This document shows positions 1 to 64,000 of a DNA stretch of 64,000 nt, one piece after another. The position numbers and the translations under genes were made by a program. The DNA lies in contig NZ_CP039543.1 of NCBI RefSeq assembly GCF_013085545.1, positions 806,001 through 870,000 on the forward strand, written 5' to 3'. The notes beneath the pieces were generated by a model. That model did no database searches, was not told the origin of the DNA, and worked only from the letters and a program-made list of their open reading frames with translations. The DNA is from Oceanidesulfovibrio marinus. GTDB taxonomy: Bacteria; Desulfobacterota; Desulfovibrionia; Desulfovibrionales; Desulfovibrionaceae. Each line of letters begins with the position of its first letter. Within the stretch, counting starts at the first letter, position 1.

Positions 1-1554
1 ATCGGGCTCATCTATGTCCTGCCCAGCATTCCGGCCGTCAGGGAATCCTCTCTGGGCAAGGTGCTGCCCGACACCAAAATCAATCTCGGTCTCGATCTCC
101 AGGGCGGCATGCACCTGACCCTGGGCGTGGACATCGACAAGGCCGTCGAAAACAACATCTCCCAGGCCGGCCGCGACCTGCGCGACATCGCTCGGGATGA
201 CGGCGTTTTCATCCTCCGGCCCACCGTCACCAAGGAAAACCACCTCCAGTTCGTGCTGCCCAAGGCGGACTCCCGGGACAAGCTCGACGAGATCATCGCC
301 GAGCATTTCGAGAACTTCCGGGTGAATTCCCGCACCACGCTGGACGACGGCCAGGTTCGCTACGACCTGATCATGACCGAGAAGTACAAGAACTACCTGG
401 CCGACCTGACATTGGACCAGGCCGTAAAGACCATCCGCAACCGCATCGACCAGTTCGGCGTTTCCGAGCCTGATATCCGCAAGCAACGCGAAGACTACCG
501 CATCCAGGTTCAGCTTCCGGGCTTGAAGGATCAGCAGGGCGCCATCGATATCCTGAGCCGCACCGCGCACCTTGAGTTCAAGATGGTGGACGAGAATGCG
601 GACATCGCCAAGGCTCAGAAGGGCATTCTGCCGCCCGGCGATGAGCTGGCCATGATGCAGCACACCAATGCCGATGGCTCCTCTACCGAGACGCCCATCG
701 TTCTCAAGCGCGACGCCGTGCTGACCGGCGAGTACATCACCAATGCCGGCACCGCCTTCGACTCCTACAACCAGCCTTACGTGACGCTTACGTTCAACAG
801 CCGCGGCGCCCGCCTCTTCGAGCGCCTCACCGGCGAGCACGTCAAAGAGCGCATGGCCATCGTTCTGGACGGCAAGGTCTACTCCGCGCCAGTCATTCAG
901 GACCGCATCTCCGGCGGACGCGCCTCCATCACAGGCTCCTTCACCACAGACGAGGCACACAACCTGGCTATCGTCCTGCGCGCCGGCGCGCTGCCCGCTC
1001 CGGTCACCATCCTGCAGGAGCGTTCCGTGGGCCCGTCCCTCGGTCAGGAGTCCATCGACCAGGGCATCAACGCCGCGCTTATCGGCGGCGCCCTCGTCAT
1101 CGTCTTCATGGTCATCTACTACGGCTTCGCCGGCATCGTGGCGGACACCGTGCTCATGCTCAACATCTTCCTGGTGCTGGCTGGGCTGGCTGGCTTCGGC
1201 GCTACGCTTACCCTGCCGGGCATCGCAGGTATCATCCTTACCCTCGGTATGGCGGTGGACGCCAACGTGCTGATCTACGAGCGCATACGCGAGGAGCTGC
1301 GCAACGGGCTGACCCCGCGCGCCGCCGTGGACATGGGCTACTCCCGCGCCACGCTGACCATCCTCGACGCAAACGTGACGACGGTTATCGCCGCCATCAT
1401 TCTCTATCAGTTCGGCACCGGACCCATCCGCGGCTTTGCCGTCACGCTGACGCTGGGTATCCTGGCGTCCATGTTCACGGCCATATTCGTCTCGCGCATC
1501 CTCTTCGACCTCTGGCTTGTCAAGCGGCCGGCCAAGGCGGGGCTCTCCATCTAA
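1..1554 (+). CDS. secD: SecD, protein translocase subunit (5' end outside window)
   Basis: SecD is an inner-membrane partner of SecYEG that uses the proton gradient to help pull exported proteins across the membrane. The reading frame is open from base 1, so the start codon lies upstream; 517 residues are visible and probably only the first few residues of helix 1 are missing. The conserved LGLDLQGG motif follows the first helix. A periplasmic P1 region comes next, then five C-terminal helices with the family signature around GMAVDANVLIYERIREE and the GFAVTLTLGI region. secF follows after 21 bases, so the two are one transcription unit. I see no disruption. Confidence 0.97.
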   Translation: MGLIYVLPSIPAVRESSLGKVLPDTKINLGLDLQGGMHLTLGVDIDKAVENNISQAGRDLRDIARDDGVFILRPTVTKENHLQFVLPKADSRDKLDEIIAEHFENFRVNSRTTLDDGQVRYDLIMTEKYKNYLADLTLDQAVKTIRNRIDQFGVSEPDIRKQREDYRIQVQLPGLKDQQGAIDILSRTAHLEFKMVDENADIAKAQKGILPPGDELAMMQHTNADGSSTETPIVLKRDAVLTGEYITNAGTAFDSYNQPYVTLTFNSRGARLFERLTGEHVKERMAIVLDGKVYSAPVIQDRISGGRASITGSFTTDEAHNLAIVLRAGALPAPVTILQERSVGPSLGQESIDQGINAALIGGALVIVFMVIYYGFAGIVADTVLMLNIFLVLAGLAGFGATLTLPGIAGIILTLGMAVDANVLIYERIREELRNGLTPRAAVDMGYSRATLTILDANVTTVIAAIILYQFGTGPIRGFAVTLTLGILASMFTAIFVSRILFDLWLVKRPAKAGLSI

Positions 1555-1575
1555 GTGAAATCCTGGAGCTGATCC

Positions 1576-2652
1576 ATGGGCTTGAATATCCTCAAAAAAG
1601 TTCCCACTGTGAACTTCATCGGCTACCGCAAGGTCGCCTTCCTCATCTCCGGGCTGCTCATTCTGGCCGGCGTTGTCTCGCTGGCCATCAAGGGCGGACC
1701 AGCCTACGGCATCGACTTTGCCGGCGGCATCAACGTGCAGCTCAAGTTCAACAATGAAGTCGAGCTCGACAAGCTGCGCGACGCTCTGGAGAGCATCGGA
1801 CTGGAAGGGCTCACCGTCCAGCGCTTCGGCATGCAGGGCGACAACGAATACCTGATGCGCATCGCGCAGAGTGACATCGAAACCGACTCTCTGCGTCAGG
1901 GCATCGACTCGGCGCTGGCCAAGGCCATGCCCGAGCTGGGCCACGAGATCCAGCGCGTGGAGATGGTTGGTCCCAAGGTGGGCGCGGACCTGCGCCAGAA
2001 GGCCTTGGAGGCGATGTTCTACGCTGTGTTGCTCATCGCCATCTACATCTCGGGCCGGTTCGAGCAGCGCTGGTGGGCTGCCGGCATCATGGCCGCCGCC
2101 CTGGCCGGCGGCATGTATGTGCTGGGGCTGGTGGGCATCGCCACCGGCTATCTCACCATCATCGCCCTTATCGTGGCTCTGGCCCTGTGCTGGTACCTCA
2201 AACTGAACTACGCCTTGGGAGCTGTCGTGGCCCTGGTGCATGATGTCATCATCACCGTGGGCATCTTCTCAATACTCAACAAGGAGTTCGACCTGACCAT
2301 CGTTGCTGCGCTGCTGACCATCATCGGTTACTCGCTCAATGACACCATCATCGTCTTCGACCGTATCCGCGAGAACCTGCGCAACCGCATCTCCAAGGAC
2401 TTCGGCGAGACCATCAACGTCTCCATCAACCAGACCCTGTCCCGTACGCTGCTCACCTCGGGCACCACACTCGTCGTTGTCGTGGCGCTCTTCGTGCTCG
2501 GCGGCGGCGTTATCCACGACTTCGCCCTGGCCCTGCTCATCGGCGTCGGCGTGGGTACCTACTCCTCCATCTTCGTGGCGTCCCCCATCCTGCTGGCCTT
2601 CCAGCCGCCCGAAGAACCGCTGCCACAGGGTGCAGCACCGGCCAAAGCCTAG
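1576..2652 (+). CDS. secF: SecF, protein translocase subunit
   Basis: SecF is the second half of the SecDF export motor. The 358-residue protein is of usual length. It has an N-terminal helix, the GIDFAGGINVQL motif that mirrors the SecD motif, a periplasmic domain, and five C-terminal helices with the signature GYSLNDTIIVFDRIREN. It starts with ATG 21 bases after secD, preceded by GGAG, and is followed directly by a strong intrinsic terminator, so the secD-secF operon ends here. Confidence 0.97.
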   Translation: MGLNILKKVPTVNFIGYRKVAFLISGLLILAGVVSLAIKGGPAYGIDFAGGINVQLKFNNEVELDKLRDALESIGLEGLTVQRFGMQGDNEYLMRIAQSDIETDSLRQGIDSALAKAMPELGHEIQRVEMVGPKVGADLRQKALEAMFYAVLLIAIYISGRFEQRWWAAGIMAAALAGGMYVLGLVGIATGYLTIIALIVALALCWYLKLNYALGAVVALVHDVIITVGIFSILNKEFDLTIVAALLTIIGYSLNDTIIVFDRIRENLRNRISKDFGETINVSINQTLSRTLLTSGTTLVVVVALFVLGGGVIHDFALALLIGVGVGTYSSIFVASPILLAFQPPEEPLPQGAAPAKA

Positions 2653-2674
2653 CCTTTGGCGCACACGAAATACC

Positions 2675-2714
2675 AAGGCCGCCCGGCATATCCGCCAGGC
2701 GGCCTTTTGTTTTG
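2675..2714 (+). terminator. Intrinsic terminator of secDF
   Basis: A perfect 9-bp stem (2675-2683 with 2698-2706) closes a 14-base loop and is followed by a T-rich tail (TTGTTTTG). It lies 22 bases after the secF stop. Confidence 0.85.
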
Positions 2715-2742
2715 ATTTATGAACTGTCAGGTTACACGCCTA

Positions 2743-2861
2743 CGGCGATCGGGGGACGCTGTCCCAAAGCCCCCTGCCAGGGGAATTCAATTCCTCTGGA
2801 CCCCAGGAGTGGGTCCAGGGAGCCATGCTCCCTGGCGGGTGCCCGAGGGCAGAGCCCTCGG
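2743..2861. repeat. Composite palindromic repeat, copy A (modules 1-4)
   Basis: An intergenic element made of four short hairpin-forming modules: (1) gggggacgctgtccc, (2) a stem built on ccaggggaat and its complement, (3) a stem built on ccagggagc and gctccctgg, (4) ccgagggc-aga-gccctcgg. Related copies occur at 4106, 5804, 45011 and 61645. It lies between the secF terminator and the next gene. It can be read through in frame, but the resulting peptide is not conserved protein and should not be added to the downstream gene. Confidence 0.8.
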
Positions 2862-2915
2862 ACCTCGTTCGGCAAGCCATTGACCCGGGCTGGGCAGCGT
2901 GCCATAGACGAGGGT

Positions 2916-3185
2916 ATGAACACTAAAGAACCAGTCGATCCCCCGGTCAGTTGCGACGACTATCGCGTGCCTGTCACTAAGAGGACGGCGTCCATCTTCA
3001 TCGGCCTTGCCGCATTCGTCTGCTGGGTGACTTTTGCCGTGCTCGTGCTCTACGGCGTGTCCCGGCTGGTGGAGACGAACAGCTGGATGGGCTTTCCCGG
3101 TCTCCTGTTCATCATGGTTGGCGGTGGCGTCACCTTCTTTCTCGTGACGCGGTACGCGGACAGGCGATTGTCGCGGCGGGGGTAG
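2916..3185 (+). CDS. Small two-helix membrane protein, unknown function
   Basis: An 89-residue protein beginning MNTKEPVDPP. It has a short polar N-terminus, two hydrophobic segments (about residues 25-46 and 56-76), and a basic C-terminus (RYADRRLSRRG). I do not recognise a family. The frame extends 68 codons further upstream, but that part is the translated palindromic repeat, so I place the start at the internal ATG. The ribosome binding site is weak (GAGGG sits too close to the ATG). It ends 27 bases before the pirin gene and may be cotranscribed with it. Confidence 0.6.
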   Translation: MNTKEPVDPPVSCDDYRVPVTKRTASIFIGLAAFVCWVTFAVLVLYGVSRLVETNSWMGFPGLLFIMVGGGVTFFLVTRYADRRLSRRG

Positions 3186-3212
3186 ACGCCATCCTGTAAT
3201 CCAGGAGTCCCC

Positions 3213-4088
3213 ATGTCGCATCCAGCCGTCCGGCCCGTTGCGGCCGTTTATGCGTCCAGGCCGACTATCGAAGGCGCTGGCGTGCATTTGCACCGCGCCT
3301 TTGGTTTCCGCCAGGGCGTGGACCTCGACCCGTTTCTGTTGCTCGACGATTTCCGCGGCGACTCGCCGCAGGACTACATCAAAGGCTTTCCCTGGCATCC
3401 TCACCGCGGCATCGAGACCATCACCTACGTGCTTGGCGGCGATGTGGAGCACGGCGACTCCATGGGTAACGCCGGGAGCATCGGCGCGGGCGATGTGCAG
3501 TGGATGACGGCCGGCAGCGGCATCCTGCATCAGGAGATGCCCCAGGGCGACGCAGACGGCCGGCTCGTGGGCTTCCAGCTCTGGGCTAACCTCCCGGCTC
3601 GCGACAAGATGATGGACCCGCGCTACCGCGATGTGGCCGCCGAGACCATCCCCGAGGTCACGACCACAGGCGGGGCCGTGGCGCGCGTCATCGCCGGCAC
3701 AGTAGGGGAGACCCGCGGCCCGGTGCAGGATATCGTCATCGATCCCGAGTACCTGGATGTGCGTGTACCGCCTGGCGCCGCGTTCGAGCATCCCACGCCG
3801 GCCGAGTATACGTGCTTTGCCTACGTCATCGCCGGCGCCGGCCAGTTCGGTCCGGAAGCGACCACCTGCGCCAATCGCGACCTCGTGGTCTTCGGTCCCG
3901 GCAATGGCGTGCAGATCGCCAATCCCGGCAACGACGAGCTGCGCTTCCTGCTCGTGTCCGGCAAGCCCCTTGGCGAGCCCGTGGCCTGGTATGGCCCCAT
4001 CGTCATGAACACCGACGAAGAACTGGAGACGGCCTACCGCGAGCTCGAAGCCGGCACCTTCATTAAAACCCGTGGCACCGGGATGTGA
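3213..4088 (+). CDS. Pirin family cupin protein
   Basis: A 291-residue double-cupin protein of the pirin family, iron-binding proteins of which some bacterial members act as quercetin dioxygenases or bind metabolic enzymes. The metal site is intact: H62 and H64 in WHPHRGIET, then H106 and E108 in GSGILHQE. The second cupin half contains the usual GAGQFG segment. The start is well supported by AGGAG just upstream. Its role here cannot be told from its neighbours. Confidence 0.9.
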   Translation: MSHPAVRPVAAVYASRPTIEGAGVHLHRAFGFRQGVDLDPFLLLDDFRGDSPQDYIKGFPWHPHRGIETITYVLGGDVEHGDSMGNAGSIGAGDVQWMTAGSGILHQEMPQGDADGRLVGFQLWANLPARDKMMDPRYRDVAAETIPEVTTTGGAVARVIAGTVGETRGPVQDIVIDPEYLDVRVPPGAAFEHPTPAEYTCFAYVIAGAGQFGPEATTCANRDLVVFGPGNGVQIANPGNDELRFLLVSGKPLGEPVAWYGPIVMNTDEELETAYRELEAGTFIKTRGTGM

Positions 4089-4105
4089 GAGAGATCAAGA
4101 AATGC

Positions 4106-4180
4106 CTTCGGTGGTTGGGGGACGCTGTCCCCACGCCCCCTGCCAGGGGAATTTAATTCCCCTGGACCCCAGAAATGGGG
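4106..4180. repeat. Composite palindromic repeat, copy B (modules 1-2 only)
   Basis: It contains modules 1 and 2 in the same order as copy A and stops at agaaatgggg. Modules 3 and 4 are absent here, but copy C at 5804 starts at the matching point (caatgggtcc). The two half-copies bracket the low-GC cassette between them. Confidence 0.75.
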
Positions 4181-4212
4181 CTACGATTTTCCAGGACAGG
4201 CAAATCGGAAGG

Positions 4213-4751
4213 ATGAGCGAAGCGAATCAAAAAAGAATTCGCCTTGCGGCGGGCATCTGTTGGATTCTCACCGTCGTATTTGTATTTTTGAGAGCATCGG
4301 TCGCTTTCGGGATTACGCAGAATCTGGCTTCAGGGGACGTCGAAGGGGGCAATCTTCCGTCAGGATATCAACTACAGTCTCCCCGTGCTGGCTGCGCCTC
4401 GACGGTTTCGGCGACTTCGACGGCGACGGAGTCCAAGACACCGCCATGCTGGCCGAGAGCCGGGAAGCGAACGCCGGGGCGCTATTCGTAGTCCTGGCCA
4501 GGGCAGACAGATCGGCAACCGAGGTGCGGCATGTCATCACATTCCCGCGTAGCGCTATGGCCTATACCTGCGTTGATTTTGTACCTCCTGGGATGATTGA
4601 ATATATTGCAAGTGACAAGGGTGAGAGGAAGACGTCGTACTTCGAGCTCCTTACCGACGCTATACGACTCTACAACCCGGAGGGAGCGAACTCCATCGTG
4701 TATTGGGAAGGGGATGCGCTTGACTTCAGACAGGTGTGGATCGCTGACTGA
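4213..4751 (+). pseudogene. Frameshifted gene for an exported FG-GAP-like protein
   Basis: Two halves of what looks like one protein lie in different frames. The first half starts at ATG 4213 (MSEANQKRIR) and has a signal-anchor segment (LAAGICWILTVVFVFL). The second half, readable to the stop at 4751, has the calcium-binding type motif DGFGDFDGDGVQD followed by plausible protein up to FRQVWIAD. The frame changes between roughly 4365 and 4395 and is consistent with loss of one base. Without that shift the N-terminal frame ends at 4491 in low-complexity Ser/Thr/Pro-rich sequence. It may be a real mutation or a sequencing error. The precise function is unknown. Confidence 0.55.
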
Positions 4752-4789
4752 ATCGCAGCAGAGCTATGCCATTGAAAGAGGGTGTATTA

Positions 4790-5164
4790 ATGGGCACGAA
4801 ACCATATGGCGCAAGCGGAAATGCCGGAATCGTAGATCCGAGCAGTACGATGAGTCAGGAAGAACCGAAGCGCATGAGCTTCTTGGCTAGAGGGAGTACA
4901 TTCTTTGCTGGTGCCTATTTGGTATACATTGTTCTCGATTATCTGTTCTCCATGATATTGGGATTTGGCAGCATGACCCAAGTCCTGCTTGACGGTTTGT
5001 ATACTGTAATTCCAGTACTCATCTTGTGGAAATACAGATTTGATGGATGGTTTGCTAAAACAATTTATGTCGCGAATATAATTATAGCAGGGCATATTAT
5101 TCTGCTGCTGCTACCGCTTATTCCTATTCAATTCATCTTGGTTTTGCACAGAATATTTGCATGA
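4790..5164 (+). CDS. Small multi-pass membrane protein, unknown function
   Basis: A 124-residue protein beginning MGTKPYGASG. After a polar N-terminal stretch of about 35 residues it has three hydrophobic segments (near residues 41-60, 64-80 and 91-120). The start at 4790 is preferred over 4766 because GAGG lies eight bases upstream. The base composition is clearly more AT-rich than the flanking genes. Its stop overlaps the next start in ATGA, so the two are translationally coupled. No family is recognised. Confidence 0.65.
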   Translation: MGTKPYGASGNAGIVDPSSTMSQEEPKRMSFLARGSTFFAGAYLVYIVLDYLFSMILGFGSMTQVLLDGLYTVIPVLILWKYRFDGWFAKTIYVANIIIAGHIILLLLPLIPIQFILVLHRIFA

Positions 5165-5406
5165 TTGACAGATTGCGAGTCGCAAGAATGCACGGAGCGC
5201 AGATTCTGCGCTATTTGCTCGAGGGTCGCATCACACCCGAAGAGGCTCTGGAGCAATGGCCGCCTGTCGATGATGAGCTGCTTCGACAGGGATTCCATCA
5301 GTTACATCACGTACGTGCAGACAGGTCTGACGCGCGACTGGATGAGCGATACAGGGAATGGCAGGATAGTGTGATACGCGAGGTGATTATGGGGTTGGAA
5401 GGGTGA
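5161..5406 (+). CDS. Small soluble protein, unknown function
   Basis: An 81-residue charged protein beginning MIDRLRVARM and probably largely helical. It overlaps the upstream membrane protein gene by four bases (ATGA), which supports it as a real gene. It contains a stretch LEGRITPEEALEQWP that resembles short helical adaptor segments, but I recognise no family. The next gene starts seven bases later. Confidence 0.55.
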   Translation: MIDRLRVARMHGAQILRYLLEGRITPEEALEQWPPVDDELLRQGFHQLHHVRADRSDARLDERYREWQDSVIREVIMGLEG

Positions 5407-5413
5407 TGTTCTT

Positions 5414-5752
5414 ATGGCCTACAAAGTAACTGTACTAATTTTTATTATGGTTGGTGGATTGTTGTTTTATACAATGCGTAGTATGGTTAGATTTCTGACG
5501 GTAGCAATATCTATGTGGCTTGCTGCATATTTGATATCTGTTGTTGCTGCAGGTTCTGTAATTTTTGATGCCGGTATCAAGTCGTTTGTATATTACCAAT
5601 ACAAAATTGTCGGAATACTAATGATTGCTATCTTCGCAATCAATATTCCAATCTACGTAGCAAATAGAAAAATATTCACAGTTATCCACCATTTTTGTGC
5701 TTTGGTACTGCAGCTCTTTGTCGTGATGATCCCTCCAGCATTGTCCATATAA
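5414..5752 (+). CDS. Small multi-pass membrane protein, unknown function
   Basis: A 112-residue, very hydrophobic protein beginning MAYKVTVLIF, with about four transmembrane segments (residues 5-20, 26-50, 62-82 and 88-110). The DNA is strikingly AT-rich compared with the nad operon beside it, suggesting foreign origin for this cassette. It is the last gene before repeat copy C. No family is recognised. Confidence 0.6.
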   Translation: MAYKVTVLIFIMVGGLLFYTMRSMVRFLTVAISMWLAAYLISVVAAGSVIFDAGIKSFVYYQYKIVGILMIAIFAINIPIYVANRKIFTVIHHFCALVLQLFVVMIPPALSI

Positions 5753-5803
5753 AGGACGTAACGAGGGCAAGTCCTCAGAACTGCATTAAATAAGCCCAAG
5801 CAA

Positions 5804-5873
5804 TGGGTCCAGGGAGCTTAGCTCCCTGGCAGGGAGTTCGAGGGGCAGCGCCCCTCGCGGGCGGGCGAAGCCC
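5804..5873. repeat. Composite palindromic repeat, copy C (modules 3-4 only)
   Basis: It begins caatgggtcc and contains module 3 (ccagggagc, then gctccctgg) and module 4 in the variant cgaggggc-agc-gcccctcg. It is the complement of half-copy B at 4106 relative to the intact copy A. Confidence 0.75.
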
Positions 5874-5915
5874 CTTCTCTAATTCTTTTCAGCCTTTCTC
5901 TTCTCTTCCTTCTTC

Positions 5916-7520
5916 CTACTCATCCACGCGGTAGTGCGTGCCGATGGAGCGCTTGTTGCGGTGGGCGGCCATGGTGATGATGTACGCGGTATGGCAGCCG
6001 TGGAAGAGGGAGACGAGGTTTTTGGAGAGCGGGGTGCGTTTGTAGAAGTCGAGCAGGTGGCGGTAGAGGCTGCGCATGTCGTCCGCGGCGCGGGCCAGGC
6101 GCGGGGTGGTGCGCGCGATGCCCACGTAGTTCCACATGGTGTGGCGGATGGTGGACCAATCCTGCTGCACCAGGGCCGGGTCTTCGTTGCGCACATCGCC
6201 GAGGTGGTTCCAGTCCGGGATGGAATCCTTGAGCTTGCGCGGTACGGCCCGGTGCGCCGAGAGCTTGCGGCTGATGTCCGCGCCGGCCGAGCGGCCCCAG
6301 AGCAGGCCTTCCAGCAGCGAGGTGGAGGCCAGGCGGTTGGCGCCGTGCACGCCGGTGCAGGCGGTCTCGCCCACGGCGTAGAGCCGGTCCAGGGTAGTGC
6401 GGCCGTGGATGTCGCAGAGCACGCCGCCGACAAAGTAATGGGCGGCCGGGACCACGGGGATGGGGTCCTTTTCGATATCGATGCCGATCTTGGCGCACTG
6501 CTTGTAAATGGTGGGGTAGGCGGTCTTGAGGTCGCCGCTGTGCGGTTTGGCGAAGCGGGCGGCGTCCAGGTAGACGCAGGGCTCGCCGGTGTGGAGCATC
6601 TCGTCCAGGATGGCGCGGGTGACGATGTCGCGCGGGGCGAGGTCGGCGCGGGGGTCGTAGCGGTCCATGAACGGCACGCCCTGGGAATCCACAAGACGGG
6701 CGCCGTCGCCGCGCATGGCCTCGGAGATGAGGAAGCGGCGCTCGGCGCGGTGGTACAGCGCCGTGGGGTGGAACTGCACGAACTCGGTGTTCATGCACCA
6801 CGCGCCGGCGCGGTAGGCCATGGTCAGGCCGGAGCCGGTGGAGGTGGCGGTGTTGGTGGTGTGCAGATAGACTTGGCCCACGCCGCCGGTGGCGAGCACC
6901 GTGAAATCGGCCAGGATCGTCTCCACGTGGCTTGTTTCCTCGTTGAGCACGTAGGCGCCCACGCACTGGTTGGTGAGGTGGTACTTGAACTGGAGCTGCG
7001 TGGGGTGATGGTGGCTGGTGAGCAGGTCGATGGCGCTGCGGTTGGTCAGTACGCGGATGTTGGGAGATTTTTCCACCGCAGCCATGAGGCCGTCCATGAT
7101 GGCTCGGCCGGTGTAGTCCGCGCAGTAGAGGATGCGGTGCTCCTGGTGGCCGCCTTCCAGCCGCAGATCCCATTCGCAGGCGCCGGGTTCGTTGCCGCGG
7201 GCAAAGGGGATGTCGAGCCGGTCCACCAGCAGCTCCTGTACGGCCTGCGGGCCCTTGCGGCTGATAAAGCGCACGGCGCGGGAGTAGTTATAGTCGTGTC
7301 CGGCGCGCTTGATGTCCTGCTCCAGGAGCCGTGGGTCCTCGTCTGGGCCGTGGAAGACGATGCCGCCCTGGGCCAGGGCGGTGTTGCCGGTGTCCAGAGC
7401 GGGGCCGGAGGAAAGCAGAATGACCTCGAACCCTTCATCGGCCAGGGTGAGGGCGGCGGAGCAGCCGGCAATGCCGGAGCCTATAACCAGGGCTTGGGTG
7501 GTAAGGCGTGCGTCGTTCAT
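5916..7520 (-). CDS. nadB: L-aspartate oxidase
   Basis: NadB oxidises L-aspartate to iminoaspartate with FAD, the first step of de novo NAD synthesis. The 534-residue length fits the family. The FAD-binding GSGIAGCSA motif is at residues 14-22, the ALAQGG segment near residue 50 is typical, and the succinate-dehydrogenase-like FQFHPTAL-type region is present as VQFHPTALYH, followed by GARLVDSQG. The C-terminal helical domain is complete. The start ATG overlaps the nadA stop as ATGA, so the gene is the last of the nadC-nadA-nadB operon. I see no clear intrinsic terminator after it. Confidence 0.97.
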   Translation of the reverse strand: MNDARLTTQALVIGSGIAGCSAALTLADEGFEVILLSSGPALDTGNTALAQGGIVFHGPDEDPRLLEQDIKRAGHDYNYSRAVRFISRKGPQAVQELLVDRLDIPFARGNEPGACEWDLRLEGGHQEHRILYCADYTGRAIMDGLMAAVEKSPNIRVLTNRSAIDLLTSHHHPTQLQFKYHLTNQCVGAYVLNEETSHVETILADFTVLATGGVGQVYLHTTNTATSTGSGLTMAYRAGAWCMNTEFVQFHPTALYHRAERRFLISEAMRGDGARLVDSQGVPFMDRYDPRADLAPRDIVTRAILDEMLHTGEPCVYLDAARFAKPHSGDLKTAYPTIYKQCAKIGIDIEKDPIPVVPAAHYFVGGVLCDIHGRTTLDRLYAVGETACTGVHGANRLASTSLLEGLLWGRSAGADISRKLSAHRAVPRKLKDSIPDWNHLGDVRNEDPALVQQDWSTIRHTMWNYVGIARTTPRLARAADDMRSLYRHLLDFYKRTPLSKNLVSLFHGCHTAYIITMAAHRNKRSIGTHYRVDE

Positions 7521-8575
7521 GCACAGGCCTCGAGCATACGTTCCAGAGAACTCCGGGCGTTGGCGGCAGTTCCTGGGTCAACGGTGACGGGTTCGGCCTT
7601 GGTGGGCGTACCCTTTTCATGGGATTTGGCAATGTCGTCGAGAAGATCGGCCAGCTTGTCTTCGGTGTTCTTGGCCATGTTCTGGCAGGCGGAGTGCGCC
7701 AGGGGGACGATGTTCTTCTCCCCGGCATAGCGCTGCACGAGACGCTCCACGAGGTTGATCTCGGTGCCGATGTAGATCGTCGCGCCGGCAGGGGCGTCTT
7801 CGCAGTAGCGGATGATGGTGGAGGTGGAGCCGGAGACGTCGGAAGCCTGCACCACCTCGGGCGTGCACTCGGGGTGGACGATTACGGTGCAGTCAGGATG
7901 CTTGACGCGGGCTTCCTCGATCTGCCGGACCTTGAAGCGCGCCGCATGGATGGAGCAGCAGCCGGGCCAGATGAGCAGTTGCTTCTCGCGCACGACATCG
8001 GGCTGAATATTGGAGCCGCCCCTGCGGATGTCCAGAACCATTCGCAGCGAGTCGGGCAGGGCCAGCGTATTGGCAGTGTTCAGGGCGAGGTTCTTGTCCG
8101 GCAGGAAGAACACCGCATCGCCGCGTCCCATGCACCATTGGAGCATGATCTCGGCGTTGGCCGAGGTGCAGGTTGCGCCGCCGTTGGCGCCGACAATGCC
8201 CTTCACCGCGGCTGAAGAGTTAACGTATGTCAGGGGGACGATCGTCTTGCCCGAGCTTTTGAGCCAGTCCATGACGTTGCCGACCAGCGGCCCGGGAGCC
8301 ATCTCAGACATGGTGCACGACGCCGTCCTGTCCGGCATGAAGACCTTCTGCTCCGGCTCGACAAGCAGGGCGGCTGCCTCGCCCATGAAGAAGACGCCGC
8401 AGAAAACGATGTACCGCGCGGACAGGTTCGCCACCTTCCGGGCAAGCTCCAGGGAGTCGCCGGTCAGGTCGCAGTGTTGGATGACGCTGTCGTGCTGGTA
8501 GTGATGGCCCAGGATGACGAGGTCGGAGCCAAGGGCGCCGCGAATCTCTTCGATACGTTGTGCTGCGTTGCTCAT
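7517..8575 (-). CDS. nadA: Quinolinate synthase
   Basis: NadA condenses iminoaspartate with dihydroxyacetone phosphate to quinolinate using an oxygen-sensitive [4Fe-4S] cluster. The 352-residue protein begins MSNAAQRIEE. Conserved cysteine motifs are visible: FCGVFFMGE, GATCTSANA, PGCCSIHA and VHPEC. The GHHYQ motif near the N-terminus is typical. The frame stays open far upstream, but that part is antisense to the same-strand nadC gene. The start at 8575 gives the ATGA overlap with nadC and normal length. The cluster-containing NadA/NadB route suits an anaerobe. Confidence 0.97.
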   Translation of the reverse strand: MSNAAQRIEEIRGALGSDLVILGHHYQHDSVIQHCDLTGDSLELARKVANLSARYIVFCGVFFMGEAAALLVEPEQKVFMPDRTASCTMSEMAPGPLVGNVMDWLKSSGKTIVPLTYVNSSAAVKGIVGANGGATCTSANAEIMLQWCMGRGDAVFFLPDKNLALNTANTLALPDSLRMVLDIRRGGSNIQPDVVREKQLLIWPGCCSIHAARFKVRQIEEARVKHPDCTVIVHPECTPEVVQASDVSGSTSTIIRYCEDAPAGATIYIGTEINLVERLVQRYAGEKNIVPLAHSACQNMAKNTEDKLADLLDDIAKSHEKGTPTKAEPVTVDPGTAANARSSLERMLEACA

Positions 8576-9465
8576 GAGGTCCTCCGCATACGCATGGAAA
8601 GATCGGCCGTAGGAGCGGAGTGGGTAAGCCGCCCGACGGAGATGAAATCTGGTCCCGTGGCGGCGAGCTCGGCCAGGGTTTCCAGGGACACGCCGCCGGA
8701 GAGCTCGCTTTCGATGCCGTCCGGGATGAGGGCGAGCGCCTCGCGGATGGTCTCGGGTCCCATGTTGTCGAGCATGATGCGGTCCACACGGGCCTCCACG
8801 GCCTCGCGCACCTCGTCCAGGGTGCGGCACTCCGCCTCGATAGGCGGGCAGGGGCAGTACGCCTTGCGGACCATGGCGGTCGCCGGGATGATGCCTCCGG
8901 CGCGATCGATGTGATTGTCCTTGAGCATGATCATTTCCGACAGATTCTTGCGATGATTCTGCGCGCCGCCCACGACAGTGGCGTACTTTTCCGGATAGCG
9001 CAGGCCGGGCAATGTCTTGCGGGTGTCGAGCAGGGTGACGCCCGACCCGGCGAGCTCGTCCACATAGCGCCGGGTAAGGGTGGCGATGCCGCTCAGATGA
9101 CACAGAAAGTTGAGTATGATGCGCTCGGCCGTGAGCAGGAGCAGGGCGTCCCCTTCAAGCTGGAAGAGCTCATCGCCGTACTCCAGCGTGTCGCCGTCCT
9201 TCGCGTTCATGGTCAGGTTCCAGGAGCGCTCTGCGCCGATGTGTGTGGCTGTGCGCTCCAGCACGATGGGCACCATGGGCAGGCCGGCCACCACGCATTG
9301 CTGCTTGGCCACGACCACGGCGGTGAAGCGTTCGCTGGTGAAAAGCGCCTTGCTGGTGAGGTCCTCGCCGTCTTCCTCGATGGCCAGGTCCAATGCCCGC
9401 AGCAGGTATTCGCGAGCAGGCCCCGAGAAAAAGGCGTCGAAAGCTGGGAGAGATGAAGCAGACAT
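8572..9465 (-). CDS. nadC: Nicotinate-nucleotide pyrophosphorylase (carboxylating)
   Basis: NadC converts quinolinate and PRPP to nicotinate mononucleotide, the third step of the pathway. The 297-residue protein carries the family signatures LDTRKTLPGLRYPEKYAT, GGAQNHR and MLKDNHI, and ends in the barrel strand DFISVGRLTHSAP. It is the first gene of the operon, transcribed away from mgtE. The ribosome binding site upstream of ATG 9465 is weak. The 185-bp intergenic region must hold promoters for both directions. Confidence 0.97.
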   Translation of the reverse strand: MSASSLPAFDAFFSGPAREYLLRALDLAIEEDGEDLTSKALFTSERFTAVVVAKQQCVVAGLPMVPIVLERTATHIGAERSWNLTMNAKDGDTLEYGDELFQLEGDALLLLTAERIILNFLCHLSGIATLTRRYVDELAGSGVTLLDTRKTLPGLRYPEKYATVVGGAQNHRKNLSEMIMLKDNHIDRAGGIIPATAMVRKAYCPCPPIEAECRTLDEVREAVEARVDRIMLDNMGPETIREALALIPDGIESELSGGVSLETLAELAATGPDFISVGRLTHSAPTADLSMRMRRTS

Positions 9466-9585
9466 TGAAGCTTCAGATTACGGCGAAATTTTGTTGCATT
9501 CAACTCTTTTTCGCCACAAATCAGGCAGCGCCGAGGGAAGGCTTTGACTCGGGCCTCCATTCAAGGCTATTAAGGTGGGATTCAG

Positions 9586-9640
9586 GGTGCGATGTACGGA
9601 AGGGGTGAAACACTTCGTGCAGTCGCACCTTTTTTCGGAG
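9586..9640 (+). promoter_or_regulatory. Terminator-like hairpin in the mgtE leader
   Basis: A 7-bp stem (ggtgcga at 9586-9592 with tcgcacc at 9623-9629) encloses a partly paired 30-base arm and is followed by seven T residues, 15 bases before the mgtE start and overlapping the region just before its Shine-Dalgarno sequence (GGAG, 9637-9640). An intrinsic-terminator shape this close to the start suggests transcription attenuation of mgtE, for example by magnesium. It could instead end a transcript entering from elsewhere. It does not resemble the known M-box riboswitch. Confidence 0.5.
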
Positions 9641-9650
9641 AACACGACGT

Positions 9651-11093
9651 ATGATGAGCGATACCGAAAACCGCGAAGAGAAGAGCGAAGCACAGGCCAG
9701 CGAAGGGCTCGGGCTGGACGAGGCCATGAAGGCGCAGCACCATCCGATGGATGACGCGCCGATGCCCCAGGAAGAGCGGGGGGAAGAGCAGGACGACATC
9801 GTGCTCGACCCCGAAAACTTCGACACGGTGCATCCGGCCGACGCCGCCGACCACCTGGAGCAGATGTCTCTGGGTCAGCAGCTTGCGCTCATCGAATCCA
9901 TCACTCCGGAGGACGCCGCCGCGACCATCTCGGAAATGGACTCGCACCATCGCGTGGAGCTTATCTCGCGTCTGAACCCCGAGCTTGCCGCCGACATCCT
10001 GGAGCAGATGTATCCGGACGACGCCGCCGACGTGCTCCACGAGCTGGAGGACACCCAGCGCGAGCGCATCGTCCGCCGCCTGCAGAAGGAGGACAAGGCC
10101 GAGATCTGGCATTTGTACCGCTACGATCCGGACACCGCCGGCGGCGTGATGAACACGGACAACATCGTGCTCGATCCCATCCTCACGGCGGATCAGGCCA
10201 TCACCTTCATCCGTCGACAGATCGAGAACGAAGACATCGAGATTCCGTACTACGCCTATCTCGTGGACGAGGACGACAAGCTCGTCTCCGTGCTCTCCCT
10301 GCGCGACATCCTGCTTTCCAAGCCGGGCCGCCTGCTCAAAGACCTCATCAGCGACCAGCCGGTGATCTCCGTGCGATTCGATACGGACAAGGAAGAAGTG
10401 GCGCACCTTCTGCGCCGCTACAACTACCTCGCGCTGCCGGTTCTGGACTACGAGGGCCGCTTCCTGGGCGTGGTGACCCACGACGACGTCATGGACATCA
10501 TCCACGAAGAGGCTAGCGAGGACATGCTCGGCATGGTCGGCGCCGGTCAGGATGAGACCGTGGACACGCCGTGGCGCAGCTCCGTGGCCAAGCGGCTGCC
10601 GTGGCTCCTCGTGAACATCGCCAACTCCGTGCTGGCTGCCAGCGTGGTGCACGTGTTCGAGGGCTCCATCGCGCAGATGGCCATACTCGCCGTGCTCATG
10701 CCCATCGTGGCCAACCAGGGCGGCAACTCCGGACAGCAGTCCCTGGCCGTCATCATTCGCCAGCTTGCCGTGGAGACGCTGGACAAGAAAAAATCGGTCC
10801 ATGCGGTGGCGCGCGAAGCGCGCATTGGCCTGATGAACGGCGTGGTCATCGGTCTTCTGGTCTTCTGTGTGGCCTACCTCGTTACGGGAAACGGCGTTCT
10901 GGCGCGCGTCATGGGCGCGGCCCTGGGGCTGAACATGCTGCTGGGCGCGGCCGCCGGAGCCACCATTCCACTGATGCTCAAGCGCATGGGCCGCGATCCG
11001 GCGCAGGCCTCCTCCATCTTCCTGACCGCCATAACGGACATGGCCGGGTTCTTTATCTTCCTCGGCATGGCCACATTCTTCCTCTTGCACTGA
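9651..11093 (+). CDS. mgtE: Magnesium transporter MgtE
   Basis: MgtE is a magnesium channel gated by cytoplasmic magnesium. The 480-residue protein has an acidic N-terminal extension, the helical MgtE-N domain (about residues 60-160, repeats such as DAADVLHELED), a CBS pair (about 165-285), and five C-terminal helices. The channel signatures PIVANQGGNSGQQS and TAITDMAGFFIFLG are intact. ATG 9651 or ATG 9654 could be used; both fit GGAG upstream. It is divergent from nadC and stands alone. A hairpin in its leader may control it. Confidence 0.96.
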   Translation: MMSDTENREEKSEAQASEGLGLDEAMKAQHHPMDDAPMPQEERGEEQDDIVLDPENFDTVHPADAADHLEQMSLGQQLALIESITPEDAAATISEMDSHHRVELISRLNPELAADILEQMYPDDAADVLHELEDTQRERIVRRLQKEDKAEIWHLYRYDPDTAGGVMNTDNIVLDPILTADQAITFIRRQIENEDIEIPYYAYLVDEDDKLVSVLSLRDILLSKPGRLLKDLISDQPVISVRFDTDKEEVAHLLRRYNYLALPVLDYEGRFLGVVTHDDVMDIIHEEASEDMLGMVGAGQDETVDTPWRSSVAKRLPWLLVNIANSVLAASVVHVFEGSIAQMAILAVLMPIVANQGGNSGQQSLAVIIRQLAVETLDKKKSVHAVAREARIGLMNGVVIGLLVFCVAYLVTGNGVLARVMGAALGLNMLLGAAAGATIPLMLKRMGRDPAQASSIFLTAITDMAGFFIFLGMATFFLLH

Positions 11094-11191
11094 GCCGTAC
11101 TTCCTCACCTTTCTGTGTATGCGCGTCCAGCTTGCAGACGCCGCATAGATGTCTCTTCGGCTGTTCGTTTTCGCTCTATTTATCACACGTG

Positions 11192-11242
11192 TGTAATCGC
11201 GGATAACCCCCGCCGTCCTTGAATTACTTGACCGTGATTACA
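11192..11242. promoter_or_regulatory. Inverted repeat upstream of the PocR kinase gene
   Basis: tgtaatcgcgg (11192-11202) and ccgtgattaca (11232-11242) form an 11-bp inverted repeat with one mismatch, 50 bases upstream of the kinase start. An adjacent perfect palindrome cacacgtgtg lies at 11184-11193. The region is a candidate operator; no regulator can be assigned. Confidence 0.35.
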
Positions 11243-11292
11243 TTCTATGATGAGACCCATGGAAGGTTGCAACATGCAATAAAGGGGGCCCT

Positions 11293-13155
11293 GTGAAAAG
11301 GAAGGAGCTCCAGGACAAGATAGCCTTTCTTGTCGACGAGCTGGCCGTTGCGGAAAAGGAACTGGCAGCACTGAATAACAGCGAAACCTCCACAACACCT
11401 GGCGGCATCCGCTTTACAGACCTGTTCGACCTCGACTCCATACAGGCGATTCAGGACGCCTTTGCCGCCGCCACAGGGGTTGCCTCTATCATCACGCTTC
11501 CCAGCGGCGAACCTATTACACAACCCAGTAATTTTTCTACTCTCTGTCAGGATGTGATCCGCAAAACAGAGAAGGGGCTGTGCAATTGCATGCGCTCGGA
11601 CGCTGTCATAGGCCGGTTGAACACGGCCGGGCCTAACGTGAGCCAATGCATGAGCGCCGGGCTGTGGGACTGCGGGGCCAGCATCTCCGTGGACGGCCAC
11701 CATCTCGCCAACTGGCTGATCGGCCAGATACGCAACGAAGAGCTCGATTCCAACCAGATTCTCGCCTACGCCAAGGAAATAGGCGCGGACGAGGCGGCGT
11801 TCTCCCGCGCCTTTGCACAGGTGACGGTCATGCCTCTGGAGCAGTTCAACAGGATCTGCGACTTCCTCTTTCTCATAGCCAACCTGATGTCCCTGACTGC
11901 GTACCAGAACCTGCAGCTGCGCAACTACGTGTCCCAGATCCATTCTTCCAACAACGAGCTGGCGCACCTCCGGAACTTTCTGAGCAACATCATCGACTCC
12001 ATGCCGTCCATGCTCGTGGGGGTGGACCCGGAAGGGCGGATAACTCATTGGAATATGCGCGCCGCCGATGCAACCGGATTTGCTAAAGCAGAAGTTGAAG
12101 GAAAACAGCTGGCCGACGTGATGCCCGAATGGGCCAACGAGATGGACAAGATTACCCGGGCCATCCGCGAGCGAAAGCCCATAGTGGATGAAAAGGTGGC
12201 CGAGGAGCGGGACGGCGTGACACATTACAACGACGTGTCCGTGTACCCGCTTATCGCCAACGGCGTGGACGGCGCTGTGATCCGCGTGGACGACATCACA
12301 GAGCGGGTGCGCATCGAAGAGATGATGATCCAGTCGGAGAAGATGATGTCGTTGGGCGGGCTCGCCGCCGGAATCGCCCACGAGATCAACAACCCTCTGG
12401 CCGCGATCCTTGGCTACACCAGCCTGCTGAACAAGCGGCTTCTGGAGGACACCCGCAAGAACAGGCGCGTGGCCGAGGAGGCGGGGCTGCAGTTCGAGGA
12501 CGTGGCGGCCTACGTCAAGGCGCGGGGCATAGACGCCATGCTCGACGGTGTCATGGACTCCAGTCGGCGTGCAGGGCGTGTGGTCACCAACATGTTGGGC
12601 TTCAGTCGGCGCAGCGGCGGGCTCTTCAACCACGAGGACGTCATCCCCATCCTGGAGCGTGCCCTGGAGCTTGTCAAAAGCGACCATGACCTGGAGCATT
12701 CCTATGATTTCAGAGACATCTCGGTTGTCCGGGAGTATGACGAGGACCTGCCGACCGTTTACTGCGACGCCACCAACCTGCAGCAGGCGTTCTTCAACAT
12801 CCTGCGCAACGGCGCTCAGGCCATGGCCGGGGCCTATCAGGAGCTGGATCGCGCACCGCGGTTCGTGCTGCGCTGCCATGCCACTGACGGCGCCGTGCAC
12901 GTGGAGATCGAGGATAACGGCCCGGGCATGAGCCCGGAGGTGCAGCGCCGGATCTTCGAGCCGTTCTTCACCACCAAGGGCGTGGGCGTAGGCACCGGAC
13001 TGGGCATGTCCGTCACCTACTTCATCATCACCGAGTCGCTGAGCGGAAGCATGTCCGTTTCGTCCAGTCCGGGCGTTGGCGCTACGTTCTCTGTTGATCT
13101 GCCGGCCAGCAAGGCCGGCTCCGCATCCGGCGGTAAGTCAGATGACGCGTCCTGA
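11293..13155 (+). CDS. Sensor histidine kinase with PocR and PAS domains
   Basis: A 620-residue cytoplasmic sensor kinase. An N-terminal coiled coil (residues 5-30) is followed by a PocR-type ligand-binding domain (about 40-205), rich in cysteines (LCQDVI, GLCNCMRSD, SQCMSAG, WDCGAS). A PAS domain (about 225-345) and a HisKA domain with H363 in AHEINNPL come next, then an HATPase domain with DNGPGM and GTGLGMSV. The start is GTG with AAGGGGG upstream. No transmembrane segment and no response regulator gene adjoins it, so it is an orphan kinase. A strong terminator follows. The ligand is unknown; PocR domains elsewhere sense small metabolites. Confidence 0.88.
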   Translation: MKRKELQDKIAFLVDELAVAEKELAALNNSETSTTPGGIRFTDLFDLDSIQAIQDAFAAATGVASIITLPSGEPITQPSNFSTLCQDVIRKTEKGLCNCMRSDAVIGRLNTAGPNVSQCMSAGLWDCGASISVDGHHLANWLIGQIRNEELDSNQILAYAKEIGADEAAFSRAFAQVTVMPLEQFNRICDFLFLIANLMSLTAYQNLQLRNYVSQIHSSNNELAHLRNFLSNIIDSMPSMLVGVDPEGRITHWNMRAADATGFAKAEVEGKQLADVMPEWANEMDKITRAIRERKPIVDEKVAEERDGVTHYNDVSVYPLIANGVDGAVIRVDDITERVRIEEMMIQSEKMMSLGGLAAGIAHEINNPLAAILGYTSLLNKRLLEDTRKNRRVAEEAGLQFEDVAAYVKARGIDAMLDGVMDSSRRAGRVVTNMLGFSRRSGGLFNHEDVIPILERALELVKSDHDLEHSYDFRDISVVREYDEDLPTVYCDATNLQQAFFNILRNGAQAMAGAYQELDRAPRFVLRCHATDGAVHVEIEDNGPGMSPEVQRRIFEPFFTTKGVGVGTGLGMSVTYFIITESLSGSMSVSSSPGVGATFSVDLPASKAGSASGGKSDDAS

Positions 13156-13205
13156 CACAGGAGGCGCGCGCCCAGCTGAAGGGGATTGTACACTGAACGG
13201 AAAAT

Positions 13206-13240
13206 AACGGAGCCTGGGATATGCTCCAGGCTCCGTTTCT
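13206..13240 (+). terminator. Intrinsic terminator after the PocR kinase gene
   Basis: A perfect 12-bp stem (13206-13217 with 13226-13237), 8-base loop, followed by TTTCTT on the plus strand. The complementary side could also stop the minus-strand DUF3309 transcript. Confidence 0.85.
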
Positions 13241-13288
13241 TATCGGGGCAGGGATGTGCGGCTTGAAGCCGCAGAGGGCTCTGGCGAA

Positions 13289-13441
13289 TCAGATGCGGCC
13301 CATGAGCAAAAGGATGATGACGATGAGGAGGATGAGCCCCAGCCCGCCGCTGGGAAAGTAGCCCCAACGCCTGCTGTACGGCCACGACGGCAGCGCTCCG
13401 ATGAGCAGTATTATCAAGACGATGAGCAGAATTGTGCCCAT
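13289..13441 (-). CDS. DUF3309 family small membrane protein
   Basis: A 50-residue protein that reads MGTILLIVLI at the start, WPYSRRWGY in the middle and ends LLLMGRI. Two hydrophobic segments flank a central Trp/Tyr/Arg-rich loop, the typical layout of DUF3309. A good ribosome binding site (AAGGAG, eight bases before ATG 13441) supports it. It is third in a minus-strand group after PRC-barrel and CsbD genes, a grouping often seen in general stress loci. The function is unknown. Confidence 0.8.
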   Translation of the reverse strand: MGTILLIVLIILLIGALPSWPYSRRWGYFPSGGLGLILLIVIILLLMGRI

Positions 13442-13485
13442 GATGGGATTCTCCTTGTGGGTTCGAGGCGTAGGCGCTCGTATGG

Positions 13486-13677
13486 CTATTGCTGCCAGCT
13501 GTTGATTTCCTTGCGAGCCTCCTCCTTGGAGTACCCGTATCTTTCCTGGAGCCTGCCTTCGAGCTTCTCGTACTGCCCGTCGATATAGTCGATATCGTCG
13601 TCAGTCAGCTTGCCCCATTGCTTTTTGGCCTCACCCTTGAGCTGCTTCCATTTACCTTTGATGATGTCTTCGTTCAT
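13486..13677 (-). CDS. CsbD family stress-response protein
   Basis: A 63-residue CsbD-like protein. The family pattern is clear: MNEDIIKGKWKQLKGEAKK at the start, WGKLTDDDIDYIDG in the middle and a charged helical end. CsbD proteins are small hydrophilic proteins induced by general stress; their molecular role is not known. AGGAG precedes the ATG. It lies between the PRC-barrel gene and the DUF3309 gene on the same strand. Confidence 0.93.
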   Translation of the reverse strand: MNEDIIKGKWKQLKGEAKKQWGKLTDDDIDYIDGQYEKLEGRLQERYGYSKEEARKEINSWQQ

Positions 13678-13747
13678 GTCTGTCTCCTATGATGCGCCGA
13701 AGGCGGAGCAGGCAAGACCCAGCGCCGCCTTCCGGCGATGAAGTGGA

Positions 13748-14707
13748 TTAACCTGCCGTGTAATCGATCTCGTAATTCGTATAGATATCCCTGGCCTTAG
13801 CCTTTGGCAGAATGGAACCATTCCAATCCAGCTCATCCGCCTTACTGAACTTGTCCAGGTTGTCCTCGTTGACGTCGAGCACGATGCGTTTGCCTTGCTG
13901 GTCGATGCCTAACGCCTGCCAGGGGATGAGATACTGGGAACCCATGAGGCCCCACAACGCACCGTGGTCCAGGATGGCCAGCTTGATCTTGGCCTCGTCG
14001 AGGTCCACCAGGAACCCGCTCAGCTCACCGATGACATTGTTGTCAGCGCCATATACCTCGCGGTTGTAGAGCCGGTTGCTTTCCACCAGACATTCGAGGC
14101 CCATGGCCTCTGTCTTCTTGCTTCCGGTGTCGGTGACTTTATCAATCGCATTGGCGACCATCTGCTGCATTTCCTCCAGCTTGTTGCGGGACTCCTTCAT
14201 GAGGTTCTTCTTGCCCGCGGTGGCGCAGTAGGTTGCGACCTCTTCGCTACCCCAGCGGCCATTGCGTTTGGGTGCATAGGCAGTGTTGTCGTCAAGAGTG
14301 ATGCTCTTGTCGTTAATGGCCAACTGCCTGCTCTGCGCGTGTATCTTCAGGCTGTCGAAAGGCAGCACGTACTGATCGCCGCCCAGGCCGAGCACACTGT
14401 CGGAGGAAACCACGACAAAGAGGATGTTGCCCGTCACCGGATCGACCAGCAGATCTGATACTTCGATGTCCTTCTCGCCCTGGAAGTCCACTTCCTGGCC
14501 CGTGAGACGGTCCATTGGGATGAGGTTCTCTGCAAAGAACTTGTTGTCGCCCAACTTTTGTACAACGTCATTGTTCTGTTGCTTCATTGCTGAAGACTTT
14601 TGTTGTTTAACATCTTGCTGCTTGCTATTGCCTTGTGCAAACGCAATGCCGCATAGAATAAGCAATAAAGAAGCGGCCAGGCAAAAAATGGTTGAGCTTC
14701 GTCGCAT
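13748..14707 (-). CDS. Exported protein with two PRC-barrel domains
   Basis: A 319-residue protein with a signal peptide (MRRSSTIFCLAASLLLILCG, cleavage likely after AFA). A Gln-rich linker (residues 25-50) leads to a first PRC-barrel (about 60-150, including the core DIEVSDLLVDPVTGNILFVVV) and a second (about 200-280, VIGELSGFLVDLDEAKIKLAIL). PRC-barrels are small beta folds that bind RNA or protein partners or serve in envelope stress. Two barrels in one exported protein suggest a periplasmic role. AGGA lies nine bases before the ATG. Confidence 0.85.
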   Translation of the reverse strand: MRRSSTIFCLAASLLLILCGIAFAQGNSKQQDVKQQKSSAMKQQNNDVVQKLGDNKFFAENLIPMDRLTGQEVDFQGEKDIEVSDLLVDPVTGNILFVVVSSDSVLGLGGDQYVLPFDSLKIHAQSRQLAINDKSITLDDNTAYAPKRNGRWGSEEVATYCATAGKKNLMKESRNKLEEMQQMVANAIDKVTDTGSKKTEAMGLECLVESNRLYNREVYGADNNVIGELSGFLVDLDEAKIKLAILDHGALWGLMGSQYLIPWQALGIDQQGKRIVLDVNEDNLDKFSKADELDWNGSILPKAKARDIYTNYEIDYTAG

Positions 14708-15028
14708 ACGAATGATCCTTTGGTTTAAAGTTGTACTGTCAATATGTACAGATAATGGAGTATCTGGATTAAAATCATAGGGTGGAAAAGTGGGGTAGAT
14801 TCAGGCAGGAGTGGCGTAGGCAGTATTCCTACAGTCCTATACGAAATACAGGAAAACAAAGCCGCATTCTCCGACATGCCATGCGGGTTATTTCGGGTTC
14901 CAAAAAGATACGGCCGCGCTGTGTGGGGTTGTGAATAAGGCAAGCACGATATGCCTCATCCTTCTTGCACTCGTTACCCAGGCTGGCTATGAAGGTGGAA
15001 TCGGCAACCGAGTGGAATACGCGCACAA
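14708..15028. other. Divergent intergenic region
   Basis: 321 bases between the PRC-barrel gene (minus) and the membrane protein gene (plus). It holds an imperfect dyad tgtac-N9-gtaca at 14732-14750 close to the PRC-barrel start and otherwise no recognisable RNA, repeat or gene. Confidence 0.4.
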
Positions 15029-15916
15029 ATGAGCATTGGAGAGGGCAGATTGACGAGTCTCTTGCTGGATGGCACCACACATATCTTCGATCCCCTGCAT
15101 TCGCTGTGGGAAAACCAGCGCACCAAGCGGGCCATCGCTTTGGCGCAGATCCTCCTGTTCCTGCTGGGCCTGGTGGGCATCGAGATGAATCGGCGGGGTC
15201 TCCTGCCGGAACCGCTGGCCGACCTCACGCCCACCAGCCACTACTACGCCATCAAGCTGGCCTTCGGCCTCGTGCTCATTCAGGAGGTCATCGACCTCGT
15301 GTTCACGCTGCCGTGCTCCATGTCCCGCGCTGTGGGCAAGCAGTTCGAGATTCTCGCGCTCATCCTGTTGCGCAACGCGTTCAAGGAGCTTGTCCACTTT
15401 GAGGAACCGCTGGAGATTGCCCACGGCATCGGCCCTGTCCTGCCCATAATCGCCGATGCCTGCGGCTCGCTCATCATCTTCGTGGGGCTTGGCGTGTACA
15501 GCCGGCTGCATGTGAAGCGCAAGAGCAGCAAATCCGCCGTGGATCTGTACCGCTTTGTGGCCACCAAGAAGCTGCTGGCGCTGATCATGCTGGGCGTCTT
15601 CTTCACCATCGCCGTGCAGACGGGTATGGAAACCCTACGCACCGGGCATGCCCAGCCGTTCTTCGACGTTTTCTATACGGTGCTCATCTTCAGCGATATC
15701 CTGCTGGTGCTCATCTCCTCGCTGTACCTGCCGTCGTTCTACTCCACGTTCCGCAACTCCGGGTTCGCCGTGTCCACGCTGCTCATCCGCATGGCGCTGG
15801 CATCTCCGCGGTTTTTCGACTCCCTGCTCGGCGTCACTGCGGTGGCTTTCGCCATCTGCCTGACCCTGGCCTACAACCACTTTGCGCCGGACGGCCGCGC
15901 CTCGCGCGATGATTGA
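15029..15916 (+). CDS. Multi-pass membrane protein, unknown function
   Basis: A 295-residue protein with about seven hydrophobic segments (residues near 36-54, 70-95, 105-120, 140-160, 180-200, 215-240 and 265-285). No family is recognised. ATG 15029 has little ribosome binding signal; a TTG at 15050 (codon 8) has GGAGAGG just upstream and could be the true start. The C-terminus is hydrophilic (PDGRASRDD). It is followed after 144 bases by the RAM-domain gene, with no obvious link. Confidence 0.7.
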   Translation: MSIGEGRLTSLLLDGTTHIFDPLHSLWENQRTKRAIALAQILLFLLGLVGIEMNRRGLLPEPLADLTPTSHYYAIKLAFGLVLIQEVIDLVFTLPCSMSRAVGKQFEILALILLRNAFKELVHFEEPLEIAHGIGPVLPIIADACGSLIIFVGLGVYSRLHVKRKSSKSAVDLYRFVATKKLLALIMLGVFFTIAVQTGMETLRTGHAQPFFDVFYTVLIFSDILLVLISSLYLPSFYSTFRNSGFAVSTLLIRMALASPRFFDSLLGVTAVAFAICLTLAYNHFAPDGRASRDD

Positions 15917-16060
15917 CGCGCGCCATCGCTGGGGCCGCAGTCGGGCACTTGGGGCTTTCGGTATCGGGCCTGAATGCGTACAATGTTGCGTGCGGCGGAA
16001 CACCGCACAGAGCCGGATATCGAAAACGAACGATTCTGCTGAGATAGCAAGGAGCCAGCG

Positions 16061-16339
16061 ATGACCAACGCAATCGTGCTGATCAATGTCGAGAACTACA
16101 AGTTGCAGGATATCGCCCAGAAGCTCGTGGACATCGACGAGGTGAGCGAAGTCTACTCGGTGGGTGGCCGCTTCGACCTCGTGGCCATCATTCGCGCTAA
16201 AACCAACGAGGCAATCTCGGACATCGTGACCGAGAAGTTCCCTACCATAGAAGGGATTCGCACCACCGAGACCCTCATCGCCTTCAAGGTGTTCTCCAAA
16301 CACGATCTGGAACGCATGTTCGCGATCGGCGTCGAGTAA
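16061..16339 (+). CDS. Stand-alone Lrp/AsnC ligand-binding (RAM) domain protein
   Basis: A 92-residue protein consisting only of the effector-binding RAM domain of Lrp/AsnC regulators, without the DNA-binding half. The pattern AIVLINVE, VSEVYSVGGRFDLVAIIR and TTETLIAFKVF is typical. Such stand-alone domains form decamers that bind amino acids or modulate full-length Lrp proteins. AGGAG precedes the ATG and an intrinsic terminator follows, so it is a single-gene unit. The frame before the ATG does not encode a helix-turn-helix, so it is not a truncated Lrp. Confidence 0.88.
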   Translation: MTNAIVLINVENYKLQDIAQKLVDIDEVSEVYSVGGRFDLVAIIRAKTNEAISDIVTEKFPTIEGIRTTETLIAFKVFSKHDLERMFAIGVE

Positions 16340-16410
16340 AAATCCTGATTTGAAGCTATTTAAAAAGATTTTTATGATGTAACGCTTTAAGCGAAATTAC
16401 CTTTTCTGCG

Positions 16411-16456
16411 GCGGCGGATGGGAGCTGAAAAAGCTCCTCTCCGCCGTCTTTGTTTT
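16411..16456 (+). terminator. Intrinsic terminator after the RAM-domain gene
   Basis: A two-part stem (cggcgga 16412-16418 with tccgccg 16440-16446, and inner ggagct 16421-16426 with agctcc 16432-16437) is followed by TCTTTGTTTT. Confidence 0.8.
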
Positions 16457-16836
16457 GGTGCAGAGGCAGGGGAGGAATCTTTCAGTGCAGCGGTCCGGAA
16501 GTCTGTGCCGTCGGTCGACTTTGTCGGGAGCCGGCATCTGGGAATGAGCAAAGGATTGAATACGATAACCTAAACCATTTTTGTCGAGAACCGATAGGAA
16601 CTCTGGGCCCAGGCGCGACAGCTTTCAATTGAAAAAATGTGCGCATTCGAACGTTCTTGAAACAGGTTAAGCGTTTTTTAAATAATTGAGATTGGTTATA
16701 TACGTGTAGACATTAAGGGGCAAACAGTCTAATCCGCTAGGGTGGTTATCTTCTGGCGAAATGTAATAATTATTTTTTTATTTCATTCTTGTGACTGTCT
16801 TACAGTTTACTTCAGTTTGATTGCATGGAGATTTAA
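16457..16836. other. AT-rich intergenic region before the chemoreceptor gene
   Basis: About 380 bases between the terminator and the chemoreceptor start. The last 170 bases are strongly AT-rich and probably hold the chemoreceptor promoter, though I see no confident sigma70, sigma54 or sigma28 consensus. I find no gene or RNA. Confidence 0.4.
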
Positions 16837-19299
16837 ATGCCGTCAACAAGCTTTCTATCCGTATTAAATTCAATAAGCATCAAGCTCAAATTGTTCATTG
16901 GCTTTGGCGTCGTGCTGTTGTTGTTCGCCGTCGTCGCCTGGCAAGGATACACTGGTCTTGAAGATGCAAGTCGTGGATTTAATCAGTATGAACATACGGC
17001 GACTGATGCCAATCTTGCCGGGCGTATGCAGGCCAATATATTATTGGCTCATGTCAGCGCAATTGACTATGCAAACAACCCAAACGAAGAAATTCTCAAC
17101 GATTACCAAAATAGAATGACAATGCTTCAAGGCTTTGTCGAAACTGCGAAGACAGAGGTCAAGAATCCTGAACGCATCAAGCTTCTTGGCGAAGCAGTCC
17201 TGGGCATGGGAAAGTACATGGCCGGCGTCAAAAGATTGGAAGAGATCGCCGCCGAGAGCAGAGAGAAGATGGGGACCATGGTCGCCTCCGGCCCGGAAAT
17301 GGTTGAGAAGCTCAACAAGATTATCGAAATATGCACGGTCTACGAGCTGTTCGAGGGGTTGAAGACGGCAACCGCCGTGCAGCGACATCTGATGCAGGGG
17401 CGCCTTGCCATGGCCTACTTCCTGTGGAGCACGCACGATCCTGCCGATGCCAAGAAATCACGCGACGAGTTCACGATATCCCAAGGGCTTATCAAAGACC
17501 GCGACCGCAAGGGCGAGACTTCTCAGGTGCGCAATCTCTATAAGGACATTCTCAAAGCGTCCAATATGTACATCGAAGCGAGCAGCGCCGTGCTGGACCT
17601 CGCGGCCGAGCGCAACGAGGTGGTCGAGACCACTCTGCACACGTACGGACCGCAGATTGCCGATGATTTCGAGCAGATCAAGCTTTCTGTGATCAAGGAG
17701 CAGGAGGAGCTCGGCCCCGTGCTGCAGGCGCACAACCAGCAGCTTGGCACGACCATCGCCACCATTGGAGTCGTGGCCCTGGCTGTCGGCGTGATCATCG
17801 CGCTCTTTCTTTCGCTGGTCATTTCCTCACAGCTCGGCAAGGCCATGCGTTTTGCACAGGCCATCGCGGCTGGCGATTTCAGCGCCAAGCTCGATATCCG
17901 CGGCCGCGACGAGATCGCCAGGGTGGCCGACGCCATGCGCATGATACCGGAAACGCTGAATAAAGTTGTGCTCGAGTTCAAGCAGGTCAGCTCCCGCGTA
18001 CGCTTCGGCCATTTGGAGGAGCGCGGCGATGCAGACGCTTTTCCGGGGTCGTTCGCCGAGATCGTCACCTCTACCAACCTCCTGGCGGACGCCTTCACCC
18101 ACTATCTGGACGCCGTGCCCACGCCGATCATGGCCATCGATAATCAGTTCCACATCACCTACATGAACGCGCAGGGCCGCGAACTGCTGGGCATGGACAA
18201 GCAGTCCCTTCTCGGCACCAAGTGCAGCGACGTGTTCCACACTTCGGACTGCGGCACAGGCAGCTGCGCCTGCAACGTGGCCATGAAGGAGCTGCGCAAG
18301 GCCTCGTCGGAGACGGACGCCCACCCGCAGGGAGCCGATCTGGAGATCGCCTACACCGGCGTACCCATCACCGATGACGACGGGAATGTTGTCGGCGCGT
18401 TCGAGATCATCATGGACCAGACCGAGATCAAGACCACGCAGAAGCGGATTCTTGAGGTAGTGGAGCAGGCCAACGGGCTGTCCGAGCGGCTTGCCTCGTC
18501 AGCGGACGAGCTGGCCGCGCAGGTGGAGCAGATTACCAAAGGCACGTCCATGCAGCGGGACCGCGTTTCCGAAACCGCCTCGGCCATGGAGGAGATGAAC
18601 GCCACGGTCATGGAGGTGGCGCAGAACGCCAGCGAGGCGTCCAAGAATTCTTCCGTCACCCGGGACAAGGCTCTGGAAGGGGCCGACGTGGTCAGGCAGT
18701 CTGTGGAAGCCATCGCCCAGGTGGAAGCAGCGGCGGCGGAGCTTCTGGCCAATATGAACACTTTGTCGGAGCGGTCGGAATCCATCGGCAATGTCATGAA
18801 CGTGATCAGCGACATCGCTGACCAGACAAACCTGCTGGCCTTGAACGCCGCCATCGAAGCGGCGCGCGCCGGAGAGGCCGGCCGCGGCTTTGCCGTAGTG
18901 GCCGACGAGGTGCGCAAGCTGGCCGAGAAGACCATGAACGCCACCGGCGAGGTGGGCGCCAGCATCGAGGCGATTCAGGAAGCAACCAACAAGAACGTGG
19001 ACAACATGCACCGCGCGTCCGACGCCGTGCAAAAGGCCACGGACCTGTCCGGGCAGTCCGGCACAGCCCTGCAGGAGATCGTACATTTCATGGAAACCAA
19101 CGCCGCGCAGGTGGAGAGCATCGCCACGGCGGCGGAGCAGCAGTCCGCCACCTCGGAGCAGATCAGCCGCTCGGTGGAGGAGATCAACATCATCACCAAT
19201 GACACGGCCGATAGCATGGAGCAGTCCTCCAACGCGGTGCAGGAGCTGGCCGGCATGTCCAACGACCTCTCCGAGCTCATGCGCCGGTTGGGACAGTAA
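16837..19299 (+). CDS. Methyl-accepting chemotaxis protein with a Cys-rich PAS domain
   Basis: An 820-residue chemoreceptor. Helix 1 is at about residues 17-36, a long helical periplasmic sensor follows (about 37-300), helix 2 is at about 305-330 and HAMP at about 332-385. A PAS domain (about 411-530) contains four close cysteines in the stretch [19 protein letters not shown]. The signalling hairpin tip [21 protein letters not shown] is near residue 660 and the methylation helices flank it. The receptor can combine a periplasmic stimulus with a cytoplasmic, perhaps redox or metal, signal. Transcription is monocistronic with a strong terminator. Confidence 0.93.
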
Positions 19300-19348
19300 A
19301 GCGGGAAAGCGCAGACTACGGATACCGCGTTTGCCCATAACGAAATGC

Positions 19349-19388
19349 ACAAGGCCCCCGGCACCGTAGCGCCGAGGGCCTTGTTTTA
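19349..19388. terminator. Terminator between convergent chemoreceptor and ABM genes
   Basis: The stem acaaggcc (19349-19356) pairs with ggccttgt (19377-19384), extended inside by GC pairs, and is followed by TTTTAT on the plus strand. It lies between convergent genes and may act in both directions. Confidence 0.8.
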
Positions 19389-19438
19389 TGGGGGGGACTG
19401 TTGTGTGGGCTTACGACATGCAGTCCGTTGACGTTGCG

Positions 19439-19759
19439 TCAGGCGTCCACCGTCCTGTAGATGCCGGGAAAGTGCGGAAACACGTCCCGATACAGGCCGA
19501 CCAGGGCCTGGAACTCCGGGTCGCTCACCGCGTTCTGGAACGCCTCCGGCGAGTCCCATACTGCGATGTTCACATAGCGGAACAGTGCGCCGGGAGCGAC
19601 GGCTCTCTGCAGATATGTCGCAACGTACCCGTCCTTCTGCTTGAGCAACGCCGCGGCCCGGTTCCAGAACTCCAGAAACTCCTGGTCCCGGCCTTTTTCT
19701 ACCTCGAACGGGTTGATGAGCAGCGCCTTGCCATCGTCGGTGAGCTCCGAAAGATCCAT
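19439..19759 (-). CDS. Antibiotic biosynthesis monooxygenase (ABM) domain protein
   Basis: A 106-residue protein with a ferredoxin-like dimeric alpha/beta barrel fold of the ABM type (motifs NPFEVEKGRDQEFLEFW, GYVATYLQRA, FRYVNIAVWDS). These small cofactor-free oxygenases or heme-degrading relatives act on quinones, hydroxylated rings or heme. The start at 19759 has AAGGAG well placed; a longer frame upstream overlaps the DUF169 gene and is not needed. It begins two bases after the DUF169 stop and is last in the MarR-DUF169-ABM operon. Confidence 0.82.
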   Translation of the reverse strand: MDLSELTDDGKALLINPFEVEKGRDQEFLEFWNRAAALLKQKDGYVATYLQRAVAPGALFRYVNIAVWDSPEAFQNAVSDPEFQALVGLYRDVFPHFPGIYRTVDA

Positions 19760-19761
19760 GG

Positions 19762-20601
19762 CTACTTCTCCTTGCTCCAGACCTGCTTGCTGCGCGCAAT
19801 CTTCTTGCGCACAGTCTTCAGCCACGCCTCTCTGTCCAGGAAGGAGTCTTTGCCGCGAGCAACCATATCCTGGAACATGGCGTAGGGCACGGTGAAGGAG
19901 AGTTCGTCCACCTTGAAGAACTTGCGGGCCGAGGGGTCCCAGCCGCCGGTCACGGCCTTGTTCAGGCCCTGCGAGAGGTAGCGGAGCGGCCAGGTGACGA
20001 TGGTGCCGCAGCTGGAGGCCCAGGGCGACTGGACCACCTCGGGGTCGTTGGTCACAAAGAAGGCGAGCTGGTGCAGACCGCCCAGCGGCTCGGGTCGGGT
20101 GAAGAAGATGACCAGCTCCGGCTCCTCGTCCTCTGTGAACAGGCTCAGCGGCTTGATAACGAGGTACGGTTTGGGCGCCGGCCGCGGATCGATCCCCTGG
20201 AAGACCTGGCCGAGCGCCTCCGGGGATTCGCAGTACAGCTCGCCTTCGCTCCAGCCAGGAATGCCCGCGGAGATATAGTTGATGATGGTATCAGTCTGAG
20301 GCTTGATGAAGCCGAGCCAGAACGCCGCACCGGGGCAGCCGAAGTGGTCGGCGGCGAACCACGCCGCCTTCTTTTGCTTCCTCGCCATCAGGATGTGGCG
20401 CATGACGCAGGAAAACTTGCCGAACACGCCGGGCCAGTCGATCTCCCCGGCCTGCTCGCGCTCCCTGGTGGGCGTCTCGCACTGCTTGGGAAACGACCCG
20501 TCTTCGGGTTGCTTGTCCGTGTAGAAGAGTCCGACAGGTTCCTCATCGAGCCCGAGCAGCTCCAGGAAGTCCGGTATGGCGCTTTGAATAGCGGAGTCCA
20601 T
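19762..20601 (-). CDS. DUF169 family protein
   Basis: A 279-residue protein of the DUF169 (COG2043-like) family. Typical features are the opening LLGLDEEPVGLFYTD, a cysteine pair near FSCVMRH and DHFGCPGA, and the C-terminal segment with PWASSCGTIVTWP. These cysteines suggest a metal or redox centre. The family is common in anaerobes but its reaction is unknown. The gene lies 23 bases after marR and two before the ABM gene, so the three form one operon under the MarR protein. Confidence 0.82.
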   Translation of the reverse strand: MDSAIQSAIPDFLELLGLDEEPVGLFYTDKQPEDGSFPKQCETPTREREQAGEIDWPGVFGKFSCVMRHILMARKQKKAAWFAADHFGCPGAAFWLGFIKPQTDTIINYISAGIPGWSEGELYCESPEALGQVFQGIDPRPAPKPYLVIKPLSLFTEDEEPELVIFFTRPEPLGGLHQLAFFVTNDPEVVQSPWASSCGTIVTWPLRYLSQGLNKAVTGGWDPSARKFFKVDELSFTVPYAMFQDMVARGKDSFLDREAWLKTVRKKIARSKQVWSKEK

Positions 20602-20624
20602 GATATCTCCTGTGATTGCAGTGG

Positions 20625-21080
20625 TTATAGACGAGCGGCCAACCTGCGCATCAGCCGCACGACGTCATCGATTGCCTGGGCGTCCTCCTCCCGGGCAATG
20701 CGGTTGACCCACTCGGCGTGGGCGATCATGATCGCATCCAGTACCTCCAGACCCTGAGGCGTGGGCTTCACGAGCCGGGCGCGCTTGTGGTCCGGATTTT
20801 CCTCAAAGGTTATCAGCCCCTTTCGCTCCAGTATCTTTGCCGAACGCTGCACGCTCTGCCGCGTCAATCCCATGTTGCGGGCAATCTGCGCCACGGTGAG
20901 TGGTCCGGTATCCGATGCGACCCCGGCTCCGAGCACCTGCCAGAGCGAGCTGGTCAGACCGAATTCCCTGACGACCTCGTCGCCGGCGGCGATGAGCATG
21001 CCGTAGAAATGGAATGTCTCCAGAGTGAGGCGGTTGAACGCATCACCGGCCGGAGTGCGTAGCTCTTTGTGCTTCTTCAT
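20625..21080 (-). CDS. MarR family transcriptional regulator
   Basis: A 151-residue winged-helix repressor. The recognition region LTVAQIARNMGLTRQSVQRSAKILERKGLI and the wing FEENPDHKRARLVKPT are clear. Two palindromes with the same half-sites (TGACAG/CTGTCA) lie immediately upstream and the first touches the start codon, pointing to autorepression of the marR-DUF169-ABM operon. No Shine-Dalgarno sequence is visible before ATG 21080, so the transcript may be leaderless. The ligand is unknown, possibly the oxygenase substrate. Confidence 0.9.
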   Translation of the reverse strand: MKKHKELRTPAGDAFNRLTLETFHFYGMLIAAGDEVVREFGLTSSLWQVLGAGVASDTGPLTVAQIARNMGLTRQSVQRSAKILERKGLITFEENPDHKRARLVKPTPQGLEVLDAIMIAHAEWVNRIAREEDAQAIDDVVRLMRRLAARL

Positions 21081-21113
21081 GACAGCATACTGTCAAATAG
21101 ACAGGTCGCTGTC
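21080..21113 (-). promoter_or_regulatory. Tandem palindromic operators of the MarR operon
   Basis: TGACAG-N4-CTGTCA lies at 21080-21095 and GACAG-N4-CTGTC at 21100-21113. Their centres are about 19 bases apart, roughly two helical turns, fitting two MarR dimers bound side by side. The first shares a base with the start codon of the regulator. Confidence 0.7.
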
Positions 21114-21423
21114 AATTTGGACATGCAAAATCGGCGGCGTGGTCCTTGGGGAAAAGAAATAGTGCTTGAAAAATGAATAGGACGGTGTGTTATGTGTTAG
21201 AGTTCATGCCGATAACAGTTTTGCCACAGATATTTCATTTGAAAGCTATTCACCAATGTCACTTGTAAGTGGCTATCCCGATAATGGTATTGGTTCTTGA
21301 GTTTGTTGGTCGTTCAGGCTAGTGGTCTGGTGAAGGACTTGGCGCCTCTTTTCGCACGGACTGTCTTCGTGGACGTATCGCATACACCCGTTGCTTTTAT
21401 TTACGCTGGGACAGGAACAGACA
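21114..21423. other. Intergenic region upstream of the TPR-MBL gene
   Basis: About 310 AT-rich bases between the MarR operators and the TPR-MBL start. It must contain promoters for both directions. A weak TTGAAA with a distant TATGTG box is present near 21170-21200, with non-optimal spacing. No gene, RNA or repeat is seen. Confidence 0.35.
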
Positions 21424-24342
21424 ATGACGAACGAAGAGATTACCAGGGAATTCCTGCAGTTGCTGGCTGGAGATTGGGACGATAGTGCAGTGCACCGCGG
21501 CTTCAATGAGTTGCAGGAGCGCGTCTCAGGACAAGGAGAATGGGCACGAATTATCGAGGCCCGGCTGTTTGTTTTGGAGAAGAAAACGGAGAAGGCTATC
21601 ACCCTCCTCGAAGAAATCCGGGGCAGAGATTCTGAGCACCACGCAGCCTCCTTGATGCTCGTACGCATCCTGAACCAGGATATCCGCAATTATGGGAAGG
21701 CTCTCGGTGTGCTTGATCATCTGCTGAGCAAGGGCTTCGAGGGGCAGGTTGCGCCGGAATGGTTCGAGGCTATGACGTTGGGTGAAAAGGTCTATGCGCT
21801 TGCCAGTGAGAGCCGCTGCGACGAGGCGCTCAAAACGGCGGATCAACTCCTCGGTCGTTTTGGAGAGGCTCGGGAACCTTTCCTTGTAAGGCAGGTGGCC
21901 AGGGCACTGTATAACAAAGGTACTATCCTCGGAAAACAGGGCAAGCCGGAAGAGGAAATCCGGGTTTACGAGGAGGTTGCGCGTTGTTTCGGAGAGGCCA
22001 CAGAGCCCGGCATCTTGGAACAAGTGGGCAGGGCATTGGTTAACAAGGGCGCAGTCCTCGGAAAGCAGGGCAAACCAGAAGAAGCAACTCAGGTATTCGA
22101 GGAGGTAGCGCGCCGTTTGGGAGAAATCGCGGAACCCGGCATCTTGGCGCAAGTGGCCCGGGCGCTGCTGAACAAGGGCGTAATCCTCGGGCTGCAAGGT
22201 AAGCCGGAGGAGGCAAGCCGGATATTCGAGGAGGTAGCGCGCCGTTTCGGAGAATCCACGGAGCCCGGCATCTTAGAGCAGGTATCTAAGGCGCTTGTGG
22301 ACAAAGGTTTAGCCTTTAGTCAGCTAGGCAAGCCGGAGGAAGCCAGCCGGATCTTCGGGGAGGTTGCGCGTCGCTTCGGAGAGGCCACAGAGCCCGGCAT
22401 CTTGGAACAAGTGGCCAGGGCATTGGTGAACAAGGGCGCAGTCCTCGGAAAGCAGGGCAAACCAGAAGCAACTCAGGTATTCGAGGAGGTTGCGCGTCGC
22501 TTCGGAGAGGCCACAGAGCCCGGCATCTTGGAACAAGTGGCTAGGGCGCTGGTGAACAAGGGCGTAGCCTTTGAGCAGCAGGGCAAGTCGGATGAGGCAA
22601 GCCAAGTATACGAGGAGGTAGCACGCCGTTTCGGAGAGGTCCACGATCCGCTGCTCCGTAAATGGGTCTTTGAAGCAAAGTTGCGAAAAAGTCTGACCTT
22701 GTTTGAGATGAAGCAGCGCAAGGAAGCCCGCAAGCTTTTCGACTCTATTCAGAAGGAACTCCTCCAAAAGGACGCGATAAAAGAGGAGCTGACATACTTA
22801 TACACGATTGTTGCACGTCGCTTTCCATCCAAGATGCGTTCCAAAGACTCACAGCAACGCAAGGTACGGATGAAGCGGGATCTCACAATCACCGGCGGCG
22901 ACGTTGAGGCCAATCTGGAAATGGTCCTATCCCATATGCTGGAGGAGATTGATCTTGAGACGCAGAATACATACTTCAAAAACATGGAGGCTGCGAAAAC
23001 CAGAACGGACAGGTTCATTACGGAAGACGCTCACTTCAATGATAAGTTTTCTTTCTTGTTGGTGCTGCGGGAGTGGAACTCCTACACTCCGGTTATTCCG
23101 TCGGCGGAAGAATCGGACCGGGGAGGCGGATATTACATTCGGCACGCCGGTGAAGGTATCGTCATCGATCCTGGATACGACTTCATCGAAAATTTTCATC
23201 GCACGGGCGGTCGGTTAGGCGGAATCGACCATATCATAGTTACGCACGCCCACGACGACCATACAGCTGAGCTGGAGGCCCTCCTGATGCTGTTCCAAAG
23301 GCGAATGGACAAGGAGGACCTGCCAAAAAAGCAGGTGAATTTGTATCTGAGCGCCGGAGTACAGAGGAAGTTTGCGGGCCTGCTGGATTTGCGTGATCTA
23401 AAATACGGTAATGTTGTCACCCTCTGCCCCTCCACCACAGGCTACGAGCAGCGCATTCAGCTCAATAAGAAAACCGTACTGACCGTCCTGCCCGCGTACC
23501 ATGACGACGTGATCACGCGTCAATCGGCTGTGGGCCTGGGGTTCGAGTTCGACACGGAAAATGGGACGCGGAAGGTTGTTTTTACTGGGGACTCCGGGCT
23601 CTATCCGCGCGATTGTGGGTCAGACGGAGTGGAAAGGTACTACGACGACGGGCAAAGCCCTAAATTGAAAACAGGCTCAAAGGATGCACTGTTCAAGCAG
23701 TATCCAAAGGCGTTTCGGAACTCTCCTCACCTCGTCATCGCGCACATCGGCTCGATCAAAAAGCGTGAATTCGGCTTGGGGGAGGTTCCATCGCCTGGCG
23801 AAATCGGTAGCCGGTTCTATCCCAACCATTTGGGGTTGCTCGGAACTTTGATGCTCCTGAAAGAGTTGAATCCGGACGCGGCCGTGATCAGCGAATTCGG
23901 CGCCGAGCTCAAGGGGTTTCACATCGATCTCGTGCAGAAGCTAGGGCAGGCTTTGAACAAGGTGCAGGGGGAAAACAACTCTAATGAAAAGAGTAAAACA
24001 TTTGTAGTCGCAGGCGACTTGACCACTGTCTACAACATAACCACCCATAGCTTTCTGAGTCATACTCAATATAATACGCAAGATTCATTCGAGTTTCGAG
24101 AAGTAGATACCTTGGCTTGCCTTAAGGCCAAAGATTTTTTTTATAAGCCCAAGTGGGTGCAGGAAATTGAGGTCTCCGAAAGAAAAGGATCAGAAAGAGC
24201 CTATTTGTTTACTGCGGACGGCAGAGCAAAGAAATACGACCTGAATGCAAAGCACTTTGCAAAGCACTTTTTTGCACGGTTGCTTCCTTATCAGAAGCAT
24301 CCCATAACCAACGAAGAAGAATTCAAGGAAGCATACGGCTAG
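21424..24342 (+). CDS. TPR-repeat / metallo-beta-lactamase fusion protein
   Basis: A 972-residue protein with no signal peptide. Residues 1-150 are helical. Residues 151-406 hold six 43-residue TPR-like repeats (core ALVNKGAVLGKQGKPEEA) and a degenerate seventh. A linker leads to a metallo-beta-lactamase fold (about 540-860): THAHDDH at 607-613, H693 in PAYHDD, D723 in FTGDSG, H774 in AHIGS and NH at 801-802. The C-terminal 110 residues are of unknown type. The start at 21424 has AGGA upstream. The layout, a repeat sensor joined to a likely hydrolase or nuclease, resembles defence or signalling effectors, but the function is not known. It stands alone next to the ssrA island boundary. Confidence 0.8.
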   Translation: MTNEEITREFLQLLAGDWDDSAVHRGFNELQERVSGQGEWARIIEARLFVLEKKTEKAITLLEEIRGRDSEHHAASLMLVRILNQDIRNYGKALGVLDHLLSKGFEGQVAPEWFEAMTLGEKVYALASESRCDEALKTADQLLGRFGEAREPFLVRQVARALYNKGTILGKQGKPEEEIRVYEEVARCFGEATEPGILEQVGRALVNKGAVLGKQGKPEEATQVFEEVARRLGEIAEPGILAQVARALLNKGVILGLQGKPEEASRIFEEVARRFGESTEPGILEQVSKALVDKGLAFSQLGKPEEASRIFGEVARRFGEATEPGILEQVARALVNKGAVLGKQGKPEATQVFEEVARRFGEATEPGILEQVARALVNKGVAFEQQGKSDEASQVYEEVARRFGEVHDPLLRKWVFEAKLRKSLTLFEMKQRKEARKLFDSIQKELLQKDAIKEELTYLYTIVARRFPSKMRSKDSQQRKVRMKRDLTITGGDVEANLEMVLSHMLEEIDLETQNTYFKNMEAAKTRTDRFITEDAHFNDKFSFLLVLREWNSYTPVIPSAEESDRGGGYYIRHAGEGIVIDPGYDFIENFHRTGGRLGGIDHIIVTHAHDDHTAELEALLMLFQRRMDKEDLPKKQVNLYLSAGVQRKFAGLLDLRDLKYGNVVTLCPSTTGYEQRIQLNKKTVLTVLPAYHDDVITRQSAVGLGFEFDTENGTRKVVFTGDSGLYPRDCGSDGVERYYDDGQSPKLKTGSKDALFKQYPKAFRNSPHLVIAHIGSIKKREFGLGEVPSPGEIGSRFYPNHLGLLGTLMLLKELNPDAAVISEFGAELKGFHIDLVQKLGQALNKVQGENNSNEKSKTFVVAGDLTTVYNITTHSFLSHTQYNTQDSFEFREVDTLACLKAKDFFYKPKWVQEIEVSERKGSERAYLFTADGRAKKYDLNAKHFAKHFFARLLPYQKHPITNEEEFKEAYG
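21874..22641 (+). repeat. Tandem 129-bp coding repeats in the TPR region
   Basis: Six in-frame units start at about 21874, 22003, 22132, 22261, 22390 and 22516; a degenerate unit follows. Spacing is 129 bases except once 126, where one Glu codon is lost (GKPEATQ instead of GKPEEATQ). Units at 22003, 22390 and 22516 share long nearly identical DNA stretches, a sign of recent duplication or gene conversion. Confidence 0.85.
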
Positions 24343-24357
24343 TAGAGAATGTTGTTC

Positions 24358-24427
24358 GTGGAAGGGGGAGTCGAACCTCGTCCGAGAACGTTCCACAGTG
24401 AGCTTCTACAGGTTTAGTTCGCGATCT
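24358..24427 (-). repeat. Displaced ssrA 3' fragment (att-like site)
   Basis: Minus-strand sequence corresponding to the 3' third of the T-arm side of tmRNA. 24379-24425 is identical to 32449-32495 inside ssrA. The outer part (24358-24378) matches only partly: the T-stem of the true gene is altered (gggggagtcgaacctcg against ggggggagtcgaacccccg), so this copy cannot form a proper acceptor/T-arm and is non-functional. Confidence 0.85.
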
Positions 24428-24704
24428 TTGCAGCTGCGACTGAGGCTGTTCTGTATTTCTACGATGACGCCCAACGGATCGGCTGGGGGGCCTATCCGTG
24501 CGTTCGTCTGTTAAGGTCGATAAGCACCTCGCAAAATTCAAGCGGCTTGCAGGACATTGTTTCGGTATGCCCTGCAAACCGCCGTATTGTGCATGACAGA
24601 GTACCTCAAGTGTGACGCCCGCCAACCTGGTGAGGTTCTGACATGCCCAAAACTCTTGGATGGAAGCGCTGCCGTTGCCCTATGCGCATCGCATGCGCGC
24701 GGGC
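24428..24704. other. Intergenic region inside the left island end
   Basis: 277 bases after the ssrA fragment and before the end of the membrane protein gene. I see no gene, integrase remnant or repeat in it. Confidence 0.4.
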
Positions 24705-25406
24705 TTACGTTGTTGCCGGCACGCTTTTCAAACTCGCAAAGGCCAGGATCACACCGAGCACAACTCCCAAGGCAGCGGCGAACAGCACCCGGAGCTCGGG
24801 AGGAAGCATGAACGTCACCGTATGGGCGGGGATCCAGAAGAAAGGAATGGTTTTCCTGAAAACAAAACCCCACAGCATGTTCCAGTCAATCTCATCCAGC
24901 AGGTGGCTGACTGGCAGCGGCGAGAACAAACCACGCAACGTACCGCCGGTCTTTTCGATGTGCATGGACACCACGCCGTGAGCCAGCATGAACAGGGGAG
25001 CGAACAGGATGTTCATCAGAGTGCTTATGCTGAAGGCCACACCCAGGCGAACCAGGAAGCTGCCGTTGACCAGGTCATCGGGAGCGACGGAGAATCCGGC
25101 TTGTTTGAGGAAAACCGGGGTACCCGAGGCGTACACCGTAAAAGCCGTGTGGATGAGCAGGCCGATGACGCCCCACATCAGAGCTCTCGGCAGGACGCCG
25201 AAGCCTGGTTGAATGTATTTCTTGGTGGTGATTCTGAGAGCCACCATCTCGCCAGCCGTACCCAGTATTGCGAACTTGAGAAAACTCATCAAAAAGCCGT
25301 GCGCTTGAGAGAACTCATTCACGGCCGCGACATTGTCGGGAAGAACAGTGAACAGCGCCAGAGCCAGGGCAATGCCCACGATAGCTATTCCATCGGAACT
25401 TTTCAT
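24705..25406 (-). CDS. Multi-pass membrane protein, possibly Mpv17/PMP22-like
   Basis: A 233-residue protein with about five hydrophobic segments. The C-terminal part (FFWIPAHTVTFMLPPELRVLFAA followed by a long hydrophobic helix) resembles the ending of Mpv17/PMP22-type proteins, but this is only a pattern resemblance. I use ATG 25406 (AGGGTGAG upstream); a GTG at 25415 is also possible. It is the third minus-strand gene after mop and adh, 341 bases after adh, with a hairpin in the gap, so it may belong to the same operon or have its own promoter. It could handle substrate entry or a membrane stress linked to aldehydes. Confidence 0.6.
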   Translation of the reverse strand: MKSSDGIAIVGIALALALFTVLPDNVAAVNEFSQAHGFLMSFLKFAILGTAGEMVALRITTKKYIQPGFGVLPRALMWGVIGLLIHTAFTVYASGTPVFLKQAGFSVAPDDLVNGSFLVRLGVAFSISTLMNILFAPLFMLAHGVVSMHIEKTGGTLRGLFSPLPVSHLLDEIDWNMLWGFVFRKTIPFFWIPAHTVTFMLPPELRVLFAAALGVVLGVILAFASLKSVPATT

Positions 25407-25688
25407 TTTTCTCACCCTGATGCCTTTGACATTGCTCTGTTGCTGGGTCGTGGCGTGGGCTCGGGCCCATCATGTGCGAGCAATGTTCTTTTTCCTGGAA
25501 CGAAATGTTCAGACGCTACGCTTTTCCGGATAAGAGCCGTCAACACGAGCGGTCGTGGCGCCCGGTGCGAGGGGCCGGGCTCCGGGGAAGGAAGCCGGGA
25601 GGGCGAAGCGGCCTCCATTGCTCCGGGGTGTTGAAAAAGCCGGAGTCCTGCGTGTTGCGCAACATGTGGTAGCTGCTTTTGGTGGGAA

Positions 25689-25717
25689 GGAGAGGAACAC
25701 ACAGTATGTTCCTCTCC
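25689..25717 (-). terminator. Strong hairpin downstream of adh
   Basis: A perfect 11-bp stem (ggagaggaaca 25689-25699 with tgttcctctcc 25707-25717) and a 7-base loop, 31 bases after the adh stop. There is no long T tract on the minus strand, so it may be a weak terminator or an mRNA-stabilising end. The rest of the gap 25407-25747 shows a small palindrome (gttgcgcaac) and nothing else. Confidence 0.55.
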
Positions 25718-25747
25718 CCATCTGAAGCCGTCACCCCATGTTGGCGG

Positions 25748-26911
25748 CTACCAACACTTGTTGTACAAGCCTATGACATCGTTAAGAGATGGCACCCTGG
25801 GAGTGGTGATGGTCGAGACCTCTTCAAGGGCGTCCTTGGACATGGCCTCGATGTCCTTGCTGTCGGCCGTGGCTCCGATCTGGGCGGCCACACCGGTGAT
25901 GGTCCTCGGGATGCCGATGTCGTCATTGAGACGCTGCACGGCCTCAATAGCCGTATCCTCGGGATAGGGGCCAAGATCGGTCAGGCCGCTGAGCCTGGCG
26001 ATGGTGGCCATTTTTTCACGGCATACGATTTTGTTGTATTCCAGCACAGTAGGCAGACACACGGCGTTGGCGAAGCCGTGGGGGAAGTTGAAGAACGCGC
26101 TCAGGGGATGCGCCATGGAATGGACCAGCCCCAGGCCGCCGTTGCTGAATGCGATACCGGCCATGGTCTGGGCGTAGGCCATTTTTTCGCGCGCCTCGAT
26201 GTCGTTGCCGTTGCCCACGGCGCGGCGCAGGTACTTGAAGATCAGCTCGATGGCGCCAAGGGCCATGGCGTTGCTGTACTCCATGGCGCCGATGGAGATG
26301 TACGCCTCGATGGCGTGCGTCATGGCGTCCATGCCCGTGGAGGCCGTGATCGCCGGGGGCAGGCCGGTCATCAACAGCGGGTCAATGATAGCGACAGAGG
26401 GCAGCAGGCGGCCATCCAGAATAACCATCTTCCAGTGGTGCTCTTCCTGGGCGTTGGTGATGACAGCGGCGCAGGTGGACTCGGAACCCGTGCCCGCGGT
26501 GGTGGGGATGGCGATGTAGAAAGGAAGGTCGGCCTTGAGGAGCCCCATGCCGCGGAAGTTGCCCAAGGGGCCGCCGTTGGTGGCGAGAATACCGCACGCC
26601 TTGGCCGCATCCATGGAGCTGCCGCCGCCAAGACCGATCAGGCAGTCGCAGCCCTCTTTCGTGTAAAGGTCGTAGGAATCTGCGGCATTTTTTTCATGCG
26701 GGTTCGGCACGGTTTCATCATACAGGGCGTAGGGGATGCCGGCAGCGGTCAGGATATCTTCCACTTTCTTCGCCAGGCCAACTTTGACGACGCCTTTGTC
26801 AGTCACGATCAACGGTTTCTTCAACCCCTGCATCTTGATCGTTTCAGGCACCTTTTCCAGTGCGCCAGCACCAGTGAAGATAATCTTGGCCAATTGAAAC
26901 GCAGTAATCAT
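25748..26911 (-). CDS. Iron-containing alcohol dehydrogenase
   Basis: A 387-residue group III alcohol dehydrogenase that oxidises primary alcohols to aldehydes with NAD. The NAD motif GGGSSMD is at residues 95-101. Iron ligands are D195, H199, H264 and H278 in TGMDAMTHA, GLVHSMAH and FPHG, matching the FucO-type spacing. The start at 26911 has AGAGGCGAG upstream; the longer frame to 26968 has no support. It lies 107 bases downstream of mop on the same strand, so its aldehyde product can pass to Mop. It is most likely transcribed from the sigma54 promoter of mop. Confidence 0.93.
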   Translation of the reverse strand: MITAFQLAKIIFTGAGALEKVPETIKMQGLKKPLIVTDKGVVKVGLAKKVEDILTAAGIPYALYDETVPNPHEKNAADSYDLYTKEGCDCLIGLGGGSSMDAAKACGILATNGGPLGNFRGMGLLKADLPFYIAIPTTAGTGSESTCAAVITNAQEEHHWKMVILDGRLLPSVAIIDPLLMTGLPPAITASTGMDAMTHAIEAYISIGAMEYSNAMALGAIELIFKYLRRAVGNGNDIEAREKMAYAQTMAGIAFSNGGLGLVHSMAHPLSAFFNFPHGFANAVCLPTVLEYNKIVCREKMATIARLSGLTDLGPYPEDTAIEAVQRLNDDIGIPRTITGVAAQIGATADSKDIEAMSKDALEEVSTITTPRVPSLNDVIGLYNKCW

Positions 26912-27018
26912 AGCTCGCCTCTTTGTGTTACACGATTGCGTTTTCTGGCATCGCAGGATGCCGTCCACAACAGTTGTCTTTGAAGGCTACAGCTTAGTCT
27001 GTGACCAACGGCACAGTA

Positions 27019-29763
27019 TCATTGCGCTTTCCGGATCGCTTCCAACACTCGTTCCGGAGTTGCCGGCAGCCGGTATATCCGTGCGCCACAGGCGTCGTGA
27101 ATGGCATTGATGACCGACATGTGGGGGTTGACCATGGGGCCTTCTCCAGCGCCGGAAGCGCCAAAGGGTCCATGCTCGCGCAGGTTGTTTTCGAAGTACT
27201 CGATCTCCATGTCGTCCGGGATGCTTTCAATGTAGGGAAAGCCGCCACCGATCATGGTGGAGTGCTTCTTGATGTCTTCAAAGTCCTCGCTCAGGGCCAG
27301 GCCAATGCCCTGGGCGATGCAGCCGTATATCTGCCCGTCCACAGCCAGCCTGTTGTTGATGGCGCCGAGGTCCGCGACGCAGGAAACCCTGTCCACCTTG
27401 ACCTTGCCGGTGGCGACTTCCACCGAGACTTCGGCCATGTAGATCGTGTACATGCAGTTCACGAAAGGATCGCCGAGACCGGTATCGGGGTCGCAGGCGC
27501 TGCCCTGTGAGGAGTAGGTGCCTTCAAAACGCGTGGGCTTTTCGGCGGCCACGGCTTCGTCATAGGTCATGAAGCCGCCATCGGCCTTTTTCAGCGTCTC
27601 CAGCATCGCGGTGCATGCGGCGCGCAATGCACTACCCACAACCACCTGGGAGCGCGACGCGCCGGCCGGTCCTGCCGGGGGCTGCTTGGAAGAGTCTGGC
27701 CAGCTGAAACGAATCTTCTCCACGGGAATGCCCATGGGCCGCAGGGCCTCGTGCGTTGTGCCCACGGCGCCGATGTCCGCGCCCTGGCCATGGTCCTCCC
27801 ACGAGCACCCGAGGGTTACGCCGTTATCCGGGTCGTACTGGATAAAGACCTCGGCTGTATCCATGCCGTCCGCGCCGGCGCCGTAGACGCCCACAGCAAT
27901 GCCCACGCCTTTTTTGATCTTTTCGGTGGAGTTCCTGGCGGTGCGCGCCTTGGCCTCCTTGTACTTCGGACGCAACGCATCAAGCAGCTGCGGCAGTGCG
28001 ATGACGTCCGGCGTCGCGCCGGTGGGCGTTGTGGAGCCCTCGCGGTAGCAGTTGGCGTAACGGAACTCCAGGGGGTCCTGGCCAAGGGCCTCGGCCAGGT
28101 CTTCCACCAGGGTTTCCCCGACAAAATAGGACTGGACCCCGCCGAAGCCGCGGAATGCTGCGCCCCAGGCGTGGTTTGTACAGACGGTGCGGCCCATGCC
28201 GCGGATGTTCGGAATGTCGTAGCCCGCGCCGATGAACTGGATGCCGCGTCCGGTCAGCACGCTGGCCATCTCGCAGTAGGGCCCGTGGTCCACCGCATAA
28301 TCATGCTCCAGGGCCAGGATGCGCCCGGTGCTCTTGTCCGCGGCCATGCGCGCGCTGATGTGGAACGGGGAGCGCTTGCCCGTATAGGTCATCTGCTGGT
28401 GGTAGTTGTAGCGCAGGAAGCAGGGCCTTCCGGTGACCAGCACGGCCGCGCCGACCAGGGCTTCGGACGTGGGGCTCAGCTTGTAGCCGAAGGTGCCGCC
28501 CATGGGGTTGGATGCCATGGCGATCTTGTCAGGCGTCAGCCCGATGCCTTCGGCGATCATGAAGGCGTGCAGGTGCACAGCAATGGATTTGCTGTGGATG
28601 TGCAACAGCTCGTCTTCGCCCATATATCCGAACGAGACGTCCGGTTCGATGGGCATGTGCGGCTGCCGGCTGGTGACGAAATCTCCCTGCGCCACCACCA
28701 CATCGTCGCGTTCAAATACGGGCGCGGTTTCATCGCCTTTGATCAGCGGTTGCGTGAAGTACACGTTGGGCGTGCCGGGATGGATCTCTATGGCGTCGTC
28801 CGCCATGGCCTCGGGCGCGCTCATGTACGCAGGCAGCATCTCCAGCTCTACGGCCACTTCCTTGGCCGCCGCATTGGCCTCTTCATAGGTGGAGGCGCAG
28901 ACCACAGCCAGGACATCGCCATATTGGAACACCTTGGTATCGCTGATGATGGGGCGTTCCCAGCCGTCCCCTTTGTGGTACGGGCTCTGGACCAGACCAA
29001 AGATGCGGTTTTTGCCTTTCACGTCCTTGGCTGTCAGCACGGCGTGCACGCCGGGCATTGTTTCCGCCTTGGACGTATCGATGCTCAGGATGTTGGCGTG
29101 ATTCACCTCGGCCTGCACCAGAGCGAGGCATAGCGTGTCGTCAGGCAGCTTCAGACCCAGGTCCGCGCCGTAGTCCAGCGTGCCGGTGACCTTGGCCTCG
29201 GCAGTGGGGCGGGGATACTTGGAGCCCCAGATACGCCCGTCTTCGGGCATCTTGAACTCCAGGCTTTCTTCGGGCGCATCGCCGCGCAGGACCTCGGCAG
29301 CGGCCATCACCGCGTCCACAAGCGGCTTGTAGCCTGTACAACGGCAGGCATTGCGGTGTTTCTGGAACCAGTTCCTGACATCGGCGCGTGTGGGGGTGTC
29401 GTTCTCGTCCAGGAGCCCCTTGGCCGAGACGATGAACCCCGGCGAGCAGAACCCGCATTGTGCGGCGCCGTACAGGGCCCAGGCTTTTTGCAGAGGATGC
29501 AGATTGCCCGGCGCGCCAATCCCTTCGATCGTGGTGATATAGGACTTCTCGGGAACCCGGCTCATCTTGGTGATGCAGGACCGGACGACCTTGCCGTTCA
29601 GAATCACAGAACAGGCGCCGCACTGCCCCTGCCCGCAACCGACCTTTGTGCCGGTCAAATGGAGTTGCTCTCTGAGAACTTCAGCCAAAGTGGATTTTGC
29701 CGGGGCGAAAACAGGCGTCTCCACCCCATTGATGAACAACCGTTTCTGCAACATTGAACTCAT
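27019..29763 (-). CDS. mop: Molybdenum aldehyde oxidoreductase (Mop)
   Basis: A 914-residue molybdopterin cytosine dinucleotide enzyme of the xanthine oxidase family that oxidises aldehydes to carboxylic acids. Cluster II cysteines are C43, C48, C51 and C63 (GCGQGQCGAC); cluster I cysteines are C103, C106, C140 and C142 (CGFC, CRC). The catalytic glutamate is E874 in GAGEG. Numbering is D. gigas Mop plus three for the cysteines and plus five for the glutamate. It lacks an FAD domain, as in Desulfovibrio, so flavodoxin or ferredoxin is the likely acceptor. AGGAG supports ATG 29763. It is the first gene of the island operon and has a sigma54 promoter. Confidence 0.96.
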   Translation of the reverse strand: MSSMLQKRLFINGVETPVFAPAKSTLAEVLREQLHLTGTKVGCGQGQCGACSVILNGKVVRSCITKMSRVPEKSYITTIEGIGAPGNLHPLQKAWALYGAAQCGFCSPGFIVSAKGLLDENDTPTRADVRNWFQKHRNACRCTGYKPLVDAVMAAAEVLRGDAPEESLEFKMPEDGRIWGSKYPRPTAEAKVTGTLDYGADLGLKLPDDTLCLALVQAEVNHANILSIDTSKAETMPGVHAVLTAKDVKGKNRIFGLVQSPYHKGDGWERPIISDTKVFQYGDVLAVVCASTYEEANAAAKEVAVELEMLPAYMSAPEAMADDAIEIHPGTPNVYFTQPLIKGDETAPVFERDDVVVAQGDFVTSRQPHMPIEPDVSFGYMGEDELLHIHSKSIAVHLHAFMIAEGIGLTPDKIAMASNPMGGTFGYKLSPTSEALVGAAVLVTGRPCFLRYNYHQQMTYTGKRSPFHISARMAADKSTGRILALEHDYAVDHGPYCEMASVLTGRGIQFIGAGYDIPNIRGMGRTVCTNHAWGAAFRGFGGVQSYFVGETLVEDLAEALGQDPLEFRYANCYREGSTTPTGATPDVIALPQLLDALRPKYKEAKARTARNSTEKIKKGVGIAVGVYGAGADGMDTAEVFIQYDPDNGVTLGCSWEDHGQGADIGAVGTTHEALRPMGIPVEKIRFSWPDSSKQPPAGPAGASRSQVVVGSALRAACTAMLETLKKADGGFMTYDEAVAAEKPTRFEGTYSSQGSACDPDTGLGDPFVNCMYTIYMAEVSVEVATGKVKVDRVSCVADLGAINNRLAVDGQIYGCIAQGIGLALSEDFEDIKKHSTMIGGGFPYIESIPDDMEIEYFENNLREHGPFGASGAGEGPMVNPHMSVINAIHDACGARIYRLPATPERVLEAIRKAQ

Positions 29764-29791
29764 GGCTCGCTCCTGTTTTTATCAGACTGTA

Positions 29792-29808
29792 GGCAAGCGA
29801 CATGCCAA
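29792..29808 (-). promoter_or_regulatory. Sigma54 promoter of mop
   Basis: Minus-strand sequence TTGGCATGTCGCTTGCC matches the -24/-12 consensus, with GG and GC ten bases apart. Transcription would start near 29780, leaving a short leader containing the AGGAG of mop. Confidence 0.8.
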
Positions 29809-29865
29809 TATGGTTCGTATTAATATCTAGCTGAAATTATATAAAAAGTTGACATTTACATCCGC

Positions 29866-29910
29866 CTTTACATGTTAAACACTCCTTTACATGTCACGAA
29901 ACATGTAAAG
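29866..29910. promoter_or_regulatory. Shared enhancer (upstream activating sequence) for the sigma54 activator
   Basis: A perfect 10-bp inverted repeat ctttacatgt-N6-acatgtaaag lies at 29885-29910. A further full half-site ctttacatgt is at 29866-29875, and a partial one (tttacat) just before it. It is about 105 bases from the mop promoter and about 155 bases from the candidate activator promoter, ideal distances for an enhancer-bound activator looping to either side. Confidence 0.75.
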
Positions 29911-30034
29911 ATCGTGTCATCGTTCTACGGCATGTGGTACGGCTGTCTGCGCGGGTAAGTCCAAAGGAATGGCCACGGGATCAGGCGCCCTTACTTGGAA
30001 GGGGGCAGGTGGCTTGTGTGAGCTTCTTTGAGAG

Positions 30035-30057
30035 TGTACGCTGGCGTACAAATTGCG
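30035..30057 (+). promoter_or_regulatory. Candidate sigma54 promoter and palindrome upstream of the activator gene
   Basis: TGGC at 30042-30045 and TTGC at 30053-30056 keep the exact GG-N10-GC spacing of a -24/-12 promoter, though the inner bases are less consensus-like than for mop. A perfect dyad TGTACGC-tg-GCGTACA (30035-30050) overlaps the -24 element and could be a second regulatory site. The gene start is at 30123. Confidence 0.5.
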
Positions 30058-30122
30058 ATGTAAACGGTGCTATTCTGTCGCTTGTGATATTGTTCACTAT
30101 TATGAAGTGGATGGAGTGAAGC

Positions 30123-32249
30123 ATGCGGACACCATTACCCACCGATGATTACAGTTCTCCTGAGGATACACTTCAGGAGTTCCGTGAACACTCCGACTTT
30201 TACAGTAACTTTGTCGCCCCGGGCGGCCCGCAGACCTTGTTCTGGCAAAAAATATATGATGCCCGTCAACAGTTCCACGAAGGAAAGAGCGGCCAGTTCA
30301 CCCACATCAGGCCCCACATTATCCGCTCCTGGAAGCGCTCGTCAGCCGCCGGCGCCCCGTATACAGGGCTGCCTTCAGTACGTCTCAGCGCCGAAGAGTT
30401 GAACAACGTTCTGAAACGCAACGAGTTTTTGCTCTCCACAGCCAAGCCCGTGATGCAAGAGCTGCTGGAGAACATTCACCCCACCAGCAATTGCATCATT
30501 CTGACTGACAGCAATGGCGTTTACCTGTACACCCGCGGCGACGACCTGGGGGCCGGACGCAGACCCAGCACGCCTTTGCGTGGCTTGGTCAGCGGTGAGC
30601 CCATCGAAGGCACCACGTCCATGGGCATTTGCCTGGTGGAGCAGCAGGCTACCTGCGTTCTTGGCTGTGAGCACTACAACCCGTACTTCGACAGCTGGTC
30701 CTGTGCAGCGGCGCCGATTTTCGACCACGAAAACAAGCTGGCTGGCACGCTTTCCATGACCATGGCGCGCGACAACTTCAACCACCACGGCTTCGGTCTC
30801 GTCATTGCCGCGGCAAAGGCCGTGACCGAGCAGATGCGCCTGCGACATCTCCTTCAGGAGACGCAGACAATCATGGAAATCCTGGGCGAAGCAGTGATTG
30901 TGTTGGACGCCAACAGTCGTGTCAGGATGATAAACCGTTACGCCAAGCAGCTGTTTCACGTACAAGATGATGCGATCGGTCGGGATTTCGCGTCCCTGGC
31001 CGAAACTATCAGTGGGGAATGCTTTCTGCGCTCCGGCAACAAGGTCAAAGACAACGAATGCTCCATGCGTCTGGTAGACGGCTCCTTTCTGCAGTGCGTG
31101 TACTCTTCGTCGCCGGTGCCGGAAGGGGGGCTGTGCGTCACGCTTCGGGAAAGCCGGCGCGTGCACAAGCTGACCAACCGCATCACCAGGGCCAAGGCCG
31201 TCTACACCTTCCAGGATATTATTGGCAGCTCGAAAAGCACGCGGACGGCGTTGCAACTGGCGCACAAGGCCAGTGAAAACGCCATGACCACCTTGATCCT
31301 GGGGCAAAGCGGAGTGGGCAAAGAGCTGTTCGCGCAGGCCATCCACAACGCCAGCGATCGGCGCGACCAGCCGTTCATCGTTATCAACTGCGGAGCCATC
31401 CCCCGCGATCTGGTCCAGAGTGAGCTGTTTGGTTACGAAGGGGGCGCGTTTACCGGTGCGTCACGCCACGGAGCTCCCGGCAAGTTCGAGCTGGCTGACG
31501 GCGGCACGCTGTTCCTCGATGAGATCGGCGATATGCCCCTGGCGGCCCAGGTGAATCTGTTGCGCGTGTTGCAAGAGGGCGAAGTGACCAGAGTCGGCGG
31601 CAAACGCTCGCGTCAGGTGGACGTCCGCGTTGTGGCGGCCACGCACCGCGACCTGGCCAGAAGGGTGGCGGATGGGACCTTTCGGCATGACCTGTACTAC
31701 AGGCTCAACGTGCTGGTCATCCCGATTCCGTCCTTGCGCGAGCGCCGCGAAGACATACAGGTGCTCGCCAACTTCTTCCTGGAAAAGATGACGCATACGT
31801 TGAACAAACCGCTGGAGGGCTTTACCCCCGAAGCAATGCACTGCCTGAAGGCCTACGACTGGCCGGGGAACATCCGCGAGCTGGAGAACCTGGTTGAACG
31901 GGCCGCTGTCGTAGCCGATGGTCCGTTTATCGGCAAAGAGGACCTGCCGTCGGAGTTCTGGTCACCGGTTGCCACTGTCGCGCCGGGAACTGATACGCCT
32001 TCGGTAGCGCAGATGGCAGCGCCCGATACCTTCGACGCCAGGGACGAAGCAGACGCAACGGGCGAAACAGCAGGAGAACAACGGGAACAACCCAGCCAGG
32101 AAAAGCAGCGCATCATGGATGCCTTGCGGGCTGCAAACGGCAATGTCCGGGCTGCAGCCAAGGACATCGGCGTGTCACGCGTGACGCTGTATGCGCATAT
32201 CAAACGCCATGGCCTCTCTCTGGAGCCCTTCAGGCAGCGGAAACCATAA
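30123..32249 (+). CDS. Sigma54-dependent activator with GAF and PAS domains (AcoR-like)
   Basis: A 708-residue enhancer-binding protein. A GAF-like sensor region (about residues 60-245) and a PAS-like region (about 255-345) precede the AAA+ domain: Walker A GQSGVGKE at 394-401, GAFTGA at 441-446 for sigma54 contact, Walker [12 protein letters not shown]. The C-terminus has a Fis-type helix-turn-helix ([21 protein letters not shown]). The order resembles AcoR-type activators of alcohol and acetoin catabolism. It is divergent from mop, and the intergenic region carries an inverted-repeat enhancer and sigma54 promoters, so it almost certainly controls mop-adh, probably in response to an alcohol or aldehyde. 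GGAG lies before the ATG. Confidence 0.93.
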
Positions 32250-32421
32250 GCTCCCCGACCGGATGGACCTGCGGCCACGCCCTGACGCGTGCGTAAAGGC
32301 AGCACACCCCGTCAGCACATCGGCCAGGAGCCGGACGCAACGAACAGAATCAACCAAACAAGGCTTGGTCCTATCGGCTGTTCTTATGTTCCGTGGATAG
32401 TGAGAAACGAAGAAAAAGAAC

Positions 32422-32781
32422 TGGTGGAGGCGGGGGGAGTCGAACCCCCGTCCGAGAACGTTCCACAGTGAGCTTCTACAGGTTTAGTTCGCGATTTGAT
32501 CTCATCGCGGCGGCGCCCACGAACAGGCTCCTGCCGCGACCAGTTCACCAAAGTGTCTCGCCCCCGCCGTGGCGAACGCCGGCGGGAACCAGCCCGATAA
32601 GGGTGTCATTCCAAAAGCGTATCGGGCGTCAGCCCTCGGAATGTGGCAGCGTTAGTTACGCAGCCAGAGCGTAATCGTAGTCGTTGTTGGCAACTATCGG
32701 TTTGCCGCTTTTTAACGAGGCCAGCGGCGCCTCGACCTGCGACTCCTGCTTCCGCATCCCCGTCGAAACCAGTGCGCCCCC
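32422..32781 (-). ncRNA. ssrA: Transfer-messenger RNA
   Basis: A 360-nt tmRNA that rescues stalled ribosomes and tags the unfinished peptide. The 5' end GGGGGCG (from 32781) and the 3' end CGCCTCC-ACCA (to 32422) form the acceptor stem. TGGTTTCGACGGGG follows the 5' strand and the T-arm GGTTCGACTCC precedes the 3' end. The tag codons are at 32656-32691 and encode ANNDYDYALAA followed by TAA. The CCA is encoded. The 3' end is the attachment site of the adjacent island, and the gene function is preserved. Confidence 0.95.
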
Positions 32782-32998
32782 ATTCAAAGATCGTGTGCGG
32801 ACCGCATGCGCCGGCAAGGGGAGGGGATGAAACGCCGGCATCCGTCCGCGAACCATCAATATAAGGACTTTTTCGCCGCTGGCAAGGGGTTTCCGCGCAG
32901 GGACGCGGATGCCTGGATGTCGCGTGGTGATCGAAGCTGCCAGCCCGAGAAAAACGGATACGCTTGGAAAAACGGCGCCTTCCGGCAGGATACGCGGA

Positions 32999-33913
32999 TC
33001 ACTCCGTTGTGGTCACGCTCGCCTCGCCCACGCGCACGGCGTGGCCGCGCTTTTTGCCATTGGCGTGCATGGCCAGCAGGGAGTGGATCAGCAGCACGGC
33101 GAACAGGCCCACGCCGCCGGCAAGGGTGGTGCGTGACACGGTCTCACCCACGGCGGCCCATACCAGAATCGGCGCCAGGATCATCTCCAGGAGCAGAATC
33201 ATGTTCACTTCCGGAGCCGGGATATAGCGCGGCGCGTTGAGCAGGCACAAGAACGAGCACGGCAGCACCACCAGGCAGAGCACGAGCAGCAGGCCGACGT
33301 CCTGGGGCATCACGGCCAGCGATCCTGCGCTGAAAAACGATACAGTGGCTGTGATGCAACCACTCAGGACCATGCACGGCACCATCTCCACATCGGGCCG
33401 ACTGCGGATGAGTACGAATCCCAAGGACATGAAGACGGACTGCGTCAGGGCGACGATGTCCCCGGTCAGATGGCTGCCGGCGCCGCCCAGGTCGCCGCTG
33501 ACAATGACCACCACGCAGAGCGCGGCCAGGACCACGGCCAGCCAGGTGCGCAGGGGCAGACGCTCGCGCAGCACGACGGCGGAAAGCAGCGCACCCCAGA
33601 TAGGCGCCGTGGAGATGATGGCCAGGGTATTGGCCACGCTGGTGCGCATGACCGCGTTGACAAAAAGCATGTTGGCAGTGCTGAAGCACACGGCCGTGGC
33701 AATGCCTATCAGGCCGAGAGCGCGCAGCCTTTTGCCCAGGCTCTTGCGCCCGCGCAGCAGGGTGTAGACGCCCACGCCGGCGGCCATGCCCAGGCCGCGA
33801 TAGAAGAGCAGGGGCCAGGTATCGATCTGCATGAGCCGGACAAGCAGGGTGTCCGGGGTGATGATGAGCACGCCGGCAAAGGCCAGAATGAGTCCGCGAG
33901 TGGTAGGGAGCAT
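32999..33913 (-). CDS. EamA/DMT family transporter
   Basis: A 304-residue inner-membrane protein with about ten helices arranged as two repeated EamA units. Typical motifs are the opening ILAFAGVLIITPDTLLVRL, the end of the first half ERLPLRTWLAVVLAALCVVVIV, and the second half LLEMILAPILVWAAVGE. Members export amino acids, nucleotides or other metabolites; the substrate is not predictable. It lies outside the ssrA island and has no operon partners. The start at ATG 33913 lacks a clear ribosome binding site. Confidence 0.9.
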   Translation of the reverse strand: MLPTTRGLILAFAGVLIITPDTLLVRLMQIDTWPLLFYRGLGMAAGVGVYTLLRGRKSLGKRLRALGLIGIATAVCFSTANMLFVNAVMRTSVANTLAIISTAPIWGALLSAVVLRERLPLRTWLAVVLAALCVVVIVSGDLGGAGSHLTGDIVALTQSVFMSLGFVLIRSRPDVEMVPCMVLSGCITATVSFFSAGSLAVMPQDVGLLLVLCLVVLPCSFLCLLNAPRYIPAPEVNMILLLEMILAPILVWAAVGETVSRTTLAGGVGLFAVLLIHSLLAMHANGKKRGHAVRVGEASVTTTE

Positions 33914-34022
33914 AGGCGAAGCGCAGGTAATGCAGCATGGCCGCCAGGGCCATGGATCGAGGCGCTGCTGCGGTCAGCGCCTGTAGTACAGGGTGGCGTG
34001 TGAATGGGGCCGGGTAATCTGG

Positions 34023-34382
34023 TCAGTGGACGGCTTCGGCAATGGTTTGGGCGATGTCCTCAAAGGACGCGGGCTTTTCCAGAATGGCATGGTGCGGTTG
34101 AGCCCGGAGCCTATTCATTGTCTCCTTGTCCACGAACGCCGAGTAATAAATAATCGGAATGCTGTGGTTGATGCTTGCCCCCGCATCGATGCCGTCCATG
34201 GGGCCTTTGAGGCGGATGTCCATGATGACGCAGTCGATAGGGTTGTTCTGGGCGAAGGAGACGGCGTCCTCGCCGGTGTCGGTCACATGGCAGACCGCGT
34301 ACCCGAGCTTGGAAATATTTCGTTCGAGAAAAAGGGCCGTAATTGCCTCATCCTCTACGATCATTACCTTTTTTGTGTGCAT
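34023..34382 (-). CDS. Single-domain response regulator
   Basis: A 119-residue receiver domain with no output domain. The acidic pair is E10-D11, the phosphorylation site is D55 in VIMDIRL, the switch residue is S81 and the lysine is K103 in LEKPAS. It begins 21 bases after the sensor kinase gene on the same strand and is clearly its partner. It must act through protein contacts or as part of a relay. Confidence 0.92.
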   Translation of the reverse strand: MHTKKVMIVEDEAITALFLERNISKLGYAVCHVTDTGEDAVSFAQNNPIDCVIMDIRLKGPMDGIDAGASINHSIPIIYYSAFVDKETMNRLRAQPHHAILEKPASFEDIAQTIAEAVH

Positions 34383-34403
34383 GATGGATTCCTGAAATCA
34401 TGT

Positions 34404-35264
34404 TCACGAAACATGGACCGTGATGCACGAACCTGCAGTATTATGCAAGCGCAACGTGCCGTTCAGCTGGCGCGCCAGGCTGCGGACGAGCTGCAGGCCC
34501 AGGCCGGTGGAATCATCAAGGGAAAAACTCTCGGGAAAGCCGCGGCCGTTGTCGCAAACGCTCATCGCAAAGCCTGACGGGACGGCGGCAAGGCGCAAGG
34601 TGACTGTGCCGGATTCCCCAGCGTCGAACGCGTGCTTGCAGGCATTGGTCAAAAGCTCGCTGCAGATCAAGCCGCACGGCACGGCCTCTTTGGGCGACAC
34701 CTCCACCGGTTCCATCTCATAGACCAGCTCGATGTGCCGGCCGTTGTGGTTGTAGAGGTCCAACAACCGCGTGCCCAGCTTCTGCAGGTAGGTATCCAGC
34801 CGCATGGATGCGAAGTGGTCCTGGGAGTAGATCTGCTTGTGGATGAGTATGATGGCGTCCAGCCGGGTACGAACCTGGTCCAGCGTCTCCAGGGTGCGGG
34901 AGTCCTGCACGTTCTCGCGCTGCATCTCCACCAGGGCGAGGACCACGCTCAGGTTGTTTTTGATGCGGTGGTGCACCTCGCGCAGCAACGCTTCCTTGTC
35001 CGCCACGGTCTGCTGGAGATCCGCATTCAATCGTTCGCGGATGCTGACCTGGCGTTGAGCGTATATGCCGAAGCCTACGAAGAGGAACAGAAGCACAAGG
35101 CGAATATACCACTCATGCGGTGGCACGTTCGCGTAAAGGAGATCGGAAAAGCTGCCAGGATAGAAGACGAGCCAGTCCATCACGGCGTCCAGGAAATACA
35201 CCACGACGCCGCCGAGCAACGCCAGGCAAAGTAAGCGATACTTACGGAAATGGTCGGTCAACAT
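34404..35264 (-). CDS. Membrane sensor kinase of the HisKA_2 type
   Basis: A 286-residue kinase. Two membrane helices (about residues 11-33 and 52-70) flank a short outside loop, followed by a coiled linker. The dimerisation/phosphoacceptor helix has the HisKA_2 motif EVHHRIKNNL (H98/H99), as in PdtaS-like kinases. An HATPase domain follows (ELLTNACKHAF, CDNGRGFP, GLGLQLV). I place the start at ATG 35264; a longer frame to 35456 is Pro/Ala-rich and unlikely. The adjacent single-domain regulator is the partner. Confidence 0.88.
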   Translation of the reverse strand: MLTDHFRKYRLLCLALLGGVVVYFLDAVMDWLVFYPGSFSDLLYANVPPHEWYIRLVLLFLFVGFGIYAQRQVSIRERLNADLQQTVADKEALLREVHHRIKNNLSVVLALVEMQRENVQDSRTLETLDQVRTRLDAIILIHKQIYSQDHFASMRLDTYLQKLGTRLLDLYNHNGRHIELVYEMEPVEVSPKEAVPCGLICSELLTNACKHAFDAGESGTVTLRLAAVPSGFAMSVCDNGRGFPESFSLDDSTGLGLQLVRSLARQLNGTLRLHNTAGSCITVHVS

Positions 35265-35883
35265 CTGGTTGTCCACCGTGACTGACGTTTCTATACAAAT
35301 GTAAGCACAACGTCGTTGTAAATGCTTGATCCATGCGGCTGGCGGGGGGAGATGGGCCGCATGGGGTGTTGCTGATGGTGATTCGTGCCGGGGGGCCAAA
35401 AAACGACCCGGCGCCCGGCAGAGCCCCAAAACTTCCGGGGGCGATGTCGCCCGCAATGTTTCCTACCAATTTAGTCCGATTAAAACATGCTACGGATGAA
35501 GAATCAAGGGCTCCGGGCGAGTAGGGCCCGTTGGGACCGGTATCCGCCCATCATCGTTGTGTTGTTGCGGATACATCCGCAAGATTCTACCATACCTCGG
35601 CTCCGAAATCGTGCAGAATGCGCCGGAGCAGGGCCGTGGACCAGCAAGCTGTCCGAGCCCCCCGCTCTTGTCACGCTGCACGGACAAAGGGTGAGGTGTT
35701 CCAGTGGACGCGCCTGGCCAGAATGCTGCAATTTAAATAAAATATACTGGAAAGTAAGGAAAAACACCAGACCGGCCGGATATATCCCACAGAAATCTGA
35801 CTCATACCTTGACCCGCGCGGCGCATCGCTCTACATCCGTGCGGTATCCGCCATCATGTGCGGCAACAACGCAAGGAGTCCCC
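35265..35883. other. Long intergenic region between kinase and decarboxylase genes
   Basis: About 620 bases between divergent genes. It contains a small hairpin (gggcgatgtcgccc, about 35437-35450), an AT-rich stretch with a TATACT box near 35745 that may be part of the downstream promoter, and no convincing gene or RNA. Confidence 0.4.
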
Positions 35884-36894
<1,011 letters not shown>

Positions 36895-36922
36895 GCCTGC
36901 AGTATAGCTCAATCAAAAGAAC

Positions 36923-36968
36923 AGGGCGGGAGCCGGGCGTTTTGAAGCGCCGGGCTCCCGCCCTTTGT
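36923..36968 (+). terminator. Intrinsic terminator after the UDP-glucuronate decarboxylase gene
   Basis: A 12-bp GC-rich stem (36923-36934 with 36953-36964) is followed by TTGTATT. It may also serve the opposing gene. Confidence 0.8.
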
Positions 36969-37030
36969 ATTGGCCCAGTCTGGAGCGTGTCCGAAGTTTG
37001 TCTAGGGCTTGAAGGCGCGCCTGGCCATCG

Positions 37031-38341
37031 CTACCCGGCGGGAATGCCGAACAGGGTGATGAGCAGGCAGATCAGTGCCAGGCCGGCGTACAGGCCGGTT
37101 TTGGCCCTGCGTGCTGGCACGTCGGACACCTTGCGCATGACAAGCAGCGCGACAACGCACTGCAGGACGTAGAACAGGGCGAAGGCACGCGAGGCATAGC
37201 TGATGATCTGGTAAACGTCGGTCATCCAGGTGATGCTGATGGACAGGGCGGAGACCACAACATAGGCGTAGCGAGCGGGCATCCAGCGCTTGAATATGGC
37301 TTCCAGCAGGCCGGAGCAGCCGGCGTCGTCAGCCGTGGCCGCTGAGAACTGGCTGCCGATGGCCGTGATCGTCAGCAGGGCAGGCAGGATGGGCGCGACC
37401 ACCGCAGACAGGGCGACGATGGCCGTGATCCCGCTTTGCAGATCGCCCTGAGTGTTGCCGATGACCGCGGCCATGAGGCCGATGAACACGAGATAGATGA
37501 CCGTGGAGATGAGCTGGGCCCAGCGCATGGTCCGGATGCGTTCTCCCTGGGAATGCTCCGAGCCCAGAAAGCGGGAGGTTTCGAAACCCTGCACTACGAT
37601 GAGCATGCCCATGAGCAGGCGGACGACGTGCAGCTTGTCCCCGGAAACTCCCAGGTGCCGCAGGTGCCAGGAGCCGTCCATGGCACTGACCGCGTTGAAA
37701 TGCGCGAGCCCGGCCACAAGGGCCGCGATCATGGCCAGGTTGACGCCTACGACGATGCGCTCCACGCGCTCAATGCCCTTCAGGCCCCGCGTGAAGCCGA
37801 TGATGGCGATGCCCGCGAGAATAAGGGTTACCAGGGATTTGGCGATCCAGGCCGTGTGCAGGTTCAGGGGCTGCAGGGCGAAGCTGGCAAGCAGTTGCAG
37901 ATAGTACGACACCGAGATGCAGTAAGCGCCGGACAAGGCCACGTGTGAGATCTTCTCCAGCAGGTCGGCGGCCTCGCCGATTTTGATGCGGTGCGCCGCG
38001 TCCCGGTGGGCGATGTGCAGGCGGTGCTCGATGCGCTCGAACACGTCCGGCGGATTCTGTTTCTGGAACAGCGGCTCGCCATAGCGGATATTGAAGCGGA
38101 TGACCGAGCCCACGGCATAGGCCAACCCCAGCAGCACGGCCATGGCCAGGACGGAGTAGTTGCCGATGTTGGCGTACAGCAGCGGCACGCAGACGAGAAA
38201 GCCGCTGCCCATGATCGAGGCCAGTGGCGTGACCGTGGCGCGCCAGGCCGGGGAGGCGGTCAGCGGCTTGTAGAACAGCAGCACGCCGCAGACCAAGGCG
38301 GCGGTGGCGGCGACGATGAGGCTGGAGACGGGCAGTGCCAT
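37031..38341 (-). CDS. APC-like permease, substrate unknown
   Basis: A 436-residue integral membrane protein with about 11-12 helices. The glycine-rich first helices (MGSGFLVCVP), the long charged loop after helix 3 (FERIEHRLHIAHRDA) and the even spread of helices resemble amino acid-polyamine-organocation permeases, but this assignment rests only on general pattern. The start is uncertain: ATG 38341 is preferred because the upstream extension is Arg/Ser/Pro-rich; ATG 38383 is the alternative. It is convergent with the decarboxylase gene. Confidence 0.6.
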   Translation of the reverse strand: MALPVSSLIVAATAALVCGVLLFYKPLTASPAWRATVTPLASIMGSGFLVCVPLLYANIGNYSVLAMAVLLGLAYAVGSVIRFNIRYGEPLFQKQNPPDVFERIEHRLHIAHRDAAHRIKIGEAADLLEKISHVALSGAYCISVSYYLQLLASFALQPLNLHTAWIAKSLVTLILAGIAIIGFTRGLKGIERVERIVVGVNLAMIAALVAGLAHFNAVSAMDGSWHLRHLGVSGDKLHVVRLLMGMLIVVQGFETSRFLGSEHSQGERIRTMRWAQLISTVIYLVFIGLMAAVIGNTQGDLQSGITAIVALSAVVAPILPALLTITAIGSQFSAATADDAGCSGLLEAIFKRWMPARYAYVVVSALSISITWMTDVYQIISYASRAFALFYVLQCVVALLVMRKVSDVPARRAKTGLYAGLALICLLITLFGIPAG

Positions 38342-38599
38342 GGGGACAAAACCTTTAGTTCTGGCCACGGCCAGGGCGGTCATGCCCGGTCGGGTCAGGT
38401 GCGGATCACTCCGGCTGCGGCAAAGGCGCCGGCCAGAAGGCCCAACCCCGGAATACGACCATAGCATGGGCGCGTTCCATCAAGGGAGTACAATCCTTAT
38501 TGTAGCGCCCCGAGTGAATCAGGGCAATGCCTGGTCCGCATTCCTTGCCTCGCTCTAGCAAGTTCTTGCCGGGACGAGTTGTGCGCCAGACCCGATTCC

Positions 38600-39775
38600 T
38601 TATCCCAGCTTCATGAACTCCTTGAGGTCCGAGCCCAGGATGGCGTGCAGCTCGGAGAGGTCGTCCTCCCGCGCCTGCGCAAAGAGGAAGGCGAACACGC
38701 CGTACCGTTTGTAATCCACCGGCCGCAGCTCCAGCGGTGTGGAAAAGCGGTTTTTGAACTCTTCATAATTCACTTGAACAATGGACGCACAGTCCACGTC
38801 AGGCGCTATGTCAGCCACGACAACAGCGTACACGTTGCCCTCGCGCTGGGGCAGTATCCGCTCCCAGTCCGGGGCCGCGCCGTCCAGATAGCAGGCGTAC
38901 GGGTTCACGCCGTAGGCGTGGTAGGCCAGGTCGGTGACGCACCAGCCGGCAAAGCGCATGGGGTTCACCTCGATGGGCGCGATGTGCCCATTTTCATCCA
39001 CGCGCATCTCCACATGCACCGGGAAGTCGGCCAGGTTTGCGCGGCGGCCCAGCTCGGCCAGGAACTCGGTAAAAGGCTCGCGCCAGCGCTCGATGATGGA
39101 CGGGGAGGTGATGTACACGCGGTCCGAGACGTCGTCGGCCGAGGCAAAGAGATGGCCCAGGATGTTCACGATGACCACGTTGCCGTCGCCGTCGTAGAAG
39201 GCGTCCACGGCGAACTCCTCACCCTCGATGCACTGCTCGATGACGAAGCGGTCCACGTCCAGGACTTCGGGGGGATAGTACTGGCGGATGCGCTCCACCT
39301 CGTCGCGGATTTTCTGCACGATGGGCTTCCAGTCGGCGGCGGACTCCACGCGGTGCACGCCCAGGCTGAAGAAACCCACGGCCGGCTTGACCACACAAGG
39401 GTAGAACAGCTCCTCCGGGTCCACATCGTCCAGGTCGTCGTAGGCCACGCCTTTGTAGAAGTAATCCGGGTACAAGGGCGCAATGAGATCGCGGAAGGCA
39501 ACCTTGTCCTTGAACACGTCGATCATGGCCGGAAGCTTGGTGTCCGCCAGGTTCGCGGCGATCCAGCCGATGGCGTTCTCCGAGTTGGCGTAAATGCGGG
39601 GAGCCTTCCGCGCCTCGGCGGCGAACTCCTCATCGTCGAGCAGTCGGACGTCGCTTGCCTCGTCATTCAGGCTGACGCGGGCTTTGGCGTTGTCCAGCAC
39701 GGCTCCCTTGCGGGAAAGGACTGTTTGCTTCAGAAAATCAGAAACATATGGATCATCGAGGATGAACATTGGCAT
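38600..39775 (-). CDS. ATP-grasp domain protein
   Basis: A 391-residue ATP-grasp fold protein, a carboxylate-amine or carboxylate-thiol ligase type. The phosphate-binding lysine region (PCVVKPAVGFFSLGV), the adenine-binding EQCIEGEEFAVDAF, and the metal-binding PIEVNPMRFAGWC are recognisable. The substrate is unknown. ATG 39775 with AGGA upstream is preferred; the longer frame overlaps the YcxB-like gene on the other strand. It lies back to back with that gene. Confidence 0.85.
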   Translation of the reverse strand: MPMFILDDPYVSDFLKQTVLSRKGAVLDNAKARVSLNDEASDVRLLDDEEFAAEARKAPRIYANSENAIGWIAANLADTKLPAMIDVFKDKVAFRDLIAPLYPDYFYKGVAYDDLDDVDPEELFYPCVVKPAVGFFSLGVHRVESAADWKPIVQKIRDEVERIRQYYPPEVLDVDRFVIEQCIEGEEFAVDAFYDGDGNVVIVNILGHLFASADDVSDRVYITSPSIIERWREPFTEFLAELGRRANLADFPVHVEMRVDENGHIAPIEVNPMRFAGWCVTDLAYHAYGVNPYACYLDGAAPDWERILPQREGNVYAVVVADIAPDVDCASIVQVNYEEFKNRFSTPLELRPVDYKRYGVFAFLFAQAREDDLSELHAILGSDLKEFMKLG

Positions 39776-39983
39776 GGCGTCCTGTCTGCGATTGTTCCGG
39801 TGAAATGGATGCTGCGAGAGGGGGAATTCATACCCGTGGTCGTTGCCGGAAGCAAGCGTGATGAATACAGCCGGCTCCATAATCCGCTGGTGATATTCGC
39901 CAAAAAAGATGTTACACACCGGAATCGTGAGAGAAGTACCGGACCGCTGGACATTGCGCCCCACAACCGACAGCGAGCGGACG

Positions 39984-40514
39984 ATGCCCTCGACATTGAC
40001 GTACGAGATTACCACCGATGACTTCCTGGAGTTTCAGAAGGAAATCATGAAACGCGTGCGCGCCGAGGCCACTGGCGTCGCCAGGAGCCGCAGCAATTTC
40101 CTGGTGTTTATCGCCTTGGTCATGGTGATTCTGGCTCTGCTCATCTATCTCCCGGAGTACATCGCCATCAACCTGACCTCCTTCGGAGTAGCGCTGGTGC
40201 TCCTGCTGCTCCTCGTACTGCCGCTGACGGTCTACTTTCAGCGCCGGATCGCGGCCATGAGTCTGCCGCACAGGGACGGCATCGTGCTCGGCCCCAAGAA
40301 GATGCAGCTCGATGCCAGGGGCGTGACCATCCAGACCAGGGGCTATGCAGTGAAGCATACCTGGGACGCGGTTCTCGACCTCATGGAAACGAAAAATCTG
40401 TTTATACTGCGGCTGGATACCCTGGTGGGTGAGATCATCCCGAAAGAGGCTTTGGAAACGTGCGCCGATCCTGAGGTTGCGCGCGCCCTGATCCTGAAAC
40501 GCGGCGCGGTATGA
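39984..40514 (+). CDS. YcxB-like membrane protein
   Basis: A 176-residue protein beginning MPSTLTYEIT. It has two adjacent membrane helices (about residues 38-58 and 62-82) followed by a soluble C-terminal domain (KKMQLDARGVTIQTRGYAVKHTWDAV) that resembles the YcxB-like C-terminal domain. The function is unknown. The next gene starts 45 bases downstream and may be cotranscribed. Confidence 0.65.
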   Translation: MPSTLTYEITTDDFLEFQKEIMKRVRAEATGVARSRSNFLVFIALVMVILALLIYLPEYIAINLTSFGVALVLLLLLVLPLTVYFQRRIAAMSLPHRDGIVLGPKKMQLDARGVTIQTRGYAVKHTWDAVLDLMETKNLFILRLDTLVGEIIPKEALETCADPEVARALILKRGAV

Positions 40515-40559
40515 TCCCCGGCCGACGCCGTATCACCATTAACTTATCGGAGTCATGCA

Positions 40560-40973
40560 ATGCGCCATTTGTGTCTCATGCTCATCGTCACCGTGCTGCT
40601 GGCCACCGCCGGAACGGCGTCCGCGCAGCAGATCAAGTACGGCAAATGGGAAATCACCACCAAGGTGAACATGGTTGGCATGCCCATGGACATGCCCCCA
40701 ATGACACACACCCAGTGCCTGACCAAGGAGGACCTGACCCCGCGCACCGAGCAGCCCCGCGCGAACTGCACCACCGACTACTCGGTGGACGGCAACACCG
40801 TGCACTTCACCACAAAGTGCGACACGCCTGAAGGGAAGCTGGAAGGCAAGGGCATGGCCATCTACGAGGGCGAGACCATGAAGGGCTCTTTGACCATGGT
40901 GATGCACGGCGAACACGAGATGGAAATGACCCACGACTACGAGGGGCACTATCTCGGCCCGTGCGATGAGTAG
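40560..40973 (+). CDS. Exported DUF3617 family protein
   Basis: A 137-residue secreted protein. The signal peptide (MRHLCLMLIVTVLLATAGTASA) is followed by the DUF3617 pattern: GKWEITTKVNMVGMP, TQCLTKED, and the ending MEMTHDYEGHYLGPC. Cysteines in the mature part (residues near 53, 69, 85 and 135) probably form disulfides. The function is unknown. GGAG precedes the start and an intrinsic terminator follows. Confidence 0.82.
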   Translation: MRHLCLMLIVTVLLATAGTASAQQIKYGKWEITTKVNMVGMPMDMPPMTHTQCLTKEDLTPRTEQPRANCTTDYSVDGNTVHFTTKCDTPEGKLEGKGMAIYEGETMKGSLTMVMHGEHEMEMTHDYEGHYLGPCDE

Positions 40974-40997
40974 CTATCAGATTTACTGGATGAACCG

Positions 40998-41030
40998 ACG
41001 GCGGGTGCGCGAGTATCCGCCGTTTTCATT
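40998..41030 (+). terminator. Intrinsic terminator after the DUF3617 gene
   Basis: Stem acggcgg (40998-41004) with ccgccgt (41017-41023), followed by TTTCATT. It is between convergent genes. Confidence 0.75.
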
Positions 41031-41038
41031 CCAAGGGG

Positions 41039-42148
41039 TCAGAACCGGATACCGTAGCGGGCCAGCCGGGCCGCCGTGCGCGCGTAGCATTTGTTCTGCC
41101 ACCACATGATCGCGGCGAATATGGCGATGACCAGAATCATCATCCCGGTCATGGCGATTCCGCCCACGCGTATCTCCCGCGCATCGGCCTGGCAGGCGTC
41201 GGTGTAGCCGGGCTGCAGAACGCCCAAGGCTGGCGCGGCCGGATCGTACGCCACGGTCACGCTACCGCCGGCAGGGTACTGCGCCGCCTCTTCCCGGGCC
41301 GTCTGGAGCGAGCGCGTGGGCGCGTAGCAGAAGCGGATGATGCTGCCGGTATAGGTGTCGCCGGCTACGGTATACTGGTACGTCACCTCCGCCGCATAGG
41401 CTGTGACCTTGGAGCGCCCCCGGCTCACCTTCCGCTTCTCCACGCCAGAGCTTTGGACCACACCGGGAACCGAGGGCCAGTGCGCGCTTTGCTCGGCCAG
41501 TCGCAGGTTTTCCCGGACGGTCTCCATCCTCATGGTGCTTTGCACATAGAACAGCACGCCGATGCCAACGAGCAGAGCCAGCACGAGCAACAGCACACGG
41601 TTCAAGGAGCGCCGGCCCTGCTCGCGCTGCTCCGCTGTGGTCAGCGTGCCCCAGAAGATCTGCTTTCCGCCGTCCAAGGCAAGCCTGGACTCGCGGTCCG
41701 CAGCGTCGTGGTAGACAAGCACCTCACGCGGTTTGCGGCCGAGGTATTTCTGTCCACTGGTGGTGATGCAGGCGAGCCCCCACGGCGGCGAGTCCTGGGC
41801 CGTATCCTGCTTCCGCAACTCCACAATGTGCCCCTGCATCAGGCTTACGCCTGTGGGCTGCATGACCATGGCCTCTGGTTGGGTGGAAAGCATCAGCGTG
41901 CTGGTGCTGTGAATGCGCCGGATGACGGTCTTCATGACAAGCCGGTCCAGCACAAGAAAGAGCACAGACATGAGGGGCAGGGTGATGGCCGCCGCAATGA
42001 GCAGAACACGCCCTGGATGGATGATGTACAGAACAGCAAACACCACAGCCAGAAGCACGACGGTGCTGAACAACATCCAGCGCGAAACGGTGATGACGCG
42101 CATCACGGGCTTGAGCCTGGGATGCAGCGCATGACGGCCTGTGTCCAT
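41039..42148 (-). CDS. Membrane protein with DUF3592-like domain
   Basis: A 369-residue protein. It has two N-terminal helices (about residues 18-36 and 40-58), a cytoplasmic region, a third helix (about 186-206), a soluble domain and a last helix near the C-terminus. The part HWPSVPGVVQSSG, VTYQYTVAGDTYTGS and YPAGGSVTVAYDPAAP matches the DUF3592 pattern. The function is unknown. ATG 42148 is chosen because ACGAGG lies six bases upstream; the frame further up overlaps the SGNH gene leader. Confidence 0.75.
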   Translation of the reverse strand: MDTGRHALHPRLKPVMRVITVSRWMLFSTVVLLAVVFAVLYIIHPGRVLLIAAAITLPLMSVLFLVLDRLVMKTVIRRIHSTSTLMLSTQPEAMVMQPTGVSLMQGHIVELRKQDTAQDSPPWGLACITTSGQKYLGRKPREVLVYHDAADRESRLALDGGKQIFWGTLTTAEQREQGRRSLNRVLLLVLALLVGIGVLFYVQSTMRMETVRENLRLAEQSAHWPSVPGVVQSSGVEKRKVSRGRSKVTAYAAEVTYQYTVAGDTYTGSIIRFCYAPTRSLQTAREEAAQYPAGGSVTVAYDPAAPALGVLQPGYTDACQADAREIRVGGIAMTGMMILVIAIFAAIMWWQNKCYARTAARLARYGIRF

Positions 42149-42350
42149 GATCATCCTCGTATGCATGCCGGTCAGGAGTGGCGGGCCTTTTTGTTGAGGA
42201 CCATATAGTCGAGGCCTCGGAAAGGCCAGAGGCGGATCACCTGCATTTCCTGGCTTGTAACATGCAAGAAAAGCTGTGTATTTATCCAGACAGTCCGGAA
42301 GCAATACAGCACATATCCTGAAACCGCCATACTCGAAGGACGCCGCGACC

Positions 42351-43520
42351 ATGAGCAAGACATCCCGCACAGACCAGAAGCGCTGGTCCGCAAAGCGTAT
42401 CCTCCAGTTCGCCGTCTTTCTCGGCATCGTGATTTTTGTCCTCGACTTCGCGCTCATGGAGATCTACACGCGAGCAACAGGCACGACCATCGACCTGGAC
42501 GCGCTCACGGGCAGGACGAAAATGGATGCGCCCATGGCGCAGTGGGCGTACCTCGACGCCTTTTGCGCATATCGGGCCAAGCCCGGACAGTATGATGACG
42601 GCAAGACCGTCGACTCCTACGGCTTCATTTCCACGCCGGAGATTGCGACCCAAAAACCGAACGGCGTGGTGCGCATCGTTTTTCTGGGCGGCTCCTCCAC
42701 GGCCGGAACCGGCCATAACCTGAAGGACGAGGAGACATGGCCTTGGCAGACCGTGGAAAAGCTGCGCGCCGATGGCCTGCATGTTGATTTTATCAACGGC
42801 GCCCTGGGCGGCTACACATCCTTCGAGTCTTACGGCCGGTTGTGGAGCAGAATCCGCCACTTCTCCCCGGACATCGTGGTGGTGTACCACGGCTGGAACG
42901 AGCTCTATTACTTCGACGAGGTAGACGACATTGCCTCGTGGCGCACCCTGCCGGACGGCTCCTGGTCATTCAAGACCGAGCACGTGGTCCAGATGTACAA
43001 ACCGTGGCGGATCGACCCGTTCATCAAGTGGTCCCAATGGCTGACACGGCTCCGGCTGCGTTTCTCCACGCGCGCCATGGGGGAGGCCGGGCAGGGTGTT
43101 AAAGAATCCAAGTCCAAGGAGCTGGCCAACGATTTCGATCCGCGCGGGCTGGAGATATGGCGCACCAACCTGGAGCTGCTGGCCGGTGCGTGTCGGATCA
43201 TGGGCGCGCAGCTTCTGGTGGCCAAGCAGGCCACGCTCTTTGTGCCGAACCTTTCGCTGGAGCAGCAGAAACGCTGTCAATTCGAGTTCCACGGCATGGA
43301 CCTCGGCGCCCATGTGCGGGCTTTTCAGGGGATATACCGGGTGATCGACGAGGAGACGCCGGCGGCGGATATTATGGATGTCACCGCGCTTTCCGGCGTG
43401 CCGGAGAACTTCTATGACCACATTCATCCCACACCGCTGGGGGCGAGTCGCATTGCCGATGTGATGTACGGACGGTTGGCGCCCATCGTGCGAGAGATGG
43501 AGGAGGGAGCAGGGCAGTAG
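42351..43520 (+). CDS. Membrane-anchored SGNH/GDSL hydrolase
   Basis: A 389-residue esterase-type protein. A signal anchor is at about residues 18-37. The catalytic serine is S115 in FLGGSSTAG, block II glycine is in NGALGG, block III asparagine in YHGWNE, and block V Asp/His in YDHIHPT. Such anchored periplasmic SGNH enzymes often modify envelope polysaccharides by removing or adding acyl groups. The ATG at 42351 is preceded by AAGGA. No operon partner is visible. Confidence 0.88.
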   Translation: MSKTSRTDQKRWSAKRILQFAVFLGIVIFVLDFALMEIYTRATGTTIDLDALTGRTKMDAPMAQWAYLDAFCAYRAKPGQYDDGKTVDSYGFISTPEIATQKPNGVVRIVFLGGSSTAGTGHNLKDEETWPWQTVEKLRADGLHVDFINGALGGYTSFESYGRLWSRIRHFSPDIVVVYHGWNELYYFDEVDDIASWRTLPDGSWSFKTEHVVQMYKPWRIDPFIKWSQWLTRLRLRFSTRAMGEAGQGVKESKSKELANDFDPRGLEIWRTNLELLAGACRIMGAQLLVAKQATLFVPNLSLEQQKRCQFEFHGMDLGAHVRAFQGIYRVIDEETPAADIMDVTALSGVPENFYDHIHPTPLGASRIADVMYGRLAPIVREMEEGAGQ

Positions 43521-43564
43521 GGAACGCCGGGCTCCGGGTTAAAGCTCGGTCGAGACGTTTTCCC

Positions 43565-43598
43565 AAAGAAAAAGGGACCGAGCCTGAGCTCGATCCCT
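43565..43598 (-). terminator. Terminator of tRNA-Met
   Basis: On the minus strand an 11-bp stem (43588-43598 with 43573-43583) with a 4-base loop is followed by TTTTTCTTT. It lies ten bases after the tRNA 3' end. Confidence 0.85.
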
Positions 43599-43606
43599 GG
43601 AATTTC

Positions 43607-43683
43607 TGGTAGCGAGGGAGGGACTTGAACCCCCGACACTGCGGATATGAGCCGCATGCTCTCACCGACTGAGCTACCTCGCC
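43607..43683 (-). tRNA. tRNA-Met (CAT), elongator type
   Basis: A 77-nt tRNA with encoded CCA. The acceptor stem GGCGAGG/CCTCGCT, D-arm GCTC-GAGC, anticodon loop CTCATAT and T-arm loop TTCAAGT are all visible. The first pair is G-T rather than the C-A mismatch of an initiator, so it is the elongator type; an Ile2 tRNA (modified CAT) cannot be fully excluded from sequence alone. Confidence 0.93.
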
Positions 43684-43790
43684 ATTTTTGGTTCGCGGGC
43701 CGGACGAATTGCGCGTGCGCGAAACCTGCCACGTCCTGCGAAGCATGGGTAGATAGCACCACTGCCCATGCTTGGCAAGGGGATTTTTTT

Positions 43791-44594
43791 CTATTCCGGC
43801 CAGAAAATCAGCACAAGCGGCGCGAGTACCAGCCGGTACACGGCGAATGGACGCAGGGTCATGCGCTGCAACAGCTGGATAAAGCCCTTCACCGCGATCC
43901 ACGCTGCAAAGAACGAGACCACGAAGCCGACGGTTAGATGGATAAGGTCGTTGGCGCTGAACAGGCTAATGTTCTCGGCCATGTCCAGGGTCGTGGCCGC
44001 CACCATGATCGGCACGGCGGCGATGAAGGAGTACTCGGCTGCAAGCTTGCGGTCCGCGCCCAGGATCATGCCGCCCATGATGGTGGCGGCGGAGCGGGAG
44101 AAGCCGGGCCACAACGCCAGGCACTGGAACATGCCGATGCCCAGGGCCAGGGCCGGGGTCATGTCGTCCAGGCTGTGGTAGCGGCTGTTGCGGGGCCTGG
44201 CTTCCACCACGAGGATGGCCGCCGCACCCACGGCCAGGGCCCAGGCCACAGTCTGCGGGCCGAAGAGGTACGTCTTGATGACGTCCTTGGTCAGCAGCCC
44301 GACCACCGAGGCGGGAATGGAGGTGAGCACCAGAAAGCCGATGCCGCGCATGCCGGCAAAGCATTTTTCGTCACGCGGAGCCGGGTGCAGCAGGTCCAGA
44401 AAACGCCGGCGGTAGATGACCACCACGGCGAGGATGGCGCCGAGCTGGATGACCACCTCGAAGGTAGCGGCCTTGGCGCCGGTGAACCCGATCAGGTGGC
44501 CGACGAGGATGAGGTGGCCCGTGGACGAGACCGGCAGGAACTCGGTGAGGCCTTCGACGATTCCGAGAATGACGGCGGAGAGCAGAAATGGCAT
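43791..44594 (-). CDS. uppP: Undecaprenyl-diphosphatase
   Basis: UppP (BacA) removes a phosphate from undecaprenyl diphosphate, recycling the lipid carrier for peptidoglycan and other wall polymers. The 267-residue, roughly eight-helix protein has both active-site motifs: EGLTEFLPVSSTGH near residue 14 and PGFSRSAATI near residue 163. The start is at ATG 44594. The gene is upstream of tRNA-Met on the same strand; a perfect 9-bp hairpin (aagcatggg with cccatgctt, 43741-43773) lies between them but has no T tract. Confidence 0.96.
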   Translation of the reverse strand: MPFLLSAVILGIVEGLTEFLPVSSTGHLILVGHLIGFTGAKAATFEVVIQLGAILAVVVIYRRRFLDLLHPAPRDEKCFAGMRGIGFLVLTSIPASVVGLLTKDVIKTYLFGPQTVAWALAVGAAAILVVEARPRNSRYHSLDDMTPALALGIGMFQCLALWPGFSRSAATIMGGMILGADRKLAAEYSFIAAVPIMVAATTLDMAENISLFSANDLIHLTVGFVVSFFAAWIAVKGFIQLLQRMTLRPFAVYRLVLAPLVLIFWPE

Positions 44595-44748
44595 GGGATG
44601 TCCTGGTTCACGCTACGCGGGATTGCGCTGTATGGCAGACCCAGCTACACGAAGCTGATATGCGTTGCAAGGAGTTCATTGCGCCCTGTTTTGGCAACCA
44701 TCCGGAACAATACGATTTTGTTACAATCGCCCGAAAAGGAGGCGTCAC

Positions 44749-44943
44749 ATGGCCGTCATAGATCCCAGCCTGCCGCACGTGCGCAAAGCCGTGTCCTATG
44801 TGGACGAGAAGCTCAAGGGAGCAGGCGTGGACGCGAGCGACCGCGAAACCCTGCGCCGCGTCTGCGAGGAGGCGGCCGTCCTGTACAGCCTGGGCCCCCA
44901 GGAGAGCGTGTTTCTCGAAGAGTTTTTCAGCAAGAAGGACTAA
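44749..44943 (+). CDS. Small conserved-looking protein, unknown function
   Basis: A 64-residue soluble, mostly helical protein beginning MAVIDPSLPH and ending EEFFSKKD. A near-perfect ribosome binding site (AAAAGGAGG seven bases before the ATG) and a strong terminator just after the stop make it a convincing single-gene unit. I do not recognise the family. The earlier frame start at 44665 lacks support. Confidence 0.7.
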   Translation: MAVIDPSLPHVRKAVSYVDEKLKGAGVDASDRETLRRVCEEAAVLYSLGPQESVFLEEFFSKKD

Positions 44944-44960
44944 GCCAGGAACATATAGAA

Positions 44961-44996
44961 AAACAGGGAGGGGGCGAACCTCCTCCCTGTTTTTTC
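44961..44996 (+). terminator. Intrinsic terminator after the small protein gene
   Basis: A perfect 11-bp stem (44961-44971 with 44982-44992) is followed by further T residues (TTTTTT in total). Confidence 0.88.
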
Positions 44997-45010
44997 AATA
45001 CATATGGAAT

Positions 45011-45064
45011 TGGTCCAGGGCGCATTGCTCCCTGGCGGGGAGTCCAAGGGGCAGCGCCCCTCGG
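45011..45064. repeat. Composite palindromic repeat, copy D (modules 3-4)
   Basis: It begins ggtccaggg, continues with gctccctgg and ends with the aggggc-agc-gcccct hairpin of module 4. It sits between the terminator and the 3' end of the flavoprotein gene. Confidence 0.75.
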
Positions 45065-45088
45065 AGCATTCAGTAAAGACAGTAGACG

Positions 45089-46783
45089 CTACTTCTCCCG
45101 CTCAAAGGGCCAGGCCATAACGCCGCCTTCCATGACCTTGATGTTGGTCCAGCCGTGGGCGGCCAGGATGCGCTCCGCCTCGTAGCCGCGCATGGAGACT
45201 TTGCACCAGCAGAGGATTTCGGCGTCCTTGTCCTGGGGCAGCTCGTTCAGCCGGTTACGCAGGTTGCCCAGGGGGATGAGGATCTCGCCAATGCCAATGC
45301 GGATCTCCTCCCACTCGTCGGGCGAGCGCACATCGAGCATGAACGGCTTCGGCTCCTTCTTGGACGCCTCCAGCACGTAGTTGCAGTTCACGCCGTGGAA
45401 CAGGCCGCGGAGCTTGTTCTCGGCCACGTGCGCCGTGGTCAGGAAATGGTCCAGCGCCAGAGAGAAGGGCGGGGCGTACGGCAGGTCCAGATTCACCAGG
45501 TCCGAAAGCTTGGCTCCCAGGTTCACGGCCGTGGCGGCCTCGGCCACCTGGCGGTTCACGTCGCCCGCGCCGATGCACTGGAAGCCGAGCACGCGTTCGG
45601 TCTCGCGCTCGATCACCATCTTGGAGATCACCAGCTTGCCGCCCATGAAGCCGGGCTTGTCCGGGCCGGCGTTGGTGGCGGTCAGCACATCGTAGCCGGC
45701 GGCCCGGGCCATGCGCTCCGACAGGCCGGTGGAGCCCGCGGAGAGGTTGAACACCTTGCAGATGCCGCTGAGCACCACGCCGGGGAAAGTGGCTGTATCG
45801 CCGATGGCCGCATTCTCGCCGGCCACGCGGCCCTCCAGGTTGGCGACGTCGCCGAACGGCGCCAGGCACTTCTTTCCGGTGATGCGGTTCACCTTTTCCG
45901 TGCAGTCGCCGGCCGCGTAGATGCTCGGGTCGGACGTCTTCATGTGCGCATCCACCTGGATGCCGCCGGTCTCGCCGATGGTAAGGCCGGCGTTGCGGGC
46001 CAGCTCCGTGTTGGGGGAGACGCCGATGGAGACCACGACGAGGTCGCAGGGAATCTCCCGGCCGTCCTTGAGCCGGACGCCGGTAACGGCGCCGTTCTCG
46101 CCCAGGTACTCGCTCACTCCGTTCTCTTCGATCACGTCCACCGTGTTGGCGCGGACGTGGTTTTCAACAACCAGGGCCAGCTCCCAGTCCAGGAACATGA
46201 GGATCTGCGGCAGCAGCTCCACCACGGTCACCTCCAGGCCGATGTGCTGCAGCGCCTCGGAGGTCTCGATGCCGATGAGGCCGCCGCCAATGATGACGGC
46301 GCGTTTGATCTCGGGATTGCCGCGCACGGAGGCCAGAAAGTCCGCATCCTTCATGGCGTGCAGGGGGGTGATGCCCTTGAGATCCGATCCGGGAAGGGGC
46401 GGCATGCGCGGGTTGGCGCCGGTGCAGAGGATGAGGGAGTCGTACTCGATCTCCTGGGTGGAGCCATCGCGGAGATTCTTTGCCACGATCTTCTTTGCCG
46501 CACGATCGATGGACTCGACCTCAGTCTCCACGTAGGCGTGCACGCCCTTGGCCCCCTCGAAAAAGGTCGGGTTGCGGACAACGCCGGTGGGCGTGCTGAG
46601 GAGCTGATCACGCTTGGCCACCTCACCCTTGATGAAATAGGGATAGGCGCACGAGGCCATGGAAAGCTCCGGCGCTCTCTGGATAAGCACAACCTCGGCG
46701 TCCTGGTTCATGCGTTTGGCCCGGGAGGCGGCTTTCGGGCCGGCTGCGGAGCCTCCGACTACAACAATGCGTTTCGAAGCCAT
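45089..46783 (-). CDS. CoA-disulfide reductase-like flavoprotein with rhodanese domain
   Basis: A 564-residue enzyme of the NADH-dependent persulfide/CoA-disulfide reductase group. FAD binding is shown by VVVGGSAAGPKAA at residues 7-19, the single redox cysteine is C45 in MASCAYPYF, NAD binding by IIGGGLIGIETSEAL, and the second FAD motif by YAAGDCTE. The C-terminal rhodanese domain (about 470-564) has an active-site loop starting at the cysteine in CWCKVSMRG. It probably handles persulfide or polysulfide, a fitting role in a sulfur-metabolising anaerobe. AAAGGAG precedes ATG 46783. The gene is monocistronic. Confidence 0.9.
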   Translation of the reverse strand: MASKRIVVVGGSAAGPKAASRAKRMNQDAEVVLIQRAPELSMASCAYPYFIKGEVAKRDQLLSTPTGVVRNPTFFEGAKGVHAYVETEVESIDRAAKKIVAKNLRDGSTQEIEYDSLILCTGANPRMPPLPGSDLKGITPLHAMKDADFLASVRGNPEIKRAVIIGGGLIGIETSEALQHIGLEVTVVELLPQILMFLDWELALVVENHVRANTVDVIEENGVSEYLGENGAVTGVRLKDGREIPCDLVVVSIGVSPNTELARNAGLTIGETGGIQVDAHMKTSDPSIYAAGDCTEKVNRITGKKCLAPFGDVANLEGRVAGENAAIGDTATFPGVVLSGICKVFNLSAGSTGLSERMARAAGYDVLTATNAGPDKPGFMGGKLVISKMVIERETERVLGFQCIGAGDVNRQVAEAATAVNLGAKLSDLVNLDLPYAPPFSLALDHFLTTAHVAENKLRGLFHGVNCNYVLEASKKEPKPFMLDVRSPDEWEEIRIGIGEILIPLGNLRNRLNELPQDKDAEILCWCKVSMRGYEAERILAAHGWTNIKVMEGGVMAWPFEREK

Positions 46784-47006
46784 GTGAACTCCTTTCGATA
46801 CACAGCGCCAGCGTGCGCTTGTTTGAGATATGATCCGCAAAGGGTATAGGCGTACTTTATTTTTCCGAAGATTGCACTGCCAATTGTTATTTTGGAGCAA
46901 ACGTGTGTGGAATATTACAGTGCGCTACGACCATAGCGACGGGCATTCGGAACGAGTCGCATGCCCACGTGCAGGGAATGGTAGGGAAGACAGTCCCTTA
47001 TCATTG

Positions 47007-47057
47007 AAGAAAAGACCGGAATCGACGCCTGCGGCAGGCGTAAAGAAATGTCCGGTC
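47007..47057 (-). terminator. Intrinsic terminator of engB
   Basis: On the minus strand gaccgga (47051-47057) pairs with tccggtc (47014-47020), enclosing an inner GC hairpin (47025-47041), and is followed by TTTTCTTC. The remaining gap between 46784 and 47006 has only the start region of the flavoprotein gene and no other feature. Confidence 0.8.
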
Positions 47058-47098
47058 GTGCTGTCGGACCTGTGGTTCGTGCTTGAAAACTGTCGGGA

Positions 47099-47707
47099 TC
47101 AGGCGTCTTCCGCCTGCTCTTGCTCATCGTTAGCCGTGGCGTCATGGATGGCTTCCCACAACTCGTCCACGCCCTCGCCCGTGAAGCTGGAGAAGAACAG
47201 GGGCGGGACATTGCCCAGCAGCAGGCCCCAGGACTTGCGCACGCGGGCGCGTTCCCGCTGCTTGCACTTGTCCGCTTTTGTCAGTACCGGCAGTATGGGC
47301 AGCTTCTGGGAGCGGCAGTACTCCACCAGCTCGATGTCGATGCGCTGGGGCTCCAGCCGGGAGTCCAGCAGAATCACCACGCCGCGCAGCTCCGGCGTCT
47401 TGGTCAGGTAGGTCTGCGTCAGCTTTGCCCACTTGGCCCGCTCCGACTTGGAGCAGCGCGCATAGCCGTAGCCAGGCAGGTCCACCAGGAAGAAGTCGCC
47501 GGGCTCCACGCGGTAGAAGTTGATGGAGCGCGTCTTGCCGGGCGTGGCGCTGACCTTGGCAATGGGCTTGCGCCTGCCGGCCAGGGTGTTGATGAGCGAG
47601 GACTTGCCCACGTTGGAGCGTCCGGCCAGGGCGACCTGGGGAACATCCTTGTGCGCGAGCTGACCTTCGGTGTAGGCCGTGGTTTCCAGGATAAGGGTAG
47701 GGGGCAT
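47099..47707 (-). CDS. engB: Ribosome biogenesis GTP-binding protein EngB (YihA/YsxC)
   Basis: EngB is a small GTPase that helps assemble the 50S ribosomal subunit. The G1 motif is GRSNVGKSS near residue 30, G3 is DLPGYGYA, G4 is TKADK and G5 is SSFTGEG. I chose ATG 47707, which gives the usual N-terminus ([10 protein letters not shown], 202 residues) and has GAGGA close by; ATG 47728 with AGG five bases upstream is the alternative. It is divergent from aroQ. Confidence 0.95.
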
Positions 47708-47854
47708 GCTTCCTCTCATTTTTGCCATATGTACCTGAAAAGAAATATCTTGACAAATTCTAGACTCTGGGACCACAAAGACAGATGCTAATTTGGACCC
47801 AGTGGTACGACCAGTTCATTATCCTTTGACAGCATCGGACTACCGGGGGTACTC

Positions 47855-48319
47855 GTGTCCACGCCTCGTTTCGACTTCCTCATACTCAACGGCCCCAACC
47901 TTGGCCACCTGGGAAAGCGCCAGCCTGAAATTTACGGCGCAACCGGTCTGGACGCCGTGCCCGGCCAGGTCCAAACCCTTATGGGCGACGCCGCCGGCGA
48001 CATCCAGCTGGACTTTTTCCAGGCCAACTCCGAAGGCGCGCTCATCGACCGCCTGGAGCAAGCGTACGAGGCCAGGACTGACGGCGTTGTCTTCAACGCC
48101 GGGGCCTACACCCACACGTCCCTTGCTCTGGCCGACTGCCTGGCCTGGGTCAAGCTGCCGTGTGTGGAGGTCCATATCTCCAACATCTGGGCGCGAAGCG
48201 AGCCGCTGCGGCATCAGAGCTACATCGGCCGCCACGCCGTGGGCGTGATAGCCGGCTTCGGCATCATGAGCTACGCCCTGGCGGTGCAGGCGCTTTACCA
48301 CCACATCAACAACGCCTGA
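47855..48319 (+). CDS. aroQ: 3-dehydroquinate dehydratase, type II
   Basis: AroQ dehydrates 3-dehydroquinate in the shikimate pathway. The 154-residue protein shows the type II pattern: LNGPNLGHLGKRQPEIYG with catalytic R22 and Y27, NAGAYTHTS, and VHISNIWAR. The usual Asn in NLN is replaced by Gly (NLG). The start is GTG 47855 with GGGGGT five bases before it. efp follows after 12 bases, starting the aroQ-efp-ftsK-lolA operon. Confidence 0.94.
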   Translation: MSTPRFDFLILNGPNLGHLGKRQPEIYGATGLDAVPGQVQTLMGDAAGDIQLDFFQANSEGALIDRLEQAYEARTDGVVFNAGAYTHTSLALADCLAWVKLPCVEVHISNIWARSEPLRHQSYIGRHAVGVIAGFGIMSYALAVQALYHHINNA

Positions 48320-48331
48320 GGAGGGCGCACC

Positions 48332-48898
48332 ATGTATTCGACGAAAGATTTCAAAGGCGGACTCAAGATTGAATGGGACGGCACGCCCTACGAGATCGTG
48401 GAAGCCAGCCACTACAAGCCCGGCAAGGGCGGCGCCTTTGTGCGCACCAAGCTGCGCAACATGCTCACCGGCGGCATTGTGGAGAACAACTTCCGCTCCG
48501 GCGAGAAGGTTGGCAAGCCGGACATGGAAACCCGCGCCATGCAGTACCTCTATAAGGACGGCGACGACTACGTCTTCATGGACATGAGCTCCTACGAGCA
48601 GGTCCACATCAATCCGGACCAGGCCGGGGACAAGGGCGGCTACCTCAAGGACGGCCAGGAGGCCAAGGTCCTGTTTTACAACGGCCAGCCCCTGGATCTG
48701 GAAATTCCCGTGTCCACCGTGCTGGAAGTGGTCGAGACCGAGCCCGGCGTGAAGGGCGACACGGTGTCCAGCACGTTCAAGCCGGCAACCATGGAGACCG
48801 GCCTCACCATCCAGGTGCCGCTCTTCATCAACATTGGCGACCGCATCAAAATCGACACCCGGAGCGGGAGCTACCTCGGCCGGGAGGGGTCTGCCTAA
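48332..48898 (+). CDS. efp: Translation elongation factor P
   Basis: EF-P helps ribosomes through polyproline stretches. The 188-residue protein has three beta-barrel domains, with the tip lysine K32 in KPGKGGAF, the site modified by EpmA-type enzymes in other bacteria, and the C-terminal signature [16 protein letters not shown]-like ([15 protein letters not shown]). The downstream ftsK gene encodes a Pro/Glu-rich linker that would need EF-P for translation. It is followed by ftsK after one base. Confidence 0.96.
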
Positions 48899-48899
48899 A

Positions 48900-51581
48900 A
48901 TGCCCCGGGCGGCAACGCCGGATATGCAGGCTACTTCATCACGACACAACGGACTCGGCCGGGACATTCTCGGTCTCGCCTGCACCTTCCTTGCGTGCTT
49001 CCTGCTGCTGGGGATCGTCACCTACCATCCGCACGACCCGAGCTTCTCCCAGGTCGTCTCGCCAGGCGCAAAGGTGCACAATGGCGCGGGGCTTGCCGGC
49101 GCATACATAGCCGGCATCCTCGTGGATCTTTTTGGTGTGGCGACCTACGTGTTCCCGGTGGTGTTCATTGTCCTGGCGCTCAAAAATTTCATCCATCGGT
49201 TGAAGTTTCCCTGGTGGCGCTGGGTAGGCCTTGCTGTCTTCGCGCTAGCTGTTGCGGAACTTTCCTCTACTGCTCTGGCCGGAATAACCATAGGCAAGAT
49301 CACGGGCGGCGGCTTTTTCGGCCAGCTCCTTGGTGAGTGGATGAGCTACGTGCTCGGCCCGTGGGGTGCGCGCATCCTTGCCGTGGTGGGATTTTTTGCC
49401 GCAGTGCAGCTTTTGGCCGGAAACATCTGGGCGCCGCTTTTTGCGCCGCTCACGACCTCGGTGGGCGATTTCTTCTCCAAGTACCAGGAACGCAGCAAGC
49501 GCAAGGAGCGGTTGAAGAAGCTCCTCAAGACTCTGGAGAAGGAAGGCGGCGATCCTACGCCCGAAGAGATCGAGGCGCGCCTGGCCCGGTTGGAGCAAGA
49601 GGAGCAGGACGAGATTGCCGGCGCCGAGTCATACATTGGGCCTGACGCTGACCAGGACGACGATGACGAGCCGCATCCTTATATACAGGAGCAGGGTGAG
49701 TCCGAACCGGAGTCGTGGGACAACGGCGCGGATGACGACGAGCCCATGGACCTTGGCGTGGCCGAGCCGGCCGATGACCAGCCGGACATCATCAGCGGCG
49801 ACGAGCTGGATGAAGAAAATTACGACGAGGACTATGACGAGGATGACCCCATCTTCGCCCTGGAGCGGCTGCGCCGTAGCACCCGTCCGGAGGTGGAGGT
49901 TGAGCCGGGGGTGCAGGAAGTCGAAGTGCCCTGGGAGCCGGAGCCCGCTCCCCAGCCCAAGGCTGCTCCCGCGCCTGAGCCGGTGCCAGAGCCAATGCCA
50001 AAGCAGGACGCCGGAGACGTGCCGGTCAGCAAGCCGCGCGCATCCACGGGCGAGGGCCGCGACGTGGTCATGGAAGGGCAGATAGACCCCGAGGCCGACC
50101 TGGTCCGCGAAAAACCGCTCAGCGAGCGGAAGCTCAAGAAGCTCATCCTGCCGCCCAAGGACATCCTCGCCTCGGTGGAAGGCGACACCAAGTCCACGCC
50201 CACGGAGGAGCTGCGCCGGCAGGCCCAGGCGCTGCACACCACGCTGCAAGATTTCGGCGTGCAGGGCGAGGTCTCCGCCGTACGGCCCGGCCCTGTAGTC
50301 ACGCTGTTCGAGTACAAGCCGGCCCCGGGCGTGAAGATATCCAAGATAGCGAACCTCACGGACGACCTGGCCCTGGCGCTCAAGGCCATGGCCATCCGCA
50401 TCGAGGCGCCCATCCCAGGCAAGGACTCGGTAGGCATCGAGATTCCCAGCAAGTACCGCCAGACGGTCCACTACCGCGAGGTTCTGGAGTCCGGCGCGTA
50501 CGCCAAATCAGAGTCGCTGCTCACCCTGGTCCTGGGCAAGGACATCGAGGGCGAACCCTGCGTGGCCGACCTGGCCAAGATGCCGCACCTTCTGGTGGCC
50601 GGCGCCACGGGCACTGGTAAGTCGGTCTGCCTCAACGCGCTTTTGCTCTCCATGCTCTTCAAGGCCAAGCCCAGCGAAGTGAAGATGCTCCTGGTGGACC
50701 CCAAGCGCATCGAGCTCGCGGTCTATGCCGACCTGCCGCACCTCATCCATCCCGTGGTCACGGAGATGAGCCACGCCAAGAACGCCCTGGAGTGGGCCGT
50801 GCACGAGATGGACCAGCGCTATCAGGCCATGGCCAAGCTCGCCGTACGCAACATCTCTGGATACAACGCAAAGCTCAAAACGCTTACGCAGGAGCAGCGC
50901 ATCGCCCTGGACAACCCGGAACCCATTCCCTACCTCGTCATCGTCATCGATGAGCTCGCGGACCTCATGCTTATAGCGGCCAAGGAAGTGGAGATGTCCA
51001 TTGTCCGGCTGGCGCAGCTGGCTCGCGCAGCGGGCATCCATATGATCCTGGCCACCCAGCGGCCCAGCGTGGACGTGGTCACCGGCCTGATCAAGGCTAA
51101 CTTCCCCTGCCGCATCTCGTTCCAGGTGACGTCCAAACACGACTCCCGGACCATCCTCGACACGGTGGGCTCGGAGCATCTGCTGGGCAAAGGCGATATG
51201 CTCTTCAAGCCGGGCGGAGGGAAATTACAAAGAATTCATGGCGCTTTTGTAAGCGACGAGGACGTGGCATCCGTTGTAGGGTTCTGGAAGAGTCAAGAAA
51301 AGCCGTCCTACTCCATGGACTTCTCAAGCTGGTCATCCGAAGGCGGCGAGGAGGGCGGCGGCGAGATCGGCCCCGGCGAGATGGACTCCGACCAGAAGTA
51401 TCTGGACGCCGTGGACTTTGTGACCAGCCAGGGCAAGGCGTCCATATCGCTGCTGCAACGCCGTTTCCGCATCGGCTTCAACAAGGCGGCCCGCTACATC
51501 GAGCAGATGGAGGTGGACGGCATTGTGGGACCGGCGGACGGCTCCAAACCGCGACCCGTGCTGCGCGGACGCGGCGAATAA
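48900..51581 (+). CDS. ftsK: DNA translocase FtsK
   Basis: FtsK is anchored at the septum and pumps DNA to align the terminus for XerCD recombination at dif. The 893-residue protein has four membrane helices (about residues 25-185), a long acidic Pro/Glu-rich linker (about 200-410), the motor domain with Walker A GATGTGKS at 568-575 and Walker B IVIDE with D684-E685, and the C-terminal gamma winged helix (QGKASISLLQRRFRIGFNKAARYIEQME). ATG 48900 starts one base after efp stops, so translation is probably coupled. lolA begins nine bases after its stop. A dif-like site and xerD lie nearby. Confidence 0.95.
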   Translation: MPRAATPDMQATSSRHNGLGRDILGLACTFLACFLLLGIVTYHPHDPSFSQVVSPGAKVHNGAGLAGAYIAGILVDLFGVATYVFPVVFIVLALKNFIHRLKFPWWRWVGLAVFALAVAELSSTALAGITIGKITGGGFFGQLLGEWMSYVLGPWGARILAVVGFFAAVQLLAGNIWAPLFAPLTTSVGDFFSKYQERSKRKERLKKLLKTLEKEGGDPTPEEIEARLARLEQEEQDEIAGAESYIGPDADQDDDDEPHPYIQEQGESEPESWDNGADDDEPMDLGVAEPADDQPDIISGDELDEENYDEDYDEDDPIFALERLRRSTRPEVEVEPGVQEVEVPWEPEPAPQPKAAPAPEPVPEPMPKQDAGDVPVSKPRASTGEGRDVVMEGQIDPEADLVREKPLSERKLKKLILPPKDILASVEGDTKSTPTEELRRQAQALHTTLQDFGVQGEVSAVRPGPVVTLFEYKPAPGVKISKIANLTDDLALALKAMAIRIEAPIPGKDSVGIEIPSKYRQTVHYREVLESGAYAKSESLLTLVLGKDIEGEPCVADLAKMPHLLVAGATGTGKSVCLNALLLSMLFKAKPSEVKMLLVDPKRIELAVYADLPHLIHPVVTEMSHAKNALEWAVHEMDQRYQAMAKLAVRNISGYNAKLKTLTQEQRIALDNPEPIPYLVIVIDELADLMLIAAKEVEMSIVRLAQLARAAGIHMILATQRPSVDVVTGLIKANFPCRISFQVTSKHDSRTILDTVGSEHLLGKGDMLFKPGGGKLQRIHGAFVSDEDVASVVGFWKSQEKPSYSMDFSSWSSEGGEEGGGEIGPGEMDSDQKYLDAVDFVTSQGKASISLLQRRFRIGFNKAARYIEQMEVDGIVGPADGSKPRPVLRGRGE

Positions 51582-51590
51582 CCCAAAGAG

Positions 51591-52322
51591 ATGGTGCGAA
51601 CCGTGAAACATCTCACGCTGATATTTTTTTGTCTTCTGTGTTTCACGCTAGGTGCGACGCAGGTTCATGCGCAAACGACAGTTATAGGCGACCCCAACCC
51701 GGAGCTTATGAAGACGCTCCAGAAGCGGTATGAAACACTGGACGGCTTCCGCGCCGATTTCACGCAGATTCTCGTGAACACCTCCAGCGGCGATACGCAG
51801 GAGCGCACCGGCGTCATCGCTTTCAAAAAGCCGGACCTTATCCGCTGGGAAACCGTGGCGCCCGAGAAGGAGCTGCTCATGGTGGGGCAGGACTTCGTCT
51901 GGGACTATTACCCGGAGGAAGGGACGCTCTATAAGTATGATGTGGAGGAGCTGCTGAACTCCAAGACCATGCTCCGCTTCATCTCCGGCAAGGCCAGCCT
52001 GGAAGAGGACTTCTTCGTGACCCAGATCGCCGATCCGGAGGCGCAGGACCTGGTGAAGCTCGACCTCGTGCCCAAGATGCCGGAGCCGGGGCTCGTGCAG
52101 GCGTTCGTCTGGGTAGAGCCCAAGGAAGCGCTCTTCAAAAAGATAACCCTCCTCGATTTCTACGGCAACGAGAACACGGTGATCTTCGACAAGCTGGAGC
52201 TCGACCCCACGTTCAAGAAGGACGAGTTCCAGTTCACTCCGCCGCCGGACGCAGAAGTTTTCGACAATACAGGCGCGCCCCAGGGAGCTCCGCTTCCGCA
52301 GGAGACGCCGCTCACCCAGTAG
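51591..52322 (+). CDS. lolA: Outer-membrane lipoprotein carrier protein LolA
   Basis: LolA carries lipoproteins across the periplasm. The 243-residue protein has a signal peptide (about residues 1-28, cleavage after VHAQ), then LolA features: YETLDGFRADFTQ, RTGVIAFKKPDLIRWE, and GQDFVWDYYPEEGTLYKYD. It is longer than E. coli LolA by a Pro-rich tail (APQGAPLPQETPLTQ). ftsK-lolA order is widely conserved. A second LolA-like gene follows after 14 bases. Confidence 0.93.
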   Translation: MVRTVKHLTLIFFCLLCFTLGATQVHAQTTVIGDPNPELMKTLQKRYETLDGFRADFTQILVNTSSGDTQERTGVIAFKKPDLIRWETVAPEKELLMVGQDFVWDYYPEEGTLYKYDVEELLNSKTMLRFISGKASLEEDFFVTQIADPEAQDLVKLDLVPKMPEPGLVQAFVWVEPKEALFKKITLLDFYGNENTVIFDKLELDPTFKKDEFQFTPPPDAEVFDNTGAPQGAPLPQETPLTQ

Positions 52323-52336
52323 AGGCGCAGAAGGTC

Positions 52337-53095
52337 ATGACGCAGGATCTTCGCTGTTCCCTTCGTGCGCATCGGACGTGGAGCCTCGGTCTAGCCGGGC
52401 TTCTCGTTGTCCTGGCCCTGTGGTTGGCGATGCCGGCCTTGGCTCAGACGGCGGCATCCGCCCAACCAGCTTCCTCCGGAACGGCGCAGGCCGACCCGAC
52501 AGGCGCCGCGCTGCTCGATCGTATGGTCGTGGCGTATGAGTCGGCCGAGCGGCTCAGCGCTGATTTTTTCGTGGAATCCTGCGTGCTCACGGAGAATACC
52601 ATCAAGGGACATGTGGACCTGGAGCGACCGCGCCGCCTGCGCGTGGAGTTCGGAACTCCGCCGCAAAAGGTGTACATGGCGGGCGGCGAAGGGCAATTCG
52701 AGTACTTTCCGAATGAAGGCAAGGCGTACCGTTATCGCGACGATACGTCGTTTCGTCCAGCGCAGGCGTACGAGATTTTCCTGGGCATGCGGCGCTATCT
52801 GGCCTACCTGCGGCCCACCGCGCGGGAGGAGCTGGGCAACGGCTTGGCTCGTGTCCGCCTGGTTACTGCGGATTCCTTGCCGTACGTCACCGAAGTTCTG
52901 TTCGACATCGAGGAAGAGAGCGGCTGGCTGCGCCGCGCCGTGGTCAAGGACGCCGACGGCGCGCGGCTCGCGGTTATCGAGCTGGAGGGCTATCGCCGCG
53001 GAGCGCAATGGCCCGACGGCTACTTCGAGCCCCCGAGCGATGCGCGCATCTACACGCCCATGGTTGAGCGCGATTTTCTCAACTCGGATCGCTGA
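52337..53095 (+). CDS. LolA-like outer-membrane lipoprotein-sorting protein
   Basis: A 252-residue exported protein with a signal peptide ending near residue 37 (ALAQTA). The body follows the LolA-like order: LDRMVVAYESAERLSADFF, KGHVDLERPRRLRVEF, GEGQFEYFPNEGKAYRY. It is only distantly like the upstream LolA. It may be a specialised chaperone for lipoproteins or lipids. It is last in the aroQ operon; its stop codon lies inside a hairpin shared with the convergent VOC gene. Confidence 0.78.
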   Translation: MTQDLRCSLRAHRTWSLGLAGLLVVLALWLAMPALAQTAASAQPASSGTAQADPTGAALLDRMVVAYESAERLSADFFVESCVLTENTIKGHVDLERPRRLRVEFGTPPQKVYMAGGEGQFEYFPNEGKAYRYRDDTSFRPAQAYEIFLGMRRYLAYLRPTAREELGNGLARVRLVTADSLPYVTEVLFDIEEESGWLRRAVVKDADGARLAVIELEGYRRGAQWPDGYFEPPSDARIYTPMVERDFLNSDR

Positions 53096-53110
53096 GATTA
53101 CTTCAGCGAT
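53088..53110. terminator. Hairpin joining two convergent gene ends
   Basis: atcgctga (53088-53095, including the TGA of the LolA-like gene) pairs perfectly with tcagcgat (53103-53110), and the loop carries the VOC gene stop (TAA, minus strand). There is no T tract; it may be a bidirectional processing or weak termination site. Confidence 0.4.
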
Positions 53111-53532
53111 TCCGGAACAATGATGGAGCCGTCCTCCGCAATGGGGAAGAACGGGTTCCAGCACACCTCCCACAGATGGCCGTCCGGATCGGCGAAGTAT
53201 CCGGAGTACCCGCCCCAGAATACCTCCTGCGCGGGCTTGACCACCGTGCCGCCCGCGGCCTTGGCCTGGGCAAGCACGCGGTCCGCCTCCTCACGCTCGC
53301 GAACATTGTAGGCCAGGGTGATGCCGGAAAATCCGCTGCCTTCGGCCGGCACCTGTGCATCCTCGGCCAGAAGGTCTCGCGGGTACAGCGCCAAGGCAAT
53401 GCCCTTGAGCTGGTAGAAGACAATGTGCTCATCGCTGCATCCGGCAGGGGCGAAGCCCATGGCCGCATAGAACTTCGAGGCGCGCTCCAGAGACTCGACC
53501 CCCAGGCTCACCATGCTGAGTCGTTGCTCCAT
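53098..53532 (-). CDS. VOC/glyoxalase family protein
   Basis: A 144-residue protein with two beta-alpha-beta-beta-beta units of the vicinal oxygen chelate fold. It begins VSLGVESLERASKFYAAMGF and contains YFADPDGHLWEVCWNP, whose His and Glu are typical metal-site residues. The activity could be glyoxalase-like, dioxygenase or antibiotic binding. It is convergent with the LolA-like gene, with only two bases between the stop codons. Confidence 0.88.
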   Translation of the reverse strand: MEQRLSMVSLGVESLERASKFYAAMGFAPAGCSDEHIVFYQLKGIALALYPRDLLAEDAQVPAEGSGFSGITLAYNVREREEADRVLAQAKAAGGTVVKPAQEVFWGGYSGYFADPDGHLWEVCWNPFFPIAEDGSIIVPESLK

Positions 53533-53600
53533 TTTCAGCTCCGAAAATGCGATTTTTAATTAAAGCAATTGTTGATAAAATATCCTGCAGCGCTTGCCTA

Positions 53601-54539
53601 TCAATCCTTGCCAGGCTTTGCCAATCCAGAATCGCGGAGCAGGGCGGTGGTCTCATTCTCGCGTAGCAGCCGGCATTCGCCCGGCCGCAGGCTGCCCAGC
53701 TTCAGCGGCCCCTGACCGATGCGGACAAGGCGTTTCACTTCAAGGCCCACGTCGCGGCACATGCGCCTGATTTGGCGGTTCAAGCCCTGGATGAGCACCA
53801 TTTCCAGCAGCGTGGAATCTCCGCCGTTCCTTGCTCCTTTAATTATTTCAACCCCGACCGGAGCCACCTTGTCCCCCTCGGCCAGGGTCATCCCGGCGCG
53901 GAAGGTCTGGAGCTGTTTCTCGCTCACAGGGCCAGCCACGCTCACCCGATACGTTTTTGGCAGATGATGGCTCGGATGGGTCAGCCGGTGCGTCAGCTCG
54001 CCATTGTTGGTGAGCAGGATCAGCCCTTCGGAATCGTAGTCCAGCCGGCCCACAGGATAGAGCCGTGTATCCGCGTGCGCTGCCGGTACGAGATCCAGGA
54101 CCGTACGGCGGCCCTGAGGATCGCTGGCCGTGGAGACATACTTTCTGGGCTTGTTGCACAGGAGGTAGGTGAAGGTCGTCCGTTGGCCCAACGGCAGAGC
54201 CACAGCGCGGCCTTCCACCGTGACCTCGTCATTTGCCGAAACCTGCATTCCGGGTTCTGCCGGCTGGCCGTTGACCAGTACGGTGCCGGAAGCGATCAGC
54301 TCATCCGCCGCGCGGCGAGAGCACACGCCGGCCGCGGCAAGGGCCTTGTTGATGCGCATGGAGGAGGGCAGCTCACCCTCGGTAGGACGTAAAGCTTTAC
54401 TTGACTGGATCGCCGGCGATTCCTTTTCTGTAATGCGTTTGGCAGATACTCCATTGTCCGACGAAGGAGACCGCCGGCGCTGCGGTCCTTTGCGCCCGTT
54501 CCTTGCGGAGGGTGGCTGCTGTTTAGGTCTTCTGGCCAC
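53601..54539 (-). CDS. RsuA/RluB-type pseudouridine synthase
   Basis: A pseudouridine synthase that modifies ribosomal RNA. It has a basic disordered N-terminus (residues 1-60, RRPKQQPPSARNGRKG), an S4 RNA-binding domain (MRINKALAAAGVCSRRAADELI), and the catalytic domain with the aspartate in GRLDYDSEGL and the GLNRQIRRMC motif. I start it at GTG 54539, one base after the yedF stop, suggesting coupling (312 residues). ATG 54359 (252 residues) is the alternative; neither has a clear ribosome binding site. Whether it acts on 16S or 23S RNA is not certain. Confidence 0.87.
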   Translation of the reverse strand: MARRPKQQPPSARNGRKGPQRRRSPSSDNGVSAKRITEKESPAIQSSKALRPTEGELPSSMRINKALAAAGVCSRRAADELIASGTVLVNGQPAEPGMQVSANDEVTVEGRAVALPLGQRTTFTYLLCNKPRKYVSTASDPQGRRTVLDLVPAAHADTRLYPVGRLDYDSEGLILLTNNGELTHRLTHPSHHLPKTYRVSVAGPVSEKQLQTFRAGMTLAEGDKVAPVGVEIIKGARNGGDSTLLEMVLIQGLNRQIRRMCRDVGLEVKRLVRIGQGPLKLGSLRPGECRLLRENETTALLRDSGLAKPGKD

Positions 54540-54540
54540 G

Positions 54541-55161
54541 TTACGGCTGGAGGACTTTGGTTGCCAGCTGCAGGGAGGTGACGACGTCGAGCATGTTGGT
54601 AGTCTCGCCGACGGCCTTCTGGTCGAGCAGGTCGAAGTGGTCGAGGCATGTGCCGCACACCAGGATCTGGGCGCCGTCGCTTTCCAGTGCGGCGAGCTTT
54701 TCCAGACACGGGTTGCCCTTTGTGGCCATGCGTACGCCGCCATTTACTATGACGATTCGCCAGAGGGTCTCGCCCAGCTCCGGCAAAGTGGACAGGAAGT
54801 TGAGCATGAGCTTTCCGCCAAGCTCGTCATCGCCGCGGCCGATGGTGTCCGCCGTGAGGAAAACGACAATGCGCTGGGTAGCTTCCTCCAGCTCCTGTGT
54901 GGACATGACCTCGCAGCCGCACGGCTCGTTGGCCACGCCGCCACTGCCTTCGCGGGAGGCAAGAATACGGAAGAGGCCGTCTTCCTCGGTAACCTCCACC
55001 GCGTACCCTTGATTCTGCAAGTACCGGCTGACGTTCTGCCGCGCGGCATCGTTGTCCACGACGACTTCCATGGAGTCCGGGCTCTCGTCCTCGATACATC
55101 GCTTACAGCGCAGCACTGGCTGCGGGCAGGCCAAACCTTTGCAATCAAGTGTCGTATTCAT
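54541..55161 (-). CDS. yedF: YedF-type TusA/DsrE fusion protein
   Basis: A 206-residue protein of the YedF type, linked by context in other genomes to selenium metabolism. The N-terminal TusA domain has the active cysteine C12 in GLACPQPV. The C-terminal part is DsrE-like, with IVFLTADTIGRGDDELG, a conserved GNPCLEKL cysteine and VCGTCLDHF. ATG 55161 has GAGG five bases upstream. It is cotranscribed with the pseudouridine synthase gene. It may pass sulfur or selenium as a persulfide-type carrier. Confidence 0.87.
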   Translation of the reverse strand: MNTTLDCKGLACPQPVLRCKRCIEDESPDSMEVVVDNDAARQNVSRYLQNQGYAVEVTEEDGLFRILASREGSGGVANEPCGCEVMSTQELEEATQRIVVFLTADTIGRGDDELGGKLMLNFLSTLPELGETLWRIVIVNGGVRMATKGNPCLEKLAALESDGAQILVCGTCLDHFDLLDQKAVGETTNMLDVVTSLQLATKVLQP

Positions 55162-56101
55162 GAATACCTCGCATAGATATATGGTGGATGTATCCAGCCA
55201 CTTTGCCACCATGCCCCAAAAAAGCAACAGCATCAAAAGGGCGGGAGGATGAGCATGGGGGGCGGGCAGATCCAGATGCGCGGGAATAGAGCAGGTGGGG
55301 ATAGCTCCGGGAAAGTACTTCTGGGGTTAACTGTGCAAGTACAGTAATAGTGTATACACAGGCTCGTCAAATGTGACCTTTATTCACGATTAGCGACCGC
55401 AGTGACCGATCGACTCCCTAGGACGATGCTCGCTCGGGCCAAGAACAGCCGTCGTTTTTTGGAAGAAATATTAAACAATTCAAGTTAGTAATGACTTTTG
55501 CGAGATCCATACTATGAATACACAAAGGCACTGGGGTTGAGAGGCAGAAAGTTTTTCGCTCAGAGGAATAGCAAGCGTCAATGGGTAGTACGTATATATT
55601 GAACTAACGGCACACACCTCGCTGGCGCGTATGGAATAAGTGGATTACTTGGTATACGTTAAAACCGTACGAAACGAGGCTGCTACAAAGGTAAAGACTA
55701 CCGACCTTTGGAATCTTTCCTCGATCAGCGTTTGACCAGAATCGAGGCCGGTCATCCCGGCTGTCTATCGTGAAGTTCTCAATATGCTGTTGACGTTGTG
55801 GCTTGATGGCGTGGACAGCCAGGAGCTTGCTCACGCAGAGCTCTCCGAACAAGTCGGAATGGAAAGAATCGAATATGACTTCTAAGACTCAGCGTCGCGC
55901 CGCAGTATGATCTGGCCATGCTTGTGGACGAGATGGTAATCATCGTCTTGGTGGATAATCTTCGAGACTGGCGACATTAATGGCAGATGATATTTTACGG
56001 CAAATCATTGCTTGGTGTATCTGATGGGCACGAGCATGTTCAGAGTGCTGGGCGCTTCCGAGCCGGACACCAAGTTTGGCTCTCACACTGCGTGTTTGTT
56101 T
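55162..56101. other. Gene-poor region upstream of the dif candidate
   Basis: About 940 bases with lower GC than the flanks and many stop codons in all frames. A short plus-strand reading frame ending near 55885 (IPAVYREVLNML to RIEYDF) could be the tail of a decayed gene, but I recognise no family. I see no RNA gene. Another 190 bases without genes follow the dif candidate. Confidence 0.4.
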
Positions 56102-56129
56102 ATGTCTCATAATGTAAATTATGTTAACT
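56102..56129 (+). other. Candidate chromosome dimer resolution site (dif)
   Basis: A 28-bp site with an 11-bp left arm ATGTCTCATAA (XerC side), 6-bp centre TGTAAA and 11-bp right arm TTATGTTAACT (XerD side). Against E. coli dif it matches 6 of 11, 5 of 6 and 10 of 11 positions. The inner arms form the dyad CATAAT/ATTATG. It lies in a non-coding stretch 4.5 kb from xerD and 4.5 kb from ftsK. Confidence 0.65.
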
Positions 56130-56322
56130 TTAGTATGTGAGAGATTGCTCTCCTCAAGTTTTCGCCGTGTCGAGCCGTCTCGTTTAAAAAAGCCTGCGCC
56201 ATGATCAATCTATCGTGATCTGTCCATTCCGGCCTTCTCTGGGCAAAATACGAAGCCGAATTTTTCTCAATATTCCGGGCCTTACACCGATCGCTCGTTC
56301 CAGGCGCATTTCTGAGCCTGGC

Positions 56323-56955
56323 TCAGTCGTGTTCGAGACTTCTCAGATAGGCGCAGAACATGTCGGCCATGGCGTCGGCGTAGGTTTCGATCTCTTCGGG
56401 AGATCGAGGGCTTTCCGAAAAGTTTTTACCGCCCGAGCTGAGCGTCGCTGTGATCAGGTCGGCCGCTAGCGCGCGGGTCGCATCCGAGGCCGTGGGCAAC
56501 GCCTCCCGCATGAAGACCATGACGATGTCGTCTTCGGATGCTCTCGCTTCCTTCGCCTCAGGCGCATCACGATAGTACGGCGCCGCATCATTAAGCGCCA
56601 CGCGCATCTCGGCTTCCTCGCATTCCGAGCGAATGAAATCGTGCACCAAGGCGCGCAGCCGTTCAAGCGGCGGTCTCCGGTCATCCTCCAGGATGCTGCG
56701 CAGCAACGCGGTCGTTTGCCGCCATTCGTCGCTCTGGAGTCGAAACAGGATCGCTGCCTTGTTCGGAAAATATTGATACAGCGACCCGACGCTGACCCCG
56801 GCCTTTTCGGCCACCCGCGCCGTGGTGAAACGCTGTATCCCTTCCTTGGCTAAAACCTGAACCGCAGCCTCCAAGATGACGGAGACAAGCTCCGTAGAAC
56901 GAGCTTGCTTTGGCTGTTTTCGTAAAGAAATATCACTAGTTGGATGGTCAGTCAT
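56323..56955 (-). CDS. TetR family transcriptional regulator
   Basis: A 210-residue repressor. The N-terminal helix-turn-helix is clear (TTARVAEKAGVSVGSLYQYFPNKAAIL near residues 42-68). The C-terminal helical domain is of the type that binds unknown ligands. ATG 56955 is preferred over the longer frame. It is divergent from the methyltransferase gene, 96 bases away, and probably regulates it; tttaagcc (57004-57011) and ggcttaaa (57045-57052) form a spaced inverted repeat between them. Confidence 0.88.
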   Translation of the reverse strand: MTDHPTSDISLRKQPKQARSTELVSVILEAAVQVLAKEGIQRFTTARVAEKAGVSVGSLYQYFPNKAAILFRLQSDEWRQTTALLRSILEDDRRPPLERLRALVHDFIRSECEEAEMRVALNDAAPYYRDAPEAKEARASEDDIVMVFMREALPTASDATRALAADLITATLSSGGKNFSESPRSPEEIETYADAMADMFCAYLRSLEHD

Positions 56956-57051
56956 ACGCGATGTCCCCAATGCGAATTGTGAATCTGAATAATCAGTCGT
57001 ATTTTTAAGCCGACCTGAAAAAGGAGTCAACTTTTTAAACCGGAGGCTTAA

Positions 57052-57714
57052 ATGACCACCCTGACTACCACCCCCCTTGCTCCGTTGCTGGAAAGTTTGT
57101 TCAAGAGCGCGGAGGAAACTTCCCAGGAGATGATCCTCGCGGCGGCAAACCTCTCCGATGGAGAGCGGGCTCGGCTTATGCGGAGCAAAACCGATTATCA
57201 GGACTTTTACGGACGGCTGAAAGACTTTCCCCTCGCCGTCTCGCGAGAGACAGGCACCCTGCTCTACATGCTGGCGCGGAGCTGCGGCGCGCGGTCGATC
57301 GTCGAGTTCGGAACCTCATTCGGCATCTCGACTCTGCACCTTGCCGCGGCGTTGCGGGACAATGGCGGCGGACGTCTGATCACCAGCGAGTTCGAGCCGT
57401 CCAAAGTGGCGCGGGCAAAAGAAAACCTGACGTCCGGCGGGCTCATCGACCTGGTGGATATCCGCGAAGGCGATGCGTTGCAAACATTGAGCGTCGACCT
57501 TCCGGAATCGATCGACCTGCTCCTTCTCGATGGCGCCAAAGCGCTCTACTCCGAGGTTCTGAGCCTGGTGGAGAGCCGTCTCAGGCCGGGGGCGCTCATC
57601 ATCGCCGACGATGCAGACTACAGTCCCGACTACCTGGCGCGTGTGAACTCGCCAACAGGAGGCTACCTGTCCACACCGTTCGCCGAAGACATCGAGCTGT
57701 CCATGCGGCTCTAA
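57052..57714 (+). CDS. Class I SAM-dependent O-methyltransferase-like protein
   Basis: A 220-residue methyltransferase related to catechol/caffeoyl-CoA O-methyltransferases. The SAM-binding motif I is IVEFGTSFGISTLHLA near residue 83; acidic motif II is ITSEFEP; the catalytic region LLLLDGAKALY and ADDADYSPDY follow. GGAGG lies just before the ATG. The adjacent divergent TetR repressor likely controls it. The substrate is unknown, possibly a phenolic or foreign compound. Confidence 0.87.
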   Translation: MTTLTTTPLAPLLESLFKSAEETSQEMILAAANLSDGERARLMRSKTDYQDFYGRLKDFPLAVSRETGTLLYMLARSCGARSIVEFGTSFGISTLHLAAALRDNGGGRLITSEFEPSKVARAKENLTSGGLIDLVDIREGDALQTLSVDLPESIDLLLLDGAKALYSEVLSLVESRLRPGALIIADDADYSPDYLARVNSPTGGYLSTPFAEDIELSMRL

Positions 57715-57917
57715 ACCAAGTCATCTGTACGGAATCTTGGAGCTTGCGTGATGGAAGCCGTTCCTGGAGATTTACTCGCTAAGGCTGGACATCCGGAAAG
57801 GCTTCGGCCACCCTCAGCATGTCCTCGAAATGCGCGGCGAGGCAAAAGCCGCAAGCCTTGCCGCGCGCGCAAGAATATCCCAGGCGCGGCTTCATCATGT
57901 ATGAAGGATAGACATCC

Positions 57918-58310
57918 ATGGTCGGACTCTGGTTCTTGTACTGGCTTATCCTCGTCCCCATCGCCATCGCCAATGGTGCTGCTCGCGAGCTGACCTTCGG
58001 CAAAGGGCTACCGGAGCTGCGGGCGCATCAGCTTTCCACGCTCACTGGCACGATCCTGTTCGCTGTCTATTACTGGATTCTCAGCTTTTTCTGGCAGATA
58101 TCAAGCTATTCCGAGGCCTTTGCCATCGGATTGTTCTGGCTCGCGCTGACCGTGCTCTTTGAGTTCGTGTTCGGCCACTATGTGCTGAAACACCCCTGGT
58201 CGCGGCTTCTGGCCGATTACGACCTTGCCAGGGGCCGGCTGTGGGTGCTTGTCCTGATCTGGACCTTCCTGGGCCCTGCCATGGTGCGTGGTTTCTCGCT
58301 CCTTGAATAA
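57918..58310 (+). CDS. Small multi-pass membrane protein, unknown function
   Basis: A 130-residue protein with about four membrane helices (residues 2-20, 40-60, 65-88 and 107-125) and a conserved-looking loop HYVLKHPWSRLLADYD. No family is recognised with confidence. AGGA lies eleven bases before ATG 57918, which is rather far. It ends just before a bidirectional terminator. Confidence 0.65.
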   Translation: MVGLWFLYWLILVPIAIANGAARELTFGKGLPELRAHQLSTLTGTILFAVYYWILSFFWQISSYSEAFAIGLFWLALTVLFEFVFGHYVLKHPWSRLLADYDLARGRLWVLVLIWTFLGPAMVRGFSLLE

Positions 58311-58345
58311 TCGGCCGCGCGAAACCGTGTCTCGTTTCATCATGA

Positions 58346-58380
58346 AAAAGGCCGCCGGCGTGACAAACCGGCGGCCTTTT
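58346..58380. terminator. Bidirectional intrinsic terminator
   Basis: A perfect 13-bp stem (58346-58358 with 58368-58380) with A-rich and T-rich outer ends, between the convergent membrane protein and YHS-domain genes; it can act in both directions. Confidence 0.88.
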
Positions 58381-58463
58381 CGTGCAATGGCTTTCGGGTC
58401 CTGGCAGCCTCAACCGCCGGACCATGGATTCGCTGCCGCGACAGATGGCAGCTTTGCGATTCT

Positions 58464-58772
58464 TCAGGCGTTTTCTTTCTGCGCGCTGGCCGTTTGGGAC
58501 TCGGTCTGCGCGGAATGGCCCTGGTCCAGGCGTTTGATGTACTTGTCCCGACACTCGAAGCTGCAGAAACGGTGCACCTTGTCTCCTTCACGCACGCGGA
58601 TGTCGCTGTCCACAGAGACGTAGGCGCCGCAGACCGGGTCCTGGACCATCTCGCCGCGGGAAGCGCTCTTGACCTGTTCCTTGACCTTGGTGTCCTTCTT
58701 TTTCTTCTGGTCGTTCGCAAACATGCGATACAGCAGGAACGCCGCGCCGATTATGATGACGAATTTCAGCAT
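58464..58772 (-). CDS. YHS/TRASH-type metal-binding membrane-anchored protein
   Basis: A 102-residue protein with an N-terminal membrane helix (LKFVIIIGAAFLLYRMF), a lysine-rich linker, and a cysteine motif DPVCGAYV-HRFCSFECRDKYI typical of YHS/TRASH metal-binding modules. The spacing of the three cysteines suggests binding of copper or zinc. It starts 12 bases after folK stops, so it may be in the dapL-folK unit. Confidence 0.8.
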   Translation of the reverse strand: MLKFVIIIGAAFLLYRMFANDQKKKKDTKVKEQVKSASRGEMVQDPVCGAYVSVDSDIRVREGDKVHRFCSFECRDKYIKRLDQGHSAQTESQTASAQKENA

Positions 58773-58784
58773 CTCGCCTCCTTT

Positions 58785-59294
58785 TTATTGGCGGATGACA
58801 TCATTATGGACACGATACTGCAATCCGGCAAGGGCTTCGCTCAAGCGAGTGCCGTCCGGCAGCACCAGCTCCGGCGCAATGTCCAGAAGCGGCACCAGCA
58901 CAAACGCCCTGTCGCGCATGCGCGGATGCGGCAGCGTGAGCCGCGGCGTCTGCATGCGCACCTGGTCGAACAGCAGCAAGTCCAGGTCAAGGGCGCGCGG
59001 TCCGAATCGGATCTCCCACGAGCGATCGCGGCCCAGCTCCATCTCCACGGCCTGCAGCACATTCAACACGTCTTCAGGCGTCGTCGTTGCGTTATCAACC
59101 GGCCGGAACGCGGCCACCTGGTTCAGGAACCATGGCTGGGCGCGCACGTGTTGCGGCTCGGTCCGGTACATGCGCGAGGCGCGTTCGAGCGTCAAACCGC
59201 CGCGCTGGGCAATACGCTTCAGCGCGGCGGCGATGGTCGCTTCGGGCGGGCCTGCTGGCCCGGCTATGTTGGCGCCCAGGGCGACGTAGATCAC
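58785..59294 (-). CDS. folK: HPPK, 2-amino-4-hydroxy-6-hydroxymethyldihydropteridine diphosphokinase
   Basis: FolK transfers pyrophosphate from ATP to the pterin precursor in folate synthesis. The 169-residue protein has the family signatures: ALGANIAGP at the start, RFGPRALDLDLLLF with the metal-binding Asp pair, and LPHPRMRDRAFVLVPL. The start codon is GTG, overlapping the dapL stop as GTGA, so it is translationally coupled to dapL. Confidence 0.95.
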   Translation of the reverse strand: MIYVALGANIAGPAGPPEATIAAALKRIAQRGGLTLERASRMYRTEPQHVRAQPWFLNQVAAFRPVDNATTTPEDVLNVLQAVEMELGRDRSWEIRFGPRALDLDLLLFDQVRMQTPRLTLPHPRMRDRAFVLVPLLDIAPELVLPDGTRLSEALAGLQYRVHNDVIRQ

Positions 59295-60463
59295 AGTGTT
59301 TTGATCCGCTCCACCGCCTCCATGAGGCGCGGGGTGTCAATGGTCAGGGAGATGCGGAACCAGCCTTCGCCGGGCTCGCCGAAGCCGTTGCCAGGGGTGA
59401 GCACAACGCCCTTTTCCTGGATCACGCGGCTGACGAACTCGGCCGACGAGCCGTAGCCCTTGGGCACCTTGGCCCAGATATAGAAGGTGGCCTTCGGCTC
59501 CACATACTCGATACCGGCCTCCTTGAGCGCGGCCAGCACGGCGTCGCGGCGCTCGCGGTACACGGCGCGGAACTTCTCGGTGTAGGGCGCGCCCTGCTGC
59601 AAGGCCACGATGCCAGCCTGCTGCACGGCCTCGAAGGCGCCGGAGTCCACGTTCTCCTTGACCTTGCCCAGGCCCTTCACCAGCGTGGCGTTGCCTACGG
59701 CCATGCCCAGGCGCCAGCCGGTCATGTTGAAGGTCTTGGACAGGGAGTGGAATTCGATGGCCACGTCCTTGGCGCCGGGAATCTCCAGCACGGACATGGG
59801 CTTGTCGGCTTCGTCGTAGTACACCTCGGTGTACGCGGCGTCCTGCATCAGGATCACCTCGTATTTGCGGCACAGGCCAACGAGCTTCTCGAAGAACTCG
59901 CGCGGCGCAACAGCCGAGGTTGGGTTGTTCGGATAGTTCACGTAGATCATCTTGGCGCGGCGCCAGGTCTCCTCGCTCACCTTGTCGAGATCCGGGAGGA
60001 AGTTGTTTTCCTCGTACAGCGGCAGGAACTCCACTTCGCCGCCCAGGAAACCGGCCGCCACAGGCGGCACCGGGTAGTTGGGCGTGCACACCAGGGTCAG
60101 ATCGCCGGGATTGATAAATGCCAGTGGGAAGTGCGCGATGCCTTCCTTGGAGCCGATCAGGGTGATGATCTCGGTCTTGGGGTCGAGATCTTCCACGCCG
60201 AAGCGTGTTTTGTACCATTCGGCCACGGCCTCGCGGAACGCGAGCAGGCCGACATACGAGGGATAGCGATGGAAGCGCGGGTTGCGCGCCGCCTCGCACA
60301 TGGCGTCGATGATGAAATCGGGCGTGGGCAAGTCGTTGTCGCCAATGCCCAGGCTGATGATGTCCACGCCGCGCGCCGCGACCTCGGCCTTGATCCGGTC
60401 GATCTCGGCGAAGAGATACGGCGGCAGCGTCTCAATCCGCTTGGCAAACTTGAAATTCGACAT
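59291..60463 (-). CDS. dapL: LL-diaminopimelate aminotransferase
   Basis: A 390-residue PLP-dependent aminotransferase that makes LL-diaminopimelate directly from tetrahydrodipicolinate, a short lysine/peptidoglycan route used by many Desulfobacterota. The PLP lysine is in SLSKTFNMTGWRLG, the substrate loop begins GIGDNDLPTPDFI, and the IYVNYPNNPTSA motif is typical. ATG 60463 with AAGGA eight bases upstream is preferred; GTG 60469 is the alternative. folK overlaps its end. The dapL assignment over a general aminotransferase rests on the pattern of these motifs. Confidence 0.87.
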   Translation of the reverse strand: MSNFKFAKRIETLPPYLFAEIDRIKAEVAARGVDIISLGIGDNDLPTPDFIIDAMCEAARNPRFHRYPSYVGLLAFREAVAEWYKTRFGVEDLDPKTEIITLIGSKEGIAHFPLAFINPGDLTLVCTPNYPVPPVAAGFLGGEVEFLPLYEENNFLPDLDKVSEETWRRAKMIYVNYPNNPTSAVAPREFFEKLVGLCRKYEVILMQDAAYTEVYYDEADKPMSVLEIPGAKDVAIEFHSLSKTFNMTGWRLGMAVGNATLVKGLGKVKENVDSGAFEAVQQAGIVALQQGAPYTEKFRAVYRERRDAVLAALKEAGIEYVEPKATFYIWAKVPKGYGSSAEFVSRVIQEKGVVLTPGNGFGEPGEGWFRISLTIDTPRLMEAVERIKTL

Positions 60464-60698
60464 GTTCACTTTCCTTGTCTGGATTGCGCGGATTCTGCAA
60501 AATCGCGCGGATTGTCAGGTTCTGATAGACGGTAACGTTCTGGATACGCACCCCTGGGAATGCTGTCCAATATAATGATGGGCAGCCATCCATACTGGAA
60601 TGCTATGGATGACGTCGCCGCACAGACGTCATTGTCTACAACCGCGGATTTTCCTAGAATAGGTTTTTTAGAACTGTCAACATCGTGCCCGAGCCTCC

Positions 60699-61622
60699 AT
60701 GCCCCAACCCCCTGCCCCTGAATCCCCAAGCGACGCCGTCTCTTCCCCGCTGCTGGACCGCTACCTGGAGCACCTGCTCGTGGAAAAAGGACTGGCCGAG
60801 CGCACGCTGGAATCCTACACCCACGACCTCGGCACCTTCCTCGCCTTCCTGCAGGAGCGCGGCTCCAGCCTGGAGGATGTGGATGAGGACTCCCTGCTCT
60901 ACTATATTGTCCGCGAACGCGCGCGGGGCATGAACTCGCGCTCCATGGCGCGGCGATTGTCCTCGCTCCGGGGCTTTTTCAGCTACCTCTTCGACGAGCA
61001 GCTTCTGCCCGCCAACCCGGCCGAGAACCTGGAAAACCCCAAGCTCACGCGCAACCTGCCCAACGTGCTCAGCATCGAGGAGATCAGCGCCCTGCTCGGC
61101 GCTTGCGACCTCTCCACCAAGCTCGGCTTTCGCGACCGCACCATGCTTGAGCTCCTTTACGCCGCCGGTCTGCGCGTCTCGGAGCTCATCTCCCTGCGGC
61201 CCCTGGACTATGATCCCCAGGCCGGTCTCGTCAAAGTCTGGGGCAAGGGCAGCAAGGAGCGGATCGTCCCCATACACGACATTGCGCAGGATTTCCTCAA
61301 CGAGTACTTGAAGTCCTGGCGCAGCTCCTTTTCCCCGGTGGAAGACGCCGCCTTCCTCAACCGCTCGGGCAAGGGGCTCTCCCGCGTGGCCATCTGGAAG
61401 ATCATTCGCAAGTACGCGGCCCAGGTTGGCATCACCAAGGATATCTCGCCGCACACCTTCCGCCACACCTTCGCCACCCATCTCCTGGAAGGCGGCGCCG
61501 ACCTCCGTACCGTGCAGATCCTCCTGGGCCACGCCGATATCAGCGCCACCGAGATCTACACCCACGTCCAGGCCCACCGCCTGGCCGCCATCCATCGCGC
61601 CCATCACCCGCGGAGCCAGTGA
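60699..61622 (+). CDS. xerD: Tyrosine recombinase XerD
   Basis: XerD works with XerC at dif to resolve chromosome dimers. The 307-residue protein has an N-terminal SAM-like domain (about residues 15-110) and a catalytic domain with R159, K183, H252, R255, H278 and Y287 in GLRVSEL, KGSKER, SPHTFRHTF, LLGHA and IYTHV. It has a Pro-rich N-terminal extension of about 15 residues. The EIYTHV ending and absence of adjacent phage genes mark it as the housekeeping type. A dif candidate is 4.5 kb away. Confidence 0.92.
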   Translation: MPQPPAPESPSDAVSSPLLDRYLEHLLVEKGLAERTLESYTHDLGTFLAFLQERGSSLEDVDEDSLLYYIVRERARGMNSRSMARRLSSLRGFFSYLFDEQLLPANPAENLENPKLTRNLPNVLSIEEISALLGACDLSTKLGFRDRTMLELLYAAGLRVSELISLRPLDYDPQAGLVKVWGKGSKERIVPIHDIAQDFLNEYLKSWRSSFSPVEDAAFLNRSGKGLSRVAIWKIIRKYAAQVGITKDISPHTFRHTFATHLLEGGADLRTVQILLGHADISATEIYTHVQAHRLAAIHRAHHPRSQ

Positions 61623-61644
61623 TGCAGTGATCGTATAAAGAAAG

Positions 61645-61735
61645 CCTCCGGCGGCTGGGGGAACAGTTATACTGCCCCCAGACCCCCAGAAAGGGGGCCT
61701 TTGCCCCTGGCGGGTGCCCGAGGGCAGAGCCCTCG
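61645..61735. repeat. Composite palindromic repeat, copy E
   Basis: It carries a variant of module 1 (gggggaac-N7-actgccccc), a middle part (acccccagaaaggggg), and module 4 in the same form as copy A (gggtgcccgagggcagagcc). It lies between xerD and the next gene. Confidence 0.75.
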
Positions 61736-61812
61736 GAAATGCCCCCTGTTGATTAATATTCTCCATACCAACTGATTGCCCAAAGCGACGCGAGCAGGTA
61801 CCTATCCCTCTT

Positions 61813-64000
61813 ATGTCCAAGAAGAAAAAGAAGGAGCGCATCAAGGCGTCCGTTGTGATAACCGCGCATGTCAACGCAGACTTTGATTGTCTGGCGGCGA
61901 TGATCGCTGCGAGCAAGCTGTACGAGGGCGCGGCCCTGGCCTTTCCCGGCAGTCAGGAGAAGAACCTGCGCAACTTCTTCATCCAGTCGGCTACGTATCT
62001 GTTCAACTTCCAGAACCCGCGGGACATCGACCCGGACAGCGTGGAGACGCTGGTGGTGGTGGACACGCGGCAGCGGTCACGGCTGGCGCACGTGGAGCCG
62101 ATTCTGGAGCGCGCGGACAAGGGCGAGGTCAAAGTGCACGTCTGGGACCACCATCCGGACTCCAGCGAGGAAGGCGAGGACATCGCCTATGACGACGGCG
62201 CCGTGGTGTTCTGGGGATCGGCCACGGCCATTCTGGTGGACCGGATCGAGAAGCGCGGCATCCGCCTCACCGAGGACGAGGCCACGATGATGGCCCTGGG
62301 CATTTACGAGGATACGGGCTCGTTCACCTTCGCCTCCACCACAGAGCACGACTTTCTGGCCGGGGCGTATCTGAAGAGCCAGGGCATGGACCTGAACGTG
62401 GTGACGGACATTCTGCACCGCGATCTTACGGCCGAGCAGATTTCCATCCTCAATGACCTGCTGGAATCGGCAGTGACGCACGAGATCAACGGCGTGCCCG
62501 TGGTGGTGGCCGAGGTCGCCATTGACGAGTTCATGGGCGACTTCGCCTTGCTCGCGCACAAGCTGCTGGAAATGGAGAATATCCGCGTGCTTTTCGCCCT
62601 GGGCATGATGCGCGACCGCGTCCACGTGGTGGCGCGCAGCCGTACTCCGGATGTGGACGTGAGCGTGATCTGCAAGTCTCTGGGCGGCGGCGGGCACGAG
62701 TTCGCGGCCTCGGCCACGGTGAAGGACCGCACCCTCACCCAGGTCAAGGACGAGCTCTTCGCCCTGCTCTACTCGCACATCAACCCACAGCGCCTGGTGC
62801 GCGACCTGATGACCTCGCCGGTCATCTCCATCCACGAGGACGAGCCCATCGACGCGGCCGTGGAGATCATGACGCGGTATGGCCTCAAGGCCTTGCCTGT
62901 GTTGGCACGGGAGAACGACTCCTGCGCCGGCATCCTGGACCACGCCACCGCGGACAAGGCCAAGGCCCACGGCCTGGGCCAGGTGACCGTGGACGCCTAC
63001 ATGGCCCGCGACTGCCAGGTCATCAACCCGGCCAGCGACCTTTACCCGGTCATGGAGATCATTGTGGGCATGGGCCAGCGGCTGTGCCCGGTGGTGGAGG
63101 ACGGCATGGTGGTCGGCGTGGTCACGCGTACGGACCTCATCAACCACCTTATCGAGGAGCCGGCGCGCATTCCCGAGACCCTGCTGCCGGAACGGCGGTC
63201 CAGGGAGCGCAGCATCCGCTCGCTGATGCGCGAACGGCTGTCCGAGCACCGGCTGCAATTGCTGGAGGAAGCCGGCCGCCTGGCCGAGTCCATGAACCAT
63301 CAGGTATTTGCCGTGGGCGGGTTCGTGCGCGATCTTCTGCTGCGGCGCGACGTGCTGGACATGGACCTCGTGGTGGAGGGTGACGGCATCGCCTTTGCCC
63401 GGGCCCTGGCCAAAAAGCTGGGGGGACGCGTGCGCGCGCACAAGAAGTTCCGCACGGCGGTCATCGTGTACACGCCGCCAGGGGAAGGCGAGAACGGCCT
63501 GCCGCCGGAAGAGCAGAAGGTGGACGTGGCCACGGCGCGTCTGGAGTACTACGAGTACCCGGCCGCCCTGCCCACGGTGGAGCTTTCGTCCATCAAGATG
63601 GACCTCTTTCGCCGGGACTTCACCATCAACGCCCTGGCCGTGCAGCTCAACCCGGAAGACTTTGGCCGGCTCGTGGACTTCTTCGGCGCGCAGCGCGACA
63701 TCAAGGAACGCGTCATCCGCGTGCTGCATTCGCTGTCCTTTGTGGAGGACCCCACGCGTATCCTCCGCGCCATCCGCTTCGAGCAGCGCTTCCACTTCCG
63801 CATCGGCAAGCAGACCACCCGACTCATCAAGAACGCCATCCAGCTCAAGCTCGTGGACCGGCTCTCGGGCGCGCGGCTCTTCAACGAGCTCAAACTCATG
63901 CTGCGGGAAAAGGACTTCCTGCTGGATCTGTTGCGCATGGAGGAGTTCGACGTGCTCAAGGCCATCTACCCGGCCTTCAGCATGAACCAGCGCGTGGAGA
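61813..64000 (+). CDS. tRNA nucleotidyltransferase with DHH and CBS domains (3' end outside window)
   Basis: 729 codons are visible; the gene continues past base 64000. A DHH phosphoesterase domain (about residues 12-310) has AHVNADFDCLAAM, VVVDTR, WDHHPD at 111-116 and GGGGHE at 291-296. Two CBS domains follow (about 325-465; SIHEDEPIDAAVEIM and VVGVVTRTDLINH). The nucleotidyltransferase head starts near residue 497 with FAVGGFVRDLLLRRDVLDMDLV. This fused form is known from several phyla and usually adds A, or CCA, to tRNA 3' ends. ATG 61813 starts a lysine-rich N-terminus; the ribosome binding site is weak. Confidence 0.9.
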   Translation, partial: MSKKKKKERIKASVVITAHVNADFDCLAAMIAASKLYEGAALAFPGSQEKNLRNFFIQSATYLFNFQNPRDIDPDSVETLVVVDTRQRSRLAHVEPILERADKGEVKVHVWDHHPDSSEEGEDIAYDDGAVVFWGSATAILVDRIEKRGIRLTEDEATMMALGIYEDTGSFTFASTTEHDFLAGAYLKSQGMDLNVVTDILHRDLTAEQISILNDLLESAVTHEINGVPVVVAEVAIDEFMGDFALLAHKLLEMENIRVLFALGMMRDRVHVVARSRTPDVDVSVICKSLGGGGHEFAASATVKDRTLTQVKDELFALLYSHINPQRLVRDLMTSPVISIHEDEPIDAAVEIMTRYGLKALPVLARENDSCAGILDHATADKAKAHGLGQVTVDAYMARDCQVINPASDLYPVMEIIVGMGQRLCPVVEDGMVVGVVTRTDLINHLIEEPARIPETLLPERRSRERSIRSLMRERLSEHRLQLLEEAGRLAESMNHQVFAVGGFVRDLLLRRDVLDMDLVVEGDGIAFARALAKKLGGRVRAHKKFRTAVIVYTPPGEGENGLPPEEQKVDVATARLEYYEYPAALPTVELSSIKMDLFRRDFTINALAVQLNPEDFGRLVDFFGAQRDIKERVIRVLHSLSFVEDPTRILRAIRFEQRFHFRIGKQTTRLIKNAIQLKLVDRLSGARLFNELKLMLREKDFLLDLLRMEEFDVLKAIYPAFSMNQRVE

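Follow-up and report, generated by a model that had tools for sequence, protein, structure and literature searches.

We found that the 28-bp sequence at positions 56102-56129 of the window is, judged from its sequence, almost certainly the chromosomal dif site of Oceanidesulfovibrio marinus, and that the recombinase gene xerD lies close to it, as in most of the related genomes in which the two could be placed. The window is the whole stretch of 64,000 nucleotides that was analysed and corresponds to genome positions 806001-870000. The site is unique in the genome, sits where GC skew and the polarity of KOPS-like motifs switch and is conserved in relatives, and the same genome carries genes for FtsK, XerD and a XerC-like protein. 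The dif assignment is as firm as a sequence allows. The site itself is of the ordinary, classical type; its neighbourhood with xerD recurs as a genuine pattern across the genomes sampled.

Sequence and conservation of the dif site

In E. coli, dif is the XerCD site for the resolution of chromosome dimers. The 28-mer of O. marinus, ATGTCTCATAATGTAAATTATGTTAACT, had been proposed as its counterpart, and its parts are as follows.

56102-56129, + strand: predicted dif site; 21 of 28 positions identical to E. coli dif, 27 of 28 to the published dif of D. vulgaris and 26 of 28 to the consensus of 58 sites; core unique in the genome
56102-56112, + strand: XerC-side arm (arm names by analogy with E. 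coli)
56113-56118, + strand: spacer
56119-56129, + strand: XerD-side arm
56130-56131, + strand: TT directly 3' of the 28-mer, invariant in all nine family members of the alignment

All 28-mers of the window were compared with the E. coli dif sequence. The similarity of 21 out of 28 was borne out; the next best 28-mer reached 17 of 28, and the other strand of the site itself 19 of 28. By eye, the XerC-side arm agrees with E. coli dif at six of 11 positions, the spacer at five of six and the XerD-side arm at ten of 11, so that the arm and spacer lengths and the good XerD-side match of the original prediction also held. The outer part of the XerC-side arm has diverged from E. coli dif, yet it agrees with the consensus of the relatives. 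A 28-bp site, two 11-bp arms, a 6-bp spacer and conserved inner arms, the features by which a dif site is recognised, are all present. Its location in a non-coding stretch was confirmed as well, since none of the ORFs of at least 80 aa listed in the window overlaps 56102-56129. An ORF of 82 aa in the same gap (55604-55852) had no Pfam match at E 0.001.

Among the 59 genomes of the order, own genome included, the 20-bp dif core was found with at most three mismatches in 56, a few poor matches among them, while the reversed pattern, used as a control, gave 12 matches in nine of the 59. Two further genomes of the same family, overlooked by the phylum-wide pattern, have a site with three mismatches. 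The consensus TTGTCTCATAATGTAAATTATGTAAACT was built from 58 sites that come from overlapping loci of relatives, with some genomes represented twice, a few three-mismatch sites and one site from outside the order (G161). Between about 55.0 and 57.9 kb, the same-genus genome G001 aligns to the window solely over an exact match of 30 bp at dif. The published dif site of D. vulgaris Hildenborough (PMC2731167) has equal arm and spacer lengths and differs from the site in the window only at position 6, with C in D. vulgaris and T in O. marinus. Table 1 of the same paper (Carnoy and Roten 2009, PMC2731167) places the D. vulgaris site about half-way round the chromosome.

A single site at the replication terminus

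With up to three mismatches, the 20-bp core occurred once in the window, compared to no occurrence in 100 dinucleotide shuffles, and once in the whole single-contig genome of 4,761,435 bases. A looser pattern of 26 positions was found at ten places genome-wide: at dif with one mismatch and at nine others with three mismatches, one of which is dif on the opposite strand; the reversed-pattern control gave 13 matches. The search for further copies that had been suggested as a check revealed no better dif site elsewhere, and this possibility was rejected on the single core and on a looser pattern no richer than its reversed control. The dif site is single copy and intergenic.

GC skew was determined from 61 sampled segments with a total of 1.254 Mb of the 4.76 Mb. 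From about 3.29 Mb, across the contig ends and up to about 0.86 Mb, the skew is mostly positive; between 0.87 and 3.25 Mb it is mostly negative. Some 10-kb bins deviate from this and carry the opposite sign. The cumulative G-C maximum was located at genome position 862147 (256 kb sampled over 714-972 kb, with one 2-kb gap), 18 bp beyond the end of dif at 862129. The skew switch that was expected of a terminus was found in these segments at the site itself and lies opposite the origin.

The octamer GGGNAGGG, the KOPS of E. coli, was combined with three octamers chosen from segments outside 700-1000 kb to give a KOPS-like set. In the sampled terminus region, 59 matches on the + strand and eight on the - strand lie to the left of dif, and four and 57, respectively, to its right. 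Altogether, 116 of the 128 matches have the expected orientation; a sign-test value for this polarity overstates the certainty, as overlapping neighbours are counted among the 128. The best single switch of polarity falls between 859637 and 863256 and brackets dif. In the window, GGGNAGGG alone behaves in the same manner.

4705-47702, + strand: ten KOPS-like GGGNAGGG octamers to the left of dif, from the motif search of the window

One further copy to the left of dif is on the - strand (29627), and to the right there are none on the + strand and two on the - strand (60710 and 63566). The motifs on both sides converge on the site, which is the polarity that was looked for. Together with uniqueness and the skew switch, this supports both the identity of dif and the position of the window at the terminus. 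A comparison of dif orientation with replichore polarity in five relatives was dropped as uninformative; dif orientation carries no skew information because the skew pattern of the terminus is identical on either strand.

Two other origins of the 28-mer have to be weighed. It might be a chance match, which is practically dismissed by its absence from 100 shuffles and by the conservation of the site in relatives. It might also be an attachment-site mimic, such as an IMEX att site or a plasmid dif-like site, rather than the chromosome's own dif. The lower GC content of its surroundings would fit with such a mimic, and so would the adjoining pair of a TetR-type and a methyltransferase gene, for which G001 has no matching DNA at this place. 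However, an integrated element would leave two dif copies flanking it, whereas the genome holds one copy, and IMEX and plasmid-type sites were rejected on this ground. Moreover, skew and KOPS polarity switch at the 28-mer and the site is present in most relatives, which makes an attachment site very improbable.

Replication origin and two dnaA genes

A search of the genome for the DnaA family identified two genes; the domain was matched at 358 and 3270691. The genes are located at C1:1-1389 and C1:3270391-3271671 (loci L016 and L097), and the contig starts at the first of them. The dnaA gene at 3.27 Mb, which encodes 426 aa and starts at 3270391, coincides with the switch from negative to positive skew and is followed by ORFs that were named, by eye only, as dnaN-, gyrB- and gyrA-like. 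Since the skew switch and these ORFs lie at 3.27 Mb, the dnaA gene at the contig start is not at the skew origin. Counted from the skew origin, the two arms to dif measure 2.353 and 2.408 Mb, a 49.4/50.6 split. Counted from the contig start and its dnaA gene, dif would misleadingly fall at 18% of the chromosome. A terminus elsewhere, deduced from the dnaA gene at contig position 1, was rejected on the skew and on the second dnaA gene with its dnaN-, gyrB- and gyrA-like ORFs. The dif site fixes the terminus, and via the skew the origin, of a chromosome whose record begins at an off-origin dnaA gene.

Xer and FtsK genes around dif

The genes on the two sides of dif are listed here.

48834-51581, + strand: ftsK, DNA translocase with 4TM, alpha, motor and gamma domains, directed toward dif; Pfam PF13491, PF17854, PF01580 and PF09397, all above cut-off
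56323-57030, - strand: TetR-type regulator; family matches all below cut-offs
57052-57714, + strand: O-methyltransferase-like gene, beside the TetR-type gene, between dif and the conserved block
58464-58772, - strand: gene for a small protein matched marginally by a zinc-finger-type family (PF06467, 24.2 bits, cut-off 22.4); block member
58785-59294, - strand: folK (TIGR01498, above cut-off); block member
59291-60469, - strand: LL-diaminopimelate aminotransferase-like gene, on the dif side of xerD (NF006756, 608.4 bits, cut-off 507)
60699-61622, + strand: xerD, tyrosine recombinase, directed away from dif (NCBIfam TIGR02225, 361.5 bits, cut-off 329.6)
62077-63795, - strand: gene without family assignment beyond xerD; block member conserved in 19 of 20 relatives

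The xerD and ftsK genes lie on opposite sides of dif at distances of 4.57 and 4.52 kb, respectively, whereas in E. coli they are scattered. Two full-length Xer proteins are encoded in the genome. With the XerC model, the XerD protein reached 307.7 bits, under the cut-off of 335.15. The second Xer gene is 448 kb away, at genome positions 1310740-1311666; XerC is the best equivalog of its product with 320.2 bits, so that this protein is closest to XerC though below the curated XerC cut-off of 335.15. XerD, a XerC-like protein and an FtsK with a gamma domain, the protein set of a dif system, are all encoded. MatP was not found in the O. marinus genome; it was found in one of 14 control genomes (E. 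coli only), and its absence is usual. Neither Pfam nor NCBIfam gave a match to the product of 62077-63795 at the thresholds applied.

The TetR-type regulator and the O-methyltransferase-like gene form a divergent pair directly beside dif. No DNA match to their interval (56323-57714) was obtained at the same place in G001, and the pair is possibly a local insertion. A tmRNA gene is located at 32422-32781 of the window on the - strand and specifies the tag ANNDYDYALAA.

The O. marinus system has the site architecture, the XerD-side arm, the polarity of GGGNAGGG, the FtsK gamma domain and two Xer proteins in common with dif/XerCD/FtsK of E. coli. By analogy with the established E. coli pathway, FtsK of dividing cells would load on the KOPS-like octamers and pump DNA toward dif from both sides until it meets XerC and XerD, each presumably bound to one of the two arms of synapsed dif sites. 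FtsK would then activate XerD, and the ensuing strand exchange, a recombination at dif, would convert a dimeric chromosome into monomers before division.

Linkage of xerD and ftsK to dif in other genomes

In the order, 54 genomes (own included) have a usable dif site and a best XerD match, and in 41 of them both are on the same contig. One dif match per genome, that with the fewest mismatches, was taken (in G057 by resemblance to the sites of its family), and three matches of G049 with three mismatches each were left unused. In 37 of the 41 same-contig genomes xerD is within 10 kb of dif, with gaps of 0.2-7.8 kb, and in all 41 it is directed away from dif, against the direction of the fork. 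Adding G128 and G154, where xerD is about 75 and 101 kb from dif, gives 37 of 43; if all split-contig genomes are counted as unlinked, 37 of 56 remain. A dif contig of more than 1 Mb is known here for nine genomes, a set free of draft-contig bias, and in seven of these xerD and dif are within 10 kb of each other. The exceptions in the order are G006 (19 kb), G010 (23 kb), G017 (71 kb), G128, G154 and G043 (155 kb). None of the five genomes of one family (f3) has a same-contig pair.

Both features occur in 72 genomes outside the order and share a contig in 17. In one of the 17 (G161), and in none of the nine single-contig genomes among these, xerD lies within 10 kb of dif. The phylum sample comprised 118 genomes, four of them from the family of the window (own included); the pattern used gave 12 reversed-control matches in the 118 genomes, and some of the outside sites may be chance matches. 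Where a genome had several matches, one was taken; G167, with two equal matches, was excluded, and the xerD search gave nothing at the threshold in G097, G123, G151 and G163. Fisher tests gave 0.002 (7/9 vs 0/9) and 7e-9 (37/43 vs 1/17), values that are descriptive only as the genomes are related.

Three side observations concern individual arrangements. In G161, a distant phylum member, a dif-like site lies 30 bp from a Xer gene (locus L198, around 10001). G043 (L190) has a XerC-like gene about 9 kb from dif instead of xerD. Relative to xerD, dif is oriented in the opposite direction in 31 and in the same direction in six of the 37 linked genomes (L150-L169 among the loci), and the genome of the window belongs to the six.

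Block genes were counted in 20 relatives that were chosen for having xerD near dif. All 20 have folK and the small-protein gene between dif and xerD, 19 carry the gene distal to xerD, and 13 have the aminotransferase gene as a neighbour of xerD. Within about 10 kb on the opposite side of dif, yedF was found in seven, lolA in six, rluB in five and ftsK in two of the 20. In the family of the window, 19 genomes carry ftsK on the contig of dif, 13 of them within 15.3 kb of the site. G015, added by hand, counts as unlinked, its ftsK being about 2.3 Mb away on that contig. All 13 near-dif ftsK genes are directed toward dif, and in the 11 of these genomes that have xerD on the contig ftsK is always on the side opposite xerD. 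In five genomes of other families ftsK is about 47 kb or more from dif.

A named collection of 44 loci, each of at most 8 kb and many with short flanks, gave a xerD match in nine. Eight of these are long (at least 267 residues aligned) and closer to XerD; the ninth, from Catenovulum (L114), is a doubtful piece of 37 residues closer to XerC. The small-protein gene or folK is present in seven other loci. L110, L130 and L146, which are of Desulfovibrio type and include 3.5 kb or more on either side of dif, show no block gene at all.

Why xerD stays near dif

Neutral conservation of a terminus block explains the linkage at least as well as selection does. We lean towards plain gene-order conservation, in which an ancestral block of the small-protein gene, folK, the aminotransferase gene, xerD and the gene of unknown family would remain at the terminus because inversions centred on the terminus keep the distances to dif. 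The near-constant presence of folK, the small-protein gene and the far gene in the 20 relatives, albeit chosen for linkage, points in this direction, and in the exceptions G010 and G006 the block can leave dif together with xerD. However, these 20 genomes show less conservation on the opposite side of dif, and in the seven that lack the aminotransferase gene beside xerD, xerD is still near dif.

It is possible, though rather unlikely, that selection keeps xerD and, in the family, ftsK near dif, for example by having XerD and the membrane-anchored FtsK made late and near their site of action. The difference between the order (37 of 43 within 10 kb) and the outside genomes (one of 17) is consistent with selection, as are the outward direction of xerD in all 41 same-contig genomes and the XerC paralog 448 kb away in O. 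marinus. The failure to find MatP in this genome would fit too, though MatP was found in just one of the 14 controls. Against selection stand the six of 43 genomes with xerD 19-155 kb from dif, the five genomes of f3 and the loci L110, L130 and L146; moreover, synteny of the whole block accounts for the pattern without it. More tentative still, and on balance improbable, is the proposal that the XerCD system of the Desulfovibrionales is a selected, terminus-anchored locus, composed of dif, an outward xerD and, in the Desulfovibrionaceae, often ftsK on the other flank, where XerD and FtsK might for instance be made beside the septal dif in cells without MatP.

Comparison with known Xer systems

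In XerH/difH of the Epsilonproteobacteria and XerS/difSL of streptococci and lactococci, the recombinase gene is near the terminus site, as it is here; however, PMC2731167 and PMC5357621 describe these as systems of a single recombinase with an atypical site, whereas O. marinus has a classical dif with XerD and a XerC-like protein. The archaeal xerA gene adjoins dif in some species, comparable to xerD here, but XerA is a single recombinase with variable linkage, unlike the two Xer proteins of O. marinus (PMC5357621). Kono et al. (PMC3025954) describe a different general trend, in which xerC is mostly found in the vicinity of dif and xerD close to the origin. In the open-access literature, judged by title and start of the abstract, no report of xerD-dif linkage in Desulfovibrionales was found.

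Recombinase-site proximity is named as a possible hallmark of single-recombinase Xer systems in the review PMC5357621. The recurrent xerD-dif neighbourhood in genomes with two Xer proteins bears on this statement. The Desulfovibrionales offer an opportunity to test if it matters where a recombinase gene lies with respect to its site.
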